64,000 nt of DNA from Cedecea neteri (GTDB taxonomy: Bacteria; Pseudomonadota; Gammaproteobacteria; Enterobacterales; Enterobacteriaceae), in contig NZ_CP009451.1 of NCBI RefSeq assembly GCF_000757825.1, positions 2,728,001-2,792,000 of the forward strand, given 5' to 3'. Both the position numbers and the translations under genes were made by a program. Below, piece by piece: positions 1 through 64,000 of this stretch. The notes below the pieces were generated by a model. It was not told the origin of the DNA, did no database searches, and worked only from the letters and a program-made list of their open reading frames with translations. Each line of letters starts with the position of its first letter. Position 1 is the stretch's first letter.

Positions 1-1
1 G

Positions 2-223
2 TTCGTCTGGGCCTTCGTGGAGAATAAGCCGCAGATCTCGCATGCCGCCTCGCTCAGCGAAGTTCCAGCCTTTACGCCAACCTCAGATGCGTTGTCTAAA
101 GCGCTGAAGAAACGCGGCTTTAAGTTCGTGGGATCGACAATCTGCTATTCGTTTATGCAGGCCTGCGGCCTGGTCAATGACCATGTGACGGGCTGCTTCT
201 GCCACCCAGATTTTCGCCAATGA
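2..223 (+). CDS. tag: DNA-3-methyladenine glycosylase I, C-terminal part
   Basis: Base-excision repair enzyme that removes 3-methyladenine from alkylated DNA. Only the last 73 residues are in the window; the gene enters from the left edge in an open frame. The visible part contains the family's C-terminal zinc-ligand segment (His and Cys of DHVTGC) after the conserved stretch around GFKFVGSTICYSFMQA. The tail is rich in Cys and His, as in E. coli Tag. Its stop codon overlaps the next gene's start (ATGA), so tag and yiaC are translationally linked, as in E. coli. Recognition is by sequence recall; the missing N-terminus holds the other zinc ligands. Confidence 0.93.
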   Translation, partial: FVWAFVENKPQISHAASLSEVPAFTPTSDALSKALKKRGFKFVGSTICYSFMQACGLVNDHVTGCFCHPDFRQ

Positions 224-666
224 TCCGGCCCTTTAACGCCGGGGAAATGGATGCGCTGATGGCGCTCTGGCTTGAGAGCACCATCGACGGGCATCCGTTT
301 ATCGCGGAAAGCTACTGGCATGAGAGCGTGAACCTGGTGCGCAATGTGTATATCCCGCAGTCAAAAACGTGGGTCTATTTGCATGAGCGGCAGCTGGTGG
401 GGTTTATCAGCGTCATGGAGAAGCAGTTTATTGGCGCGCTGTTCGTGGCACCTTCCTGCACGGGGCAAGGCATCGGCGGCAAGCTGCTGGAGAAGGCCAA
501 AGAGGAATACCCGGCCTTGACCCTCGAGGTGTACCAGAAAAATCGCCAGGCGGTACATTTCTACCACCGCCACGGCTTTCGCATAGAAGAAAGCGCGTGG
601 CAGGAAGAGACGCAGCACCCGACGTGGATTATGGGCTGGCAGGCGGATCAAACGCCGTCACCGTAG
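220..666 (+). CDS. yiaC: GNAT-family N-acetyltransferase YiaC
   Basis: Acetyl-CoA dependent acetyltransferase of the GNAT fold; E. coli YiaC has been reported as a protein lysine acetyltransferase. 148 residues, the usual length. The acetyl-CoA loop is visible as [10 protein letters not shown] near residues 81-90, followed by the typical EVYQKN and [10 protein letters not shown] segment (about 103-120) that closes the fold. The ATG overlaps the tag stop codon. The 3' end runs 38 bases into the end of the convergent bisC gene, so the two reading frames share the same DNA on opposite strands. Substrate here is inferred from homology only. Confidence 0.92.
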
Positions 667-2959
667 GCGCCGGACCGGTAAATTTCTCTGCCCAGACGAG
701 GGAGTTGTTTGCCGCGCAGCCGTTAGCCAGCCGTGAAGACGGAATATCCATCGTGAGTACGTTAACCGCGCCGTTTTTGCACAGGTTATCTTCGTCCAGA
801 TCGGGCCATGCACCCTGGTGGATACAGACCACGCCGGGCCTGATGCCGTCGGTAACCTGAGCGCCCACCAGGACCTGCCCGCGAGCGTTCCATACCCGCA
901 CTAAATCTCCGTGCTCAATGCCGCGCGCTTTGGCGTCAATCGGATGCAGCGTAATAGGTTCACGTCCCGCTATCGCATACTGGTCGCGCAGCGCGGCGTA
1001 GTTTAGCTGGCTGTGCAGGCGGTGTGCTGGATGGGATGAGAGCAGCTGCAGCTGGCCGGAAGCAGCGTTGCCCTGCCATTCGTCAGGTGCCAGCCAGCTT
1101 GGATGCGGCGGGCAATCCTGGTAGCCAAAGCTGGCGATGCGCTCGGAATAGATTTCAATCTTACCGCTCGGCGTTTTGAGCGGGTTTGCTTCAGGATCTT
1201 CGCGAAAAGCTGAGAAGCGAATGAATTCAGCATTTTTCGCGTTTTCTGGCATTTCTATCAGCTGGTTAGCTTCCCAGAAGTCGTTAAATTCCGGAAGTTC
1301 GATCCGTTGGGCTGCGCCTCGTTGGCGGGCAATGTCATAGAAACTCTCCAGCCATTCAAGCTCGCTTTTTCCTTCACTGAACCGTTCTTTACCGCCGGTT
1401 TCCCATTTTTCACTCAGTTCAGCAAAGATATCAAAATCATTCCACGCCTCGCCCTGCGGGGAAACCACCTGCTTCATCGGCACAAGGTGTTGGTTACTGT
1501 AATCCCCGGTCATCGTCATGTCGTTTCGCTCGAACGAGGTGGTTACCGGCAGAACGATATCGGCGTGTTTTGCCGCCGCCGTCCAGAAACATTCGGAGAT
1601 AACGATCAGCTCCGGCTTCTGCCAGGCTGCGGCAAGACGGTTTGTGTCCTGATGATGGGTGAAGTTGCTGCCACCCGCCCACCAAAGCATGCGGAGGTCG
1701 GGGAAGGTGTGCTGTCTGCCGTTATGCTGATAGGCCACCCCTGGATTTTCCAGCGCCTCGACGATACGTGCCACGGGGATTTTTTCTACTGCGTCGGTGC
1801 CGCCAGCAAGCGAGCCCTGTAGCGAGCCGGGCACGGCCGCGCTACGTGTCGGGTTACCGCCGTTGGCAAAGTGATAGGAAAGACCAAAGCCGCCGCCAGG
1901 CGTGCCTATCTGGCCCAGCATCGCCGCCAGCGTGACCAGCATCCAGTGTTTTTGCTCACCGTATTGCTGGCGCTGCATGCCCCAACCGGCCATCAGCATG
2001 GTGCGTTTTTGGCTGAAAAGGTCCGCCAGCTTTTCGATTGTGTCTGCCGGAATACCGCAGATCTCAGCGGCCCAGGCCGCATTTTTCGGGATGCCGTCGG
2101 TGTTGCCGAGCAGGTAGGCTTCAAACTTGTCGTAGCCATAGGTGCAGCGTGCCAGGAAGGCCGTATCGTGCCTGCCATGCACAACCAGCGTGTGGGCAAT
2201 GCCGAGCATTAGCGCTACGTCGGTGCCCATGTGCGGGGCGATCCATTCGGCGCGTGCCCCGAAGAAGTCGACGGTTTCTGAACGCATCGGGTCGATGGCG
2301 ATAATCGTTTTGCCGCTGTTTTTTAGCTGCTCGAAGTACTTCACGCCCTGTTCGTCGCTGGCATTCCAGGCGATTTTCAGCGTATTAAGCGGGTTCGCGC
2401 TCCACACCACCACCACGTCGCTGTGCTCAAGCAGCAGCGGCCAGCTGGTTTGCTGCTGGTAAACCTCATTGGAGCCGACCACGTAGGGCATGATCACCTG
2501 CGCGGCACCGGTCGAGTAGTCGCCGGAGTGCCCGGTATAGCCGCCCGCCAGGCTCATGTAGCGCTGAAGCAGCGTGGAGGCTTTGTGCAGCACGCCGTTG
2601 GAGCGCCAGCCGTAGGAGCCTGCGAAAATTGCCGCCGGGCCGTAGTTCTCCCGAATGCGTTTGTGCTGCTGGTGAATCAGCGTCAGCGCGTCATCCCAGC
2701 TGATGCGCACATACTCATCTTTGCCTCGAACGCCCTGTGGCTTATCCGGCGAGGCCAGAAAGCCTTTACGCGCCATGGGAAACGCGACGCGAGCTTTGCT
2801 GTGAACCTGATCCGGCACCGCGCTTTGCAGGGAGTTTTGATGACCGGTTTCAAGCGCGCCGCGAGAGTGATAAACACGTTCTCCGTCGGTTTCGACCAGC
2901 ATGGGGCCCCAGTGCGCGGCAGTGAGGATCTGTTTACGTGAAGAGGATGAATTGGCCAA
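629..2959 (-). CDS. bisC: Biotin sulfoxide reductase (molybdopterin enzyme)
   Basis: Reduces biotin-d-sulfoxide, and methionine sulfoxide in related proteins, using a bis-molybdopterin guanine dinucleotide cofactor; cytoplasmic member of the DMSO/TMAO reductase family. The likely molybdenum ligand is Ser149 in the GDYST motif; family motifs such as WSANPLNT and [13 protein letters not shown] are intact. The start I favour is TTG at 2959, which has GGAG six bases upstream and gives MANSSSS, matching E. coli BisC (about 776 residues). A second in-frame TTG at 3001 would add 14 residues but has no Shine-Dalgarno sequence. No Tat signal, consistent with a cytoplasmic enzyme. The 3' end overlaps yiaC tail to tail. 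Confidence 0.93.
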
Positions 2960-3112
2960 TTTGGGCTCCGCGATTGCAGGCGGTGGGCTATGCCCACTCA
3001 ATTTGCGACAACTATTCAGAATACTTACCGGAATTTTCTACACGAATTATCGTCATAATCAATCGCCGGGTTCGTATCCGGCAAAGGATGAATAAGGATT
3101 GAAGGAAATAAG

Positions 3113-3775
3113 ATGAAAAAACGCGTCATGATTATCGCCGCCGTCGTGTGTGGCACCTTAGCGGTTTCTGGCTGTACCACTAACCCGTACACCGGTGAAA
3201 GCCAGGCCGGGAAATCAGGGATAGGAGCCGGAATTGGCTCGCTGGTAGGGGCTGGCGTAGGGGTTCTTTCGTCATCGAAGAAAGATCGCGGTAAAGGCGC
3301 TCTGATTGGCGCGGCCGCGGGTGCAGCGCTCGGGGGCGGTGTGGGCTATTACATGGATGTGCAGGAAGCCAAACTGCGCGACAAAATGCGTGGAACCGGC
3401 GTGAGCGTGACCCGCAGCGGCGATAACATCGTGCTGAATATGCCGAATAACGTCACCTTCGACAGCAGTAGCGCCACCCTGAAACCGGCGGGGGCCAATA
3501 CCCTGAGCGGCGTGGCGATGGTACTGAAAGAATATCCAAAAACGGCGGTTAACGTGGTCGGCTATACCGACAGTACCGGCAGCAAAGAGCTGAACATGCG
3601 TCTGTCACAGCAGCGTGCGGACGGCGTAGGCAGCGCGCTGATTACCCAGGGCGTTGACGCGAGCCGTATTCGCACCTCCGGTGCAGGCCCGGCGAATCCT
3701 ATCGCCAGCAACAGCACTGCGGAAGGCAAAGCGCAAAACCGTCGCGTAGAAATCACCCTGAGTCCTTTGGGGTAA
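3113..3775 (+). CDS. yiaD: OmpA-family lipoprotein YiaD
   Basis: Outer-membrane lipoprotein of 220 residues. The signal peptide ends in a lipobox (AVSGC) with the lipidated Cys at residue 21. Next comes a glycine-zipper segment (about 34-85, many G-A-G repeats) that can insert into membranes, then an OmpA-like peptidoglycan-binding domain (about 105-218) with the TFDSSSATL strand, GYTDSTG and NRRVEI signatures. In E. coli YiaD multicopy expression suppresses a bamD defect. It is divergent from bisC with a 110-base promoter region, and is followed by the terminator/repeat array at 3821-4140. Confidence 0.93.
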   Translation: MKKRVMIIAAVVCGTLAVSGCTTNPYTGESQAGKSGIGAGIGSLVGAGVGVLSSSKKDRGKGALIGAAAGAALGGGVGYYMDVQEAKLRDKMRGTGVSVTRSGDNIVLNMPNNVTFDSSSATLKPAGANTLSGVAMVLKEYPKTAVNVVGYTDSTGSKELNMRLSQQRADGVGSALITQGVDASRIRTSGAGPANPIASNSTAEGKAQNRRVEITLSPLG

Positions 3776-3820
3776 TCTGGCTCACTGCGGTTCAGATTTT
3801 CCGATAACCGCATAAAAAAA

Positions 3821-4140
3821 ACCGGCGCTCCAGGCGCCGGTGAGACTGCTGACAAAGTTCATTGCTCTAAAAAAGTCCGAACCCAGGTCTACTAAAAACA
3901 ATGAATAATGTTCTCTGGTTTGCCCCAAACAGTCGAAAACCACGTTTTTCGGCTGTTTGTCATCAATGTGACCGGCGCTCCAGGCGCCGGTGAGACTGCT
4001 GACAAAGTTCATTGCTCTAAAAAAGTCCGAACCCAGGTCTACTAAAAACAATGAATAATGTTCTCTGGTTTGCCCCAAACAGTCGAAAACCACGTTTTTC
4101 GGCTGTTTGTCATCAATGTGACCGGCGCTCCAGGCGCCGG
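3821..4140. repeat. Tandem array: terminator hairpin alternating with a 130-bp repeat
   Basis: Two exact copies of a 150-bp unit plus a final 20 bp. A 20-base hairpin (ACCGGCGC, loop, GCGCCGG) occurs at 3821-3840, 3971-3990 and 4121-4140; between the hairpins lie two identical 130-bp blocks, 3841-3970 and 3991-4120. The left hairpin is preceded by eight A and the right one followed by four T, so the original object was probably a bidirectional terminator for yiaD (+) and bcsG (-) opened up by the inserted blocks. A related block, in opposite orientation and flanked by a different hairpin, lies at 59186-59311. On the minus strand the array stays open as a 121-codon frame; I do not call it a gene. 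Confidence 0.95.
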
Positions 4141-4164
4141 TTTTCAATCGTCTAAACGCAAACC

Positions 4165-5847
4165 TTATTGCGGATAAGGCACCCAGTCGCCGCCGCTCAG
4201 GCGGACATAAGGCTTATCCTGGTACTTCACCACCACCGCCGTAGAGTTTTCGGAAACCGGGGCGGTTTGCGGCAGGTTGCCGGTCAGCGCGTTCCAGTCG
4301 ACCTGGTCGGCGACAAAGTTCTTGCCGTCTATCGAGCGGGAAACCAGTTCAGAAATCGCCAGATAGCTGCTTGGCTGAGTGATTTCAATGGCATCGCCGC
4401 CGTGTGGCGCCTTCATACCGACGAACTTCACGCCTGCAGGAACGTGGGTGATATCCGGGCTTGGGATATCACGCAGGCCCGACACCTGCATTTTGTCGCC
4501 TTTCAGCGCCGCGCCGTGCTCCGGCACAATCACCACCATCACTTTACGGTTCGACTTCTCAAGCTCGGTCAGGAATGAGTCCAGCTCATCAAACAGCTTC
4601 TGGGCACGTACCTTATAGTCTGCAGGCTTGCTGTTCCCCGGATAGTGGTTGCCATCATGCAGCGGTACCAGGTTGTAGAAGGTGGCGGTACGCGGGTTAA
4701 CCCCGTCGTTCTGCTCACCCTGCAGCCAGCGGTGCAGCACGGCAGTGTCGTCGTAAATTGGCGAATTGTCGAACGCCTGCAGGTCGCTTGGCAGCCCGCT
4801 TTGATCCATCAGAGGCACCTGAATGCCGCCGTACTCACGGACTTCTTTCAGGAAGTCGCCGAACACGCCGTTATGATCCATCATCAGCTGCTGCTTAAAG
4901 CCCAGGCGGGCAAGATCGTCAAACAGATAGCACTGGTTGCCCTCTGGCTCATACAGACCTTTATGCGTGGACTGGCCGCAGCTGGCGCGGAGCAGGCGAA
5001 TAGCCGCCGGGCCGCTGTAAGACGTCGCCGAGTTGAAGTTTTTAAACAGAATATCGAAGTGTTTCCACAGCGGATGCGAACTGAGGCCCACCGCCTCGAT
5101 ATCGGACCAGGAAAGCGAGCAGATGTTAATGATCAGCAGCTCAAAAGGCTGAGCGTCTGCGGGCAGCGCGTCCGGGAATTTGGTCTGCCGTTTAGCTTCG
5201 CTGGCATAGAAGCTGTTCAGCCACGCGGTGATGTTATCGCTGGTCGGTGGTGCCGTTTGCGCCGGAATATCACCGGGAACCGGGGCCAGCGTATTGCCGG
5301 AAGTTGTTGCCCCAGCCGTGCCGCCAGCGTTAACGGAGGCTGTCGTTTGCGACGTCGACGGCAGTAAAGAGATAGCCGGGCCGGCCACGGTTAGCAGGTT
5401 CAGCCACACCAGGATTGCCACGACGAAGACCGTGACGCGCAGCCACTGCGAGACAAACAGCCAGGCAACCAGCAGCACAAACGCCGCGCCGATCATCTGC
5501 CAGTTAATAAAGCGTGTCACCAGGTCGAGAAGGTAGTCTGCGCTAAAGCCGACAACCTGCGAGCCCTGGCTCATGATGCTGTCAGGTCCCGGCAGCCAGG
5601 TATCGTGCCAGAACAGGCCAATCCCTACCGGCAGGGCTATCCAGTTGCGCAGCTTATGAAGTTTGAGCGGCGGCAGCGGGAACAGCAAAAAGGCCAGAAA
5701 GACCAGGTTTGCCAGCGGGTGAAAATTAAGATAGCCGGTCCACAGCAGCCCGAACTTCAACAGGAAGTAGTAGTTCCAGCCACCCAGGCCACGCCAGTAT
5801 TGCAGAAAATAGGCTGGCGACTTTGCCGTTTGAGAGTGATTAGTCAT
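4165..5847 (-). CDS. bcsG: Cellulose phosphoethanolamine transferase BcsG
   Basis: Inner-membrane enzyme that transfers phosphoethanolamine from phosphatidylethanolamine to periplasmic cellulose. 560 residues: several membrane segments in the first 160, a Ser/Thr/Pro/Ala-rich linker (about 165-205), then a periplasmic alkaline-phosphatase-like domain. The nucleophile is Ser278 (TSYSG); Cys243, His397 and the Glu443-His444 pair (PEHG) are the other conserved active-site residues. It is last in the bcsE-bcsF-bcsG operon; its start overlaps the end of bcsF. Its presence indicates modified (pEtN) cellulose rather than plain cellulose. Confidence 0.95.
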
Positions 5848-6034
5848 GTTGATGGTCTGCCTTGACGGAAGTTCGGCGCAGCGTTCCGGCCGGTTTAACG
5901 TAGCGTGGTTTTAAAAACATCAGCCGTACCGAAGCGGTAAGGCGAGGAAGCCAGCGGCGAGCGGTGTAGCCCAGCGGAATAAAAATAATCGCGCAAAGCA
6001 CGATGAGCTGAATGATGTCGGTGATGTTCATCAT
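5840..6034 (-). CDS. bcsF: Cellulose synthase accessory membrane protein BcsF
   Basis: Small inner-membrane protein (64 residues) needed, with BcsG, for phosphoethanolamine modification; in E. coli it recruits or anchors BcsE at the membrane. One N-terminal membrane helix (about 6-25) is followed by a basic tail ending in the conserved [14 protein letters not shown] segment. It overlaps bcsE by four bases upstream and bcsG by eight downstream, so the three genes form one tightly coupled operon. Confidence 0.92.
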
Positions 6035-7593
6035 GGTGTCTGCTCCCTCGGCGTGTCATCCAGCAGCGTGATGGGCGTTGGCTCCCGACGCCAGCCGTGC
6101 CCTTCGCGGCTGACATGGCGCACGGTGTTCAGGTCGAGGGTGGCGGCAAGCGGCTTCGCCCACTTCTCCGGACGCATGGCCTGCATCTGGAGTATTTCAG
6201 CCGTGATTTGGCTGTCTTCAAACCACACCATGCGGTTGGTGAAAATGTCGTTCACCGGCAGCGGGAATATGTGATTCAGCGCGGTATCGAGATCGTTAAT
6301 TCGGCAGAAAGAGAGGAACAGCACCAGCCGGTTTTCGCCGAGGGTGACGATATCGCCCATGCGGTTCGGACGGCACAGCGTCAGCGCCTGCTCAACCCGC
6401 AGCCCTGGCACCGGGCGCAGCGCGACCATTACGCCTTTGCCGTCTTCCGGCAGCAAAGCGTTGTTCATCAGCGTGCCGATGCCGTTGCAGAAGACGTCCC
6501 ACGGCTGGTAGCCGCGCAGCTTCAGCGGCTGCATCTGGTCTATCAGGACGCTAATGTCTTCCGGCACATGGCGGGTAAACTTCGCGCCCTGCACGCTTTC
6601 TATCATCGTCAGACAGCGTGAAAGCGGGGCGTTCCACGGAATAATCAGCGTGGCGCCGCAGCCCAGTAAAAGCCTTTCGTCGGTGGCGCGCAGGCTGGCC
6701 TGGTTTTCGCGGACAACGAGTTTGAGCGCACTGCCGCGCTGGCGGCGGAGCGAGTGGATCTGGCGGGCAATGCTGTTGATTTGGCCGTTCTGGGTGAGAG
6801 AGAAAATGATCGTCGCGGCCTGCGCGGTTCGCGCCGCTTCAAACAGCTGCTCGTTGTTGTCGAAGAGCTGCCAGTTTTCCGACAGGGCAGGGGCTCCTTC
6901 CAGCACCGCAATGTGGCTGAGGACGCGTTTTTCATCGCTGCGGGGCTGAGGGGCGTTTTCGGAATTTTCCTGCACCTGCCACGCTTCATTTTGCCATTGA
7001 ATATTAAGTTGTTGATCGGCTGTGACGCCTCTCTCATTACACCAGAAGGCTACGTCATAACGGTGAATATCACTTTGTGCGCGCAGGCTGGCGAGGCCGG
7101 AAAGGCTGCGATGTTCGCTGACTAATAATGAGAATTGTTTGTCATTATTATTTCCGACATTGACAAAAAGCAGACTGCACTTAATGCGTTTGGTCCATTT
7201 TCCCATCGCGGCAAGCCAATGGCGCAGGTCGGCTGTTGATATATTGTCCCAAACGTTATCTGAGCTTAAGAGTATAAAAAAGTAGTGTTCGGGATTAATG
7301 CTGCACATCAAATCACGGCGCAGCGAGTTGAGCCCATTGATAGTCGAAGGCATCGTAAAAAGGCGTATTTTCTCCGGGCCTTTCGTCGAGTCGAGCTTTA
7401 TCGTTTGTTTTGGCCTGGCTGACATTGCAATGACGGCAACGTTTGCATCCGAGTTTTGGGCTGCAACTGTTTGATTAACAATGTTTATTGCGTCATCCTG
7501 ACGTTCTACGTTTAGCCACCAGATGCCGCCTGCGGGCATATGGCTCAATTCGTTCCACAATGAACGGATGCCAAGCGAAAATATGGGTTCCAT
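6031..7593 (-). CDS. bcsE: c-di-GMP binding protein BcsE
   Basis: Cytosolic c-di-GMP receptor that enhances cellulose production and associates with BcsR, BcsQ and BcsF. 520 residues, the usual length. The GIL domain I-site motif RxGD is intact as RMGD at residues 411-414 ([16 protein letters not shown]), so second-messenger binding should be retained. It is the first gene of bcsEFG and is transcribed away from bcsR; the roughly 170-base interval between them must carry both promoters. I recognised no specific operator there. Confidence 0.93.
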
Positions 7594-7766
7594 GGCGTCC
7601 CCTGGAGATAAATTAGTATGTATGTCAGTTTACTAGCGTAAGCTAAGAAAGAAACCTACCATTGAAAATAAACAGCATCAGTTTTAGCATTGTAAAACAC
7701 TTTTCGTTTTCCGGACATTTGCCGTTATCGCTGGTGACGAAACCTGCCCGAGGGATGACTACCAAA

Positions 7767-7952
7767 ATGCAAGATGAAGAGACTGGCAATGCTCAGGAAA
7801 ACAAGCTTGTTTATGCCTTCCAAAATGATTTTCTGGCGCTAAGTAAAGCATTCTCACTGCCGGAAATAGATTACACCGATATATCGCAGCAGGAACAGCT
7901 GGCGGCGGCAATTAAGCGCTGGCCGTTGCTGGCGGAATTAACGCAACAATAG
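7767..7952 (+). CDS. bcsR: Cellulose synthase regulatory subunit BcsR
   Basis: Short protein (61 residues from this start) that forms a heterotetramer with BcsQ and stabilises it; part of the cytosolic vestibule of the cellulose secretion machine. The family core NDFLALSKAFSLPEIDY and the C-terminal KRWPLLAEL segment are present. The frame is open farther upstream (from 7662), but E. coli BcsR is 62 residues, and the GAGGG at 7750-7754 fits an ATG at 7767 (12-base spacing) better than the ATG at 7755 that abuts it. The start is therefore uncertain by four codons. bcsQ follows after 12 bases. Confidence 0.85.
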   Translation: MQDEETGNAQENKLVYAFQNDFLALSKAFSLPEIDYTDISQQEQLAAAIKRWPLLAELTQQ

Positions 7953-7964
7953 GGAGTAGGCCTG

Positions 7965-8702
7965 ATGGCTGTCATTGGGTTGCAGGGGTTGCGTGGTGGC
8001 GTAGGGACGACTTCTATCACCGCGGCACTTGGCTGGTCGTTGCAGCAGCTTGGGGAGTCGGTACTGGTGATAGATATCTCGCCAGATAACCTGCTGCGCA
8101 TGTTTTATAATATTGATTTCGCAGAGCCTAAGGGCTGGGCGCGTGCCATGCTGGATAACGAAGACTGGCGCAAAAGCGCGTGGCGTTATACCAGCCACCT
8201 CGACGTGCTGCCGTTTGGTCAACTGAGCCCGGCTGAGCATGAAACGTTCGAGACGGTGGAAAAAGCCCTCGGGCAGTTCAGCCATTTTCTCGCTGACCTG
8301 AAAGCGAGCCAGCAATACCAGTGGATTTTACTGGACTTACCTCACGGCTTTAACGCATTAACGCGTCAGATTCTGGCGCAAACCGATAGCGTACTGACGG
8401 TGGTAAAACCGGACACCAACTGCCATATCCGCCTGCACCAGCAGGCCCTGCCTAAAGGCGCGCACTTACTGGTGAACTATCTTCTGGTAGCGAGCCAATT
8501 GCAGGACGATATCTACCAAATCTGGCTGCAGAGCCAGCGCACGATGATCCCTATTATTCTCCACCGGGATGAGGCGATGGCCGAAAGCGCCGCGGTAAAA
8601 CAGCCGCCTGGCGAGCATCGTCCGGACTCACTTATCGCAGAAGAAATTATGACGCTCGCTAACTGGTGCCTGCTGAACCTTTCAGGGAAGAAGCATGAGT
8701 AA
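7965..8702 (+). CDS. bcsQ: MinD/ParA-like ATPase BcsQ of the cellulose machine
   Basis: ParA/MinD-type P-loop protein of 245 residues that works with BcsR and BcsA at the cell pole or membrane and is required for cellulose secretion. The deviant Walker A motif reads RGGVGTTS (about 10-17), with Thr and Arg in place of the canonical lysines, as in other BcsQ proteins. The segments ILLDLPHG and NCHIRLHQQALP are conserved. The gene is intact from ATG to stop, unlike E. coli K-12, where an early stop codon silences cellulose. It overlaps bcsA by eight bases. Confidence 0.93.
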   Translation: MAVIGLQGLRGGVGTTSITAALGWSLQQLGESVLVIDISPDNLLRMFYNIDFAEPKGWARAMLDNEDWRKSAWRYTSHLDVLPFGQLSPAEHETFETVEKALGQFSHFLADLKASQQYQWILLDLPHGFNALTRQILAQTDSVLTVVKPDTNCHIRLHQQALPKGAHLLVNYLLVASQLQDDIYQIWLQSQRTMIPIILHRDEAMAESAAVKQPPGEHRPDSLIAEEIMTLANWCLLNLSGKKHE

Positions 8703-11304
8703 CCTGGCGTCGTGGCTGTTACTTCCTGCTGCCAGCCGGCGGTTGGGGGAGCGTTATCGTACTTTCCGTCGCAACGGCGCTCCGCCGTTCAGCGCCGTGC
8801 TGGGCTGCATAGTCTTTATTCTGGCGTGGATTGTTCTGCCGCTTGAAGGCCAGCGCTGGAGCCGCATACGCGCCGAGCATGACCAGCTTTATCCGCACAT
8901 CAATCCCGACAGGCCTCGGCCGCTGGACGCTGTCCGTTACGCTATTCAAAGCCTGTGGCTGATGCTTCGTGCCGGCAAGAAAAGCGGGCGCCCTCGCGTG
9001 CGTTCTTTTGCCCGAATTCAGGCGTGGCGCGAGAGCTGGCATGACTGGCTGAATAAGCTGCCGGAAAACTTTAGCAATCGCACCCAGCACCTCGAAGAGA
9101 AGAAAGAGCTTGGCCATATCAGCCACACCGCCCGGCGTATTATTCTGGGCGCGATCGTGGTCTTTTCCGCCGTGCTGGCCCTGCTTTGCATCACTCAGCC
9201 GTTTAACCCGCTGTCGCAGCTTATCTTCCTGCTGCTGCTGTGGGGCGTCGCGCTGCTGGTTCGCCGGTTGCCCGGGCGTTTTGCCGCTCTGATGCTGATC
9301 GTGCTGTCGCTGACCGTTTCCTGCCGCTATATCTGGTGGCGCTACACCTCGACCCTTAACTGGAACGATCCGGTGAGCCTTGCCTTCGGGCTGGGGCTGT
9401 TGTTTGCCGAGACGTACGCCTGGCTGGTGCTGGTGATGGGGTATTTCCAGGTGGTGTGGCCGCTTAACCGCCAGCCGGTGCCGATGCCAAAAGACATGAG
9501 CACCTGGCCGGTGGTAGATATTTTTGTCCCGACTTATAACGAAGAACTGCACGTTGTGAAGGGCACCATCTACGCCTCGCTGGGCATAGACTGGCCGAAG
9601 GACAAGCTGAACATCTGGATTCTGGACGACGGCGGGCGCGAGGAGTTTAAGCAGTTCGCCGATATGGTCGGGGTAAATTATATCGCTCGCCCAACGCACG
9701 AGCACGCCAAAGCGGGGAACATCAATAACGCGCTGAAGCATGCCAAAGGTGATTTCGTCGCCATCTTCGACTGCGACCACGTGCCAACGCGCTCCTTCCT
9801 GCAGCTGACTATGGGCTGGTTCTTCAAAGAGAAACAGCTGGCGATGATGCAGACGCCGCACCACTTCTTCTCGCCCGACCCGTTCGAGCGCAACCTTGGG
9901 CGTTTTCGTAAAACGCCTAACGAAGGCACGCTGTTCTACGGGCTGGTGCAGGACGGGAACGACATGTGGGATGCCACGTTCTTCTGCGGTTCCTGTGCGG
10001 TGATCCGCCGTGGGCCGCTGGACGAAATTGGCGGTATCGCCGTCGAAACGGTGACCGAAGATGCGCACACTTCGCTGCGCCTGCACCGGCGCGGCTACAC
10101 CTCGGCTTATCTGCGTATTCCGCAGGCGGCTGGGCTGGCAACGGAAAGCCTTTCGGCGCACATCGGGCAGCGTATTCGCTGGGCGCGCGGCATGACGCAG
10201 ATTTTCCGTCTCGATAACCCGTTCTTCGGCAAAGGGCTGAAGTTTGCCCAGCGACTCTGTTACGCCAACGCCATGTTCCACTTCCTGTCGGGGATCCCGC
10301 GGCTTATCTTCCTGACTGCGCCGCTGGCGTTTCTGCTGTTCCACGCCTATATCATTTACGCCCCGGCTATCATGATTGCGCTGTTTGTTCTGCCGCACAT
10401 GGTTCACGCCAGCCTGACCAACTCCAAAATTCAGGGCAAGTACCGCCATTCGTTCTGGAGTGAAATCTATGAAACGGTGCTGGCGTGGTATATCGCCCAG
10501 CCTACGCTGGTGGCGCTATTCAACCCGCACAAAGGGAAGTTCAACGTCACCGCGAAAGGTGGGTTAGTTGAAAACGAGTACGTAGACTGGGTGATCACAA
10601 GGCCGTACCTCGTGCTGGTGCTGGTTAACCTGCTGGGCGTTGCCGTTGGGGCATGGCGTTTCTTCTACGGCCCCGAAAACGAGGCGCTAACGGTGGTGGT
10701 GAGCCTGCTTTGGGTATTCTACAACCTGATTATTCTCGGTGGCGCAGTCGCCGTTTCGGTTGAGAGTAAGCAGGTCAGGCGCGCGCACCGCGTTGAAATC
10801 GCCATGCCGGCGGCGCTGGCGCGTGAAGACGGCCATCTGTTCCCCTGCACCGTGCACGACTATTCAGACGGCGGGGTAGGCATCAAGATTCATGGCCCAA
10901 CGCAGGTGCTGGAAGGCCAAAAAGTGAATCTGCTGCTCAAGCGTGGGGCGCAGGAGTTCTTCTTCCCGGCCCAGGTGATGAGGGTCTTTGGTGACGAAGT
11001 CGGCCTGCAGCTGGCGCAGATGACCACCAAACAACATATTGATTTTATTCAGTGTACTTTTGCCCGCGCCGACACCTGGGCGCTATGGCAGGACAGTTTC
11101 CCTGAGGATAAGCCGCTGGAAAGCCTGGTGGATATTCTCAAGCTTGGTTTCCGGGGCTACCGGCACCTCGCGGAGTTTGCTCCACCGTCATTGAAGTTTA
11201 TTTTCCACGCGATCACCGTGCTGGTTGACTGGGTTGTGTCGTTTATTCCGCACAGCCCGACGGCCGAACCAGCAAAACGGCGGACCTTGTCTGCATTGGC
11301 CTGA
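8695..11304 (+). CDS. bcsA: Cellulose synthase catalytic subunit BcsA
   Basis: Inner-membrane family 2 glycosyltransferase that polymerises UDP-glucose and threads the glucan out through its own channel. 869 residues. Catalytic motifs are all present: DDGG at 311-314, DCD at 359-361, TED at 454-456 and QRIRW at 492-496. Membrane helices surround the GT domain. A C-terminal PilZ domain carries the c-di-GMP binding RxxxR (Arg695-Arg699) and a downstream DYSDGG motif, so activity should be allosterically switched by c-di-GMP. The start overlaps bcsQ. An unusually long 139-base spacer separates it from bcsB. Confidence 0.97.
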   Translation: MSNLASWLLLPAASRRLGERYRTFRRNGAPPFSAVLGCIVFILAWIVLPLEGQRWSRIRAEHDQLYPHINPDRPRPLDAVRYAIQSLWLMLRAGKKSGRPRVRSFARIQAWRESWHDWLNKLPENFSNRTQHLEEKKELGHISHTARRIILGAIVVFSAVLALLCITQPFNPLSQLIFLLLLWGVALLVRRLPGRFAALMLIVLSLTVSCRYIWWRYTSTLNWNDPVSLAFGLGLLFAETYAWLVLVMGYFQVVWPLNRQPVPMPKDMSTWPVVDIFVPTYNEELHVVKGTIYASLGIDWPKDKLNIWILDDGGREEFKQFADMVGVNYIARPTHEHAKAGNINNALKHAKGDFVAIFDCDHVPTRSFLQLTMGWFFKEKQLAMMQTPHHFFSPDPFERNLGRFRKTPNEGTLFYGLVQDGNDMWDATFFCGSCAVIRRGPLDEIGGIAVETVTEDAHTSLRLHRRGYTSAYLRIPQAAGLATESLSAHIGQRIRWARGMTQIFRLDNPFFGKGLKFAQRLCYANAMFHFLSGIPRLIFLTAPLAFLLFHAYIIYAPAIMIALFVLPHMVHASLTNSKIQGKYRHSFWSEIYETVLAWYIAQPTLVALFNPHKGKFNVTAKGGLVENEYVDWVITRPYLVLVLVNLLGVAVGAWRFFYGPENEALTVVVSLLWVFYNLIILGGAVAVSVESKQVRRAHRVEIAMPAALAREDGHLFPCTVHDYSDGGVGIKIHGPTQVLEGQKVNLLLKRGAQEFFFPAQVMRVFGDEVGLQLAQMTTKQHIDFIQCTFARADTWALWQDSFPEDKPLESLVDILKLGFRGYRHLAEFAPPSLKFIFHAITVLVDWVVSFIPHSPTAEPAKRRTLSALA

Positions 11305-11443
11305 CGAGATTGCTTATGAAGAGGGAGGAAGCGTGGTTTTTCCCTTTTTGTAGCCGGCAACCGAAATAACGAATTGATGTTCTCTGGTGTTTCTTCCTTC
11401 GCCTGAGGTTTGTCAACAGCCTGATTAATTTGATGAAAACGCG

Positions 11444-13837
11444 ATGAAAAGAAAAATATCCTGGTTTTATGCGGCGGCGGTAGGCATCAGCGCCCTGCCT
11501 GTTACGGCGGTGAACGCGGCTGACGCGACCCCGGCTCCGACGGTTCCTGCCGTGGCTCCGGCAAACCAGGCGGTGGTGACACCTCAGCCTGGGTCGACGG
11601 ACGCGGTGGTGCCTGCAACGCCTGCGGAAAACGCCCCTATGGTTGGGCAGGTTTTGCCGGGTGTGCCGGGTGCAAATGCACCCATCGTCGCCGAAAATGT
11701 GCCTTCTCGCGATGTGAAGCTGAATTTCGCGCAAATTGCGCCGCCGCCGGGAAGTATGGTGTTAACCGGCGTGCAGCCGAACAGCGGGGTTGAGTTTGGC
11801 ATGCGTCGGGATGAAATCGTCTCGAAAGCGCTGCTGAATCTTGAATACACGCCTTCGCCTGCCCTGCTGCCGGTGCAGTCTCAGCTGAAAGTTTATCTTA
11901 ACGACGAGCTGATGGGCGTTCTGCCGGTCACCAAAGAACAGCTGGGCAAAAAGACGTTTGCTCAGGTGCCGGTCGATCCGCTGTATATCACCGACTTTAA
12001 CCGCGTGCGGCTGGAGTTTGTCGGCCACTATCGCGATATCTGTGAAAACCCGGCCAGCAGCACGCTGTGGATGGACGTCGGGCGCAGCAGTTCGCTGTCG
12101 CTGACCTATCAGCGTTTGCCGGTGCAAAACGACCTGTCGCACTTCCCGGTGCCGTTCTTCGACTCGCGCGATGACCGCCCGCTGACGCTGCCGATTGTTT
12201 TTGCCGCCAGCCCGGATATTGAGCAGCAGCGCGCCGCAGGGATTGTCGCCTCATGGTTTGGCTCCCGCACGGCGTGGCGTGGGCAGAGCTTCCCGGTGAT
12301 TTTCAACCAGTTGCCGACAAGCAACGGTATCGTATTTGCCACTAACGACAAGCGTCCTGACTTCCTGCGTGACCATCCGGCCGTGCAGGCGCCAACCGTT
12401 GAGATGATAAGCCACCCGGATAACCCATACGTTAAGCTGCTGGTGGTGATGGGGCGCGATGACAAAGACCTCGTGCAGGCCGCAAAAGGGATTGCCCAGG
12501 GCAACATCCTGTTCCGCGGCAGCAGCGTCACCGTGGATGATGTGAAGCCATTGCTGCCACGTGAACCTTACGATGCGCCAAACTGGGTGAGAACCGACCG
12601 CCCGGTGACGCTTGGCGAAATGAAAGGCTACCAGGAGCAGCTGCAGTCCAGCGGAGTGCAGCCGGGTGCGATTAGCGTGACCATGAACCTGCCGCCGGAT
12701 CTCTATCTGCTGCGCAGTAACGGGATCGATCTGAACCTGAAATATCGTTACACCGCGCCAGCGATGAAAGACAGCTCGCGCATGGATATCAGCCTGAACA
12801 ACCAGTTCCTGCAGTCGTTCAGCCTGACGCCGAGCGAAGAGAACAGCAAGCTGCTGCTGCGCCTGCCGGTGCTGCAAGGGCTGCTGGACGGCAAAACCGA
12901 CGTGGCCATTCCGGCGCTGCGCCTGGGTGCCGCCAACCAGCTGCGCTTTGACTTCTCGTACATGAACCCGATGCCGGGTGGTTCGCTTGAAAACTGTATT
13001 ACTTACCAGCCGATTCAAAACCACGTTGTGGTGGAGGACGAGTCAACTATCGACTTCTCCAACTACCATCACTTTATTGCGATGCCGGATCTGCGTACCT
13101 ACGCGAATGCTGGCTTCCCGTTCAGCCGCATGGCCGATCTCTCGCAAACTATCGTGGTGGTCAGCAAGGAGCCTAAACCTGCTCAGGTGACCGCGCTGCT
13201 GGACGCGCTTGGCACCATTGGTTCGCAAACCGGCTTCCCTGCCGTAAACGTGAATCTGACGGATGATGGCAGCACAATTCAGGGCAAAGATGCGGACATC
13301 ATGATAATCGGCACCATTCCGCCGACGATGAAAGATGACAAACGTATCGATCTTCTGGTTGAAGCTGCGCAAAGCTGGGTGAAAACGCCGGTCCGCCAGA
13401 CGCCGCTGCTGAGCAGCGTTTCCGATCCAAAAGATCGCGCGGCGGATACGCAAACCACGGTCAATTCCAAAGGTGCTATGGCCGCCATCGTGGGCTTCCA
13501 GTCGCCGTATAACGACCAGCGCAGCGTCCTCGCTTTACTGGCCGACAGCCCTCGCGGCTACGAACTGCTGAACGGTGCGCTTAATGACAGCGGCAAACGT
13601 GCGGCGATTTCCGGGTCCGTGGCGGTGATTCGTGAATCCGGCGTCGATAGCCTGCGCGTGGGTGATATTTACTACGTTGGCCATCTGCCCTGGTTCGAGC
13701 GCATCTGGTACGCATTGTCGAACCATCCGGTTCTGCTGGCTATCTTTGCGGCGATAAGCGTGGTGCTGCTGGCCTGGGTGCTGTGGCGCATCCTGCGTAT
13801 TATTAGCCGCCGCCGTATCGATCCTGAAGACGAGTAA
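11444..13837 (+). CDS. bcsB: Cellulose synthase periplasmic subunit BcsB
   Basis: Periplasmic partner of BcsA, anchored by one C-terminal inner-membrane helix (about 765-785, [18 protein letters not shown]); it guides the nascent glucan and is required for catalysis. 797 residues with an N-terminal signal peptide ending near NAADA. A Pro/Ala/Val-rich linker (about 25-75) precedes the folded carbohydrate-binding and flavodoxin-like domains. The Shine-Dalgarno sequence is weak; a four-codon mini-frame (11433-11447) ends in an ATGA overlap with this start, so coupled translation is possible. bcsZ follows after five bases. Confidence 0.95.
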
Positions 13838-13842
13838 TCACG

Positions 13843-14949
13843 ATGAAAATCAGCTCCGTACTGCTGATGGTCGGGCTGATGTTGACAGCCGTTACCGGGC
13901 AGGCCGCCTGTACCTGGCCTGCCTGGGAGCAGTTTAAACAGAACTACATCAGCGACCAGGGAAGGGTTATCGACCCCAGCGATGAACGCAAAATTACCAC
14001 CTCGGAAGGGCAAAGTTATGCGCTCTTCTTTGCGCTGGCCGCTAACGACAGGGCAATGTTCGACCAGCTGCTGAGCTGGACGGAAAACAACCTTGCAGAA
14101 GGGGCGCTAAAAGACCATCTGCCCGCCTGGTTATGGGGCAAAAACGACAAAGACGAGTGGACGGTTTTAGACACTAACTCTGCCTCTGACGCCGACATGT
14201 GGATTGTCTGGAGCCTGCTGGAGGCGGGGCGTTTGTGGCATGAGCCTGCCTATAAGCGCCTTGGCGAAAAGCTGCTTCAGCGCGTGGCGAAAGAGGAAGT
14301 GATTAAAATCCCTGGGCTTGGTTTTTCACTGTTGCCTGGGCGTGTGGGTTTTAACCATTCCCCTGAGTGGCGGCTGAACCCAAGCTACCTTCCGCCGCAG
14401 GTGCTACAGCGGGTGGTTCGCTACCGTGGCCCATGGCCGGCGATGCGGGCGGCTAATCAGCGGTTACTGCTCGAGACTGCGCCAAAAGGATTCTCCCCAA
14501 ACTGGGCTGACTGGCGCGAAGGCAAAGGCTGGCAGTTTGCGACAGATGATGCCCGCTACGGCAGCTATGACTCGATACGCGTTTACCTTTGGGTTGGCAT
14601 GATGGCCGACGACGATCCGCACAAGGCCCGGCTGCTAAAGGCATTCCAGCCGATGGCCGATATGACGATTAAACAAGGTTTGCCGCCGGAAAAAGTCGAG
14701 GTGCAAACCGGAAATATTCAGGGCAACGGGCCGGTGGGTTTCTCCGCCGCGATGCTGCCTTTTTTACAGGATAGCGAAGCGCGGGAAGTGCAGCGCCAGC
14801 GGGTTAAGGACAATTTCCCCCAGGCTGACGCCTATTACAGCTACGTTTTAACGCTCTTTGGTCAGGGATGGGATCAAAAACGTTTTCGCTTCAATTCTCT
14901 GGGTGAATTAATCCCGAGCTGGGGTCAGGTATGCGCAAGTTCTCATTAA
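13843..14949 (+). CDS. bcsZ: Periplasmic endo-1,4-beta-glucanase BcsZ (GH8)
   Basis: Family 8 glycoside hydrolase that trims cellulose in the periplasm and tunes its secretion. 368 residues, with a signal peptide ending at GQA (about residue 21). The proposed catalytic pair is intact: Glu55 in TTSEGQSYA and Asp243 in [10 protein letters not shown]. It follows bcsB by five bases and overlaps the start of bcsC by 19 bases, so bcsB, bcsZ and bcsC are translationally close-packed. Confidence 0.95.
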
Positions 14950-17900
14950 GTTTAGTCACTCTCTCACTGGGCATGGCGCTGATGCCGATGGCCCAGGCCG
15001 CCCTGACGCCTCAGCAGCAATTGCTCGATCAGGTGCGTATGGGCGAGGCCAGCAAGCGCGAAGATATCGTGCGTCAGTCCCTTGCCCGACTGGAGCTGAT
15101 GGCACCCGACGATCCGGACGTTATTTCAGCCCGGATGCGCTACATGCTGCGCCAGGGTGACAACGCCGGGGCGAAAAAGCAGCTGGAGCGGCTGGCAAAG
15201 CTGGCCCCCGGTTCTGATGGCTACAAACAGTCTCAGTCCACCATGATGTTGACCAGCGCGGACGGCCGCCAGCAGCTGCAGGAAGCCCGGTTACTCGCGG
15301 CCAGCGGCCACACCGAGCAGGCTATTACGGCCTATGAAAAAATGTTTGGCGGCAACCCGCCTGAGGGTGATTTAGCGATTGAATACTGGATGCTGATGGC
15401 GAAGCGTCCTGGTGGTGCTAACCAGGCGATTGATAAGTTCAAAGCGCTGGACGCTGCCGCGCCGGGGAATGCCGAGCTGCGTGGCAACCTGGCACGCCTG
15501 ATGTTTGCCAACGACCGCAGCGCCGAGGCTTACCAGATGCTGGAGAAGATGTCGAAGTCCAACAGCAGCCGGGGCGATGCCGCTGTGCAGTGGTATGGTC
15601 AAATTAAGAACCTGCCGGCAGGGCCAGAAAGCGTGGCGGCTTTGCAGCGTTTTCTCACCGTGTTCACCGAGGGCGATACGGTCGCCAGCGCGCGTGAACA
15701 ACTCGCACAGCAGCAAAAGCAGCTGGCCGATCCGGCCTTCCGGGCGCGTGCTAAAGGTTTAGAGGACGTCAGCGGCGGGCGCGGAAACCAGGCGATCCCG
15801 CAGCTGAAAGAGGCGTTAAACGCTAAGCAGAACGACAGCGAAGTGGTTGGCGCGTTGGGGCAGGCTTATTCCCAGCAGGGAAAACGTGCCCTGGCGGTGC
15901 AGCAGTTTGAAAAAGCGATTCAGATGGATCCTGAAAGCGATAACCGCGGGAAGTGGGACAGCTTGCTCAAAACGAACCGCTACTGGCTGCTTATTGAGCA
16001 GGGTGATACCCAGCTAAAAGCCAATAATCCGGATGCCGCGCTGCAGAAGTACCAGCAGGCGCAAAGAATTGATAATACCGATAGCTATGCGGTGCTGGGC
16101 TTTGGCGATGTTGCCGTCGCCAAAAAAGACGACGCGGGCGCCGAGCGTTATTACCAGCAGGCGCTGCGCATGGATCGTGGAAACAGCAACGCCATTCGCG
16201 GACTGGCAAACGTTTATCGCCGTCAGTCGCCGGAGCGCGCTGCGGCCTATATTCAGAGCCTTTCCTCCAGCCAGCGCAAAAGCATAGATGATATTGAACG
16301 CAGCCTGACGGCAGATCGCCTGGAACAGCAGGCTACCGCGCTGGAAAGCCAGGGGCAGTGGGCAAAAGCGGCGGACGTTCAGCGTCAGCGGCTCAAGCTT
16401 GACCCGGACAGCGTATGGATTACCTATCGCCTGTCTAACGATCTCTACGCCGCCGGGAAGCATAGCGAGGCGGATAGCCTGATGCGAGGTCTTGCCCAGC
16501 GTAAACCTGGCGACCCTGAGCAGGTATTTGCCTACGGGCTTTACCTTTCAGGCAATAACCACGATGCGGCGGCGCTGAGCCACCTCAATACGCTGCCAAA
16601 AGCGCAGTGGAACGATAATATTCATGAGCTTGCCGACCGGTTGCAGTTCAACGAAGTGATGCAAACGGCTAACCGCCTGCGGGACGGCGGTAAAGAAAAA
16701 GACGCCATTGCGCTGCTTCAGCAGCAGACGCCGTCCGATCGCATTGATTTAACGCTGGCCGACTGGGCCGCCGAGCGTGGCGACCGTACCACGGCGAAAT
16801 CGCAGTATCAGAAAGTCCTGCAGCGCTCGCCGAATAACGAAGACGCGCTGTTAGGCTTAACCGAGGTGCTGATCGCCGAAGGTGATAAACCGCAGGCTCG
16901 TGATCTGCTGGCTAAGCTGCAAACAACCCCGGCGGGCGTTACCCCGTCGATCAATACCCAGCGCCGGGTCGCAAATGCCTGGGCTGCTTTGGGTGATAAC
17001 GAAAAAGCTGCACAAACCTATGCCCCGATTCTGGTTGCGGCGAAAAGCCAGCCGCCGTCGATGGACAGCGCGCTGGTGATGCGTGATGCCGCCCGCTTCC
17101 AGGCCGCAAGCGGCCAGCCGCAGCAGGCGCTGGAAACCTATAAAGACGCGATGGTGTCGTCAGGTATCACCCGGACGCGCCCGGTGGATAACGACAGCTT
17201 CACTCGCCTTACGCGTAATGACGAAAAAGACGACTGGCTGAAGCGTGGCGTGCGTAACGATGCCGCCGATCTTTATCGTCAGCAGGATGTGAACGTGACG
17301 CTTGACCACGAATACTGGGGTTCCAGCGGCACGCCGGGTTATTCAGATTTGAAAGCGCACACCACCATGCTGGAAGTGGACGCCCCGCTCAGCGATGGAC
17401 GCATGTGGTTCCGTACCGATATGGTGAACATGGATGCCGGATCGTTCAAAGATAACGGCTCGGGCTACAAGGAGCGCTGGGGCACCTGTGCGGAACACAA
17501 CTGTTTCGGCAACACAAAACAGAGTGGCAACGGCGCAAGCCTGGCCGTTGGCTGGAAAAACGATACGTGGCAGACGGATATCGGCACTACGCCGCTGGGC
17601 TTTGACGTCGTTGATGTCGTGGGCGGCGTGAGCTACAGCAACGACCTCGGGCCGATTGGCTACACCGTGAATGCGCACCGGCGGCCAATCTCCAGCTCCC
17701 TGCTTTCCTTCGGCGGGCAGCGGGATCCGAATACCAATACCGTGTGGGGCGGCGTTCGGGCAACCGGCGGCGGTGTCAGCTTGAGCTACGATAAGGGCGA
17801 AGCTAACGGCGTCTGGTCCAGCCTGAGCGCAGACACGCTTACCGGGAAAAACGTGGCCGATAACTGGCGCGTGCGCTGGATGACGGGCTACTACTACAAG

Positions 17901-18428
17901 CTGATCAACGAGAATAACCAGCGCCTGACCGTCGGCCTCACCAATATGGTCTGGCACTATGAAAAAGATCTTAGCGACTACTTCCTCGGCCAGGGCGGTT
18001 ATTACAGCCCGCAGAAATACGTGTCGTTTGCCGTGCCGGTGACCTGGCGTAAGCGTACAGAGAACTGGTCCTGGGAGCTGGGCGCTTCCGGCTCCTGGTC
18101 CTATTCCCACAGCAATGCGGGCATGCGCTATCCGCTGCGTAACCTCGTGCCAAATAACACTAACGCCTACCCGGACGATCTCAATGGCTATCCGGACCGT
18201 AACGACCCATCCTCAGCCAGCAGCAGCAACGGCTTCGGCTACACGGCCAGGGCGCTGGTAGAGCGCCGCATCAGTTCGCACTGGTCAATCGGTGCCGGGA
18301 TTGATATTCAGCAGGCCAAGGATTACACCCCAAGCCACGCGCTGATTTTCGTTCGCTACTCGATGGCGGGCTGGCAGGGCGATATGGATATGCCGCCGCA
18401 GCCGCTGGTGCCTTACGCAGACTTCTGA
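14931..18428 (+). CDS. bcsC: Cellulose outer-membrane export protein BcsC
   Basis: Periplasmic TPR scaffold plus outer-membrane beta-barrel that carries cellulose across the outer membrane. 1165 residues: signal peptide (1-23, ending AQA), many tetratricopeptide repeats rich in A, Q and E (about 30-780), then a C-terminal barrel domain (about 800-1165) with alternating aromatic strands and a final Phe. Last gene of bcsRQABZC. A GC-rich hairpin at 18444-18465 follows the stop codon. Confidence 0.95.
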
Positions 18429-18443
18429 TTGGGCGTATTCTAA

Positions 18444-18465
18444 GACGGCGGGTTAGCCCGCCGTC
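18444..18465 (+). terminator. Hairpin after bcsC
   Basis: Perfect nine-base stem GACGGCGGG / CCCGCCGTC with a four-base TTAG loop, 15 bases after the bcsC stop. It lacks a clear T-run, so termination may be partial; it may mainly stabilise the end of the long bcs transcript. Confidence 0.6.
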
Positions 18466-18630
18466 AGCGGTTCTTCAGCCCGACGTTGACTCAAATTTAG
18501 CCATAAAAGCAGAATTAGCCGATTATCCAGGGTCGAGGATTAAAAACCGTGGCAATGCAGTATACTCTGCGGGCATAAGAATATCCTGATGCCGGGCGTG
18601 GCGTGGGTTAAGCATAAGCGGAGAGTCAGC

Positions 18631-20616
18631 TTGCGAGTCAGTCGTTCCCTAACGATAAAACAGATGGCTATGGTGTCAGCCGTGGCCCTGGTGTTTATTT
18701 TTATTTTTATCGTCATTCAGCTGTTCCATTTTGTGCAGCAAAACCGCTACGACACCGCCACCCAAATGGAGAAAATCGCCCACTCCATTCGTCTTCCGCT
18801 GTCTGACGCTATCCTTCGGGCGGACATTCCTCAGGCCGAGGCTATCCTGCACCAGATCCAACCTTCCGGCATTATCAGCCGGGCGGACGTGGTGCTGCCG
18901 AACCAGTTCCAGGCGCTTCGGCTTAGCTTTATACCGGAACACCAAATCCCGATGCTGATCACCCGCGTGTTTGAGCTGCCGGTGCAGATATCTCTCCCGC
19001 TTTATTCGCTGGAGCGCCCGGCTAACCCGCAGCCGCTGGCTTATCTCGTGCTACAGGCCGACTCGTGGCGCATGTATCGCATCATCATCAGCACGATTTC
19101 CACCCTGTTGACCACCTATTTGCTGCTGGCGCTGATTCTGACCGTGGCGATCAGCTGGTGCATCAATCGGCTGGTGGTGCATCCGATCCGTAAGATTAGC
19201 CGCGAGCTGGATGGCCTTAACCCCCAGCAGGCGGGTGAGCACCAGCTAACGTTGCCGCCGCTGCACCATGACGATGAAATCGGCATGCTGGTGCGCAGCT
19301 ATAACCGCAACCAGCAGGTTACGCTGCGTCTTCAAGAGCAGATGAACACGATGAGCACCCACAATCCGATCACCGAGCTGCCAAACAAAGCGCTGCTGCT
19401 GGCGCTGATTGAGCAGATGGTGGTGAACGAGAAACACGGTGCGCTGATGTTAATCGGCAGCGAAACCTTGCAGGATGCGGCCGGCGTGCTGAACGAAGAG
19501 CAGCGCGAGATGCTGCTGCTGACGCTGGTGGAAAAAATCAAACCCGTGCTGCCTGCCAACGCGGTGCTGGCCCAGCTCAGCCTGAATGATTTTGGGCTGC
19601 TGCTCTACGGCGTCAGCGACCCGTGGTATGCGATGTCGCTGGCGCAGAAAATCATGGAAACGCTCAATGCCCGTTTGCCGGTTCAGGCGCTTCAGCTGAA
19701 GCCAACTGCCAGCCTCGGCATTGCGATGTTCAAGCCCGGGCTCAGCGCCGAGCAGCTTTACCGTCGGGCGGCCTCGGCGACGCTTTCTGCTCGCCGCTGC
19801 GGGAAAAATCAGATTCAGTTCTTCGACCCCGATCAAATGGAAAAAGCGCAGCGTCGCCTGACCGAAGAACACGATATTTTAAACGCGCTGGAAAAACACC
19901 ATTTTGCGGTCTGGCTGCAGCCGCAGGTGGATATGCGCGACGGCAGCGTGGTCAGCGCCGAAGTTCTGCTGCGTCAGCGCCAGCTGGACGGCAGCTGGAG
20001 CCTGCCGGAAGGGTTGATTGAACGCATTGAGGCCTGCGGATTGATGATTACCGTCGGTAATTGGATCCTCGAAGAGTCCTGCCGCACCCTGTCTGCCTGG
20101 CAAAGCAGGGGCATTACGCTGCCGCTATGCGTGAACCTCTCTGCGTTACAATTGCTGCATGAAGAGATGGTGCCGTCGCTGCTGGAGCTGCTTAAGCGCT
20201 ATAGTATCCAGCCCGGCACGCTGATCCTCGAAGTGACCGAAAGCCGCCGCATAGACGACCCGAAAGCGGCGGTGAATATCCTGCGGCCGCTTCGCCAGGC
20301 TGGGGTGCGCATCGCGCTGGACGATTTTGGTATGGGCTACGCCAGCCTGCGTCATCTGCACCACATGAAAGCGCTGCCGATTGACGTGCTGAAGATAGAC
20401 AAAAGCTTCGTGGAAGGGCTGCCGGAAGACAACGCGATGGTGGGGGTTATCATCGCGATGGCCAAAGCGCTGGACCTGAAAGTGGTGGCCGAGGGCGTTG
20501 AGCAAGAGGCACAGCGCGAGTGGCTGGTGGCGCACGGCGTTATCTACGCGCAGGGCTTCCTGTATGCCAAAGCCCGCACCCTGGAGCAGTTTGAAAGTGA
20601 ATTTCTTGCTGCCTGA
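18631..20616 (+). CDS. pdeK: HAMP-GGDEF-EAL protein, c-di-GMP phosphodiesterase PdeK (YhjK)
   Basis: Inner-membrane c-di-GMP signalling protein next to the cellulose genes. It has an N-terminal membrane helix, a periplasmic sensor region, a second helix, a HAMP segment, a degenerate GGDEF domain (NDFGLLLYG where the signature should be) and a C-terminal EAL domain with EVL in place of EAL but intact [11 protein letters not shown]. coli YhjK also has EVL. I choose TTG at 18631 (GGAG seven bases upstream, product [10 protein letters not shown] as in E. coli, 661 residues); an in-frame ATG at 18589 would add 14 residues but has no Shine-Dalgarno. Probably tunes the c-di-GMP pool seen by BcsA and BcsE. 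Confidence 0.9.
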
Positions 20617-20736
20617 ATGAAAAACATTAGTTACAAATGTTGCGAGCTGGATCGGTTCAGTTCAAGTTTTTAACAATTCCGTTAACAAAGTCGATCGAGG
20701 CCACTTCTGCGTTTTTTTTGGGGTGATATGTTGAGT

Positions 20737-20772
20737 GCCGCAGTGATACCGGTCCCTGAGCCGGGCTGCGGT
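20737..20772 (+). promoter_or_regulatory. Structured leader of dctA
   Basis: Just upstream of dctA the sequence folds into a nested hairpin: outer arms GCCGCAG (20737-20743) and CTGCGGT (20766-20772), inner arms ACCGG and CCGG. It ends 25 bases before the ATG, close to the AAGGA Shine-Dalgarno. It could be a leader structure or a post-transcriptional control site; no regulator is identifiable from sequence. Confidence 0.45.
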
Positions 20773-20797
20773 TACTCTCCGTCCCAAGGATACTCTA

Positions 20798-22084
20798 ATG
20801 AAAACCTCACTCTTCAAAAGTCTGTATTTTCAGGTGCTGACCGCAATTGCCATCGGCATTTTGCTGGGTCACTTTTACCCGGAATTGGGTGCCCAAATGA
20901 AACCGTTTGGCGACGCGTTCGTTAAACTGATTAAAATGATTATTGCGCCCGTCATCTTCTGCACCGTGGTGACCGGGATCGCGGGCATGGAAAGCATGAA
21001 AGCCGTGGGCCGTACCGGCGCGGTAGCGTTACTCTATTTCGAAGTTGTCAGCACCATCGCGCTGATTATCGGGCTTATCGTGGTCAACGTGCTGCAGCCT
21101 GGCGCGGGGATGAACGTTGATCCGGCGACGCTGGATGCTAAAGCGGTGGCGGTTTACGCCGAACAGGCTCAGCAACAGGGCGTGATTGCCTTCCTGCTGG
21201 ACGTGATTCCAGGCAGCGTGATTGGCGCGTTTGCCAGCGGTAACATCCTGCAGGTGCTGCTGTTTGCCGTGCTATTTGGCTTTGCCCTGCATCGCCTGGG
21301 CCACAAAGGCCAGATGATCTTTAACGTCATCGAAAGCTTCTCTCAGGTTATCTTCGGTATCATCAACATGATCATGCGCCTGGCGCCTATCGGGGCGTTT
21401 GGTGCGATGGCGTTCACCATCGGGAAATACGGCGTCGGCTCTCTGGTTCAGCTGGGCCAGCTGATTATCTGCTTCTACATTACCTGCCTGCTGTTTGTGA
21501 TTCTGGTGCTGGGCTCTATTGCGCGCGTCACCGGCTTCAGCATCTTCAAGTTCATCCGCTACATCAAAGAAGAGCTGCTGATTGTGCTGGGAACGTCCTC
21601 TTCCGAGTCCGTGCTGCCGCGCATGCTCGATAAGATGGAAAAACTCGGCTGCCGTAAATCCGTTGTTGGCCTGGTTATTCCAACCGGCTACTCCTTCAAC
21701 CTGGACGGCACGTCGATTTATCTGACGATGGCGGCGGTGTTTATCGCTCAGGCGACCAACAGCCACATGGATATCTTCCACCAGATAACGCTGCTGGTGG
21801 TGCTGCTGCTCTCCTCTAAAGGAGCTGCAGGCGTGACCGGTAGCGGCTTCATAGTACTGGCTGCAACCATCTCTGCGGTAGGGCATCTGCCGGTCGCCGG
21901 TCTGGCGCTGATTCTGGGTATCGACCGCTTCATGTCCGAAGCCCGTGCGCTGACCAACCTGGTGGGTAACGGCGTGGCGACCGTCGTGGTGGCCAAATGG
22001 GTGAAACAGCTGGATGAAAAACAGCTTCGCCAGCAGCTGGATAATCCACAATCCGACAAAAAAGTGACCGAAGTCTCCCACTAA
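20798..22084 (+). CDS. dctA: C4-dicarboxylate transport protein DctA
   Basis: Inner-membrane symporter of the DAACS family for succinate, fumarate, malate and related acids with protons or sodium. 428 residues, identical in length to E. coli DctA, with the expected membrane helices and the conserved [10 protein letters not shown] serine-rich reentrant loop and [10 protein letters not shown] motif (about 268-310). AAGGA lies about eight bases before the ATG. In E. coli it is controlled by DcuSR, CRP and ArcA; I could not assign such sites with confidence here. Terminator at 22096-22124. Confidence 0.96.
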
Positions 22085-22095
22085 TCCGACCAATT

Positions 22096-22124
22096 GCCCG
22101 CAGCGACTTGCCCTCGCTGCGGGC
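22096..22124 (+). terminator. dctA terminator hairpin
   Basis: Perfect 11-base stem GCCCGCAGCGA / TCGCTGCGGGC with a seven-base loop, 12 bases after dctA. No long T-run follows. Confidence 0.75.
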
Positions 22125-22301
22125 GACTCTGCATAATTACCCCGCTAAATATTCAACACTCTCTATTTTTCACTTTCTTAAGTGACGTTTTCGCAGAAAT
22201 GCGGTCAAACGGATTGGTGAAACGTCACCTATGTCGGTCTGCGGACGTCGAATGCCGCGCCGATGTGCTACTTTTAACCAGGATTGTTTTTAGGGGTTCA
22301 C

Positions 22302-23786
22302 ATGCAGGGCACCAAGATTCGACTTTTAGCTGGCGGATTGCTGTTAGCAGCAATGGCCGGTAACGTGCAGGCAGAAGCACTCCAGCCGGACCCGGCCTGG
22401 CAACAGGGAACGCTTTCTAACGGCTTCCAGTGGCAGGTTTTATCCACTCCCCAGCGCCCAAGCGATCGTGTTGAAATTCGCCTGATGGTGAATACCGGTT
22501 CGCTCGCCGAAACCGCTCAGCAAAGCGGTTACAGCCACTTTTTACCGCGCATGGTGTTGACGCAGGCTGGCGGCCTGCCGACGAGCCAGGCGCGTTCGTT
22601 ATGGCAGCAAAGCAGCGACCCGGAGCGCCCACTTCCTCCGGCTATCGTCTCGTATGACTTCACGCTGTTTAACCTCAGCCTGCCGAATAACCGTAATGAT
22701 TTACTGAAAGAAGCGCTGATGTTCCTGGCGACGAATACCGGCTCGCTGGACGTGGCCTCTGGCACCGTGACCGCTGCGCTGCACGCGCCGGATATGGTTG
22801 CCACCTGGCCGATGAACACCAAAGACAGCTGGTGGCGCTATCGCCTCAAAGGCTCCACGCTGCTGGGCCATGATCCGGCAGAAAGCCTCAAGCGCCCGGT
22901 TGACGCCGCGCAGCTGAAAGCGTTTTACGACAAATGGTACACCCCGGACGCCATGACCCTTATCGTGGTCGGCAACGTAGACAGCCGCAGCGTAGCGGAA
23001 CAAATCAACAAAACGTTCGGCGAGCTGAAAGGCAAGCGCGAAACGCCTGCGCCGGTGCCAACGCTCTCCCCGCTCAAGCCTGAGCCGGTCAGCCTGATGA
23101 CCGATAGCGTGCACCAGGACAGGCTTTCTCTGATGTGGGACAACACCTGGCAGCCGATTCGTGAGTCTGCGGCGCTGCTGCGCTACTGGCGTGCGGACCT
23201 GGCTCGCGAAGCGCTGTTCTGGAACGTGCAGCAAAGCCTGGGCAAAAACGGCGTTAAAGACCTGAACCTCAGCTTCGACTGTCGCGTGCTCTATCTGCGT
23301 GCCCAGTGCGGGATAAACATTGAGTCGCCAAACGATAAGCTGAACGCCAGCCTGACCAGCGTAGGCCGCGAGCTGCTGCGAGTGCGCGATAAGGGCCTGT
23401 CTCAGGAAGAGTTTGATGCGCTGATTGCCCAGAAGAAGGGCGAGCTGACGAAGCTGTTTGCCACCTACGCGCGCACCGACACCGATGTGTTGATCAGCCA
23501 GCGCATGCGCTCGCTGCAGAACCAGGTTGTCGATATTGCGCCGGAACAGTATCAGAAGCTGCGCCAGGACTTCCTCGACAGCCTGACCGTGTCGATGCTC
23601 AACCAGGACCTGCGTCAGCAGCTGTCTCAGGATATGTCGCTGATACTGCTGCAGCCTAAGGGCGAGCCTGAGTACAACATGAAGGAACTGAAAGCGACGT
23701 GGGATAAGGTGATGGTTCCAGCCGCCGCGCCGCCGGTGACCGACGATCCTAAGCAGGATGTTTCAGATATTCCTCCGGCTTCTTAG
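22302..23786 (+). CDS. yhjJ: Periplasmic M16-family peptidase-like protein YhjJ, probably inactive
   Basis: Homologue of zinc peptidases of the pitrilysin/M16 family, 494 residues, with a signal peptide (MQGTKIRLLAGG to VQA). The catalytic HxxEH motif is not present; the equivalent position reads SHFLPR, lacking the essential Glu and second His, so proteolysis is unlikely. E. coli YhjJ is likewise degenerate. The C-terminal M16-type segment LKGSTLLGHDPAESL and YTPDAMTLIVVGN are intact. I start at ATG 22302 (AGGGG six bases upstream), matching E. coli, rather than the in-frame codon at 22284. Function is unknown. Confidence 0.9.
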   Translation: MQGTKIRLLAGGLLLAAMAGNVQAEALQPDPAWQQGTLSNGFQWQVLSTPQRPSDRVEIRLMVNTGSLAETAQQSGYSHFLPRMVLTQAGGLPTSQARSLWQQSSDPERPLPPAIVSYDFTLFNLSLPNNRNDLLKEALMFLATNTGSLDVASGTVTAALHAPDMVATWPMNTKDSWWRYRLKGSTLLGHDPAESLKRPVDAAQLKAFYDKWYTPDAMTLIVVGNVDSRSVAEQINKTFGELKGKRETPAPVPTLSPLKPEPVSLMTDSVHQDRLSLMWDNTWQPIRESAALLRYWRADLAREALFWNVQQSLGKNGVKDLNLSFDCRVLYLRAQCGINIESPNDKLNASLTSVGRELLRVRDKGLSQEEFDALIAQKKGELTKLFATYARTDTDVLISQRMRSLQNQVVDIAPEQYQKLRQDFLDSLTVSMLNQDLRQQLSQDMSLILLQPKGEPEYNMKELKATWDKVMVPAAAPPVTDDPKQDVSDIPPAS

Positions 23787-23797
23787 TGCCGGGATTG

Positions 23798-23861
23798 CCC
23801 CTCACCCCGACCCTCTCCCCATAGGGGAGAGGGGGAATTCTTTTAGCCCTCGGGGTGAGGG
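23798..23861. repeat. Nested palindromic repeat between yhjJ and kdgK
   Basis: Outer arms CCCTCACCCCGA and TCGGGGTGAGGG enclose a second hairpin CCCTCTCCCC / GGGGAGAGGG. It fills almost all of the 80-base gap between two convergent genes and is likely a bidirectional terminator. The same motif family recurs at 27959-28042 and 33234-33338, also between convergent genes. Such G/A-rich intergenic palindromes are widespread in enterobacteria and pseudomonads. Confidence 0.88.
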
Positions 23862-23866
23862 TCCAC

Positions 23867-24799
23867 TTATTTGGGCATTGCTTCCAGCGGGATAATCGCC
23901 CCGCGAAACTGGATCACCGTCCCTGCCGTCAGATGGCCGCGCTTCGCGGCCTCTTCCGTCGTTCCTCCGGTTAAACGCACCGCCAGGTAGCCTGCGCTAA
24001 ACGAATCCCCTGCCGCGGTGGTATCCACAACGTTTTCTTTCGCCAGCCGAAGGGCGGGGACTTCGAGTTCGCTTGCACCTCTGATCGACACCAGGCAAGA
24101 CTCTGCGCCCCGTTTGATAACCACTTCTTCTACGCCTGCAGCGTGCGTCCGGCGAATCACCTCACCTGCAGGGGCAGTGCCCCAAAGCAAGTCTTCATCA
24201 TCCAGCGTCAGGAAGGCAATATCCGTGCAGGCCAGCATCTGCTGGTAAACGCGCCGTGTCTCTTCGGGGCTGGCCCATAGGCGTGGGCGATAGTTGTTGT
24301 CGAAAATCACCTTGCAGCCGTTGGCTCTCGCCTGCTTCAGCATTGCCAGCAGCTTCTCGCGGCTGGTTTCGTTGAGGATAGCCAGGCTAATACCGCTCAG
24401 GTAGAGATAATCGAACTGTGCCAGTTCGGCGCAAATTTCCTCTGAACGCTCGCTCTCCAGCCAGAACCGCGCCGCCGCTTCGTTACGCCAGTAGTAGAAG
24501 GTGCGCTCGCCGTGGGCGTCGGTCTCGATGTAGTAGAGGCCCGGAAGGCGGTGCTCCAGGCGCTGAATTAGCGCCGTATGCAGCCGCTCCTGACGCCACG
24601 TGTCCAGCATCTGCTGGCTAAAGCTGTCTTCGCCCAGGGCGGTGACATAGTGCACTTCAAGCTCGCTTTCGCTGACCTGGCGAGCGAGATATACGGAGGT
24701 ATTTAAGGTATCGCCACCAAAGCCGCGCTGCACCTGAGCGCCGTTCTGAGACAGTTCAATCATGCATTCGCCAATCACGGCAATTTTCTGAGTGGGCAT
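23867..24799 (-). CDS. kdgK: 2-keto-3-deoxygluconate kinase
   Basis: PfkB-family sugar kinase that phosphorylates 2-keto-3-deoxy-D-gluconate to KDPG, feeding the Entner-Doudoroff aldolase in hexuronate and pectin-derived sugar use. 310 residues from ATG 24799 (MPTQKIAVIGECMIEL); AGG lies six bases upstream and the length matches E. coli KdgK (309). The N-terminal GGDTLNTSVYLARQ substrate motif and the C-terminal DTTAAGDSFSAGYLAVRL motif with the catalytic Asp are intact. A KdgR-like palindrome lies upstream at 24876-24894. Confidence 0.95.
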   Translation of the reverse strand: MPTQKIAVIGECMIELSQNGAQVQRGFGGDTLNTSVYLARQVSESELEVHYVTALGEDSFSQQMLDTWRQERLHTALIQRLEHRLPGLYYIETDAHGERTFYYWRNEAAARFWLESERSEEICAELAQFDYLYLSGISLAILNETSREKLLAMLKQARANGCKVIFDNNYRPRLWASPEETRRVYQQMLACTDIAFLTLDDEDLLWGTAPAGEVIRRTHAAGVEEVVIKRGAESCLVSIRGASELEVPALRLAKENVVDTTAAGDSFSAGYLAVRLTGGTTEEAAKRGHLTAGTVIQFRGAIIPLEAMPK

Positions 24800-24875
24800 A
24801 GGAAACCTGATGATGAAATGAACAAAAAGACTGTTTTTTCGCATTCTCCGCCGTGGTGAAAAGTGAGTCAAACAT

Positions 24876-24894
24876 TTTAAAACAGTGTTTCGGA
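24876..24894 (-). promoter_or_regulatory. Candidate KdgR operator upstream of kdgK
   Basis: On the kdgK strand the sequence contains GAAACACTGTTTTA, which resembles the KdgR box (AATRAAAYNNYRTTTCATT) in its GAAAC-N3-GTTT core but not in its outer bases. It sits about 80 bases before the start codon. kdgK is a classic KdgR target in enterobacteria. No KdgR gene is in the window, so this is a weak, family-based call. Confidence 0.35.
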
Positions 24895-24968
24895 AAATTT
24901 TGATGTGCGCCAGGTTGTTGTGATTGTGACAAAAATCGCTCTAGTCGATTTTGCTGCGAAAGCGAACA

Positions 24969-24995
24969 TAAAGTTCTCAATTGCCACGCCGATAA
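24969..24995 (+). promoter_or_regulatory. Sigma-28 (FliA) promoter of pdeH
   Basis: TAAA at 24969-24972 and GCCGATAA at 24988-24995 are separated by exactly 15 bases, a perfect match to the class III flagellar consensus TAAA-N15-GCCGATAA. It points at pdeH, whose ATG lies about 47 bases downstream. E. coli yhjH is known to be FliA dependent. Confidence 0.92.
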
Positions 24996-25042
24996 CCTTT
25001 CGACGAGCCATGTAGAGTCATCAGGTCAAACAGGATGTAAAG

Positions 25043-25816
25043 ATGAAGTTGAAACAGATTACTCACCGGCTGCATACGCTTGAGGCGAGCGTTGAAAGTT
25101 TGCAGGAGCGACGATTTTGGCTGCAGTGCCAGCGGCGCTATACCTTTCAGCCGATTTATAAAACAGACGGGAAATTGATGGCAGTGGAGCTGCTCACGGT
25201 GGTGACGCATCCGGCCGAGGCAGACGTGCGTATTCCGCCTGACCGCTATTTCTCTTCGATCCCCGGCCGCCAGCGTCTTACGGTGGTGGAAGAGCAGCTG
25301 CGCCTGCTGGAAGCATGGGAGCAGACCTTTATCGGGCATGACATTCTGGCCTCGGTGAACGTTGATGGCCCCACCCTGATTGCCATGAAGCAGCATCAAC
25401 CGATCCTCGATTTGATCGCAAAACTGCCGTGGGTGCGCTTTGAGCTGGTGGAGCATATCAACCTGCCGCAGGCGGCAACCCTGGCCGGTATGCACGAGTT
25501 TGGCCCGCTTTGGCTGGATGATTTTGGCACCGGCCTGGCAAACTTTTCTGCGCTGAGCGAAGTGCGTTATGACTACATCAAAGTGGCGCGCGAACTTTTC
25601 ATCATGCTGCGAAAAAGCGATGAAGGGCGCAATTTGTTCACCATGCTGCTGCAATTGATGAACCGTTACTGCAAAGGCGTAATTGTGGAAGGCATTGAAA
25701 CGGTTGAAGAATGGAGGGATGTTCAGTCTTCGCCTGCCTATGCAGCGCAGGGCTATTTCCTTTCGCGCCCGGTTCCTTTCGAAAACCTTGAACATGTGCT
25801 GATTCACCTCCCCTGA
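25043..25816 (+). CDS. pdeH: EAL-domain c-di-GMP phosphodiesterase PdeH (YhjH)
   Basis: Stand-alone EAL phosphodiesterase that lowers c-di-GMP during the flagellar programme so that YcgR does not brake the motor and curli/cellulose remain off. 257 residues; no GGDEF domain. The EAL position reads ELL (AVELLTVV, about residue 50), as in E. coli PdeH, and the metal-binding DDFGTGLANFSALSE motif plus EGIETVEEW are intact. Driven by the sigma-28 promoter at 24969-24995. A long hairpin (25812-25868) overlaps its stop codon and leads into yhjG. Confidence 0.95.
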   Translation: MKLKQITHRLHTLEASVESLQERRFWLQCQRRYTFQPIYKTDGKLMAVELLTVVTHPAEADVRIPPDRYFSSIPGRQRLTVVEEQLRLLEAWEQTFIGHDILASVNVDGPTLIAMKQHQPILDLIAKLPWVRFELVEHINLPQAATLAGMHEFGPLWLDDFGTGLANFSALSEVRYDYIKVARELFIMLRKSDEGRNLFTMLLQLMNRYCKGVIVEGIETVEEWRDVQSSPAYAAQGYFLSRPVPFENLEHVLIHLP

Positions 25817-25868
25817 TGCCGTTTCGGTCATGCTGGACTATCTTTTAGTCAGGCAGGCCGGCATCAGG
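25812..25868 (+). terminator. Long hairpin spanning the pdeH stop and the yhjG leader
   Basis: Ten-base arms CCTGATGCCG (25812-25821) and CGGCATCAGG (25859-25868) enclose a second hairpin, GACTA / TAGTC. The left arm contains the pdeH stop codon and the right arm abuts the yhjG Shine-Dalgarno region. No T-run, so it may be an attenuator or a message-stabilising structure rather than a plain terminator. Confidence 0.6.
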
Positions 25869-25881
25869 AGAGGTAAGAAGG

Positions 25882-27948
25882 ATGACAAGAGCAGGTAAAA
25901 TTAGCAGTGTAATCGCCGGGATTTTCTTGTTGTTGGTTGTGGTGGCGATCGTCGTGATTGCGACGTTTGACTGGAACCGACTAAAACCAACCATCAACCA
26001 AAAAGTCTCGACCGAACTGAACCGCCCCTTTGCCATTCGTGGCGATTTGGGCGTGGTTTGGGAGCGAAACAAAGACGAAAGCGGCTGGCGTAGCTGGGTG
26101 CCATGGCCGCACGTTCACGCCGAGGACATTCTTCTTGGCAACCCGCCGGATATCCCCGAAGTCACCATGGTTCATCTGCCGAGGGTGGATGCGACGCTTG
26201 CCCCACTCTCGCTCCTCACCAAAACGGTCTACATCCCCTGGATTAAGCTGGTTGAGCCCGACGCCCGAATTATCCGGCTGTCGGAAAAAAATAATAACTG
26301 GACCTTTAACCTTGCCAGCTCTGGCGACAACGATCCCCATCAAAAACCGTCCGGCTGGTCCTTCCGGCTGGACAATATTTTGTTTGATAAAGGCCGGATC
26401 GCGGTAGACGACAAGGTCACCAGGGCAGAGCTAACGATCCTCGTCGATCCGCTGGGTAAACCGCTGCCGTTCAGTGAAGTGTCAGGCCAAAAGCCGCAGG
26501 GGAAGGACGCGGCGAAGGCGGCGGATTACGCGTTCGGGCTGAAAGTGAATGGTCACTACAACGGCCAGCCGGTGGAAGGCAGCGGTAAAATCGGCGGCAT
26601 GCTGGCGCTGCGCAGTGAAAGCGATAGCGCGTTCCCGGTGCAGGCCGACGTGCGTTCTGGCACGTCTCGCGTGGCCTTTGTGGGGACCGTCAACGACCCA
26701 ATGAAAATGGGCGGGGTTGACCTCAGGCTTAAATTCTCCGGGGACTCCCTCGGTAACCTTTACGCGCTGACAGGCGTGCTGCTGCCGGATACCCCGCCGT
26801 TTGAAACGGACGGCCATCTGCTGGCGAAAATCGATACGGATAAAGGTTCGGTCTTCCGTTACCAGGATTTTAACGGGCGCATTGGCGACAGCGATATTCA
26901 CGGCTCCCTGACTTACAGCCAGGGCAAACCGCGGCCTAAGCTTGAAGGTGATTTAGTCTCTAAACAGCTGCGGCTGGCCGATTTAGGGCCGTTGATTGGC
27001 GTCGACTCAGGGAAGGGCGCAGAGAAGACGAAAAAAGCCAAACAGCAGCGCGGAGAAAGTACGGCGCAGCCCGCCGACAAAGTGCTGCCTTACGATCGCT
27101 TTGAGACGGACAAGTGGAACGTGATGGACGCCGATGTGCGCTTTAAGGGGCAGCGTATAGAGCACAGCGGCACGCTGCCGCTCAGCGACCTGAGCACCCA
27201 CGTGATTCTGAATAACGCTGACCTGCGCCTGCAGCCGCTGAAATTCGGCATGGCGGGAGGGTCCATCAATGCCAATATCCACCTTGAAGGCGACAAAAAA
27301 CCGATGCAGGGGAAAGCGGATATTCAGGCGCGTCGTCTCCAACTGAAGCAGCTTATGCCAAAGGTGGAGTCGATGCAGAAAACGCTCGGTGAGCTGAACG
27401 GTGACGCTAACCTGAGCGGGCGCGGTAACTCCGTGGCTGCACTGCTTGGCACCAGCAACGGCAGCCTGAAGCTGCTGATGAACGACGGGCTTATCAGCCG
27501 CAACCTGATGGAAATCGTAGGCCTGAACGTTGGGAACTACATTGTCGGGAAGATTTTTGGCGACGATGAGGTGCGGATAAACTGCGCTGCGGCGAACCTG
27601 GATTTGCGTAACGGCATCGCGACGCCGAGGATTTTCGCCTTTGATACCGAAAACGCCCTGATCAACGTGACCGGCAGCACCAACTTTGCCAGCGAACGTC
27701 TGGATTTGACCATCGATCCGGAGAGCAAAGGGATTCGTATTATTACCCTGCGTTCACCGCTCTACGTGCGCGGCACGTTCAAAAACCCGGATGCGGGCGT
27801 GAAGCCGGGGCCGCTGATCGTTCGTGGTGCGGTGGCCGCAGCGCTTGCGACGCTGGTCACGCCGGCTGCGGCGCTGGTTGCGCTGATCTCAACTTCTGAA
27901 GGCAGCGATAATCAATGCCGGACGATTTTGGGGCAGATGAAGAAGTGA
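25882..27948 (+). CDS. yhjG: AsmA-family inner-membrane-anchored protein YhjG
   Basis: Member of the AsmA-like superfamily, proteins implicated in phospholipid movement to the outer membrane and envelope homeostasis. 688 residues: one N-terminal membrane helix (about 9-31), then a very long periplasmic part with an AsmA N-terminal domain and the C-terminal AsmA_2-type region (GNGSLKLLMNDGLISRNLME type segment around 530-550). AAGAAGG immediately precedes the start. Convergent with yhjE, with a palindromic repeat between. Role of YhjG itself is not established. Confidence 0.92.
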   Translation: MTRAGKISSVIAGIFLLLVVVAIVVIATFDWNRLKPTINQKVSTELNRPFAIRGDLGVVWERNKDESGWRSWVPWPHVHAEDILLGNPPDIPEVTMVHLPRVDATLAPLSLLTKTVYIPWIKLVEPDARIIRLSEKNNNWTFNLASSGDNDPHQKPSGWSFRLDNILFDKGRIAVDDKVTRAELTILVDPLGKPLPFSEVSGQKPQGKDAAKAADYAFGLKVNGHYNGQPVEGSGKIGGMLALRSESDSAFPVQADVRSGTSRVAFVGTVNDPMKMGGVDLRLKFSGDSLGNLYALTGVLLPDTPPFETDGHLLAKIDTDKGSVFRYQDFNGRIGDSDIHGSLTYSQGKPRPKLEGDLVSKQLRLADLGPLIGVDSGKGAEKTKKAKQQRGESTAQPADKVLPYDRFETDKWNVMDADVRFKGQRIEHSGTLPLSDLSTHVILNNADLRLQPLKFGMAGGSINANIHLEGDKKPMQGKADIQARRLQLKQLMPKVESMQKTLGELNGDANLSGRGNSVAALLGTSNGSLKLLMNDGLISRNLMEIVGLNVGNYIVGKIFGDDEVRINCAAANLDLRNGIATPRIFAFDTENALINVTGSTNFASERLDLTIDPESKGIRIITLRSPLYVRGTFKNPDAGVKPGPLIVRGAVAAALATLVTPAAALVALISTSEGSDNQCRTILGQMKK

Positions 27949-27958
27949 GTGAACGTTT

Positions 27959-28042
27959 CCCCTCACCCCAGCCCTCTCCCCGAAGGGGCGAGGGGGAAAT
28001 CAGCGTCCCCTTTCCCTTTTAGGGAGAGGGTCAGGGTGAGGG
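27959..28042. repeat. Nested palindromic repeat between yhjG and yhjE
   Basis: CCCCTCACCCCAG at the left and GGGTCAGGGTGAGGG at the right form the outer arms. Inside are two smaller G-rich hairpins, CCCTCTCCCC / GGGGCGAGGG and CCCTTTT-type arms with AGGGAGAGGG. It lies between convergent genes, six bases from the yhjE stop codon, and belongs to the same family as 23798-23861 and 33234-33338. Confidence 0.85.
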
Positions 28043-28047
28043 TAGAT

Positions 28048-29373
28048 TTACAGCGACTGGTGGCGGGTTTCTTTACTCAGCAGCAGCGCAATCAGCGTCA
28101 GCGCAGACATCGCCGCCAGATACACGCCGACGTAGAACAGGCCGTAGTTAGCCTGCAGCCAGGTCGCGATATACGGTGCGACGGAAGCGCCGAGAATGGA
28201 CGCGACGTTGTAGGAGAAAGAGGCGCCGGTGTAACGCACTTCCGTCGGGAACATCTCCGGCAGCAGCGCGCCCATTGGGCCAAAGGTCAGCCCCATCAGG
28301 CTCAGGCCGATCAGCAGGTAGGCCATCACCAGCGCCTGGCTGCCTGAACCCAGCAGCGGCGGGAAGACGAACAGCGCAAACAGAATCATCAGGCTGGTTA
28401 TTACAATCATGCTCTTGCGGCGGCCAAAGGCATCCGCCAGGTAGCCCGCAATCGGCACCATCACGCCAAAGCCAATCACCGCCATCATCAGCATCCACAG
28501 CACGTCATTGCGTGAGAAGCCGAGGCCTGCCGGGACCGGCGCGGTACTGAAGGTCATGGAGTAGACCGTCATGATGTAGAACAGCGTATAGGTTGCCAGC
28601 ATGATGAAGGTGCCGAGGATGGTCGCCTTCAGGTGTTTGGTCAGCAGCGTACCCATCGGCACTTTAACCTGCTTCCCGGCTTTAGCAATCTTCGCGAATA
28701 CTGGCGTTTCATGCAGCGAAACACGGACATAAAGCCCAATAATGACCAGAACCGCCGAAAGAATAAACGGCACGCGCCAGCCCCAGGACATGAACTGCTC
28801 GTCGGTCAACAGCCAGGAGAGCAGCAGGAAGGTGCCGTTGGCGAAGAAGAAGCCGATAGGCGCACCCAGCTGCGGGAACGAACCATACAGCGCGCGCTTG
28901 CGCGGCGGGGCGTTTTCCGTAGCCAATAGCGCCGCGCCGCCCCATTCACCGCCCAGGCCAAGACCCTGCCCAAAACGGGCCAGCGCCAGCAGCATCGGGG
29001 CAAAAATACCGATGGAGGCATAACCCGGCAGCAGGCCGATGACGACGGTTGAAATCCCCATCGTTAGCAGAGAAGCAACCAGCGTCACTTTGCGGCCAAC
29101 GCGGTCGCCGAAGTGGCCAAACAGCGCCGAGCCAATCGGGCGGGCGACAAAAGCGATAGCGAAAGTGGCGAGAGACTGTAGCGTGGCGGCCGTCGGGTCA
29201 CCCTGCGGGAAGAAGATGTGCGGGAAAACGATTACCGCCGCGGTGGCATAGATATAGAAGTCGAAGAACTCGATGGCCGTGCCGACCAGCGAAGCGACAA
29301 CGACTTTTCCGCGTGAGTTTACGGGCGTGGCGTCAGCCCCGGTATCGAGAGTTGTGGCAACGGATGCTTGCAT
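28048..29373 (-). CDS. yhjE: MFS metabolite:proton symporter YhjE
   Basis: Major facilitator superfamily transporter of the metabolite:H+ symporter (MHS) group. 441 residues, 12 predicted membrane helices. The MFS signature between helices 2 and 3 (GHFGDRVGRK) and its second-half counterpart (GYLADAFGRRKS) are intact. Very close to E. coli YhjE, whose substrate is unknown. The start region MQASVATTLDTGAD precedes NSRGKVVVASLVGTAIEFFDF, the first helix. A foldback sequence at 29423-29520 lies in its 5' flank. Confidence 0.93.
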   Translation of the reverse strand: MQASVATTLDTGADATPVNSRGKVVVASLVGTAIEFFDFYIYATAAVIVFPHIFFPQGDPTAATLQSLATFAIAFVARPIGSALFGHFGDRVGRKVTLVASLLTMGISTVVIGLLPGYASIGIFAPMLLALARFGQGLGLGGEWGGAALLATENAPPRKRALYGSFPQLGAPIGFFFANGTFLLLSWLLTDEQFMSWGWRVPFILSAVLVIIGLYVRVSLHETPVFAKIAKAGKQVKVPMGTLLTKHLKATILGTFIMLATYTLFYIMTVYSMTFSTAPVPAGLGFSRNDVLWMLMMAVIGFGVMVPIAGYLADAFGRRKSMIVITSLMILFALFVFPPLLGSGSQALVMAYLLIGLSLMGLTFGPMGALLPEMFPTEVRYTGASFSYNVASILGASVAPYIATWLQANYGLFYVGVYLAAMSALTLIALLLSKETRHQSL

Positions 29374-29422
29374 AGTTTTTTCTTATTTATGGCGAACGAA
29401 AGTCCATTTACGCATAGCAAAA

Positions 29423-29520
29423 GAAGCATTTCAACGCGCCACGGCGGGCGGCTCAGCTCAAAAAACAGGCATTAAGTGAATAATTTTTAAGCCTGCGCGT
29501 AAGCTTCCATGAAATGCTTC
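29423..29520. repeat. Foldback (inverted-repeat) sequence upstream of yhjE
   Basis: Outer arms GAAGCATTTCA (29423-29433) and TGAAATGCTTC (29510-29520) are perfect 11-base inverted repeats. Just inside, ACGCG (29434-29438) pairs with CGCGT (29496-29500), and a further CAGGC / GCCTG pair closes an inner loop. The total span is 98 bp in a 196-base gap between the acetyltransferase and yhjE. It could be the leader or terminator structure on the minus strand, or a miniature inverted-repeat element; short flanking CAAAA-like sequences occur on both sides. Confidence 0.6.
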
Positions 29521-29569
29521 ACAAAATTTTCAAAATAGAGAATAAAACTGGTTTCAGGTTAAATAAAAG

Positions 29570-30226
29570 TTACCAGTTAGATTTATCTGCTAAGTTGGCC
29601 GGGTTGTCCCAGCGAGCGCAAAAACTTGCTGTCTCTCCGGACTGAAATTCCGGCAGGTGCGCCATTAATTTCTCCAGCGGCCAGTCCCACCAGGCAATGC
29701 GCTGCAGGCTTTCGGTGATTCCCTGCGGGAAGCGGCTGCGAATGGGTTTGGCTGGAACGCCACCGACGATGGTGTACGGCGGCACGTCTTTGCTGACCAC
29801 CGCCCCGGCGGCAAGCACTGCGCCGTCGCCAACCGTTACGCCGGGCAGCACAATCACTCCGTGGCCAATCCACACGTCGTTACCAATCACCACCCGATCC
29901 TCACGGCGATGGGCAAAGAATGAAGTATCGCGGCCAACGCCGGGCGCGTAATACTCCGGGCAGTAGGTAAAGCGGTGCTGTGACGGGCGATCCATCGGGT
30001 GATTGGGCGCGCCAAGGCGGACGTGGTTGGCTATAGCGGTGAATTTACCGATAACGCTATCCGCCACGCAGCAGTGTTCGCCGAGGTAGGAGAAGTCACC
30101 GAGGATGCTGTATTCCAGCACGCTGTTGGCGAGTATTTCGCACTGTTCGCCGAGGGTGGTTTCACGCAGGCGAACGCTGGGGTCAACAAAGGTTTTCTGG
30201 AGTTTGGGTGCGGCGGCGGTTGTCAT
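29570..30226 (-). CDS. Hexapeptide-repeat acetyltransferase, phosphonate-cluster type
   Basis: Left-handed beta-helix acyltransferase (218 residues from ATG 30226). Hexapeptide repeats are visible in the first half ([25 protein letters not shown]) and in the second ([24 protein letters not shown], then [23 protein letters not shown]), the CAT/xenobiotic acetyltransferase pattern. The overall architecture resembles the hexapeptide transferase usually encoded with phosphonate (phn) genes, but no phn gene is nearby. A TTG ten codons upstream (30256) is an alternative start. E. coli lacks this gene between yhjE and yhjD. Substrate unknown. Confidence 0.8.
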
Positions 30227-30316
30227 GGCATGTTCTCTGGTCGGAGGTTTAGACAAGTGGGCCTGCTAACCCGAAGGTCGGCAGGCCACCTATCCTGACC
30301 GGAAAACATGACAGGA

Positions 30317-31375
30317 TTATTTATGCGTTTTGCCGGGCATTCTCGGGTCGTCTTTGTATTCTGCGGTGGCAATCCAGGCCGCGCAGAACAGCGTGAGGCG
30401 AGCGAAGAAGTAGAAGAAAGCCATCAGCCCCAGCACCGAACCAAAAGCGGCGCCGGAAGGCGAGCTGACCAGTTTTGGCAGGCTGTAGGTCATGATGATT
30501 TTGATCACCTCAAAACCGATAGCCGCAATCATTGTGCCGCGAATAAGCGCCTTGCGACGCGGGCGGTGACGCGGCAGTCGCCAGAAGATCCAGAAGAACA
30601 GCAGGTAGTTAGCAAAAATCGAAATCGCCAGGCCGACAAAGTGCCAGGCCGGTTTTAGCCACTCGATGTCGCCCAGGTGGAGGAGGCCTATCAGCAGCGT
30701 CTGGGCCGAACCGGAAATCGAGGTAATCGACAGGGTGACGATCAGCGCAATCAGCAGGCCAATCAATGAAATAAAGTCACGCAGGTATTTAATCCAGAAT
30801 TTTTCCTGATCCTGCGGGCTGCGTTCCCATTTATCCCGCGACTGGGCGCGCACCGCTTCACGCAGGTTGCCCATCCAGTTAATGCCGGAGTAGAGGGCAA
30901 TGAGCAGCCCGACCAGGCCAACGGTGGTGCGCTGCTGAACCGCAGTGTTGATGGTGTTTTTAAGCGTGGCGGCAAGCGTTGGGTCGCTGACGTTCTCAAG
31001 GATTTTGGCAAAAATGTCTTCGAGCAGCGTGGGGTGCGAGGCAAGCACGTAGCCGCCCGCCGCGAAGGCCACCATCATGATGGGGATCAGCGACAGAAAC
31101 GAGAAGTAGGTAATGGCGGCACCAAACTGGTTTCCCAGACGGTCATTAAAGCGTTCGGCCGCACGCAGCAGGTGAGCAATCATCGGCTGCCTGACCGTTT
31201 TGTTGACCGCGGATATGGTGCTGTTCACCGCGGCGTTGCTGGTTTTAAGCTTCACCAGCGGTTCGTTCTCTGCGGGGTCGCTTTGAGCTTCATCCTGCTG
31301 AGTCTCGATAGGTATAACAGGCTCGTATTCGAGCTCGTTGGTTGGGCGTTTTTCACGGTTATCCGGCGTCGTCAT
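30317..31375 (-). CDS. yhjD: Inner-membrane YihY/BrkB-family protein YhjD
   Basis: Multi-pass membrane protein of the YihY family; in E. coli, mutations in yhjD suppress lethality of strains lacking Kdo, suggesting a role in lipid A precursor transport. 352 residues from ATG 31375 (MTTPDNREKRP); AAGGA precedes it at 11 bases. A polar, Glu-rich cytoplasmic N-terminus (about 1-60) is followed by about six helices, including FGAAITYFSFLSLIPIM and the C-terminal AFGSVLGLMAFFYF. An upstream in-frame start at 31426 lacks a good Shine-Dalgarno. Confidence 0.9.
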   Translation of the reverse strand: MTTPDNREKRPTNELEYEPVIPIETQQDEAQSDPAENEPLVKLKTSNAAVNSTISAVNKTVRQPMIAHLLRAAERFNDRLGNQFGAAITYFSFLSLIPIMMVAFAAGGYVLASHPTLLEDIFAKILENVSDPTLAATLKNTINTAVQQRTTVGLVGLLIALYSGINWMGNLREAVRAQSRDKWERSPQDQEKFWIKYLRDFISLIGLLIALIVTLSITSISGSAQTLLIGLLHLGDIEWLKPAWHFVGLAISIFANYLLFFWIFWRLPRHRPRRKALIRGTMIAAIGFEVIKIIMTYSLPKLVSSPSGAAFGSVLGLMAFFYFFARLTLFCAAWIATAEYKDDPRMPGKTHK

Positions 31376-31430
31376 CGGGTCAATTTTCCTTTTGCAGTGG
31401 CAGGATCTTAAGGAAATTATAGCCATAACG

Positions 31431-32330
31431 CTAATCTACATAGGCTTTGAGTACGCCGGTTAGCCATTCCATAAACAAATGTACCCGCCGGGAGAGGTTG
31501 CGGCGATGCGGATAAAGCAGCGAAATCGGCATCGGTTCGGCGCGGTACTGCGGCAAAATCTCCACGAGGCTGCCTTCTTTTAGCTGGGCTTTCACGCCCA
31601 CGCGTGGGACCTGGATAATACCCAGCCCGGCAGCGCAGGCCGCCTGGTAAGTTTCCGTGCTGTTGACGGTAATCAGGCCGCCGGTTTTCACCCACTGCGT
31701 TGTTTTATCCAGCCAGACTTCAAAGCCCTGCGGGCGAGTGCCGAGGTTTTGGGCGTAATGCACCAGCGCGTGTGAAGCCAGATCGTCCAGGTTTTCAGGG
31801 TAGCCAAAGCGGCTGAGGTAGTCCGGGCTGGCGCAGTTGATCATGGTAAATTTTCCCAGCGGTCTGGCCACCAGACCCGAGTCTTTGAGGTGGCCCACGC
31901 GTACCACGCAGTCAAACCCTTCCCGGACAACATCTACCATTCTGTCGCTGCTGCTAAGCTCCAGCTCTATGCCCGGATACTGCTGCAGAAATCCCGGCAG
32001 TTTAGGAATAATCAGGCCGCGCGCCAGCGTGACGGGCATATCGACCCTGATTCGCCCGCTGACGCTGGCAGGATCGTGCTGGAACAGGCCATCCAGCTCG
32101 TCGAGATTGGTTAGCAGGTCCCGGCAGCGTTCGTAATAAACCATGCCGTCCTGGGTGAGCTGAACCCGGCGCGTGGTACGGTGCAGCAGGCGTGTTCCGA
32201 GCGAGGTTTCCAGCGCCTGAACCTGGCGCGAAACGCTGCCCTTCGGCAGCCCAAGGGTGTCTGCGGCGCGGGTAAAACTCTCCAGCTCGGCGACTCTCAC
32301 GAAAAGCTGCATTGCATGTATTTTATCCAT
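31431..32330 (-). CDS. yhjC: LysR-type transcriptional regulator, YhjC-like
   Basis: LTTR of 299 residues from ATG 32330 (MDKIHAMQLFVRVAEL). N-terminal winged helix-turn-helix (FTRAADTLGLPKGSVSRQVQALE, about 18-40) and a C-terminal substrate-binding domain (about 90-290). It closely resembles E. coli YhjC and sits next to yhjD as there. It is divergent from the dehydrogenase gene at 32450 with a 119-base shared interval, the classical layout in which an LTTR controls its divergent neighbour. Ligand unknown. Confidence 0.85.
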   Translation of the reverse strand: MDKIHAMQLFVRVAELESFTRAADTLGLPKGSVSRQVQALETSLGTRLLHRTTRRVQLTQDGMVYYERCRDLLTNLDELDGLFQHDPASVSGRIRVDMPVTLARGLIIPKLPGFLQQYPGIELELSSSDRMVDVVREGFDCVVRVGHLKDSGLVARPLGKFTMINCASPDYLSRFGYPENLDDLASHALVHYAQNLGTRPQGFEVWLDKTTQWVKTGGLITVNSTETYQAACAAGLGIIQVPRVGVKAQLKEGSLVEILPQYRAEPMPISLLYPHRRNLSRRVHLFMEWLTGVLKAYVD

Positions 32331-32449
32331 CTTATCACCGCATTGTTGTTTGAATTGAAACAGTGAGGCGCATCTGGCCGTATTTATTGATTTTGTATCA
32401 GCTAATAAGCTGTACCTCAATGACCAGTCAGCCAAATAAGAGGTTTATC

Positions 32450-33208
32450 ATGAATCAACGTATCGCTTTAGTGACCGGCGGCAGCCGTGGATTAGGTAAA
32501 AACGCAGCGCTGAAGCTGGCTGCAAGAGGAATCGGTATTCTTCTGACTTACAACAGTAAGCAGCAGGAAGCCGAAGATGTTGTGCGTGAAATTGAGCAAA
32601 AAGGCGTAAAAGCCGCAGCAATACAGCTGAATGTCGGCGATTCCTCTACCTTTGCGGAGTTCGTTGAGCAGGTGATAGAGACGCTGAATAACGTCTGGCA
32701 GCGAGATACGTTTGATTATTTATTGAACAATGCGGGGATCGGTCTTGAAGCGTCGTTTGCCGAGACCAGCGAAGCGCAGTTCGATGAAATAATGAACATC
32801 CATTTGAAAGGGCCTTTTTTCCTGACCCAGCGCCTTCTGCCGCTGATTAAAGACGGCGGGCGCATTCTGAATGTGTCCACCGGCCTGACCCGTTTCTCGC
32901 TGCCGGGTAAAGCCGCCTACGCCACGATGAAAGGGGCGATGGAAGTGCTGACTAAGTATCAGGCCAAAGAGCTGGGCTCACGCGGGATTGCGGTGAATAT
33001 CATCGCGCCGGGCGCTATTGCCACCGATTTTAGCGGCGGTATCGTGCGGGATAACGAGCATGTGTCGAAAGCTATCGCCGCACAAACCGCGCTGGGGCGA
33101 GTAGGGCAGCCGGATGATATCGGCGATGCGATTGCGGCGATCCTCAGCGATGAGACCGGCTGGATGAACGCGCAGCGGATTGAAGTGTCCGGCGGGATGT
33201 TCCTTTAG
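32450..33208 (+). CDS. Short-chain dehydrogenase/reductase
   Basis: Classical SDR, 252 residues. The NAD(P) binding motif TGGSRGLGKNAA (about 9-20), NNAG (about 92-95) and the catalytic YxxxK (YATMKGAMEV, about 158-162) are intact, with an upstream catalytic Ser in NVSTGL. Start at ATG 32450, with AAGAGG six bases upstream; the frame is open farther up but without support. Probably controlled by the divergent LysR regulator. The substrate cannot be inferred; the glucose/3-oxoacyl reductase-like sequence is too generic. Confidence 0.85.
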   Translation: MNQRIALVTGGSRGLGKNAALKLAARGIGILLTYNSKQQEAEDVVREIEQKGVKAAAIQLNVGDSSTFAEFVEQVIETLNNVWQRDTFDYLLNNAGIGLEASFAETSEAQFDEIMNIHLKGPFFLTQRLLPLIKDGGRILNVSTGLTRFSLPGKAAYATMKGAMEVLTKYQAKELGSRGIAVNIIAPGAIATDFSGGIVRDNEHVSKAIAAQTALGRVGQPDDIGDAIAAILSDETGWMNAQRIEVSGGMFL

Positions 33209-33233
33209 TTTTTTGACCGTTCCCGGCAGGTGA

Positions 33234-33338
33234 CCCTCACCCTAACCCTCTCCCTAAAAGGGAGAGGGGACAGACAGAAGCCAGTTTTCGGGGGAGTTTC
33301 TCCCTCGCCCCCTTTGGGGAGAGGGCCGGGGTGAGGGG
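33234..33338. repeat. Nested palindromic repeat between the SDR gene and yieH
   Basis: Left arm CCCTCACCCTAACCCTCTCCC with its own GGGAGAGGGG partner; right part CCCTCGCCCCCTTTGGGGAGAGGG followed by CGGGGTGAGGG, which pairs with the leftmost bases. Third member of the family seen at 23798 and 27959, again between convergent genes. It lies at a point where gene order departs from E. coli (yhj block on the left, yie block on the right). Confidence 0.85.
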
Positions 33339-33344
33339 CAATCC

Positions 33345-34010
33345 CTACGCCGTAATCACCCAACCGCGTGCTTTCCACAAGCCCGGTAACTCGGCCAAAT
33401 CGGTAAACGTCGTCACTTTTGGATGATCGATCGGTTTGTTATGCGGATCGGCACAGAAATAAAACACCTCCATTCCCGCCGCAATGCCCGATTGCGCACC
33501 CGCCATAGAATCATCCACCAGAATGCAGTGCTCCACCCCCACCTTCATCTGTTCTGCCGCGTGGAACATCAGAGCCGGGTCTGGCTTCCAGCGCTGAATG
33601 TCGTAGCCGCTGTACAGCGTCTCCGGGAAGTAGCCGAGCATCCCGGTTTTGCCGAGAGAATGCTGCATCTTGCTGACCGGGCCGTTGGACACCACGCACA
33701 TCGGCTTTTTGATTTGCGCCAGCAGGGTGTTCGCCCCGGCGATTTCCTGAAGCTCGCTGTCGAACAGACGGGCGACTTCGGCTCGGTAAATCGCCTCAAG
33801 TTCTGGCTTCGGCAGGCTGGTGCCGTACTCGGCGTTGATTGTGTCGATAATTTCGTAGAGTTTGACGCCTTTAAAGGTCTTGAAGACATCTTCGAGCGCA
33901 AGCTGAATGCCGTATTGCGCAAACATATGCACGTAGGCTTTGGAGCAGATGACCTCGCTGTCGACCAGCGTTCCATCGCAGTCAAAAAACACCGCTTCTA
34001 TCCGGGACAT
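33345..34010 (-). CDS. yieH: HAD phosphatase YieH (6-phosphogluconate phosphatase)
   Basis: Haloacid dehalogenase-like hydrolase, beta-PGM subfamily, 221 residues. The motif I nucleophile is in FFDCDGTLVDSE (Asp residues near 9-11), motif II is VVSNGP, motif III/IV is VDDSMAGAQSG. E. coli YieH dephosphorylates 6-phosphogluconate and phosphoenolpyruvate-like substrates. Divergent from the adenine permease gene at 34179, as in E. coli. Confidence 0.92.
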   Translation of the reverse strand: MSRIEAVFFDCDGTLVDSEVICSKAYVHMFAQYGIQLALEDVFKTFKGVKLYEIIDTINAEYGTSLPKPELEAIYRAEVARLFDSELQEIAGANTLLAQIKKPMCVVSNGPVSKMQHSLGKTGMLGYFPETLYSGYDIQRWKPDPALMFHAAEQMKVGVEHCILVDDSMAGAQSGIAAGMEVFYFCADPHNKPIDHPKVTTFTDLAELPGLWKARGWVITA

Positions 34011-34178
34011 GCCATTTCCTTTCTCTCTGGTTTAACGTTTACTCTATGCTTTTTGCGCAACGCAATCGATCCCGTGGCGGTAATTTCAGCGAAAAAAGTG
34101 GATGATTTCCGTTATCCCCTGCCATTTTTGGTATAGGATAGCGGCGTATTTTTTCCTCTTTTAGTTCGGAAACCGATA

Positions 34179-35510
34179 ATGAGCCAACCACAGTCCACTC
34201 CGGAAACAACCCCGGGGCTGCTCGAACGCGCGTTCAAATTACGCGAACACGGTACTAACGCCCGCACCGAGGTGATCGCCGGGTTCACTACCTTCCTGAC
34301 GATGGTGTATATCGTTTTTGTTAACCCACAGATCCTCGGCGCGGCCGGCATGGATACTCAGGCGGTATTCGTCACCACCTGCCTGATTGCGGCCTTTGGC
34401 AGCATCCTGATGGGCATTTTCGCCAACCTGCCCGTTGCGCTGGCACCGGCAATGGGCCTGAACGCTTTCTTCGCGTTCGTGGTGGTCGGTGCGATGGGAA
34501 TTTCCTGGCAAGTCGGGATGGGCGCGATTTTCTGGGGCGCCGTTGGCCTGCTGTTGCTGACCATCTTCCGCGTTCGCTACTGGATGATTGCGAATATTCC
34601 GCTTGGCCTGCGCGTAGGCATCACCAGCGGTATCGGCCTGTTTATCGGCATGATGGGGCTGAAAAACGCCGGGATCATCGTGGCCAATAAAGAGACGCTG
34701 GTCAGCATCGGGAACCTGACTTCCCACAGCGTGCTGCTTGGCGCGCTGGGCTTCTTTATCATCGCGATTCTTGCTTCCCGTAACATCCACGCGGCCGTGC
34801 TGGTCTCCATCGTGGTGACCACGCTGCTGGGCTGGCTGCTGGGCGACGTGCAGTATCATGGCATCGTTTCTGCGCCACCCAGCGTGAGCAGCGTTGTGGG
34901 GCAGGTTGATCTGGCTGGCTCCCTGAATCTGGGCCTGGCGGGCGTTATCTTCTCCTTCATGCTGGTCAACCTGTTTGACTCCTCCGGCACCCTGATTGGC
35001 GTGACGGATAAAGCTGGGCTAACCGATGCGAAGGGCAAATTCCCGCGCATGAAGCAGGCGCTGTTCGTGGACAGTATCTCATCCGTGACCGGCTCTTTCT
35101 TTGGCACCTCTTCGGTTACCGCCTACATCGAAAGCTCTTCCGGCGTTTCCGTCGGTGGCCGCACCGGGCTGACCGCTATCGTGGTTGGCCTGCTGTTCCT
35201 GCTGGTTATCTTCCTGTCACCGCTGGCGGGCATGGTGCCGGCATACGCGGCCGCTGGTGCGCTGATTTATGTTGGCGTCCTGATGACCTCAAGCCTGGCC
35301 CGTGTGAAGTGGGATGACCTGACCGAAGCCGTTCCGGCGTTTGTTACCGCCGTGATGATGCCGTTCAGCTTCTCGATTACCGAAGGTATCGCTCTCGGCT
35401 TTATTTCCTACTGCGTCATGAAGCTGGGTACCGGCCGCTGGCGCGAGCTGAGTCCGTGCGTCGTCATCGTTGCGCTGCTGTTTGTGCTGAAAATCGTGTT
35501 TGTTGATTAA
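34179..35510 (+). CDS. adeP: Adenine permease AdeP (YieG)
   Basis: High-affinity adenine:proton symporter of the NCS2/AzgA-like family in the inner membrane. 443 residues with about 12-14 helices; typical signatures are EVIAGFTTFLTMVYIVFVNP near the N-terminus (about 29-48) and ALAPAMGLNAFF plus FGTSSVTAYIESSSG farther on. The order yieH-adeP-chrR-yieE is that of E. coli. A bidirectional terminator (35531-35558) separates it from the convergent chrR. Confidence 0.93.
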   Translation: MSQPQSTPETTPGLLERAFKLREHGTNARTEVIAGFTTFLTMVYIVFVNPQILGAAGMDTQAVFVTTCLIAAFGSILMGIFANLPVALAPAMGLNAFFAFVVVGAMGISWQVGMGAIFWGAVGLLLLTIFRVRYWMIANIPLGLRVGITSGIGLFIGMMGLKNAGIIVANKETLVSIGNLTSHSVLLGALGFFIIAILASRNIHAAVLVSIVVTTLLGWLLGDVQYHGIVSAPPSVSSVVGQVDLAGSLNLGLAGVIFSFMLVNLFDSSGTLIGVTDKAGLTDAKGKFPRMKQALFVDSISSVTGSFFGTSSVTAYIESSSGVSVGGRTGLTAIVVGLLFLLVIFLSPLAGMVPAYAAAGALIYVGVLMTSSLARVKWDDLTEAVPAFVTAVMMPFSFSITEGIALGFISYCVMKLGTGRWRELSPCVVIVALLFVLKIVFVD

Positions 35511-35530
35511 AGCGACAGCAGAAATAAAAA

Positions 35531-35558
35531 CGCCAGTCATGCGACTGGCGTTTTTTTT
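35531..35558. terminator. Bidirectional terminator between adeP and chrR
   Basis: Eight-base stem CGCCAGTC / GACTGGCG with a four-base loop, followed by eight T on the plus strand and preceded by AAAAA for the opposite strand. Well placed for both convergent genes. Confidence 0.92.
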
Positions 35559-35567
35559 GGCCCGGAA

Positions 35568-36134
35568 TCAGGCTTTCACGCGCTTGATATAATCGCCAAA
35601 GGCGGTGAGCTGCCCGGTCAGATGGTCAAGCGTGCTTTGATCGACCACTTCGCCGCTCTGTGGGTCAACTTTGTTCTGGATAACGCCGCCCATAAACTCC
35701 GGCTTGTTCATCACCATCGCGTCGAGGAAGACGAGGATTTGGCGCAGGTGATACTGGCAGCGTGCGCCGCCGATGGCGCCCATGGAGCTGGTTTGAATCA
35801 GCACAGGCTTGCCGGCCAGCGGCTGCTCAGGCAGGCGGGAGAGCCAGTCAATGGCGTTTTTCAGGCCGCCCGGCACCGAATAGTTGTATTCCGGCGTGAC
35901 AATCACCACGCCGTCCGCCTGGCGAATCTGCCCGGCAATGGCTTCTACGCTCTGAGGGAAACCTTCTTCCTGCTGAATGTCGGCATCGTACAGCGGAATG
36001 TCACCGATGGAAGGCAGGGCATCTATCTGCATACCTGCCGGGGCAATGTTCGGCAGCGTGCGGGCGACCATTGCGTTAAATGAACCCTTACGCAGGCTCC
36101 CCAGTAAAGTCACTATCTGCAACGAATCAGACAT
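35568..36134 (-). CDS. chrR: NADPH-dependent FMN reductase, chromate/quinone reductase
   Basis: Flavodoxin-like soluble quinone reductase (YieF/ChrR) that reduces quinones, chromate and other electrophiles, limiting one-electron redox cycling. 188 residues. FMN phosphate-binding loop LGSLRKGSFNAMVAR (about 11-25) and the TPEYNYSVPGGLKNAIDWLSR signature (about 82-102) are intact. GGAG lies six bases before the ATG. It follows yieE by 17 bases on the same strand, so the two are likely co-transcribed. Confidence 0.93.
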   Translation of the reverse strand: MSDSLQIVTLLGSLRKGSFNAMVARTLPNIAPAGMQIDALPSIGDIPLYDADIQQEEGFPQSVEAIAGQIRQADGVVIVTPEYNYSVPGGLKNAIDWLSRLPEQPLAGKPVLIQTSSMGAIGGARCQYHLRQILVFLDAMVMNKPEFMGGVIQNKVDPQSGEVVDQSTLDHLTGQLTAFGDYIKRVKA

Positions 36135-36151
36135 TGGTACTCCTTTATGCG

Positions 36152-36910
36152 TCAGGACGTTCGGGAAAATGTGTTATGCGGCGTAGCTGCCTCTGATGAT
36201 ATACCCGTCAGGCGAATGATGCGCGCCTGAGCGCTGCGGCTGCGTGCTTCTGCGTCCGGCAGGGCGTTCCAGCCCTGCTGCCCGTCAAACTCCCACAGCT
36301 TCAGACGTTCAACGCCCGGTGCTACGGCACAGCCCCAGATAAGGATATCTTCCGCGTCGCTGATAGCCTCAATATGCGGCTCGTTTGTGACGCGCAGACG
36401 ACCAGAGCCCGGCAATAATTGTAGCGTGTTCAGGCTGGTCTGGGGGTTGTCGGTAAGCTTCAGGACGCTACGGCGCAGGGTATGCAGCTGGGTGCGGGCT
36501 TCGTTGGGATCGTTTTGATTGTTGATCCAGGTGATTTCGCTACTGCTTGACTGAGATGGTGGCACCACAGGGGACGGAGCCTGAAAGCTGCGGCGAAGCT
36601 CCATGTCCAGACCGCAGCGTCCTTCGGTGGCCAGCAGCACGCCCACCATGTTACCGGCATAGGCGAGGCTGAAATCCGGCAGCTCGGCGTCGGCAAAGCG
36701 CGGGCGTCCGGCGGTGGAGGTGATAATTTGCGGCAGGCGTTGGGTGCCGTACAGCATAAACATCATCTCGGCGACCAGCGTCCGTGACGCGAGATAGCGC
36801 GTGCGGCGGTGTTCCGGCATCAGGCTGGCTGCGTTAAGGGTATCGTCGCTCAGTCGGGGTGAAGTGAGGTTGGGAGGGTTCAGAGCCCATCTTGCAAAAT
36901 GCGTCGCCAT
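36152..36910 (-). CDS. yieE: 4'-phosphopantetheinyl transferase-family protein YieE
   Basis: Sfp/AcpT-like phosphopantetheinyl transferase of 252 residues that would attach phosphopantetheine from CoA to a carrier protein. The GLDMELRR motif (about 99-106) carries the Mg-binding Asp/Glu. No polyketide or peptide synthase is nearby, so the carrier protein is unknown. AAGGAG six bases before the ATG supports the start. Lies directly upstream of chrR. In E. coli yidZ, mdtL and tnaBAC lie between yieE and mnmE; here they are missing. Confidence 0.88.
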   Translation of the reverse strand: MATHFARWALNPPNLTSPRLSDDTLNAASLMPEHRRTRYLASRTLVAEMMFMLYGTQRLPQIITSTAGRPRFADAELPDFSLAYAGNMVGVLLATEGRCGLDMELRRSFQAPSPVVPPSQSSSSEITWINNQNDPNEARTQLHTLRRSVLKLTDNPQTSLNTLQLLPGSGRLRVTNEPHIEAISDAEDILIWGCAVAPGVERLKLWEFDGQQGWNALPDAEARSRSAQARIIRLTGISSEAATPHNTFSRTS

Positions 36911-37188
36911 TTGTCGCTCCTTGATAATGGTCAGTCGATGTCATGCCGTTTCGGGTGGCTGAAACAGCGCTCCGCTTTCGATCCTGAACGTCGTCAGGCA
37001 TCGAATAGTAATCTCAGGTTCAGGGCGTTGTCATTGACGCTCTTCAATAGAGTGACCTATTTTTTGAGCAATATATTATATATTCAATCCTGGGAGAATT
37101 CTTAGTGGTTTGCGTCAGTGAAACACTTAAAAACATTGCTCAAAAGACAGGCTATTGAAATGATGAAGTATTTTGAAATTGAGGAAAA
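36911..37188. other. Gene-free interval between yieE and the mnmE terminator
   Basis: No convincing gene. It occupies the place held in E. coli by tnaCAB, mdtL and yidZ. Two very short frames with weak support are present: 37105-37158 (GTG, 17 codons, GGGAG upstream) and 37160-37210 (ATG, 16 codons, running into the mnmE terminator). An AT-rich stretch at about 37050-37090 (with TATATT) could serve as a promoter. I see no tRNA or recognised small RNA. Confidence 0.5.
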
Positions 37189-37219
37189 CGCCCCGCATTC
37201 TGAAGTGTGACGCGGGGCG
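37189..37219 (-). terminator. mnmE terminator
   Basis: Eight-base stem CGCCCCGC / GCGGGGCG with a 15-base loop, just beyond the mnmE stop; on the minus strand it is followed by TTTT. Confidence 0.8.
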
Positions 37220-37230
37220 GCCGAGAAGTG

Positions 37231-38595
37231 TTATTTCCCGATACAGAAGCTCGAGAAGATGCGCCCTAACAGATCGTCAGAGCTGAATTCACCGGTAATT
37301 TCACTTAAGTTCTGCTGGGCCAGGCGCAGCTCTTCAGCCAGCAGTTCACCGGCCCAGGCACCCAGCAGCTGGGCTTTACCCTGCTGCAGGTGTTCAGCGG
37401 CTTGCTCCAGCGCCTGCAGATGACGGCGACGGGCGAGGAAGCCACCTTCCATGTTGGTTTCAAAGCCCATGCTCTCTTTCAGATGCGCGCGCAGCACGTC
37501 CACACCTTCCCCGGTACGGGCGGAAAGCCGAACAAGTGAGTGACCATTTACTTCGCTCAGGCCAAGCGTCTCGCCGGTCACGTCAGCTTTATTGCGCACC
37601 ACGGTAATCGGCAAACGCTCCGGCAGACGAGCGATAAAATCTGGCCAGATGGCGGCCGGGTCAACGGCGTCGGTGGTGGTGCCGTCGACCATAAACAGCA
37701 CGCGATCCGCCTGCTCAATCTCTTGCCAGGCACGTTCAATCCCGATGCGTTCGACTTCGTCGCTGGCTTCGCGCAGGCCTGCGGTATCGATGATATGCAG
37801 CGGCATGCCGTCGATATGGATATGCTCGCGCAGCACGTCACGCGTGGTGCCGGCTATGTCGGTAACGATAGCGGCCTCGCGCCCGGCCAGCGCGTTCAGC
37901 AGGCTGGATTTGCCGGCGTTAGGACGCCCGGCGATAACCACCTTCATGCCTTCGCGCAGCAGGCTGCCCTGACGAGCTTCGGCGCGCACCGCATCGAGGT
38001 CGCCAATGACCCGATGCAGCTGGGCTTCGATTTTACCGTCAGAGAGGAAGTCGATCTCTTCGTCCGGGAAGTCGATAGCCGCTTCCACGTAGATGCGCAG
38101 GTGAGTCAGCGCTTCCACCAGATGGTTAATACGCGAAGAGAAAGCGCCCTGAAGCGAGTTGAGCGCCGAGCGAGCGGCCTGTTCGGAGCTGGCGTCGATC
38201 AGGTCGGCAATGGCTTCTGCCTGCGCCAGGTCGAGCTTATCGTTCAGAAACGCGCGTTCAGAAAACTCACCGGGCCTGGCGATACGCAGGCCAGGCAGCG
38301 TCAGGATGCGTTTTAACAGCAGGTCGAGGATAACCGGGCCGCCGTGCCCCTGCAGCTCAAGCACGTCCTCGCCGGTGAAGGAATTCGGGCCAGGGAACCA
38401 CAGCGCAATACCCTGATCCAGCGCGCTGCCGTCGGCATCACGGAAAGGAAGGTAGTCCGCGTAGCGCGGTTTCGGCAGTTTGCCGAGGACAGCTTCTGCG
38501 ACCTCACGCGCCTGGCGGCCGGAAATACGCAGAATCCCTACGCCACCGCGCCCCGGCGGAGTAGCCTGGGCAATAATCGTGTCATGATTGCTCAT
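37231..38595 (-). CDS. mnmE: tRNA modification GTPase MnmE
   Basis: With MnmG, makes the 5-carboxymethylaminomethyl modification of wobble uridine in several tRNAs. 454 residues, as in E. coli. The N-terminal tetrahydrofolate-binding domain, helical domain and inserted G domain are recognisable: P-loop [12 protein letters not shown] (about 223-234), DTAG (DTAGLRE), NKAD, and the C-terminal CIGK with the essential Cys. Downstream of yidC on the same strand, separated by a hairpin at 38626-38649. Confidence 0.97.
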
Positions 38596-38625
38596 CGTTT
38601 ATCTCAGACCTTGAATCAAAAAGAA

Positions 38626-38649
38626 AAAGGCGGTCAATAGACCGCCTTT
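38626..38649 (-). terminator. Hairpin between yidC and mnmE
   Basis: Ten-base perfect stem AAAGGCGGTC / GACCGCCTTT with an AATA loop; on the minus strand it is followed by a T-rich run. Works as an intrinsic terminator after yidC, perhaps leaky. Confidence 0.8.
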
Positions 38650-38672
38650 CGTAAGCTGTAAGCTAAATCTTA

Positions 38673-40316
38673 TCAGGTCTTTTTCTTGTCGCGGCTATGC
38701 AGGCCACGCTTTTCCAGACCGCGATAAATCAGCTGCTGCTGAAGGATGGTCACCAGGTTGCTGACGATATAGTACAGCACCAGACCTGACGGGAACCACA
38801 GGAAGAACACGGTGAAGATGACCGGCATAAAGGTCATTATCTTCTGCTGCATCGGGTCGGTTACGGTGGTCGGCGACATCTTCTGGATGAAGAACATCGT
38901 GGCGCCCATCAGAATCGGCAGGATGTAGTACGGGTCCTGTGCAGACAGGTCATGGATCCACAGTGCGAACGGCGCATGGCGCAGCTCAACGGAGCCCATC
39001 AGCATGTAGTACAGCGCCAGGAAGATTGGCATCTGGATGATCAGCGGGAAGCAGCCGCCCAGCGGGTTAACCTTCTCAGCTTTGTACAGCGCCATCATTT
39101 CCTGGCTCATACGCTGCTTGTCGTCACCGATACGCTCACGCATGGCCGCCAGTTTTGGCTGCAGCATACGCATTTTGGCCATCGAGGTGTACTGCGCTTT
39201 GGTCAGCGGGTACATGATGCCACGAACGATAAAGGTGATAACGATAATGGAGAAGCCCCAGTTACCGATGAAGCTGTGGATAAATTTCAGCAGCTTAAAC
39301 AGCGGCTGAGAGATGAACCACAGCCAGCCGTAATCCACGGTCAGGTCAAGGTGTGGCGCAACGGCCGCCATTTTGTCCTGAATCTCCGGACCTACCCACA
39401 GGGTGCTGCCCATCTGAGCCGTCTGGCCAGGCTGAACGATCTGCGAGGCAGACTTATAGCCAATTGCCGCCACGTCGTTGTTCAGCTTGGTGGTATAGAA
39501 GTTGTTCGCGCCCTGAGTGTGTGGCACCCATGCGGTAGCAAAGTACTGCTGCAGCATTGCCACCCAGCCGCTGTTGGCGCTGAGGTTCAGGTTCTCGCCG
39601 TCGGCAATCTTGTCGAACTTGTATTTTTCGTACTTCGCATCCGGCGTGGAGTAGGCCGCACCACGGAAGGTGTGCAGCGCAAAGTTGCTGCTGCCGGTAT
39701 CACGATGAGTAGGCAGGTTGATGGACTGCTTCAGCTGACCAAAGGTCGCCAGCTCCAGCGGCTTCTCGCCCACGTTCTTCACGTTGTAGTCGACACCCAC
39801 GGAGAACTCACCGCGTTTCAGGGTGAAGGTCTTGGTGAAGGTGTTGCCTGCCGCGTCGGTAAACGTCAGCGGAACAACCAGCTCGTTCTGGCCTTCAGCC
39901 AGCGCGAAGGTATCGGCGGTGACGTTATACAGAGGACGCTCACCGTTCGCCGGGTTATCCGGGCCATCACGACCGGTCAGGCCGCTCTGCGCCTGGTAGA
40001 TAAATTCAGGCGTGGTTTCCAGCAGCTGGAAAGGCTCTGCGGATTTCAACTCTTTCGGGTAGGTTGGCAACAGCGCTTGTTCTACATCACCACCGCGGGT
40101 GTTGATGGTCAGTTCAAGAACGTCAGTTTTAACCGTAATGAGTTTTCCCTGGCCACTGGCCGGCACACCCTGGTTAGCGGCGTTACCCTGGCTGTTCGTG
40201 GTCTGCGTGGTCTGCTGCACCTGAGGTTGAGGAGCGTGGTCCTGCTCCCAGGCTTGCCAGATCATGAAAGACACGAACAACAAAGCGATGAGAAAAAGAT
40301 TGCGTTGCGAATCCAT
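38673..40316 (-). CDS. yidC: Membrane protein insertase YidC
   Basis: Inner-membrane insertase/chaperone acting alone or with SecYEG. 547 residues: N-terminal helix (about 4-22), large periplasmic beta-domain (about 60-335), then the conserved five-helix core with the Arg-containing groove ([23 protein letters not shown], Arg near 365). The basic C-terminal tail ends RDKKKT. Two bases separate it from the yidD stop, so it is translated from the rpmH-rnpA-yidD-yidC message. Confidence 0.97.
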
Positions 40317-40318
40317 CG

Positions 40319-40576
40319 TTAGTGTTCTCTGGTATCAAAAGGTCCGGGCGGAACGGGATCGTCTCCACCGGGGTTCAAAGGGTGGCATTTTAGTACGCGT
40401 TTCATCGTTAACCAACTGCCTTTTAACACTCCAAACCTGCGTAAGGCCTCAATTCCGTAGTGAGAACAGGTTGGGGTGAAACGACAATGCGGCCCGAGAA
40501 GCGGACTAATCAGGCGTTGATAGACCCTGATGAGGGCTATCAGGACCCGTGAGCCTGGCGACAATGGCGGCGCCAT
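40319..40576 (-). CDS. yidD: Membrane protein insertion efficiency factor YidD
   Basis: Small peripheral membrane protein that aids YidC-dependent insertion. 85 residues, same as in E. coli. Conserved [15 protein letters not shown] core with paired Cys, and [18 protein letters not shown]. It overlaps rnpA by 37 bases in another frame, a feature of this operon throughout the gammaproteobacteria. Confidence 0.96.
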
Positions 40577-40899
40577 AACTTTTCCAATGCTTCCGATAAA
40601 GCCCGGTTATCCAGGTCGGCAACCCCTTTTTTCGCTACTACCACGAAATCCATTGGTGGCAGTTCGTGTTGACGCAGACGGAAGCTTTCACGCGTCAGAC
40701 GTTTAATCCGATTGCGTTCATGGGCGCGTTTAACGTTTTTCTTAGCGACGGTGAGACCGATGCGGGGATGCCCCAGCGTATTCAGGCGGCCGAGGATGGT
40801 GATTTGCGGCGTGCCAGCCCGTTGAGGCTGCTGGAAGACGAATGTGAAATGATGGGGAGTTAACAAACGTAACTCCCTGGGAAAAGCTAGCTTAACCAC
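40540..40899 (-). CDS. rnpA: Ribonuclease P protein component
   Basis: Protein subunit of RNase P that helps M1 RNA mature tRNA 5' ends. 119 residues, GTG start ([15 protein letters not shown]), matching E. coli. The RNA-binding signature [15 protein letters not shown] (about 57-71) is intact. Follows rpmH by 17 bases, with weak Shine-Dalgarno, so translation is probably coupled to rpmH. Confidence 0.97.
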
Positions 40900-40916
40900 G
40901 CAGGGGTTAGCTTTTA

Positions 40917-41650
<734 letters not shown>

Positions 41651-43033
41651 GTGTCACTTTCGCTTTGGCAGCAGTGTCTTGCCCGATTGCAGGATGAGTT
41701 ACCAGCCACAGAATTCAGTATGTGGATACGCCCCCTACAGGCGGAACTGAGCGATAACACGCTGGCTTTGTACGCGCCTAATCGTTTTGTGCTCGACTGG
41801 GTGCGTGATAAGTACCTTAATAATATCAATGGACTGCTCAATGATTTCTGCGGCACCGACGCGCCTTTGCTGCGCTTCGAAGTCGGCAGTAAGCCCGTGA
41901 CTCAGCCCGTTGCCGAACTGGCAACTACTGCGGCGCCAGCTCAGGTTGCGCGCGCTGCGGCGCCGATGCGCCCAAGCTGGGATAACATGCCTGCGCCCGC
42001 TGAGCCGTCCTACCGTTCTAACGTTAACCTGAAACACACCTTTGATAACTTCGTTGAAGGTAAATCGAACCAGCTGGCCCGCGCAGCGGCACGTCAGGTG
42101 GCCGATAACCCAGGCGGCGCTTATAATCCACTCTTCCTTTATGGCGGCACCGGTTTAGGTAAAACGCACCTTTTACATGCTGTGGGTAACGGCATCATGG
42201 CGCGCAAGCCGAATGCCAAAGTGGTGTACATGCACTCTGAGCGTTTTGTTCAGGACATGGTTAAAGCGTTGCAGAACAACGCCATCGAAGAGTTCAAACG
42301 CTACTACCGCTCGGTGGATGCGCTGCTTATCGATGACATTCAGTTTTTTGCCAATAAAGAACGTTCTCAGGAAGAGTTTTTCCACACCTTTAATGCCCTG
42401 CTGGAAGGCAATCAACAGATCATTCTGACGTCGGATCGCTATCCAAAAGAGATCAACGGCGTTGAGGATCGTTTGAAATCCCGTTTCGGCTGGGGGCTGA
42501 CGGTGGCGATCGAACCACCTGAACTTGAAACGCGTGTGGCGATCCTGATGAAAAAGGCCGACGAGAACGATATCCGTCTGCCGGGCGAAGTGGCCTTCTT
42601 TATTGCCAAGCGACTGCGCTCTAACGTCCGCGAGCTGGAAGGGGCGCTGAACCGCGTAATCGCCAACGCCAACTTTACCGGCCGGGCAATTACCATCGAC
42701 TTCGTTCGTGAAGCGCTGCGCGATCTGCTGGCGCTTCAGGAGAAGCTGGTCACCATCGATAATATTCAGAAAACGGTGGCCGAGTATTATAAAATTAAGG
42801 TCGCTGATCTGCTGTCCAAGCGTCGCTCTCGTTCCGTTGCCCGTCCGCGCCAGATGGCGATGGCGCTGGCAAAAGAGCTGACCAACCATAGCCTGCCGGA
42901 AATTGGCGATGCTTTTGGTGGACGCGACCACACCACGGTTTTGCATGCCTGCCGTAAGATTGAGCAGTTGCGTGAAGAAAGCCACGATATCAAAGAAGAT
43001 TTCTCCAATTTAATCAGAACATTATCTTCGTGA
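41651..43033 (+). CDS. dnaA: Chromosomal replication initiator DnaA
   Basis: AAA+ initiator that binds DnaA boxes and melts oriC. 460 residues from GTG 41651 (GGAG six bases upstream; product [14 protein letters not shown] as in E. coli). Domains: I, DnaB/DiaA interaction (1-80); II, Ala/Pro-rich linker (about 80-125); III, AAA+ with Walker [10 protein letters not shown] and Walker [14 protein letters not shown] binding, with the signature [15 protein letters not shown] (about 425-440). The frame is open upstream to 41495 but that part is the promoter. Confidence 0.98.
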
Positions 43034-43037
43034 CGCT

Positions 43038-44138
43038 ATGAAATTTACCGTTGAACGTGAACATTTATTAAAACCGCTACAGCAGGTAAGTGGCCCCCTC
43101 GGAGGCCGCCCGACCCTGCCTATCCTGGGCAACCTGCTGCTGCAGGTGGCTGAAGGTGCACTCTCTTTAACCGGTACCGATCTGGAAATGGAGATGGTGG
43201 CGCGCGTGGCGCTGGTACAGCCTCATGAACCTGGGGCAACGACCGTACCGGCACGTAAATTCTTCGATATCTGCCGTGGCCTGCCGGAAGGGGCTGAAAT
43301 TGCGGTACAGCTGGAGGGCGACCGCATGCTGGTGCGCTCCGGGCGTAGCCGCTTTTCGCTTTCCACGCTGCCGGCGGCGGACTTCCCTAACCTGGACGAC
43401 TGGCAGAGCGAGGTAGAATTTACCCTGCCGCAGGCGACCATGAAGCGCCTGATAGAAGCCACGCAGTTCTCGATGGCGCATCAGGACGTTCGCTATTACC
43501 TGAACGGCATGCTGTTCGAAACCGAAGGTGAAGACCTGCGCACCGTCGCAACGGACGGCCACCGCCTGGCGGTCTGTTCGATGCCGGTTGGGCAGCCTTT
43601 GCCAAATCATTCGGTCATCGTGCCGCGTAAAGGCGTGATTGAGCTGATGCGTATGCTCGACGGCGGCGAAACCCCGCTGCGCGTGCAGATCGGCAGCAAT
43701 AACATTCGCGCTCACGTCGGTGACTTCATCTTTACTTCTAAGCTGGTGGATGGCCGCTTCCCGGACTATCGTCGCGTGCTGCCGAAGAACCCGGATAAAC
43801 ACCTCGATGCAGGCTGTGACCTGCTGAAACAGGCGTTTGCCCGGGCGGCTATCCTGTCGAACGAGAAATTCCGTGGCGTGCGCCTGTTCGTCAGCGCAAA
43901 CCAGCTGAAAATCACGGCAAACAACCCGGAGCAGGAAGAAGCAGAAGAAATTCTGGACGTTTCCTACGACGGTACCGAGATGGAAATCGGCTTCAACGTC
44001 AGCTATGTGCTGGACGTGCTGAACGCCCTGAAGTGTGAGAACGTCCGCATCCTGCTGACGGACTCCGTTTCCAGCGTGCAGATTGAAGACGCGGCCAGCC
44101 AGGCGGCGGCCTATGTTGTTATGCCAATGAGACTGTAG
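43038..44138 (+). CDS. dnaN: DNA polymerase III beta sliding clamp
   Basis: Ring-shaped processivity clamp of the replicase; also recruits Hda, MutS and translesion polymerases. 366 residues, same as E. coli, with the characteristic start MKFTVEREHLLKPLQQVSGPLGGRPTLPIL (split here by domain: first clamp-like domain 1-120, second to 245, third to the end). Four bases after dnaA, and its stop codon TAG abuts the recF ATG directly. Confidence 0.98.
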   Translation: MKFTVEREHLLKPLQQVSGPLGGRPTLPILGNLLLQVAEGALSLTGTDLEMEMVARVALVQPHEPGATTVPARKFFDICRGLPEGAEIAVQLEGDRMLVRSGRSRFSLSTLPAADFPNLDDWQSEVEFTLPQATMKRLIEATQFSMAHQDVRYYLNGMLFETEGEDLRTVATDGHRLAVCSMPVGQPLPNHSVIVPRKGVIELMRMLDGGETPLRVQIGSNNIRAHVGDFIFTSKLVDGRFPDYRRVLPKNPDKHLDAGCDLLKQAFARAAILSNEKFRGVRLFVSANQLKITANNPEQEEAEEILDVSYDGTEMEIGFNVSYVLDVLNALKCENVRILLTDSVSSVQIEDAASQAAAYVVMPMRL

Positions 44139-47655
<3,517 letters not shown>

Positions 47656-47679
47656 TATTGAACGTCAGCGATTAAGAAG

Positions 47680-47705
47680 GCCGTGCTTTTAGCACGGCTT
47701 TTTTT
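47680..47705 (+). terminator. gyrB intrinsic terminator
   Basis: Stem GCCGTGCT / AGCACGGC with a three-base loop, then seven T. It lies 24 bases after the gyrB stop and ends the dnaA-dnaN-recF-gyrB cluster. Confidence 0.95.
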
Positions 47706-47757
47706 ATGGGCGCTATACTTTGCGTTGTCGAATTTCTACATCACAGAGGGAAACACC

Positions 47758-48156
47758 ATGGGGCTTTTTGATCAGGTTGCGGGCTCGCTGTTAAACGGCG
47801 ACGCCGGTAAATATCAGGCCATTCTAAGCTGGGTAGAACAGCAGGGCGGTATTCAGGCGCTGTTGGATAAGCTGCGCCAGGGGGGCTTAAGCGAAATCGT
47901 CTCCTCGTGGCTGAGCAGCAACGGGACAAATCAGTCGCTGAGCGGCGACCAGATAACCCAGGCGCTGGGTTCACCGTCCGTTGCGGCGCTGGGGGAAAAA
48001 CTGGGCGTGGATGCCGGCTCGGCTTCCGCTTTACTGGCGGAATACCTGCCGAAGGTGATCGACGCGCTGTCGCCAAACGGCGAAGTCACGCCGGAAGCCC
48101 ATAATGACCTGCTCAGTACGGGTGTTAACTTACTGAAAGGTAAGCTTTTTAGCTGA
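47758..48156 (+). CDS. yidB: DUF937-family protein YidB
   Basis: 132-residue protein of the DUF937 family, the same length as E. coli YidB. Begins MGLFDQVAGSLLNGDAGKYQ; Gly/Ser/Leu rich, with ITQALGSPSVAALGEKLGVD in the middle, and no signal peptide or membrane helix. AGAGGG lies seven bases before the ATG; the longer open frame from 47683 runs through the gyrB terminator and is not used. Function unknown. The order yidB-yidA follows E. coli. Confidence 0.9.
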   Translation: MGLFDQVAGSLLNGDAGKYQAILSWVEQQGGIQALLDKLRQGGLSEIVSSWLSSNGTNQSLSGDQITQALGSPSVAALGEKLGVDAGSASALLAEYLPKVIDALSPNGEVTPEAHNDLLSTGVNLLKGKLFS

Positions 48157-48167
48157 CCTTTTTGTTG

Positions 48168-48193
48168 GCCCCGGCTTTATGTCCGGGGCTTTT
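48168..48193 (+). terminator. yidB terminator
   Basis: Seven-base stem GCCCCGG / CCGGGGC with an eight-base loop, then TTTT, 11 bases after the yidB stop. Confidence 0.85.
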
Positions 48194-48304
48194 AAAAGAG
48201 GAGTTTGCCCGCCGCCTCTGATCCCCCTTTTCCCCGGAGTTTGCTGCTGTTTTTTGAGCGGAATCGCGTTAGCATGAGGTAAATCCATTACCTCTGAAGA
48301 TCCC

Positions 48305-49117
48305 ATGGCCATAAAACTGATTGCAATTGATATGGATGGCACGCTGCTGCTGCCAGACCACACCATCTCCCCGGCGGTAAAACAGGCCGTTGCGGCGGCA
48401 CGTGAACGCGGCGTGAATGTCGTTATCTGTACCGGTCGTCCGTTTGCTGGCGTTGAAAGCTATCTGCGCGAGCTGCATATGGATAAGCCCGGCGACTACT
48501 GCATCACCTACAACGGCGCGCTGGTGCAGAAAGCCAGCGACGGCAGCACGGTTGCCCAGACGGCGCTGAGCTATGACGACTATCGTTACCTGGAAAATCT
48601 GTCCCGCGAAGTCGGCTCGCACTTCCACGCGCTTGATCGCCACACGCTGTATACCGCAAACCGCGATATCAGCTATTACACGGTGCATGAATCCTTTATC
48701 GCCAGCATTCCTCTGATGTTCTGCGAAGCGGAAAACATGGATAAAAACGGCGAGTTCCTGAAGGTCATGATGATTGATGAGCCGGCCATCCTCGACAAGG
48801 CCATCGCCAAAATTCCTGCTGAAGTTTTTGAACGCTACACGCTGCTGAAAAGCTCGCCTTACTTCCTGGAAATTCTCGATAAGCGCGTCAACAAAGGCAC
48901 CGGCGTGAAGTCACTGGCCGAGAAGCTGGGCATTAAGCCTGAAGAAGTGATGACCATCGGCGATCAGGAAAACGACATCGCGATGCTGGAATATGCGGGC
49001 ATGGGCGTGGCGATGGACAACGCTATCGACAAAGTAAAAGCCGTCAGCAACTTTGTCACCAAATCCAACCTGGAGGACGGCGTTGCCTACGCTATCGAGA
49101 AGTTTGTGCTGAATTAA
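48305..49117 (+). CDS. yidA: Sugar phosphatase YidA (HAD, Cof type)
   Basis: Cof-type HAD-IIB phosphatase with activity on erythrose 4-phosphate and other sugar phosphates in E. coli. 270 residues. Motif I is AIDMDGTLLLPD (Asp near 9-11); motif II is VICTGRP; motif IV is IGDQENDIAMLEYAG. A short leader separates it from yidB; followed by a strong terminator. Confidence 0.95.
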   Translation: MAIKLIAIDMDGTLLLPDHTISPAVKQAVAAARERGVNVVICTGRPFAGVESYLRELHMDKPGDYCITYNGALVQKASDGSTVAQTALSYDDYRYLENLSREVGSHFHALDRHTLYTANRDISYYTVHESFIASIPLMFCEAENMDKNGEFLKVMMIDEPAILDKAIAKIPAEVFERYTLLKSSPYFLEILDKRVNKGTGVKSLAEKLGIKPEEVMTIGDQENDIAMLEYAGMGVAMDNAIDKVKAVSNFVTKSNLEDGVAYAIEKFVLN

Positions 49118-49139
49118 GCCCTTCTTCTCTCTCCTGCTG

Positions 49140-49164
49140 CCCTGGCTCTGCCGGGGTTTTTTTT
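49140..49164 (+). terminator. yidA terminator
   Basis: Stem CCCTGGC / GCCGGGG (one G-T pair) with a TCT loop, then eight T. Confidence 0.9.
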
Positions 49165-49202
49165 ATCCTTTCATTCAGCAATTGCCTATTATGTGATCCA
49201 CA

Positions 49203-49234
49203 TTGTAGTACAACGACAATATATTGTACTACAT
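49203..49234. promoter_or_regulatory. DgoR operator pair upstream of dgoR
   Basis: TTGTAGTACAA (49203-49213) is a perfect palindrome about one odd base; the second site, TTGTACTACAT (49224-49234), starts exactly 21 bases later, two helical turns. The two sites together also form a perfect ten-base inverted repeat. This matches the DgoR motif TTGTA(G/C)TACA(A/T) known for E. coli. It lies 110-140 bases before dgoR, so the operon is probably autoregulated. Confidence 0.88.
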
Positions 49235-49343
49235 TGAACGCATTGAAACGGCACCTGGTCTCACATTTGTACTTCAAAAATGCGGTGAAATTCAGCGGGA
49301 GCGGTAAAGTAGCGGGTAAGACTTTGTTCACAAGGAACCCGTT

Positions 49344-50033
49344 ATGACCCTCAATAAAACCGACCGCATCATCGTCACGCTGGGGCAGCAAATCGTTAGC
49401 GGAAAATACGCGCCGGGTGCAGCGTTGCCGGCAGAAGCCGATTTGTGCGAAGAGTTTGAAACTTCGCGCAACATCATTCGGGAAGTGTTTCGCTCGCTGA
49501 TGGCGAAGCGGCTGATTGAAATGAAGCGCTACCGCGGCGCGTTCGTTCAGCCCCGAAACCAGTGGAACTACCTCGATACCGAGGTGCTGCAATGGGTGCT
49601 GGCGAATGATTACGACCCACGCCTGATAGCCGCGATGAGCGAAGTGCGAAATCTGGTTGAACCCGCCATTGCCCGCTGGGCGGCGGAGCGCGCTACGTCG
49701 AATGACCTGGCCCGGATAGAAAGCGCCCTGAACGACATGGTGGCGAATAATCAGCACCGCGACGCGTTTAATGAGGCGGATATTCGCTATCACGAAGCGG
49801 TGCTGGAGTCTGTGCATAACCCGGTGCTGCAGCAGCTGAGCATTGCTATCAGCTCCCTGCAGCGGGCCGTTTTTGAACGCACCTGGATGGGCGATGAGGC
49901 CAATATGCCGAAAACCCTCCAGGAGCATAAAGCGCTGTATGACGCTATCCGTCATCAGGACAGCGCGGCAGCGGAGCAGGCGGCGCTCACCATGATCGCC
50001 AGCTCCACCAAACGACTGAAGGACATTACATGA
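49344..50033 (+). CDS. dgoR: D-galactonate operon repressor DgoR
   Basis: GntR-family regulator of the FCD subgroup; represses dgo genes and is released by D-galactonate. 229 residues: winged HTH (LPAEADLCEEFETSRNIIREVFRSL, about 33-57) and C-terminal all-helical FCD ligand domain (about 95-220) with the metal-binding Asp and His residues. AAGGA precedes the ATG. Its stop overlaps dgoK (ATGA). Confidence 0.95.
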   Translation: MTLNKTDRIIVTLGQQIVSGKYAPGAALPAEADLCEEFETSRNIIREVFRSLMAKRLIEMKRYRGAFVQPRNQWNYLDTEVLQWVLANDYDPRLIAAMSEVRNLVEPAIARWAAERATSNDLARIESALNDMVANNQHRDAFNEADIRYHEAVLESVHNPVLQQLSIAISSLQRAVFERTWMGDEANMPKTLQEHKALYDAIRHQDSAAAEQAALTMIASSTKRLKDIT

Positions 50034-50914
50034 CATCTCGCTACATCGCCATTGACTGGGGATCGACCAACCTTCGCGCCTGGCTCTACCAGGACGGAGC
50101 GTGCATCGACAGCCGCAAAAGTACTTCAGGCGTGACGCGCCTGGGCGGCAGGTCCCCGGAGGCGGTGTTTAGCGAGGTGGTTGCAGGCTGGCGAGAGACG
50201 CCCACGCCGGTGTTGATGGCAGGGATGGTGGGCAGCAACGCGGGCTGGAAAATTGCCCCATATCTGCCGTGCCCTGCTCGTTTTGCCACTTTCAGTGAAC
50301 AGATGACGGCGGTAGCCGAACAGGCGTGGATCATTCCTGGCCTGTGCGTGCAACGCGATGACAATCAAAATGTGATGCGCGGCGAAGAGACCCAGCTGCT
50401 GGGTGCCCGCTCACTGCATCCTGCTCCGCTTTATATTATGCCCGGCACCCACTGCAAATGGGTGCAGACCGATGAACAGGCGGTGCTCGATTTCCGCACC
50501 GTATTGACCGGCGAACTGCACCATCTGCTGCTTCAGCACTCCCTGATTGGCACCGGCCTGCCAGAACAACAGGCCAGCCCCGAGGCGTTCAACGCCGGGC
50601 TTGAGCACGGGGTTCACGGCGGCGACCTGCTGCCGCAGCTGTTTGAAGTACGCGCCGCTCACGTGCTGGGCAAGCTACCGCGAGAGCAGGTTAGCGATTT
50701 CCTTTCCGGGCTGCTGATTGGCAGCGAAGCCGCAACGATGACGCGCCGCTTCGCCTGTTCAACCGGGCAGCCCGTCACTATTGTCGCCAATCCTGCGCTC
50801 AGCGCCCGCTACCAGGCGGCCTTATCCCTGCTCGGCTTTAGCAGCCAGGTAGTGGATGGCGACAGTGCTTTCCAGGCAGGAATAAGGAGTATTGCAAATG
50901 CAGTGGCAAACTAA
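50030..50914 (+). CDS. dgoK: 2-dehydro-3-deoxygalactonokinase
   Basis: Phosphorylates 2-keto-3-deoxy-D-galactonate to KDPGal, second step of D-galactonate catabolism. 294 residues, FGGY-unrelated DgoK family; the phosphate-binding segment IDWGSTNLRAW (about 8-18) and MPGTHCKWV (about 139-147) are present. Overlaps dgoR by four bases and dgoA by 17, so the operon is coupled. Confidence 0.94.
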   Translation: MTSRYIAIDWGSTNLRAWLYQDGACIDSRKSTSGVTRLGGRSPEAVFSEVVAGWRETPTPVLMAGMVGSNAGWKIAPYLPCPARFATFSEQMTAVAEQAWIIPGLCVQRDDNQNVMRGEETQLLGARSLHPAPLYIMPGTHCKWVQTDEQAVLDFRTVLTGELHHLLLQHSLIGTGLPEQQASPEAFNAGLEHGVHGGDLLPQLFEVRAAHVLGKLPREQVSDFLSGLLIGSEAATMTRRFACSTGQPVTIVANPALSARYQAALSLLGFSSQVVDGDSAFQAGIRSIANAVAN

Positions 50915-51515
50915 GCTTCCGCTGATCGCGATTTTACGCGGCATCACCCCGCTGGAGGTTCAGGCGCACGTGAGCGCATTGCTGGACGCCGGTTTTGACG
51001 CGGTGGAGATTCCCCTCAACTCCCCCCAGTGGCAGCAAAGCATCGCTTCTATGGTCACGGAGTTCGGCGATAAAGCGCTAATCGGGGCGGGTACGGTGCT
51101 CAAGACGGAGCAGGTGGATGAGCTGGCGGCGATGGGCAGCAAGCTCATGGTCACGCCGAACACCCAGCCCGAGGTGATACGCCGCGCCGTAGCAAACGGT
51201 ATGACGGTTTGTGCCGGCTGTGCGACGGCCTCCGAGGCTTTCTCCGCGCTGGATGCGGGCGCTCAGACGCTGAAAATTTTCCCTTCTTCTGCCTTCGGGC
51301 CGGACTACATCAAGGCGCTGAAAGCCGTGCTTCCGCCGGAGGTGCCGGTATTTGCCGTCGGCGGCGTCACGCCGGAAAACCTGCATATCTGGCTGCAGGC
51401 TGGCTGCGCCGGCGCCGGGTTGGGCAGTGATTTATACCGCGCCGGGCAGCCGGTAAGCCGCACCAGCGAAAGGGCAAAAGCATTTGTTAAAGCGTATCAA
51501 GAGGCCGTGCAATGA
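50898..51515 (+). CDS. dgoA: 2-dehydro-3-deoxy-6-phosphogalactonate aldolase
   Basis: Class I aldolase splitting KDPGal to pyruvate and glyceraldehyde 3-phosphate. 205 residues from ATG 50898 (AAGGAG eight bases upstream). The Schiff-base lysine is in [12 protein letters not shown] (about 126); the catalytic Glu lies in [13 protein letters not shown] (about 37). It begins inside the dgoK frame and ends in an ATGA overlap with dgoD. Confidence 0.95.
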
Positions 51516-52660
51516 AAATTACCAAACTGACGACGTACCGTTTACCGCCGCGCTGGATGTTCCTGAAAATTGAGACTGACGAGGGCGTAGTGGGCTGGGG
51601 TGAGCCGGTTATCGAAGGCCGGGCGCGCAGCGTTGAGGCGGCGGTTCATGAGCTAAGTGAATACCTGATTGGCCAGGATCCGGCCCGCATTAACGACCTG
51701 TGGCAGGTGATGTATCGCGGCGGGTTCTACCGCGGTGGCCCGATTCTGATGAGCGCTATTGCCGGTATCGATCAGGCGCTGTGGGACATTAAAGGTAAGG
51801 TGCTCAACGCGCCGGTGTGGCAGCTGATGGGCGGCCTGGTGCGCGATAAAATTAAAGCCTACAGCTGGGTAGGCGGCGACCGCCCGGCGGAAGTGATCGA
51901 CGGGATTAAATCCTTACGCAAAATTGGTTTTGATACTTTTAAATTAAACGGCTGCGAGGAAATGGGCATTATTGATAATTCCCGCGCCGTTGACGCCGCA
52001 GTAAATACCGTGGCGCAAATTCGCGAAACCTTCGGCAATGAAATTGAGTTTGGCCTTGATTTCCACGGTCGGGTTAGCGCCCCGATGGCAAAAGTATTAA
52101 TTAAAGAGCTTGAACCGTATCGTCCGCTGTTTATTGAAGAGCCGGTTCTGGCAGAGCAGGCTGAATATTATCCTCGGCTGGCGGCACAAACGCATATACC
52201 TATTGCGGCCGGGGAACGCATGTTCTCTCGCTTCGAATTTAAACGTGTATTGGAAGCGGGCGGGATTGCCATTCTGCAGCCCGATCTCTCTCACGCAGGC
52301 GGCATCACCGAATGCTACAAAATTGCCGGAATGGCAGAAGCTTATGATGTTTCCCTGGCACCGCATTGCCCGCTGGGGCCAATTGCGCTCGCGGCTTGCC
52401 TGCATATCGACTTTGTTTCCCGCAATGCGGTATTCCAGGAGCAAAGCATGGGCATTCACTATAACAAAGGCGCCGAGCTGCTCGACTTTGTTAAGAATAA
52501 AGATGATTTCAAAATGGACGGCGGTTACTTCCTGCCGTTGATGAAGCCGGGTCTGGGCGTTGAAATTGACGAAGAGCAGGTGATTGCCCGCAGTAAAAAT
52601 GTCACCGACTGGCGAAATCCTTTATGGCGTCACGCCGATGGTTCAGTGGCTGAATGGTAA
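51512..52660 (+). CDS. dgoD: D-galactonate dehydratase
   Basis: Enolase-superfamily enzyme, first step of the pathway: D-galactonate to 2-keto-3-deoxygalactonate. 382 residues. Metal ligands lie in [17 protein letters not shown] and AAGERM (about 180-240), with the catalytic His in the C-terminal barrel. The start overlaps dgoA by four bases. A 109-base gap precedes dgoT. Confidence 0.96.
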
Positions 52661-52769
52661 ATAAATAACGCCTGAAGTCTGCAGTAAAAAATAAAACATT
52701 ATAAACACCCTCTGTATAACAGGGCATGGTGAGTAGCATCGCCATGCCATATTCTGGAGACGAAATATC

Positions 52770-54062
52770 ATGGATATTTCTGCAACTGCGGTGAAACCTA
52801 CGCGCCGCCGTTATTTAACGCTGGTGATGATCTTTATTACGGTAGTGATTTGCTACGTTGACCGCGCCAACCTCGCGGTCGCGTCGGCCCATATTCAGGC
52901 CGAGTTCGGTATCACCAAAACGGAAATGGGCTATATCTTCTCGGCCTTTGCCTGGCTTTATACCCTGTGCCAGATCCCGGGCGGCTGGTTCCTCGACCGC
53001 GTGGGCTCTCGCCTGACCTACTTTATTGCTATTTTCGGCTGGTCCGTCGCCACGCTGTTTCAGGGGTTCGCCACCGGGCTTATGTCTCTGATTGGCCTGC
53101 GCGCCATCACCGGTATCTTTGAGGCACCGGCGTTCCCGACCAATAACCGCATGGTGACGAGCTGGTTCCCGGAACACGAGCGTGCTTCTGCGGTAGGGTT
53201 TTACACCTCCGGGCAGTTTGTTGGCCTGGCGTTTTTAACGCCGCTGCTGATCTGGATTCAGGAGCTTTTAAGCTGGCATTGGGTATTTATCGTGACCGGC
53301 GGGATCGGCATTATTTGGTCGCTGATTTGGTTCAAGGTTTATCAGCCGCCGCGTAAAAGTAAAGGCATTAACACCGCCGAGCTGGACTACATTCGTGAAG
53401 GCGGGGGCCTGGTGGACGGCGATGCACCGGCCGAAAAGAAAACGCGTAAGCCGCTCAGCGCCGCCGACTGGAAACTGGTGTTCCACCGTAAGCTAGTGGG
53501 CGTTTACCTCGGGCAATTTGCCGTCACGTCTACCCTTTGGTTCTTCCTGACCTGGTTCCCGAACTACCTGACGCAGGAAAAAGGCATTACCGCGCTGAAG
53601 GCCGGATTTATGACCACTGTGCCGTTCCTGGCGGCGTTCTTCGGGGTGTTGCTCTCCGGATGGGTAGCGGATCGCCTGGTGCGCAAAGGTTACTCGCTGG
53701 GCATCGCACGTAAAGCGCCCATCATCTGCGGGCTGCTGATTTCCACCTGCATTATGGGCGCCAACTACACCAACGATCCGGTGTGGATCATGACGCTGAT
53801 GGCGATAGCCTTCTTCGGCAACGGCTTTGCGTCCATCACCTGGTCGCTGGTGTCTTCCCTGGCGCCGATGCGCCTGATTGGCCTGACGGGTGGCGTGTTT
53901 AACTTTGTCGGCGGCCTCGGCGGGATCACCGTGCCGCTGGTGATTGGCTATCTCGCGCAAAGCTACGGCTTCGCTCCGGCGCTGGTGTATATCTCCGTGG
54001 TTGCGCTGCTGGGTGCGCTTTCTTACATCCTGCTGGTGGGGAAAGTGGAAAGGGTCGGTTAA
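52770..54062 (+). CDS. dgoT: D-galactonate:proton symporter DgoT
   Basis: MFS anion:cation symporter (ACS family) that imports D-galactonate. 430 residues, 12 helices. Conserved features include the N-terminal [19 protein letters not shown] segment (Asp and Arg of helix 1) and [10 protein letters not shown] between helices 2 and 3. Last gene of dgoRKADT; a GC-rich hairpin follows at 54073-54093. Confidence 0.96.
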
Positions 54063-54072
54063 TGAGAGAAAG

Positions 54073-54097
54073 GGGAGCGCCGGGTGCGCTCCCTTTT
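54073..54097. terminator. Terminator between dgoT and the agmatine deiminase-like gene
   Basis: Eight-base perfect stem GGGAGCGC / GCGCTCCC with a five-base loop, then TTTT on the plus strand; the minus side has a weaker purine-rich flank. It serves two convergent genes. Confidence 0.85.
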
Positions 54098-54098
54098 G

Positions 54099-55220
54099 TT
54101 ATTTCACTGAGGGTAACTGATTAGTGACGCAGTGAATGCCCCCGCCTCCGGCGGCAATCGCGTCGATGTTCAGCTGCACGACCTCCCGGCCAGGGTAAAG
54201 CGTCGACAGCAGGCGAAACGCCGCCTCATCCGTTTCTTCATCGCCAAACTCCGGGGCGATAATTGCGCCGTTGATCACGAAGTAGTTGATGTACCCGGCG
54301 GCAAAATCCGGGTTCTCTTCGCTGAAGCGGCTTTCACGCGGCTCCTGCGGCGGCGTGACGCTGTGAACCTGTAGCCTGCGGCCATCGGCGTCGGTTGCCT
54401 GCCTGAGGATCTCCAGATGTGCCTGGGTCACCTTGTGGTCCCAGGAATCCGGGTCGGGATCCAGGTTGGCGATCACCACGCCTGGCTCAACAAAACGGGC
54501 GTAAAAATCGACGTGGGCGTCGGTGATATCTTTCCCTTTAATCCCCGGCAGCCAGATGATCTTTCTCAGGCCGAGCTGCGTTTTCAGCTCCTGCTCGACC
54601 CGATCGCGGCTCCAGCCCGGATTGCGGTTGCCGTTGACCCAGCTGCTTTCGGTCATGATGCCGGTCCCGTGTCCGTCCACCTCAATCCCACCGCCTTCGC
54701 CCACCAGGGCGCTGCGGATAAACGGCGTCGCACCGTATTTTTCTGCCATAAACGCCGCCAGCAAAGTGTCCTTGCTGTGCCGCTGTTTATTGCCCCAGCC
54801 GTTGAAGTTGAAGCCCACCGCGCCGAGCTTTCCTTCTGGCGAAGTGACAAAGCACGCGCCGGTATCCCGCATCCAGATGTCGTCCAGCCCGGTCACCACG
54901 TAGGTCACGTTGTGGCTGCCGCATTTTTCCTCCGCCAGCTCGCGTTCGTGTTCGCGGCAAAAAACTGTCAGCGGCTGGTAACCGGCGATAGCGTGCGCGA
55001 TGCGGCCCAGGGCATCCTGCACGCCGGGGGTAAAATCTTTCCAGATGGCTCGCTGAGCGCCAAACGCGATAAACGCCCGCTGCTGCTGTTCCCCTTCGTC
55101 CGGCATGCGCCAGCCAGCGTTCGCCGCCGCGAAGGCGGATAACGGCAGCCCCAGAGAGCCCGCCATGCCCATCCCGGCCAGCACGGAGGCACATTTAATA
55201 AATTCACGACGTGTTGACAT
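54099..55220 (-). CDS. Tat-exported agmatine deiminase / peptidyl-arginine deiminase-like enzyme
   Basis: Guanidino-group-modifying superfamily enzyme (PAD_porph family) that would hydrolyse agmatine or arginine residues to N-carbamoylputrescine or citrulline plus ammonia. 373 residues from ATG 55220 (GGAG six bases upstream). The N-terminus has a twin-arginine signal (STRREFIK, then a hydrophobic Leu/Ala stretch, cleavage near AFAAA), so the folded enzyme should be periplasmic. Catalytic features: WMRDTG, DAHVDF (His/Asp) and GGGGIHCVTNQLP with the nucleophilic Cys. Typical cytoplasmic AguA has no signal. Divergent from a LysR gene. E. coli carries cbrA, not this gene, here. Confidence 0.88.
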   Translation of the reverse strand: MSTRREFIKCASVLAGMGMAGSLGLPLSAFAAANAGWRMPDEGEQQQRAFIAFGAQRAIWKDFTPGVQDALGRIAHAIAGYQPLTVFCREHERELAEEKCGSHNVTYVVTGLDDIWMRDTGACFVTSPEGKLGAVGFNFNGWGNKQRHSKDTLLAAFMAEKYGATPFIRSALVGEGGGIEVDGHGTGIMTESSWVNGNRNPGWSRDRVEQELKTQLGLRKIIWLPGIKGKDITDAHVDFYARFVEPGVVIANLDPDPDSWDHKVTQAHLEILRQATDADGRRLQVHSVTPPQEPRESRFSEENPDFAAGYINYFVINGAIIAPEFGDEETDEAAFRLLSTLYPGREVVQLNIDAIAAGGGGIHCVTNQLPSVK

Positions 55221-55350
55221 ACCGGACTCCCGTATAGCTGTTTTAACGTAAGAAATTCTGCTCAGTGTTGCAGGTAGATATTTCACCACTGGCTGAATTC
55301 GGCTTCCAACGATATATTTAGCGGACATCTGATTAGCCTGGCTTATCGAA

Positions 55351-56214
55351 ATGTTAAAACACTGGCCACCGTTAAATGCCCTGCGCGGGTTTGAAGCCGC
55401 CGCGCGCCTGGGAAGCTTTCACCAGGCTGCGTCTGAACTGCATCTCACCCAGTCGGCCATCAGCCAGCAGATCCGCAGCCTGGAGGCTTATCTGGAACAG
55501 CCGCTGTTCTTTCGCAGCGGGCGCAGCGTCAGCCTGACGGACGCCGGGCAGGATCTCTACAGCACCGCGCAGGTTATGCTGCAACAGCTGGCCGTGGGTA
55601 TCCGCCGCCTCGATCAGTACCGCAAGCCGAACCAGCTTATCGTGAACACTACGCCAGCCTTCGCCAGGCACTGGCTGCTGCCCAATCTGGCGGACTTTAA
55701 CCGCCAGCACCCGGAAACGGATTTGTGGCTGTTTACCAGCTTTGACCCGCCGGATATGGCCGGCGAAACTATCGACGTGGCTATCCGGGACGACGTCAGC
55801 CAGCAGGCGGAATGTATTTTCGAGGTGTTGTACAAGGATAGACTTTATCCGGCCTGTCACCCCAATGTGCTGAAGGTGCCGGAAGAGCTGCGGACAACGC
55901 TTCACGGCGAGCGTGAGATGAGCTGGGAGCACTGGAGCGTGGCCGGAGGTGCGGACGTCGGCCAGCAAAGTCAGGGGCTGAACTTCTCTGACCCAGGATT
56001 GTTGCTGGATGCGGCCGCAGACGGGCTGGGTATCGCGCTTGTTAGCCAGCTGCTGGCGGAAAGAAAAAGGGCAAACGAGCAGCTCATCCCGCTGGTGGAG
56101 CAAACCGTGCGCGGCGCAGACTGGGCGTGGCTTATCCATCGTGACAGCGAAAATGACCCGCTAACCCGCCAGTTTTGCACGTGGCTGCGGGGCAAAGTGG
56201 AAAGGCCGGACTAA
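55351..56214 (+). CDS. LysR-type transcriptional regulator (GcvA-like)
   Basis: LTTR of 287 residues, N-terminal HTH (FHQAASELHLTQSAISQQIRSLE, about 24-46) typical of the GcvA/AmpR subgroup, and a C-terminal ligand domain. Start codon MLKHWPPLNALRGFEAAARLG is the usual GcvA-type beginning. 130 bases separate it from the divergent deiminase-like gene, which it probably regulates. Terminator-like hairpin after it, overlapping the yidR leader. Ligand unknown. Confidence 0.88.
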   Translation: MLKHWPPLNALRGFEAAARLGSFHQAASELHLTQSAISQQIRSLEAYLEQPLFFRSGRSVSLTDAGQDLYSTAQVMLQQLAVGIRRLDQYRKPNQLIVNTTPAFARHWLLPNLADFNRQHPETDLWLFTSFDPPDMAGETIDVAIRDDVSQQAECIFEVLYKDRLYPACHPNVLKVPEELRTTLHGEREMSWEHWSVAGGADVGQQSQGLNFSDPGLLLDAAADGLGIALVSQLLAERKRANEQLIPLVEQTVRGADWAWLIHRDSENDPLTRQFCTWLRGKVERPD

Positions 56215-56222
56215 TTCTTTTA

Positions 56223-56249
56223 CCCTGAAGCGTACTCAGCGCTTCAGGG
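56223..56249 (+). terminator. Hairpin between the LysR gene and yidR
   Basis: Ten-base arms CCCTGAAGCG / CGCTTCAGGG with a seven-base loop. The right arm contains the AGGG that would serve as the yidR ribosome-binding site, so the hairpin could both terminate the upstream gene and mask yidR translation. Confidence 0.6.
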
Positions 56250-56256
56250 CAAAACC

Positions 56257-57525
56257 GTGATAAAACAACTCACCTTCGCACCGCGTCATCATCAGCTTAC
56301 CAACGTTAACACCTGGACGCCGGACAGCCAGTGGCTGGCCTTCGACGTGCGGCCATCGGGCGCCTCTTTTACCGGTGCAACCATCGAGCGAGTCAATATC
56401 CTGAACGGCGATGTCGAAGTGGTCTATCGCGCGCCTGAAGGGGCCCACGTTGGCGTGGTGACCGTGAATCCGCAACAGCCGGAGCGTTACGTCTTTATCC
56501 ACGGCCCGGAAAACCCGGATGCCGACTGGCATTATGACTTCCATCACCGCCGTGGCGTGGTTGTGAACAAGGGCGAGGCCAGCAATCTTGATGCGATGGA
56601 CATTACCTCGCCTTATACCCCTGGCGCACTGCGCGGCGGCAGCCACGTTCACGTCTGGAGCCCGGACGGCAGCCGCCTGAGCTTTACCTACAACGACCAC
56701 GTGATGCACGAGCTTGATGAGCGTTTAGATCTGCGCAACGTCGGCATTGCGTTGCCTTTTGGGCCCGTAACGCCACCCAGGCAGCACCCGCGTGAATATG
56801 ACGGCAGCCATTATTGCGTGCTGGTGAGTCGCACAACGCCGCAGCCGCAGCCCGGCAGCGATGAGATTAACCGCGCCTACGAAGAAGGCTGGGTCGGTGA
56901 GCATGGTTATCGCAAGCCAGACGGCAGCCTCCAGCGCTGGGCGCTGGCGTTTATCGGCGATACCCGGTCCGCAAGCGGCGAAAAAGTGCCTGAGCTGTTT
57001 ATCGTGGATCTACCTGATGAAGCGCAGGCTTATCAGCTCGCCGGAAGCGAACCGCTGTGCGGCACTGAAAGCACGCTGCCGGCGCCGCCAAAAGGCGTGA
57101 TGCAGCGCAGGCTGACCTTTACCCACGAGCGCCGCTATCCGGGCCTGGTGAATCAGCCTCGTCATTGGGTGCGCAGCAGCCCGGACGGCAGCCAGCTTGC
57201 CTTCCTGATGCGGGACGACAGCGGCGTGGTACAGCTCTGGACGCTTTCCCCGAACGGCGGCGAGCCACGGCAGGTCACCCACGGCGAACACGGCGTGCAG
57301 TCGGCCTTTAACTGGCATCCTTCAGGGAAGGTTCTGGGGTTTGTGCAGCAGGGACGCGTGGTACTGTGTGACGCGCAAAGCGGAGCGATTACGACATTAG
57401 GTGCAGCGGAAGGGGAAGCGCCTTCCGGCGATGCTATCGTCTTTTCTCCGGACGGCAAGCAGGTCGCCTGGATGCAGGAGATCGACGGTTTCCGCCAGCT
57501 ATGGAGCGCGGAAACCGGGCTTTAA
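56257..57525 (+). CDS. yidR: TolB-like beta-propeller protein YidR (DUF3748)
   Basis: 422 residues of the DUF3748 family; the sequence has WD40/TolB-like propeller repeats with SPDG and SPNGGEPR motifs (for example WSPDGSRL near 131 and SSPDGSQLAFL near 308). No signal peptide is evident. Starts at GTG 56257, with AGGG eight bases upstream inside a hairpin arm. Convergent with yidQ, with five bases between the stop codons. E. coli YidR is uncharacterised. Confidence 0.9.
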   Translation: MIKQLTFAPRHHQLTNVNTWTPDSQWLAFDVRPSGASFTGATIERVNILNGDVEVVYRAPEGAHVGVVTVNPQQPERYVFIHGPENPDADWHYDFHHRRGVVVNKGEASNLDAMDITSPYTPGALRGGSHVHVWSPDGSRLSFTYNDHVMHELDERLDLRNVGIALPFGPVTPPRQHPREYDGSHYCVLVSRTTPQPQPGSDEINRAYEEGWVGEHGYRKPDGSLQRWALAFIGDTRSASGEKVPELFIVDLPDEAQAYQLAGSEPLCGTESTLPAPPKGVMQRRLTFTHERRYPGLVNQPRHWVRSSPDGSQLAFLMRDDSGVVQLWTLSPNGGEPRQVTHGEHGVQSAFNWHPSGKVLGFVQQGRVVLCDAQSGAITTLGAAEGEAPSGDAIVFSPDGKQVAWMQEIDGFRQLWSAETGL

Positions 57526-57530
57526 GCCGC

Positions 57531-57863
57531 TTAATGAGGAAGTTCTGCCGGTGGGATAACGGAATTAGTGGCCAGATTCTGTTTCTCGCTGGCTTCAACA
57601 CGCGATCTCACCGAGTTATCCTTCCGGAACATATCCCACGGCAACAGCACCGTATCCAGCACGGCGGTAAACGGCAGATCCAGCGCAACCAGGGGCTTGA
57701 TGGCCCAGCTTGTTTCGTCGTCGCCAAGCGTTGCCGCGCTTGCACGGGTGCCCGGATAGACACCTTCTTTGCCCCCGCTGTGCGACATCATACTGGAGCA
57801 GCCTGTGAGTAAGAACAGCCCGCTGCTAAGCACCAGAGTTGAAAACCAGTTTCTCATTATCAT
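57531..57863 (-). CDS. yidQ: DUF1375 lipoprotein YidQ
   Basis: 110-residue lipoprotein of the YceK/YidQ (DUF1375) family. The signal peptide ends in the lipobox LTGC (Cys near residue 22). YceK/YidQ motifs GVYPGTRA and LVALDLPFTAVLDTVLLPWDM are visible. Likely outer-membrane lipid-anchored; function unknown. In the E. coli order yidR-yidQ-ibpA. Almost no gap separates it from yidR. Confidence 0.9.
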   Translation of the reverse strand: MIMRNWFSTLVLSSGLFLLTGCSSMMSHSGGKEGVYPGTRASAATLGDDETSWAIKPLVALDLPFTAVLDTVLLPWDMFRKDNSVRSRVEASEKQNLATNSVIPPAELPH

Positions 57864-58044
57864 TTTGCTGTCATCTTCAATGGCTGGCGGAGTACCAGCA
57901 CCTGCGGAGTTATAACACCCGCCAGTGGTTTAAAAATGCCCGTCGTTCCGCTCTGCGGCGGCTATCGCATATTTTTAACCTTTTATGCTGTTTGCCAGTC
58001 TATGTAAGGAAATCGCCAGACGCAAAAAATTTGCCGTAAGACGC

Positions 58045-58073
58045 CTTGAAAAATTTTAAGCGGGCCACATTTT
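58045..58073 (+). promoter_or_regulatory. Sigma-32 heat-shock promoter of ibpA
   Basis: CTTGAAA (58045-58051) and CCACATTT (from 58065) are 13 bases apart, a good match to the sigma-32 consensus CTTGAAA-N(11-16)-CCCCATNT. It predicts a transcript start near 58080 and a leader of about 95 bases. The rest of the yidQ-ibpA interval (from 57864) shows an inverted repeat CTGGCGG / CCGCCAG (57884-57925) but no gene. Confidence 0.85.
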
Positions 58074-58080
58074 AGTAAGG

Positions 58081-58177
58081 TAACCAAAACGAGTACGCCG
58101 ATTGGGTGCTCAGGTTCATGGCCTGTCCAAAGGGAAGGCTTTTACATCTTACTCGCTGATTTCAGGAGCTATTTGAT
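58081..58177 (+). promoter_or_regulatory. ROSE-type RNA thermometer in the ibpA leader
   Basis: The leader ends with TCGCT, a short loop, and AGGAGC just before the ATG. This is the conserved ROSE arrangement in which a U(U/C)GCU anti-SD element pairs with the AGGAGC Shine-Dalgarno (with a bulged G) and opens on heating. E. coli ibpA is controlled the same way. Confidence 0.85.
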
Positions 58178-58591
58178 ATGCGTAACTTCGATCTTTCTCC
58201 GCTCTACCGTTCCGCCATCGGTTTTGACCGCCTGTTTAACCTGCTGGAAAGCAACCAGAGCCAAAGCAACGGCGGCTACCCTCCGTACAACGTTGAATTA
58301 GTGGATGAAAACCACTATCGCATTGCTATTGCCGTCGCCGGTTTCGCCGAAAGCGAACTGGATATCACCGCCCAGGACAATCTGCTGATTGTTAAAGGCG
58401 CGCACGCAGACGAGCAGCAAGAGCGTACCTATCTCTATCAGGGTATTGCTGAGCGTAACTTCGAACGCAAATTCCAGCTTGCAGAAAACATCCACGTACG
58501 TGGTGCAAGCCTGGTTAACGGCCTGCTGTACATCGAGCTGGAGCGTGAAATTCCAGAATCGATGAAGCCTCGCCGCATCGAAATTAACTAA
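58178..58591 (+). CDS. ibpA: Small heat-shock protein IbpA
   Basis: Holdase of the Hsp20/alpha-crystallin family that binds aggregating proteins and, in E. coli, represses its own translation at low temperature. 137 residues, as in E. coli. The alpha-crystallin domain spans about 35-125 with the GxxLxxxIP-type motif ([13 protein letters not shown]). Start [21 protein letters not shown]. Heat-shock promoter and ROSE element upstream; ibpB follows 115 bases later. Confidence 0.96.
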
Positions 58592-58639
58592 TTTTATCGG
58601 GTCGCACATCGCGGCCCGTCATCAGCTGGCTTGCCGTCA

Positions 58640-58706
58640 GGGAGCCAATCATGCCCGTTCGCATGCGGGCAGGGTAATTTCTTGCTTCAAAGAAGGAGAA
58701 AACACT
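58640..58706 (+). promoter_or_regulatory. RNA-thermometer-like leader of ibpB
   Basis: The leader holds a strong hairpin GCCCG / CGGGC (around 58652-58670) and then TTGCT followed by an AAGGAG Shine-Dalgarno, the same UUGCU / AGGAG pairing type as in ROSE elements. E. coli ibpB has a comparable leader. Confidence 0.65.
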
Positions 58707-59135
58707 ATGCGTAACTACGATTTATCCCCACTGCTGCGTCAATGGATCGGTTTTGACAAGTTAGCGAACGCGCTCCAGTCCAGCAGCGAAAGCCAGAGCT
58801 TCCCGCCGTATAACATCGAAAAGAGCGACGATAACCATTATCGCATCACATTGGCGCTGGCCGGTTTCCGCCAGGAAGATCTCGATATCGAGCTGGAAGG
58901 CACCCGCCTGAGCGTGAAGGGCACCCCGGTTAAACCGGAAAAAGAGGTCAACTGGCTGCATCAGGGCCTGGTGACTCAGCCGTTTAGCCTGAGCTTCACC
59001 CTGGCCGAGCATATGCAGGTTTCAGGGGCAACGTTCACCAACGGCCTGCTGCATATTGACCTGGTACGCGAAATCCCAGAAGAAATTGCTCCGCAGCGGA
59101 TCGCCATTAGCGAACGCCCCGCGCTTAATAGCTAA
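58707..59135 (+). CDS. ibpB: Small heat-shock protein IbpB
   Basis: Partner of IbpA; co-assembles on aggregates and hands clients to DnaK/ClpB. 142 residues with alpha-crystallin domain (about 35-125), [13 protein letters not shown] motif. Starts [21 protein letters not shown]. Co-transcribed with ibpA from the heat-shock promoter; the ibpB-specific leader may give separate thermal control. Its downstream region contains the second locus of the dispersed repeat. Confidence 0.95.
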
Positions 59136-59158
59136 TTAAGATTCTTTTATTAAGTATT

Positions 59159-59182
59159 AAGGCCCCTGAAAATGGGGCCTTA
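59159..59182 (+). terminator. First hairpin after ibpB
   Basis: Stem AAGGCCCC / GGGGCCTT with a short loop. Nearly identical to the second hairpin at 59312-59332; the repeat at 59186-59311 lies between them. Confidence 0.75.
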
Positions 59183-59185
59183 ATT

Positions 59186-59311
59186 TTGATGACAAACAGC
59201 CGAAAAACGTGGTTTTCGGCTGTTTGGGGCAAACCAGAGAAAAGTATTCATTGTTTTTATTCGATCGGTGTTCAGCCTTTCAACGTACAGTGAATTTTGC
59301 CAGCAAACCTG
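59186..59311 (+). repeat. Second locus of the terminator-nested repeat (after ibpB)
   Basis: The first 74 bases (59186-59259) match the reverse complement of 3893-3966 (and 4043-4116) at 71 of 74 positions. The remaining 52 bases align without gaps to the rest of the 3.8-kb block, but more weakly. A perfect 13-base inverted repeat (AAACAGCCGAAAA / TTTTCGGCTGTTT) sits at 59192-59224. The element is sandwiched between two near-identical ibpB terminator hairpins, which are different from the yiaD/bcsG hairpin. Confidence 0.92.
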
Positions 59312-59336
59312 AGGCCCCTGAAATGGGGCCTTTTTT
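59312..59336 (+). terminator. Second hairpin after ibpB, with T-run
   Basis: Stem AGGCCCC / GGGGCCT with a loop of six bases and six T after it, a textbook intrinsic terminator. Probably the original ibpB terminator; the copy at 59159 lacks the T-run. Confidence 0.92.
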
Positions 59337-59415
59337 GTGCTCCCCACCCCATTAACCTGCCCGAAGCTCTGCCAGAATCCCTGGTAACAATAATGTTATT
59401 CACAGGGATTATAGT

Positions 59416-61074
59416 ATGAGTGGAATAGCGTTAACCGTCAGCATGCTGGCGTTGGTCGCCGTAGTGGGCCTGTGGATCGGCAATATCAAGATCCGTGGCG
59501 TAGGGTTCGGTATCGGAGGCGTGCTGTTTGGCGGGATTATTGTCGGCCACTTTGTTAATCAGGCCGGGATTGGCCTGAACGGTGACATGCTGCACTTTAT
59601 TCAGGAATTTGGGCTGATCCTGTTTGTCTATACCATCGGTATTCAGGTTGGGCCCGGCTTCTTCTCTTCGCTCCGCGTCTCCGGCCTGCGGCTTAACCTG
59701 TTCGCTATTCTGATCGTCGTGCTGGGTGCGCTGGTCACCGCCGTGGTCTATAAGCTGTTTGATGTTCCGCTGCCGGTGGTGCTGGGGATCTTCTCCGGTG
59801 CAGTCACCAATACCCCCGCGCTGGGGGCGGGGCAGCAGATCCTCACCGATCTCGGCACGCCAGCACAATTGGTTGACCACATGGGGATGAGCTACGCGAT
59901 GGCGTACCCGTTTGGGATTTGCGGCATCCTGATGACCATGTGGCTACTGCGCATAGCATTTCGCGTTAGCGTCGACAAAGAAGCGCAGCAGTTTGAAGCC
60001 AGCAGCGGGCAAAATCACGCTCAGCTGCAGACCATCAATATCTGCGTTGCCAACCCCAACCTGAACGGCCTGGCAATTCAGGACATCCCTATTCTTAACA
60101 GTGACGAGATAATCTGTTCCCGCCTCAAGCGTGGTGAATTGCTGATGGTGCCTTCACCAGGCGCCCTTGTTGAGACCGGCGACCTGCTGCACCTGGTCGG
60201 GGCGGAAAAGGATCTGCACAAAGCGCTGCTGGTGATCGGCACCGAGGTGGAGACTTCGCTTTCAACGCGAGGCACGGATCTGCGGGTTGAACGTGTGGTG
60301 GTGACGAATGAGAAGGTTTTAGGCAAGAAGATCCGCGATCTGCATCTAAAACAAAAATACGACGTCGTCATTTCACGACTTAACCGCGCGGGCGTGGAGC
60401 TGGTGGCCAGCAGCAATGCCAGCCTGCAGTTTGGCGACATCCTCAACCTCGTGGGCCGCCCTCAATCGATAGATGCGGTGGCCGCAGAAGTCGGTAACGC
60501 GCAGCACAAGCTGCAGCAGGTACAAATGCTGCCGGTCTTTATCGGCATCGGGCTTGGCGTACTGCTGGGCTCCATTCCGCTGTTTATCCCCGGTTTCCCG
60601 GCCGCGTTGCGCCTTGGGCTGGCTGGTGGACCGCTGATTATGGCGCTGATCCTTGGGCGCATTGGTAGCATCGGCAAGCTGTACTGGTTTATGCCGCCGA
60701 GCGCAAACCTGGCGCTGCGTGAGCTGGGCATCGTGCTGTTTCTGGCGGTGGTCGGGCTTAAGTCCGGCGGGGATTTTATCGACACGCTGCTGGCGGGCGA
60801 CGGCGTAAGCTGGATTGGCTACGGCATTCTGATCACGGCTATTCCGCTGATTACCGTCGGCCTGCTTGCTCGCCTGCTGGCGAAGATGAACTACCTGACG
60901 CTGTGCGGCATGCTGGCGGGCTCGATGACCGACCCGCCTGCGCTGGCCTTTGCCAACGGGCTGCATGCATCCAGCGGTGCGGCCGCGCTTTCTTATGCCA
61001 CGGTTTACCCGCTGGTGATGTTCCTGCGCATTATTACTCCCCAACTGCTGGTGCTGCTGTTTTGGGGTCTATAG
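59416..61074 (+). CDS. yidE: Aspartate:alanine exchanger-family transporter YidE
   Basis: Putative inner-membrane transporter of the AAEx (aspartate:alanine exchanger) family. 552 residues: two five- to six-helix membrane blocks flanking two cytosolic TrkA_C domains (about 200-370; the segments [10 protein letters not shown] and ILNLVGRPQ mark them). Substrate unknown. Its stop codon TAG is the second half of the palindrome CTATAG; the convergent yidP stop is the other half. A terminator hairpin lies inside the yidP 3' end. Confidence 0.93.
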
Positions 61075-61812
61075 CTCACCGCCGCCCGGCTGCTCGGGCG
61101 GCACCCTCGTATGATCCCTGCGTAGGTGATAATCCACCTGGTATTCGCTGGCATTTCTGAACATCACCGAATAGTTAAGAAACTCGCCTTTATCGCTGTA
61201 GGAGAGCGACGTGATGCGCAGAATAGGCGTCGCCTCCGCGATGTTCAGCAGCCTGGCCGTTTTGGCGTCGGCGAGAACCGGCGTCAGCGTTTCATAGTTG
61301 CCGCTAATGATTATCTGGCATTCGTCTTCGATATAGCTGAATTTTGACCCTTCAAGGTGGGCCAGCGACAGGTTACGGAAGAGCTTTACCGGCATGTAGC
61401 TGTCTTCCACCATCAGCGGCTTACCGCCGACGGCGCGCACGCGGCGGGAGTAGTAAATTTTCTCGTCTATTTTAATGCGCAGCAGGCTGGCAATCGCCGG
61501 TGGCGCTGGCATCACGTTAAACTCCAGCACCTCGCTCAGCACCTCTTTTCCCTGGCTGTGCATCACTTCCACAAACCCCGTCAGATTGGTGGTTTCGTGG
61601 TGAACATCTTTTTTAGTGACCCATGTGCCGCTGCCCTGGCGACGTGTAACCAGCCCCCAGCCGATAAGCAGCGCCACCGCTTTGCGGATGGTCATTCTCG
61701 AAACGCCAAACTCCTCGGCGAGTTTTTTCTCACCGGGCAGCGGGCTGCCGATGGTGTAGTCGGCGGAGTTAAGCCGCAGTCGCAGTCGGTCGGCAATGGA
61801 TTTGTAGATCAT
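61069..61812 (-). CDS. yidP: GntR/HutC-family regulator YidP, likely of the glv genes
   Basis: GntR-family regulator with N-terminal winged HTH ([25 protein letters not shown], about 26-50) and a C-terminal UTRA effector domain (about 90-235). 247 residues from ATG 61812 ([14 protein letters not shown]), like E. coli YidP. Divergent from the glvC operon, and so probably its regulator; the effector would be a phosphorylated alpha-glucoside. The last codons carry the yidE terminator hairpin. Confidence 0.9.
61081..61102 (+). terminator. yidE terminator embedded in the yidP coding end
   Basis: Eight-base perfect stem GCCGCCCG / CGGGCGGC with a six-base loop. It starts seven bases after the yidE stop and lies wholly within the last yidP codons. 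No T-run follows on the plus strand. Confidence 0.65.
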
Positions 61813-61857
61813 CTCTGGACATCTCCAGGCTTTATCTCGCCGTTGCATTTCGATCAA

Positions 61858-61921
61858 TTGTCTAGTTTCAAGACTAAAAGTAGACAACTTTGACCAAATA
61901 AAAACCATGAATACGATCACG
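61858..61921. promoter_or_regulatory. Candidate YidP operator and CRP site between yidP and glvC
   Basis: TTGTCTA (61858-61864) and TAGACAA (61881-61887) form a perfect inverted repeat and fall within the yidP-glvC divergent interval, a plausible GntR-type operator. CATGA-N6-TCACG (61906-61921) resembles a CRP site (TGTGA-N6-TCACA) with a few mismatches. Both are pattern matches only. Confidence 0.4.
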
Positions 61922-62037
61922 AATCGCTGCGCCTGACGCGGCGGGCGTGCGCCGAGGCTCATATCCTCAGTTTCAGGCCAGATTAAAAAAATAAGGCCGC
62001 CTCTTACTTTATGAAGTTGTTACATGAGGATTTAAAA

Positions 62038-64000
<1,963 letters not shown>

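Follow-up and report, generated by a model that had tools for sequence, protein, structure and literature searches.

The window (the whole stretch of 64,000 nucleotides from Cedecea neteri that was analysed) contains a hairpin-element-hairpin arrangement at positions 59,160–59,333, downstream of the ibpB gene (Table 1). The element sits between two near-identical hairpin copies, in agreement with the sequence-only reading of this DNA. The original T-tract is no longer found behind the left copy, and terminator-like sites were predicted at 59,311–59,332 and, more weakly, at 59,164–59,177. Base 59,311, at the right boundary of the element, is ambiguous. The 74-base core (59,186–59,259) described in that reading does recur, but the whole element is longer (129 bp), with a right half that is more diverged than the core side. 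No reading frames of >55 aa overlap the ibpB copy, and the element in the window has no transposase gene. Scanned against Rfam at gathering thresholds, the window yielded no intron family; the sole match was AsdA, the antisense RNA of dnaA (RF02674; 42,140–42,220, minus strand, 87.3 bits).

A BLAST search with the element within the window produced two further matches on the minus strand (3847–3966 and 3997–4116; 84% over 120 bp), with three differences in the first 74 aligned positions, so that the core agreement of 71 out of 74 given earlier was correct. This 3.8-kb site lies between two convergent frames, of which the one upstream of the copies encodes 560 aa. The hairpin at this site differs from the ibpB hairpin, and three copies of it are arranged around two elements. 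The ibpB element had been called inverted relative to the 3.8-kb copies, which is true in map orientation, but with the upstream gene as reference the three window copies share one orientation.

Table 1 Positions of genes, element copies, and hairpins at the two window loci (MITE and TSD as used in the text).
Feature	Position	Strand	Basis
Convergent frame beyond the 3.8-kb site	3113..3775	+	
Third hairpin copy, then T-tract; relatives have one copy	3821..3841	-	
MITE copy 2 of tandem pair	3842..3970	-	
Second (middle) hairpin copy, 3.8-kb site	3971..3991	-	
MITE copy 1 of tandem pair	3992..4120	-	
First hairpin copy (ACCGGCGCCTGGAGCGCCGGT), 3.8-kb site	4121..4141	-	
560-aa frame upstream of the 3.8-kb copies	4165..5847	-	
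ibpB	58707..59135	+	
Left ibpB terminator hairpin copy, TSD copy 1 (AGGCCCCTGAAAATGGGGCCTT)	59160..59181	+	window bases
129-bp MITE copy at ibpB	59182..59310	+	BLAST, boundaries set from ends
Degenerate terminal repeats of the ibpB copy, AATTTTGATGACAAAC / GCCAGCAAACCT	ends of 59182..59310	+	
Terminal repeat, IS1182-right-end-like (TTGATGACAAACAGC) minus decayed first four bases	59186..59200	+	end comparison on copy L010 and window bases
Subterminal internal palindrome of MITE, 14-bp stem, 6-nt loop	59193..59226	+	
Right ibpB terminator hairpin copy, copy 2 (AGGCCCCTGAAATGGGGCCTTT), then T-tract	59312..59333	+	

Genome-wide copies and empty sites

Using a 90-bp query, 36 matches were found in the whole 4.88-Mb genome, corresponding to 21 element copies (125–129 bp each) and 15 short matches that represent the internal palindrome of the same copies. 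Flanking direct repeats (≥12 matched bases, 14–34 bp long) are present at 19 of the 21 copies and, judged by eye, are nearly always the local terminator hairpin; their lengths may be off by a base or two because a T or A at the boundary can be assigned to either the element or the target. With shifted flanks as a control, repeats were recovered in 1 of 105 cases for the own copies and in 0 of 218 for the stricter multi-genome set described below. The duplicated hairpins agree in sequence within a site and differ between sites, confirming that they are locus-specific. Copies without a hairpin pair had been named as a counter-check, and two of the 21 lack a clean pair: L012, in which the left hairpin is truncated and adjoins other sequence, and L016 (G000:C1:498100-498174), which has a 7-bp CTATAAG repeat without a hairpin. 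Copy L016 is apparently located just upstream of a start codon. The longest duplication in the own genome (34 bp; copy L020, G000:C1:2131451-2131502) comprises the hairpin together with flanking A and T tracts.

Both window loci were compared with element-free relatives in the genus. At ibpB, all six element-free genomes (G001, G003, G004, G005, G006, and G007) have exactly one hairpin and a T-tract before the next gene, and the insertion is common to the own genome and G002. At the 3.8-kb site, one hairpin is present in seven of seven element-free relatives, a reading that covers 110 bases after the gene in each relative. The number of hairpins at empty sites, one or two, had been set beforehand as the condition, and the outcome (one) favors hairpin duplication. 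Because relatives without the insertion have a single hairpin, the hairpin is a palindromic target-site duplication (TSD). The empty sites and the site-specific duplications thus support the sequence-only reading in that the hairpin does not belong to the element, and the empty sites, the 19 duplicated own copies, and the strict set support its proposal that the element enters terminators, with the hairpin duplicated as a long TSD.

These comparisons also bear on the idea that hairpin and element are one repeat unit that spread by gene conversion or recombination, or that they form a cis-regulatory RNA, with no transposon involved. The element RNA folds better than shuffled sequences (ibpB copy, z −3.0 for one strand and −2.6 for the other; −2.6 to −4.0 over the four strands folded), and tandem arrays exist, both as this idea would expect. 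However, it is contradicted by the element-free relatives with one hairpin at the same place, and the hairpins vary between sites while agreeing within each; we therefore regard it as very improbable. The element is short and multicopy, has terminal inverted repeats and no transposase gene, and shows TSDs and empty sites, which together define it as a MITE.

Searches of the E. coli and plasmid collections with the element sequence gave no match. Of 20 stretches retrieved from records with the exact core, 19 belong to Enterobacteriaceae bacterium RIT693 and one to Cedecea neteri. At least six of 18 own insertion sites are also filled elsewhere (five in RIT693, one in C. neteri; flanks matched on both sides), a lower bound because only exact-core copies were fetched. 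Sister MITEs of 139–142 bp that share these ends and also have duplicated hairpins occur in the own genus (L046, L048, L049, and L062) and in another genus (L054, L063, and L072 in G034). Tandem hairpin-element arrays, both double and triple, were observed in the own genome (e.g., 3821–4141 of the window; G000:C1:3563852-3564280), and a double array is also present in RIT693 (L161).

Ends shared with IS1182-family elements

The MITE runs from CAGATTGATGACAAAC to CTTTGTCAGCAGTCTC, which form an imperfect terminal inverted repeat. In copy L010 the terminal repeats (CAGATTGATGACAAA / GAGACTGCTGACAAA) are identical at 12 of 15 positions, and those of other copies, including the ibpB copy, are more degenerate. 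A 13-mer of the end (GAYTGMTGACAAA) yielded 104 matches, compared to one for the reversed pattern, in the eight genus genomes and one genome of another genus, and a 16-mer (TSAGAYTGMTGACAAA) yielded 204 (hand-summed) compared to three, with matches in 33 of the 295 order genomes. Seventeen of the matches listed start 65–84 bases from a contig start (G186, G220, G303, and G307), as would result if assemblies broke at a longer repeat, and longer stretches were therefore fetched.

The end consensus CAGAYTGMTGACAAA is common to the MITE and to ISs of 1.54–1.6 kb that belong to the IS1182 family. Following the TGACAAA block, the left end has G and the right end has C in all six ISs compared (four of the six right ends are TGACGAAC or TGACTAAC), and the MITE ends show the same C/G difference, as do those of the YPAL/RU-2 repeats. 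A subterminal hairpin lies directly inside the IS right end and likewise directly inside the MITE left end, where it is the internal palindrome of Table 1. A full-length element with the same ends and an ORF, which the sequence-only reading had suggested searching for, is present in other genera. G250 contains four IS copies of 1540 bp with these ends, each between exact palindromic repeats (17–23 bp), and the IS of G130 has a transposase frame of 492 codons with Pfam matches to DUF772, DDE_Tnp_1_6, and DDE_Tnp_1. The IS transposase scores 493 bits against the NCBI model NF033551 IS1182 (cut-off 270). Relatives of the 492-aa protein were found in 27 of the 295 own-family genomes at E 0.001, some of them distant or fragmentary, and at least one end of this kind lies beside the gene in 16 of the 20 fetched loci with ≥50% identity (read by eye; the exceptions are L095, L097, L111, and L112).

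Hairpin duplications of the ISs include those at L090 (24 bp), L091 (21 bp), L096 (17 bp), and an IS of Salinivibrio kushneri strain TGB19 (WP_269587090.1; 20 bp). These ISs resemble the MITE in terminal repeats, subterminal hairpins, and palindromic duplications, whereas the window element has no transposase gene and no such IS was found in any of the eight genus genomes. Two distant IS1182 members gave no sign of this behavior: a crude search of the Dinoroseobacter element (L172) recovered neither a terminal repeat nor a duplication, and the Sinorhizobium element (L173) differs in its ends (GGGGCTGTTGAAGAA) and has just an 11-bp repeat. Hairpin duplication is therefore not claimed for the whole IS1182 family.

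As a separate observation, all four copies of the IS1182 transposase of G250 (L076–L079) are split into two frames that overlap (204 and 289 aa), which may reflect programmed frameshifting rather than decay. In G130 (L086), a full IS is followed by a duplicated hairpin and then by the start of a second IS.

Palindromic targets and the probable mover

For target statistics, we used a strict set of end pairs at 120–146 or 1480–1610 bp, in which both ends matched at ≥12 of 15 positions and at ≥5 of 6 in TGACAA; identical copies were merged, and a single pair was left out because it lay at the edge of a locus. The set keeps just 13 of the 21 own copies, and counts for the own genome are therefore taken from the full 21-copy analysis. 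Duplications were present in 35 of 41 MITEs (6 without) and in 9 of 14 ISs (17–24 bp; 5 without). In the other five ISs (L092, L093, L094, L117, and L118), one end or both are flanked by a hairpin, but the sequences on the two sides differ, which may be the outcome of recombination between copies. The duplicated sequence forms a stem of ≥5 pairs in 31 of 35 MITEs (4 without) and 9 of 9 ISs, compared to 2.6% and 1.9% of shuffled sequences. In 42 of 44 cases, the centres of dyad and duplication are ≤1.5 nt apart, the dyad having been sought only inside the duplication. Given that the duplication is centred on the dyad and forms a stem, both strands seem to be attacked symmetrically about the palindrome. 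Duplication length and hairpin length correlate only weakly (Spearman 0.24, P 0.12), which speaks against a duplication running exactly from foot to foot of the stem. An outer A/T tract was scored in only 28 of 41 MITEs and 7 of 14 ISs, so that terminators, although frequent, may not be the sole targets.

The matching ends make the IS1182 family the likely source of the transposase that moves the MITE. In the host, the search for an IS1182 transposase with PF13751 was negative in the eight genus genomes (control: 1 of 14), as was that with a 487-aa query (0 of 8, without a control of its own; the related 492-aa query produced the matches given above). No facing end pair at IS distance occurs among the genus end matches listed. 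Because no IS1182 transposase is found in these eight genomes, the host partner is inferred from other genera, and our claim is that the element is ‘moved by’, not ‘co-resident with’, such an IS; the host element would be an orphan MITE left by a lost or passing IS. Based on these comparisons, we consider it highly probable that the element is a YPAL-type MITE moved in trans by a hairpin-duplicating subgroup of IS1182.

A partner acting in trans had been proposed in the sequence-only reading, with RAYT, IS200-like, and DDE enzymes as candidates, and it remains the natural assumption; the DDE option fits IS1182, but Y1_Tnp (RAYT/IS200) was not found in any of the eight genus genomes (control: 5 of 14). 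A RAYT or IS200/IS605-type (Y1, HUH) transposase that recognizes REP-like hairpins would agree with the subterminal hairpins at the element ends. Y1 elements are not known to leave a target duplication, whereas 19 of the 21 copies have one, and with no Y1 gene found in the eight genus genomes this mover was rejected, its probability being negligible. Terminator preference would also fit debris of a class C group II intron-like retroelement, since class C group II introns insert next to terminators. These introns are not known to make a target duplication, however, the window scan returned no intron family, the element contains no intron domain, and it has the terminal inverted repeats of a DDE IS, leaving this origin equally far-fetched.

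A transposase of another family that duplicates inverted repeats is the third candidate. IS1630 of Mycoplasma, an IS30-type element, makes the same kind of inverted-repeat duplication, and an IS30-like gene is present in one genus genome, G007, the only one among the three of nine genomes with HTH_38 above cut-off. However, a stop codon breaks the reading frame of this gene, the sole HTH_38 match in the own genome falls below the cut-off (24.1 bits), and the MITE ends match those of IS1182-family ISs with the same target behavior; an IS30-type mover thus appears unlikely.

For the IS1182-type mover, the transposase would bind ends of the CAGAYTGMTGACAAA form (followed by G at the IS left end and C at the right) and would recognize a short G/C-rich palindrome, often a Rho-independent terminator. 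Attack on the extruded hairpin would join the two 3' ends symmetrically on either side of the dyad, and gap repair would then leave one whole hairpin on each side. New hairpins could in turn serve as targets or recombine, which would build tandem arrays. The T-tract stays with the outer hairpin, which suggests that termination probably survives insertion, and the transcript would gain about 150 nt of structured RNA. Going further, we lean toward the view that an IS1182 subgroup distributed across this order reads the structure of DNA and not its sequence, attacking extruded terminator hairpins from both sides and duplicating them, and that repeats such as YPAL, the Cedecea-like MITEs, and others are its parasites. 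If true, each insertion supplies a spare terminator and does almost no harm to the host gene. Insertions of this kind account for double and triple terminators behind genes such as ibpB and add structured 3' ends to transcripts, and they caution against reading duplicated terminators as regulation.

Several parts of this behavior have precedents, here taken from the sections of the cited papers that were covered, and the suggestion of an undescribed system is not supported: YPAL/RU-2 repeats have the same ends and dyad duplications, and terminator targeting by IS1272 has been published. YPAL/RU-2 are repeats of Yersinia and Erwinia carotovora of about 168 and 130 bp. Their termini, TCAGACTGCTGACAAAC and TGAGGTTATTGACAAAG, are those of the MITE, with the same left/right difference (Table 1b, PMC2759123), and, by an eye count, one matches TSAGAYTGMTGACAAA at all 16 positions and the other at 13 of 16. 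Like the MITE, they are intergenic, form structured RNA, and reportedly show variable duplications at dyads (3–26 bp, spanning or adjoining the dyad; PMC2229807); in the MITE these are 14–34 bp at 19 of 21 own copies and dyad-centred in 42 of 44 strict-set cases. The two differ in length, and the likeness rests on ends and reported duplications, hence ‘YPAL-type’ rather than ‘a YPAL’.

IS1272 (IS1182 family, Staphylococcus) and TnSha1 target stem-loops or terminators regardless of sequence (PMC5678879, PMC4923244). Unlike the MITE, IS1272 replaces or partly deletes the hairpin without duplication (PMC5678879, PMC4923244), and its authors draw hairpin duplication as an alternative pathway (legend of their Fig. 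13). The mechanism proposed above, if true, would be this pathway, drawn and not reported for IS1272, and the empty sites provide natural evidence for a transposition outcome that duplicates a whole structured target. Palindrome targeting by certain IS1182 members was noted by Siguier 2015 (cited in PMC4923244 and PMC5678879), and MITEPye1 of Paracoccus yeei and ISMac2-linked MITEs have been attributed to IS1182-family ISs (PMC11578231, PMC3852290), although these have 4-bp or no duplications and are not at duplicated hairpins. IS1182-linked MITEs and palindrome targeting by IS1182 are therefore already in print. No link between YPAL-type repeats and IS1182 was found in the titles and abstracts listed from the open-licence literature, and this link seems new and testable. 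The mover of YPAL was left open in the covered parts of two 2007 papers, and the IS1182 subgroup offers a testable mover for YPAL-type enterobacterial repeats, which lack one in the literature covered. Among the IS ends compared, the YPAL 3' end (TTATTGACAAAGTGC) is closest to the left end of the L096 IS, a lead to the partner of YPAL.
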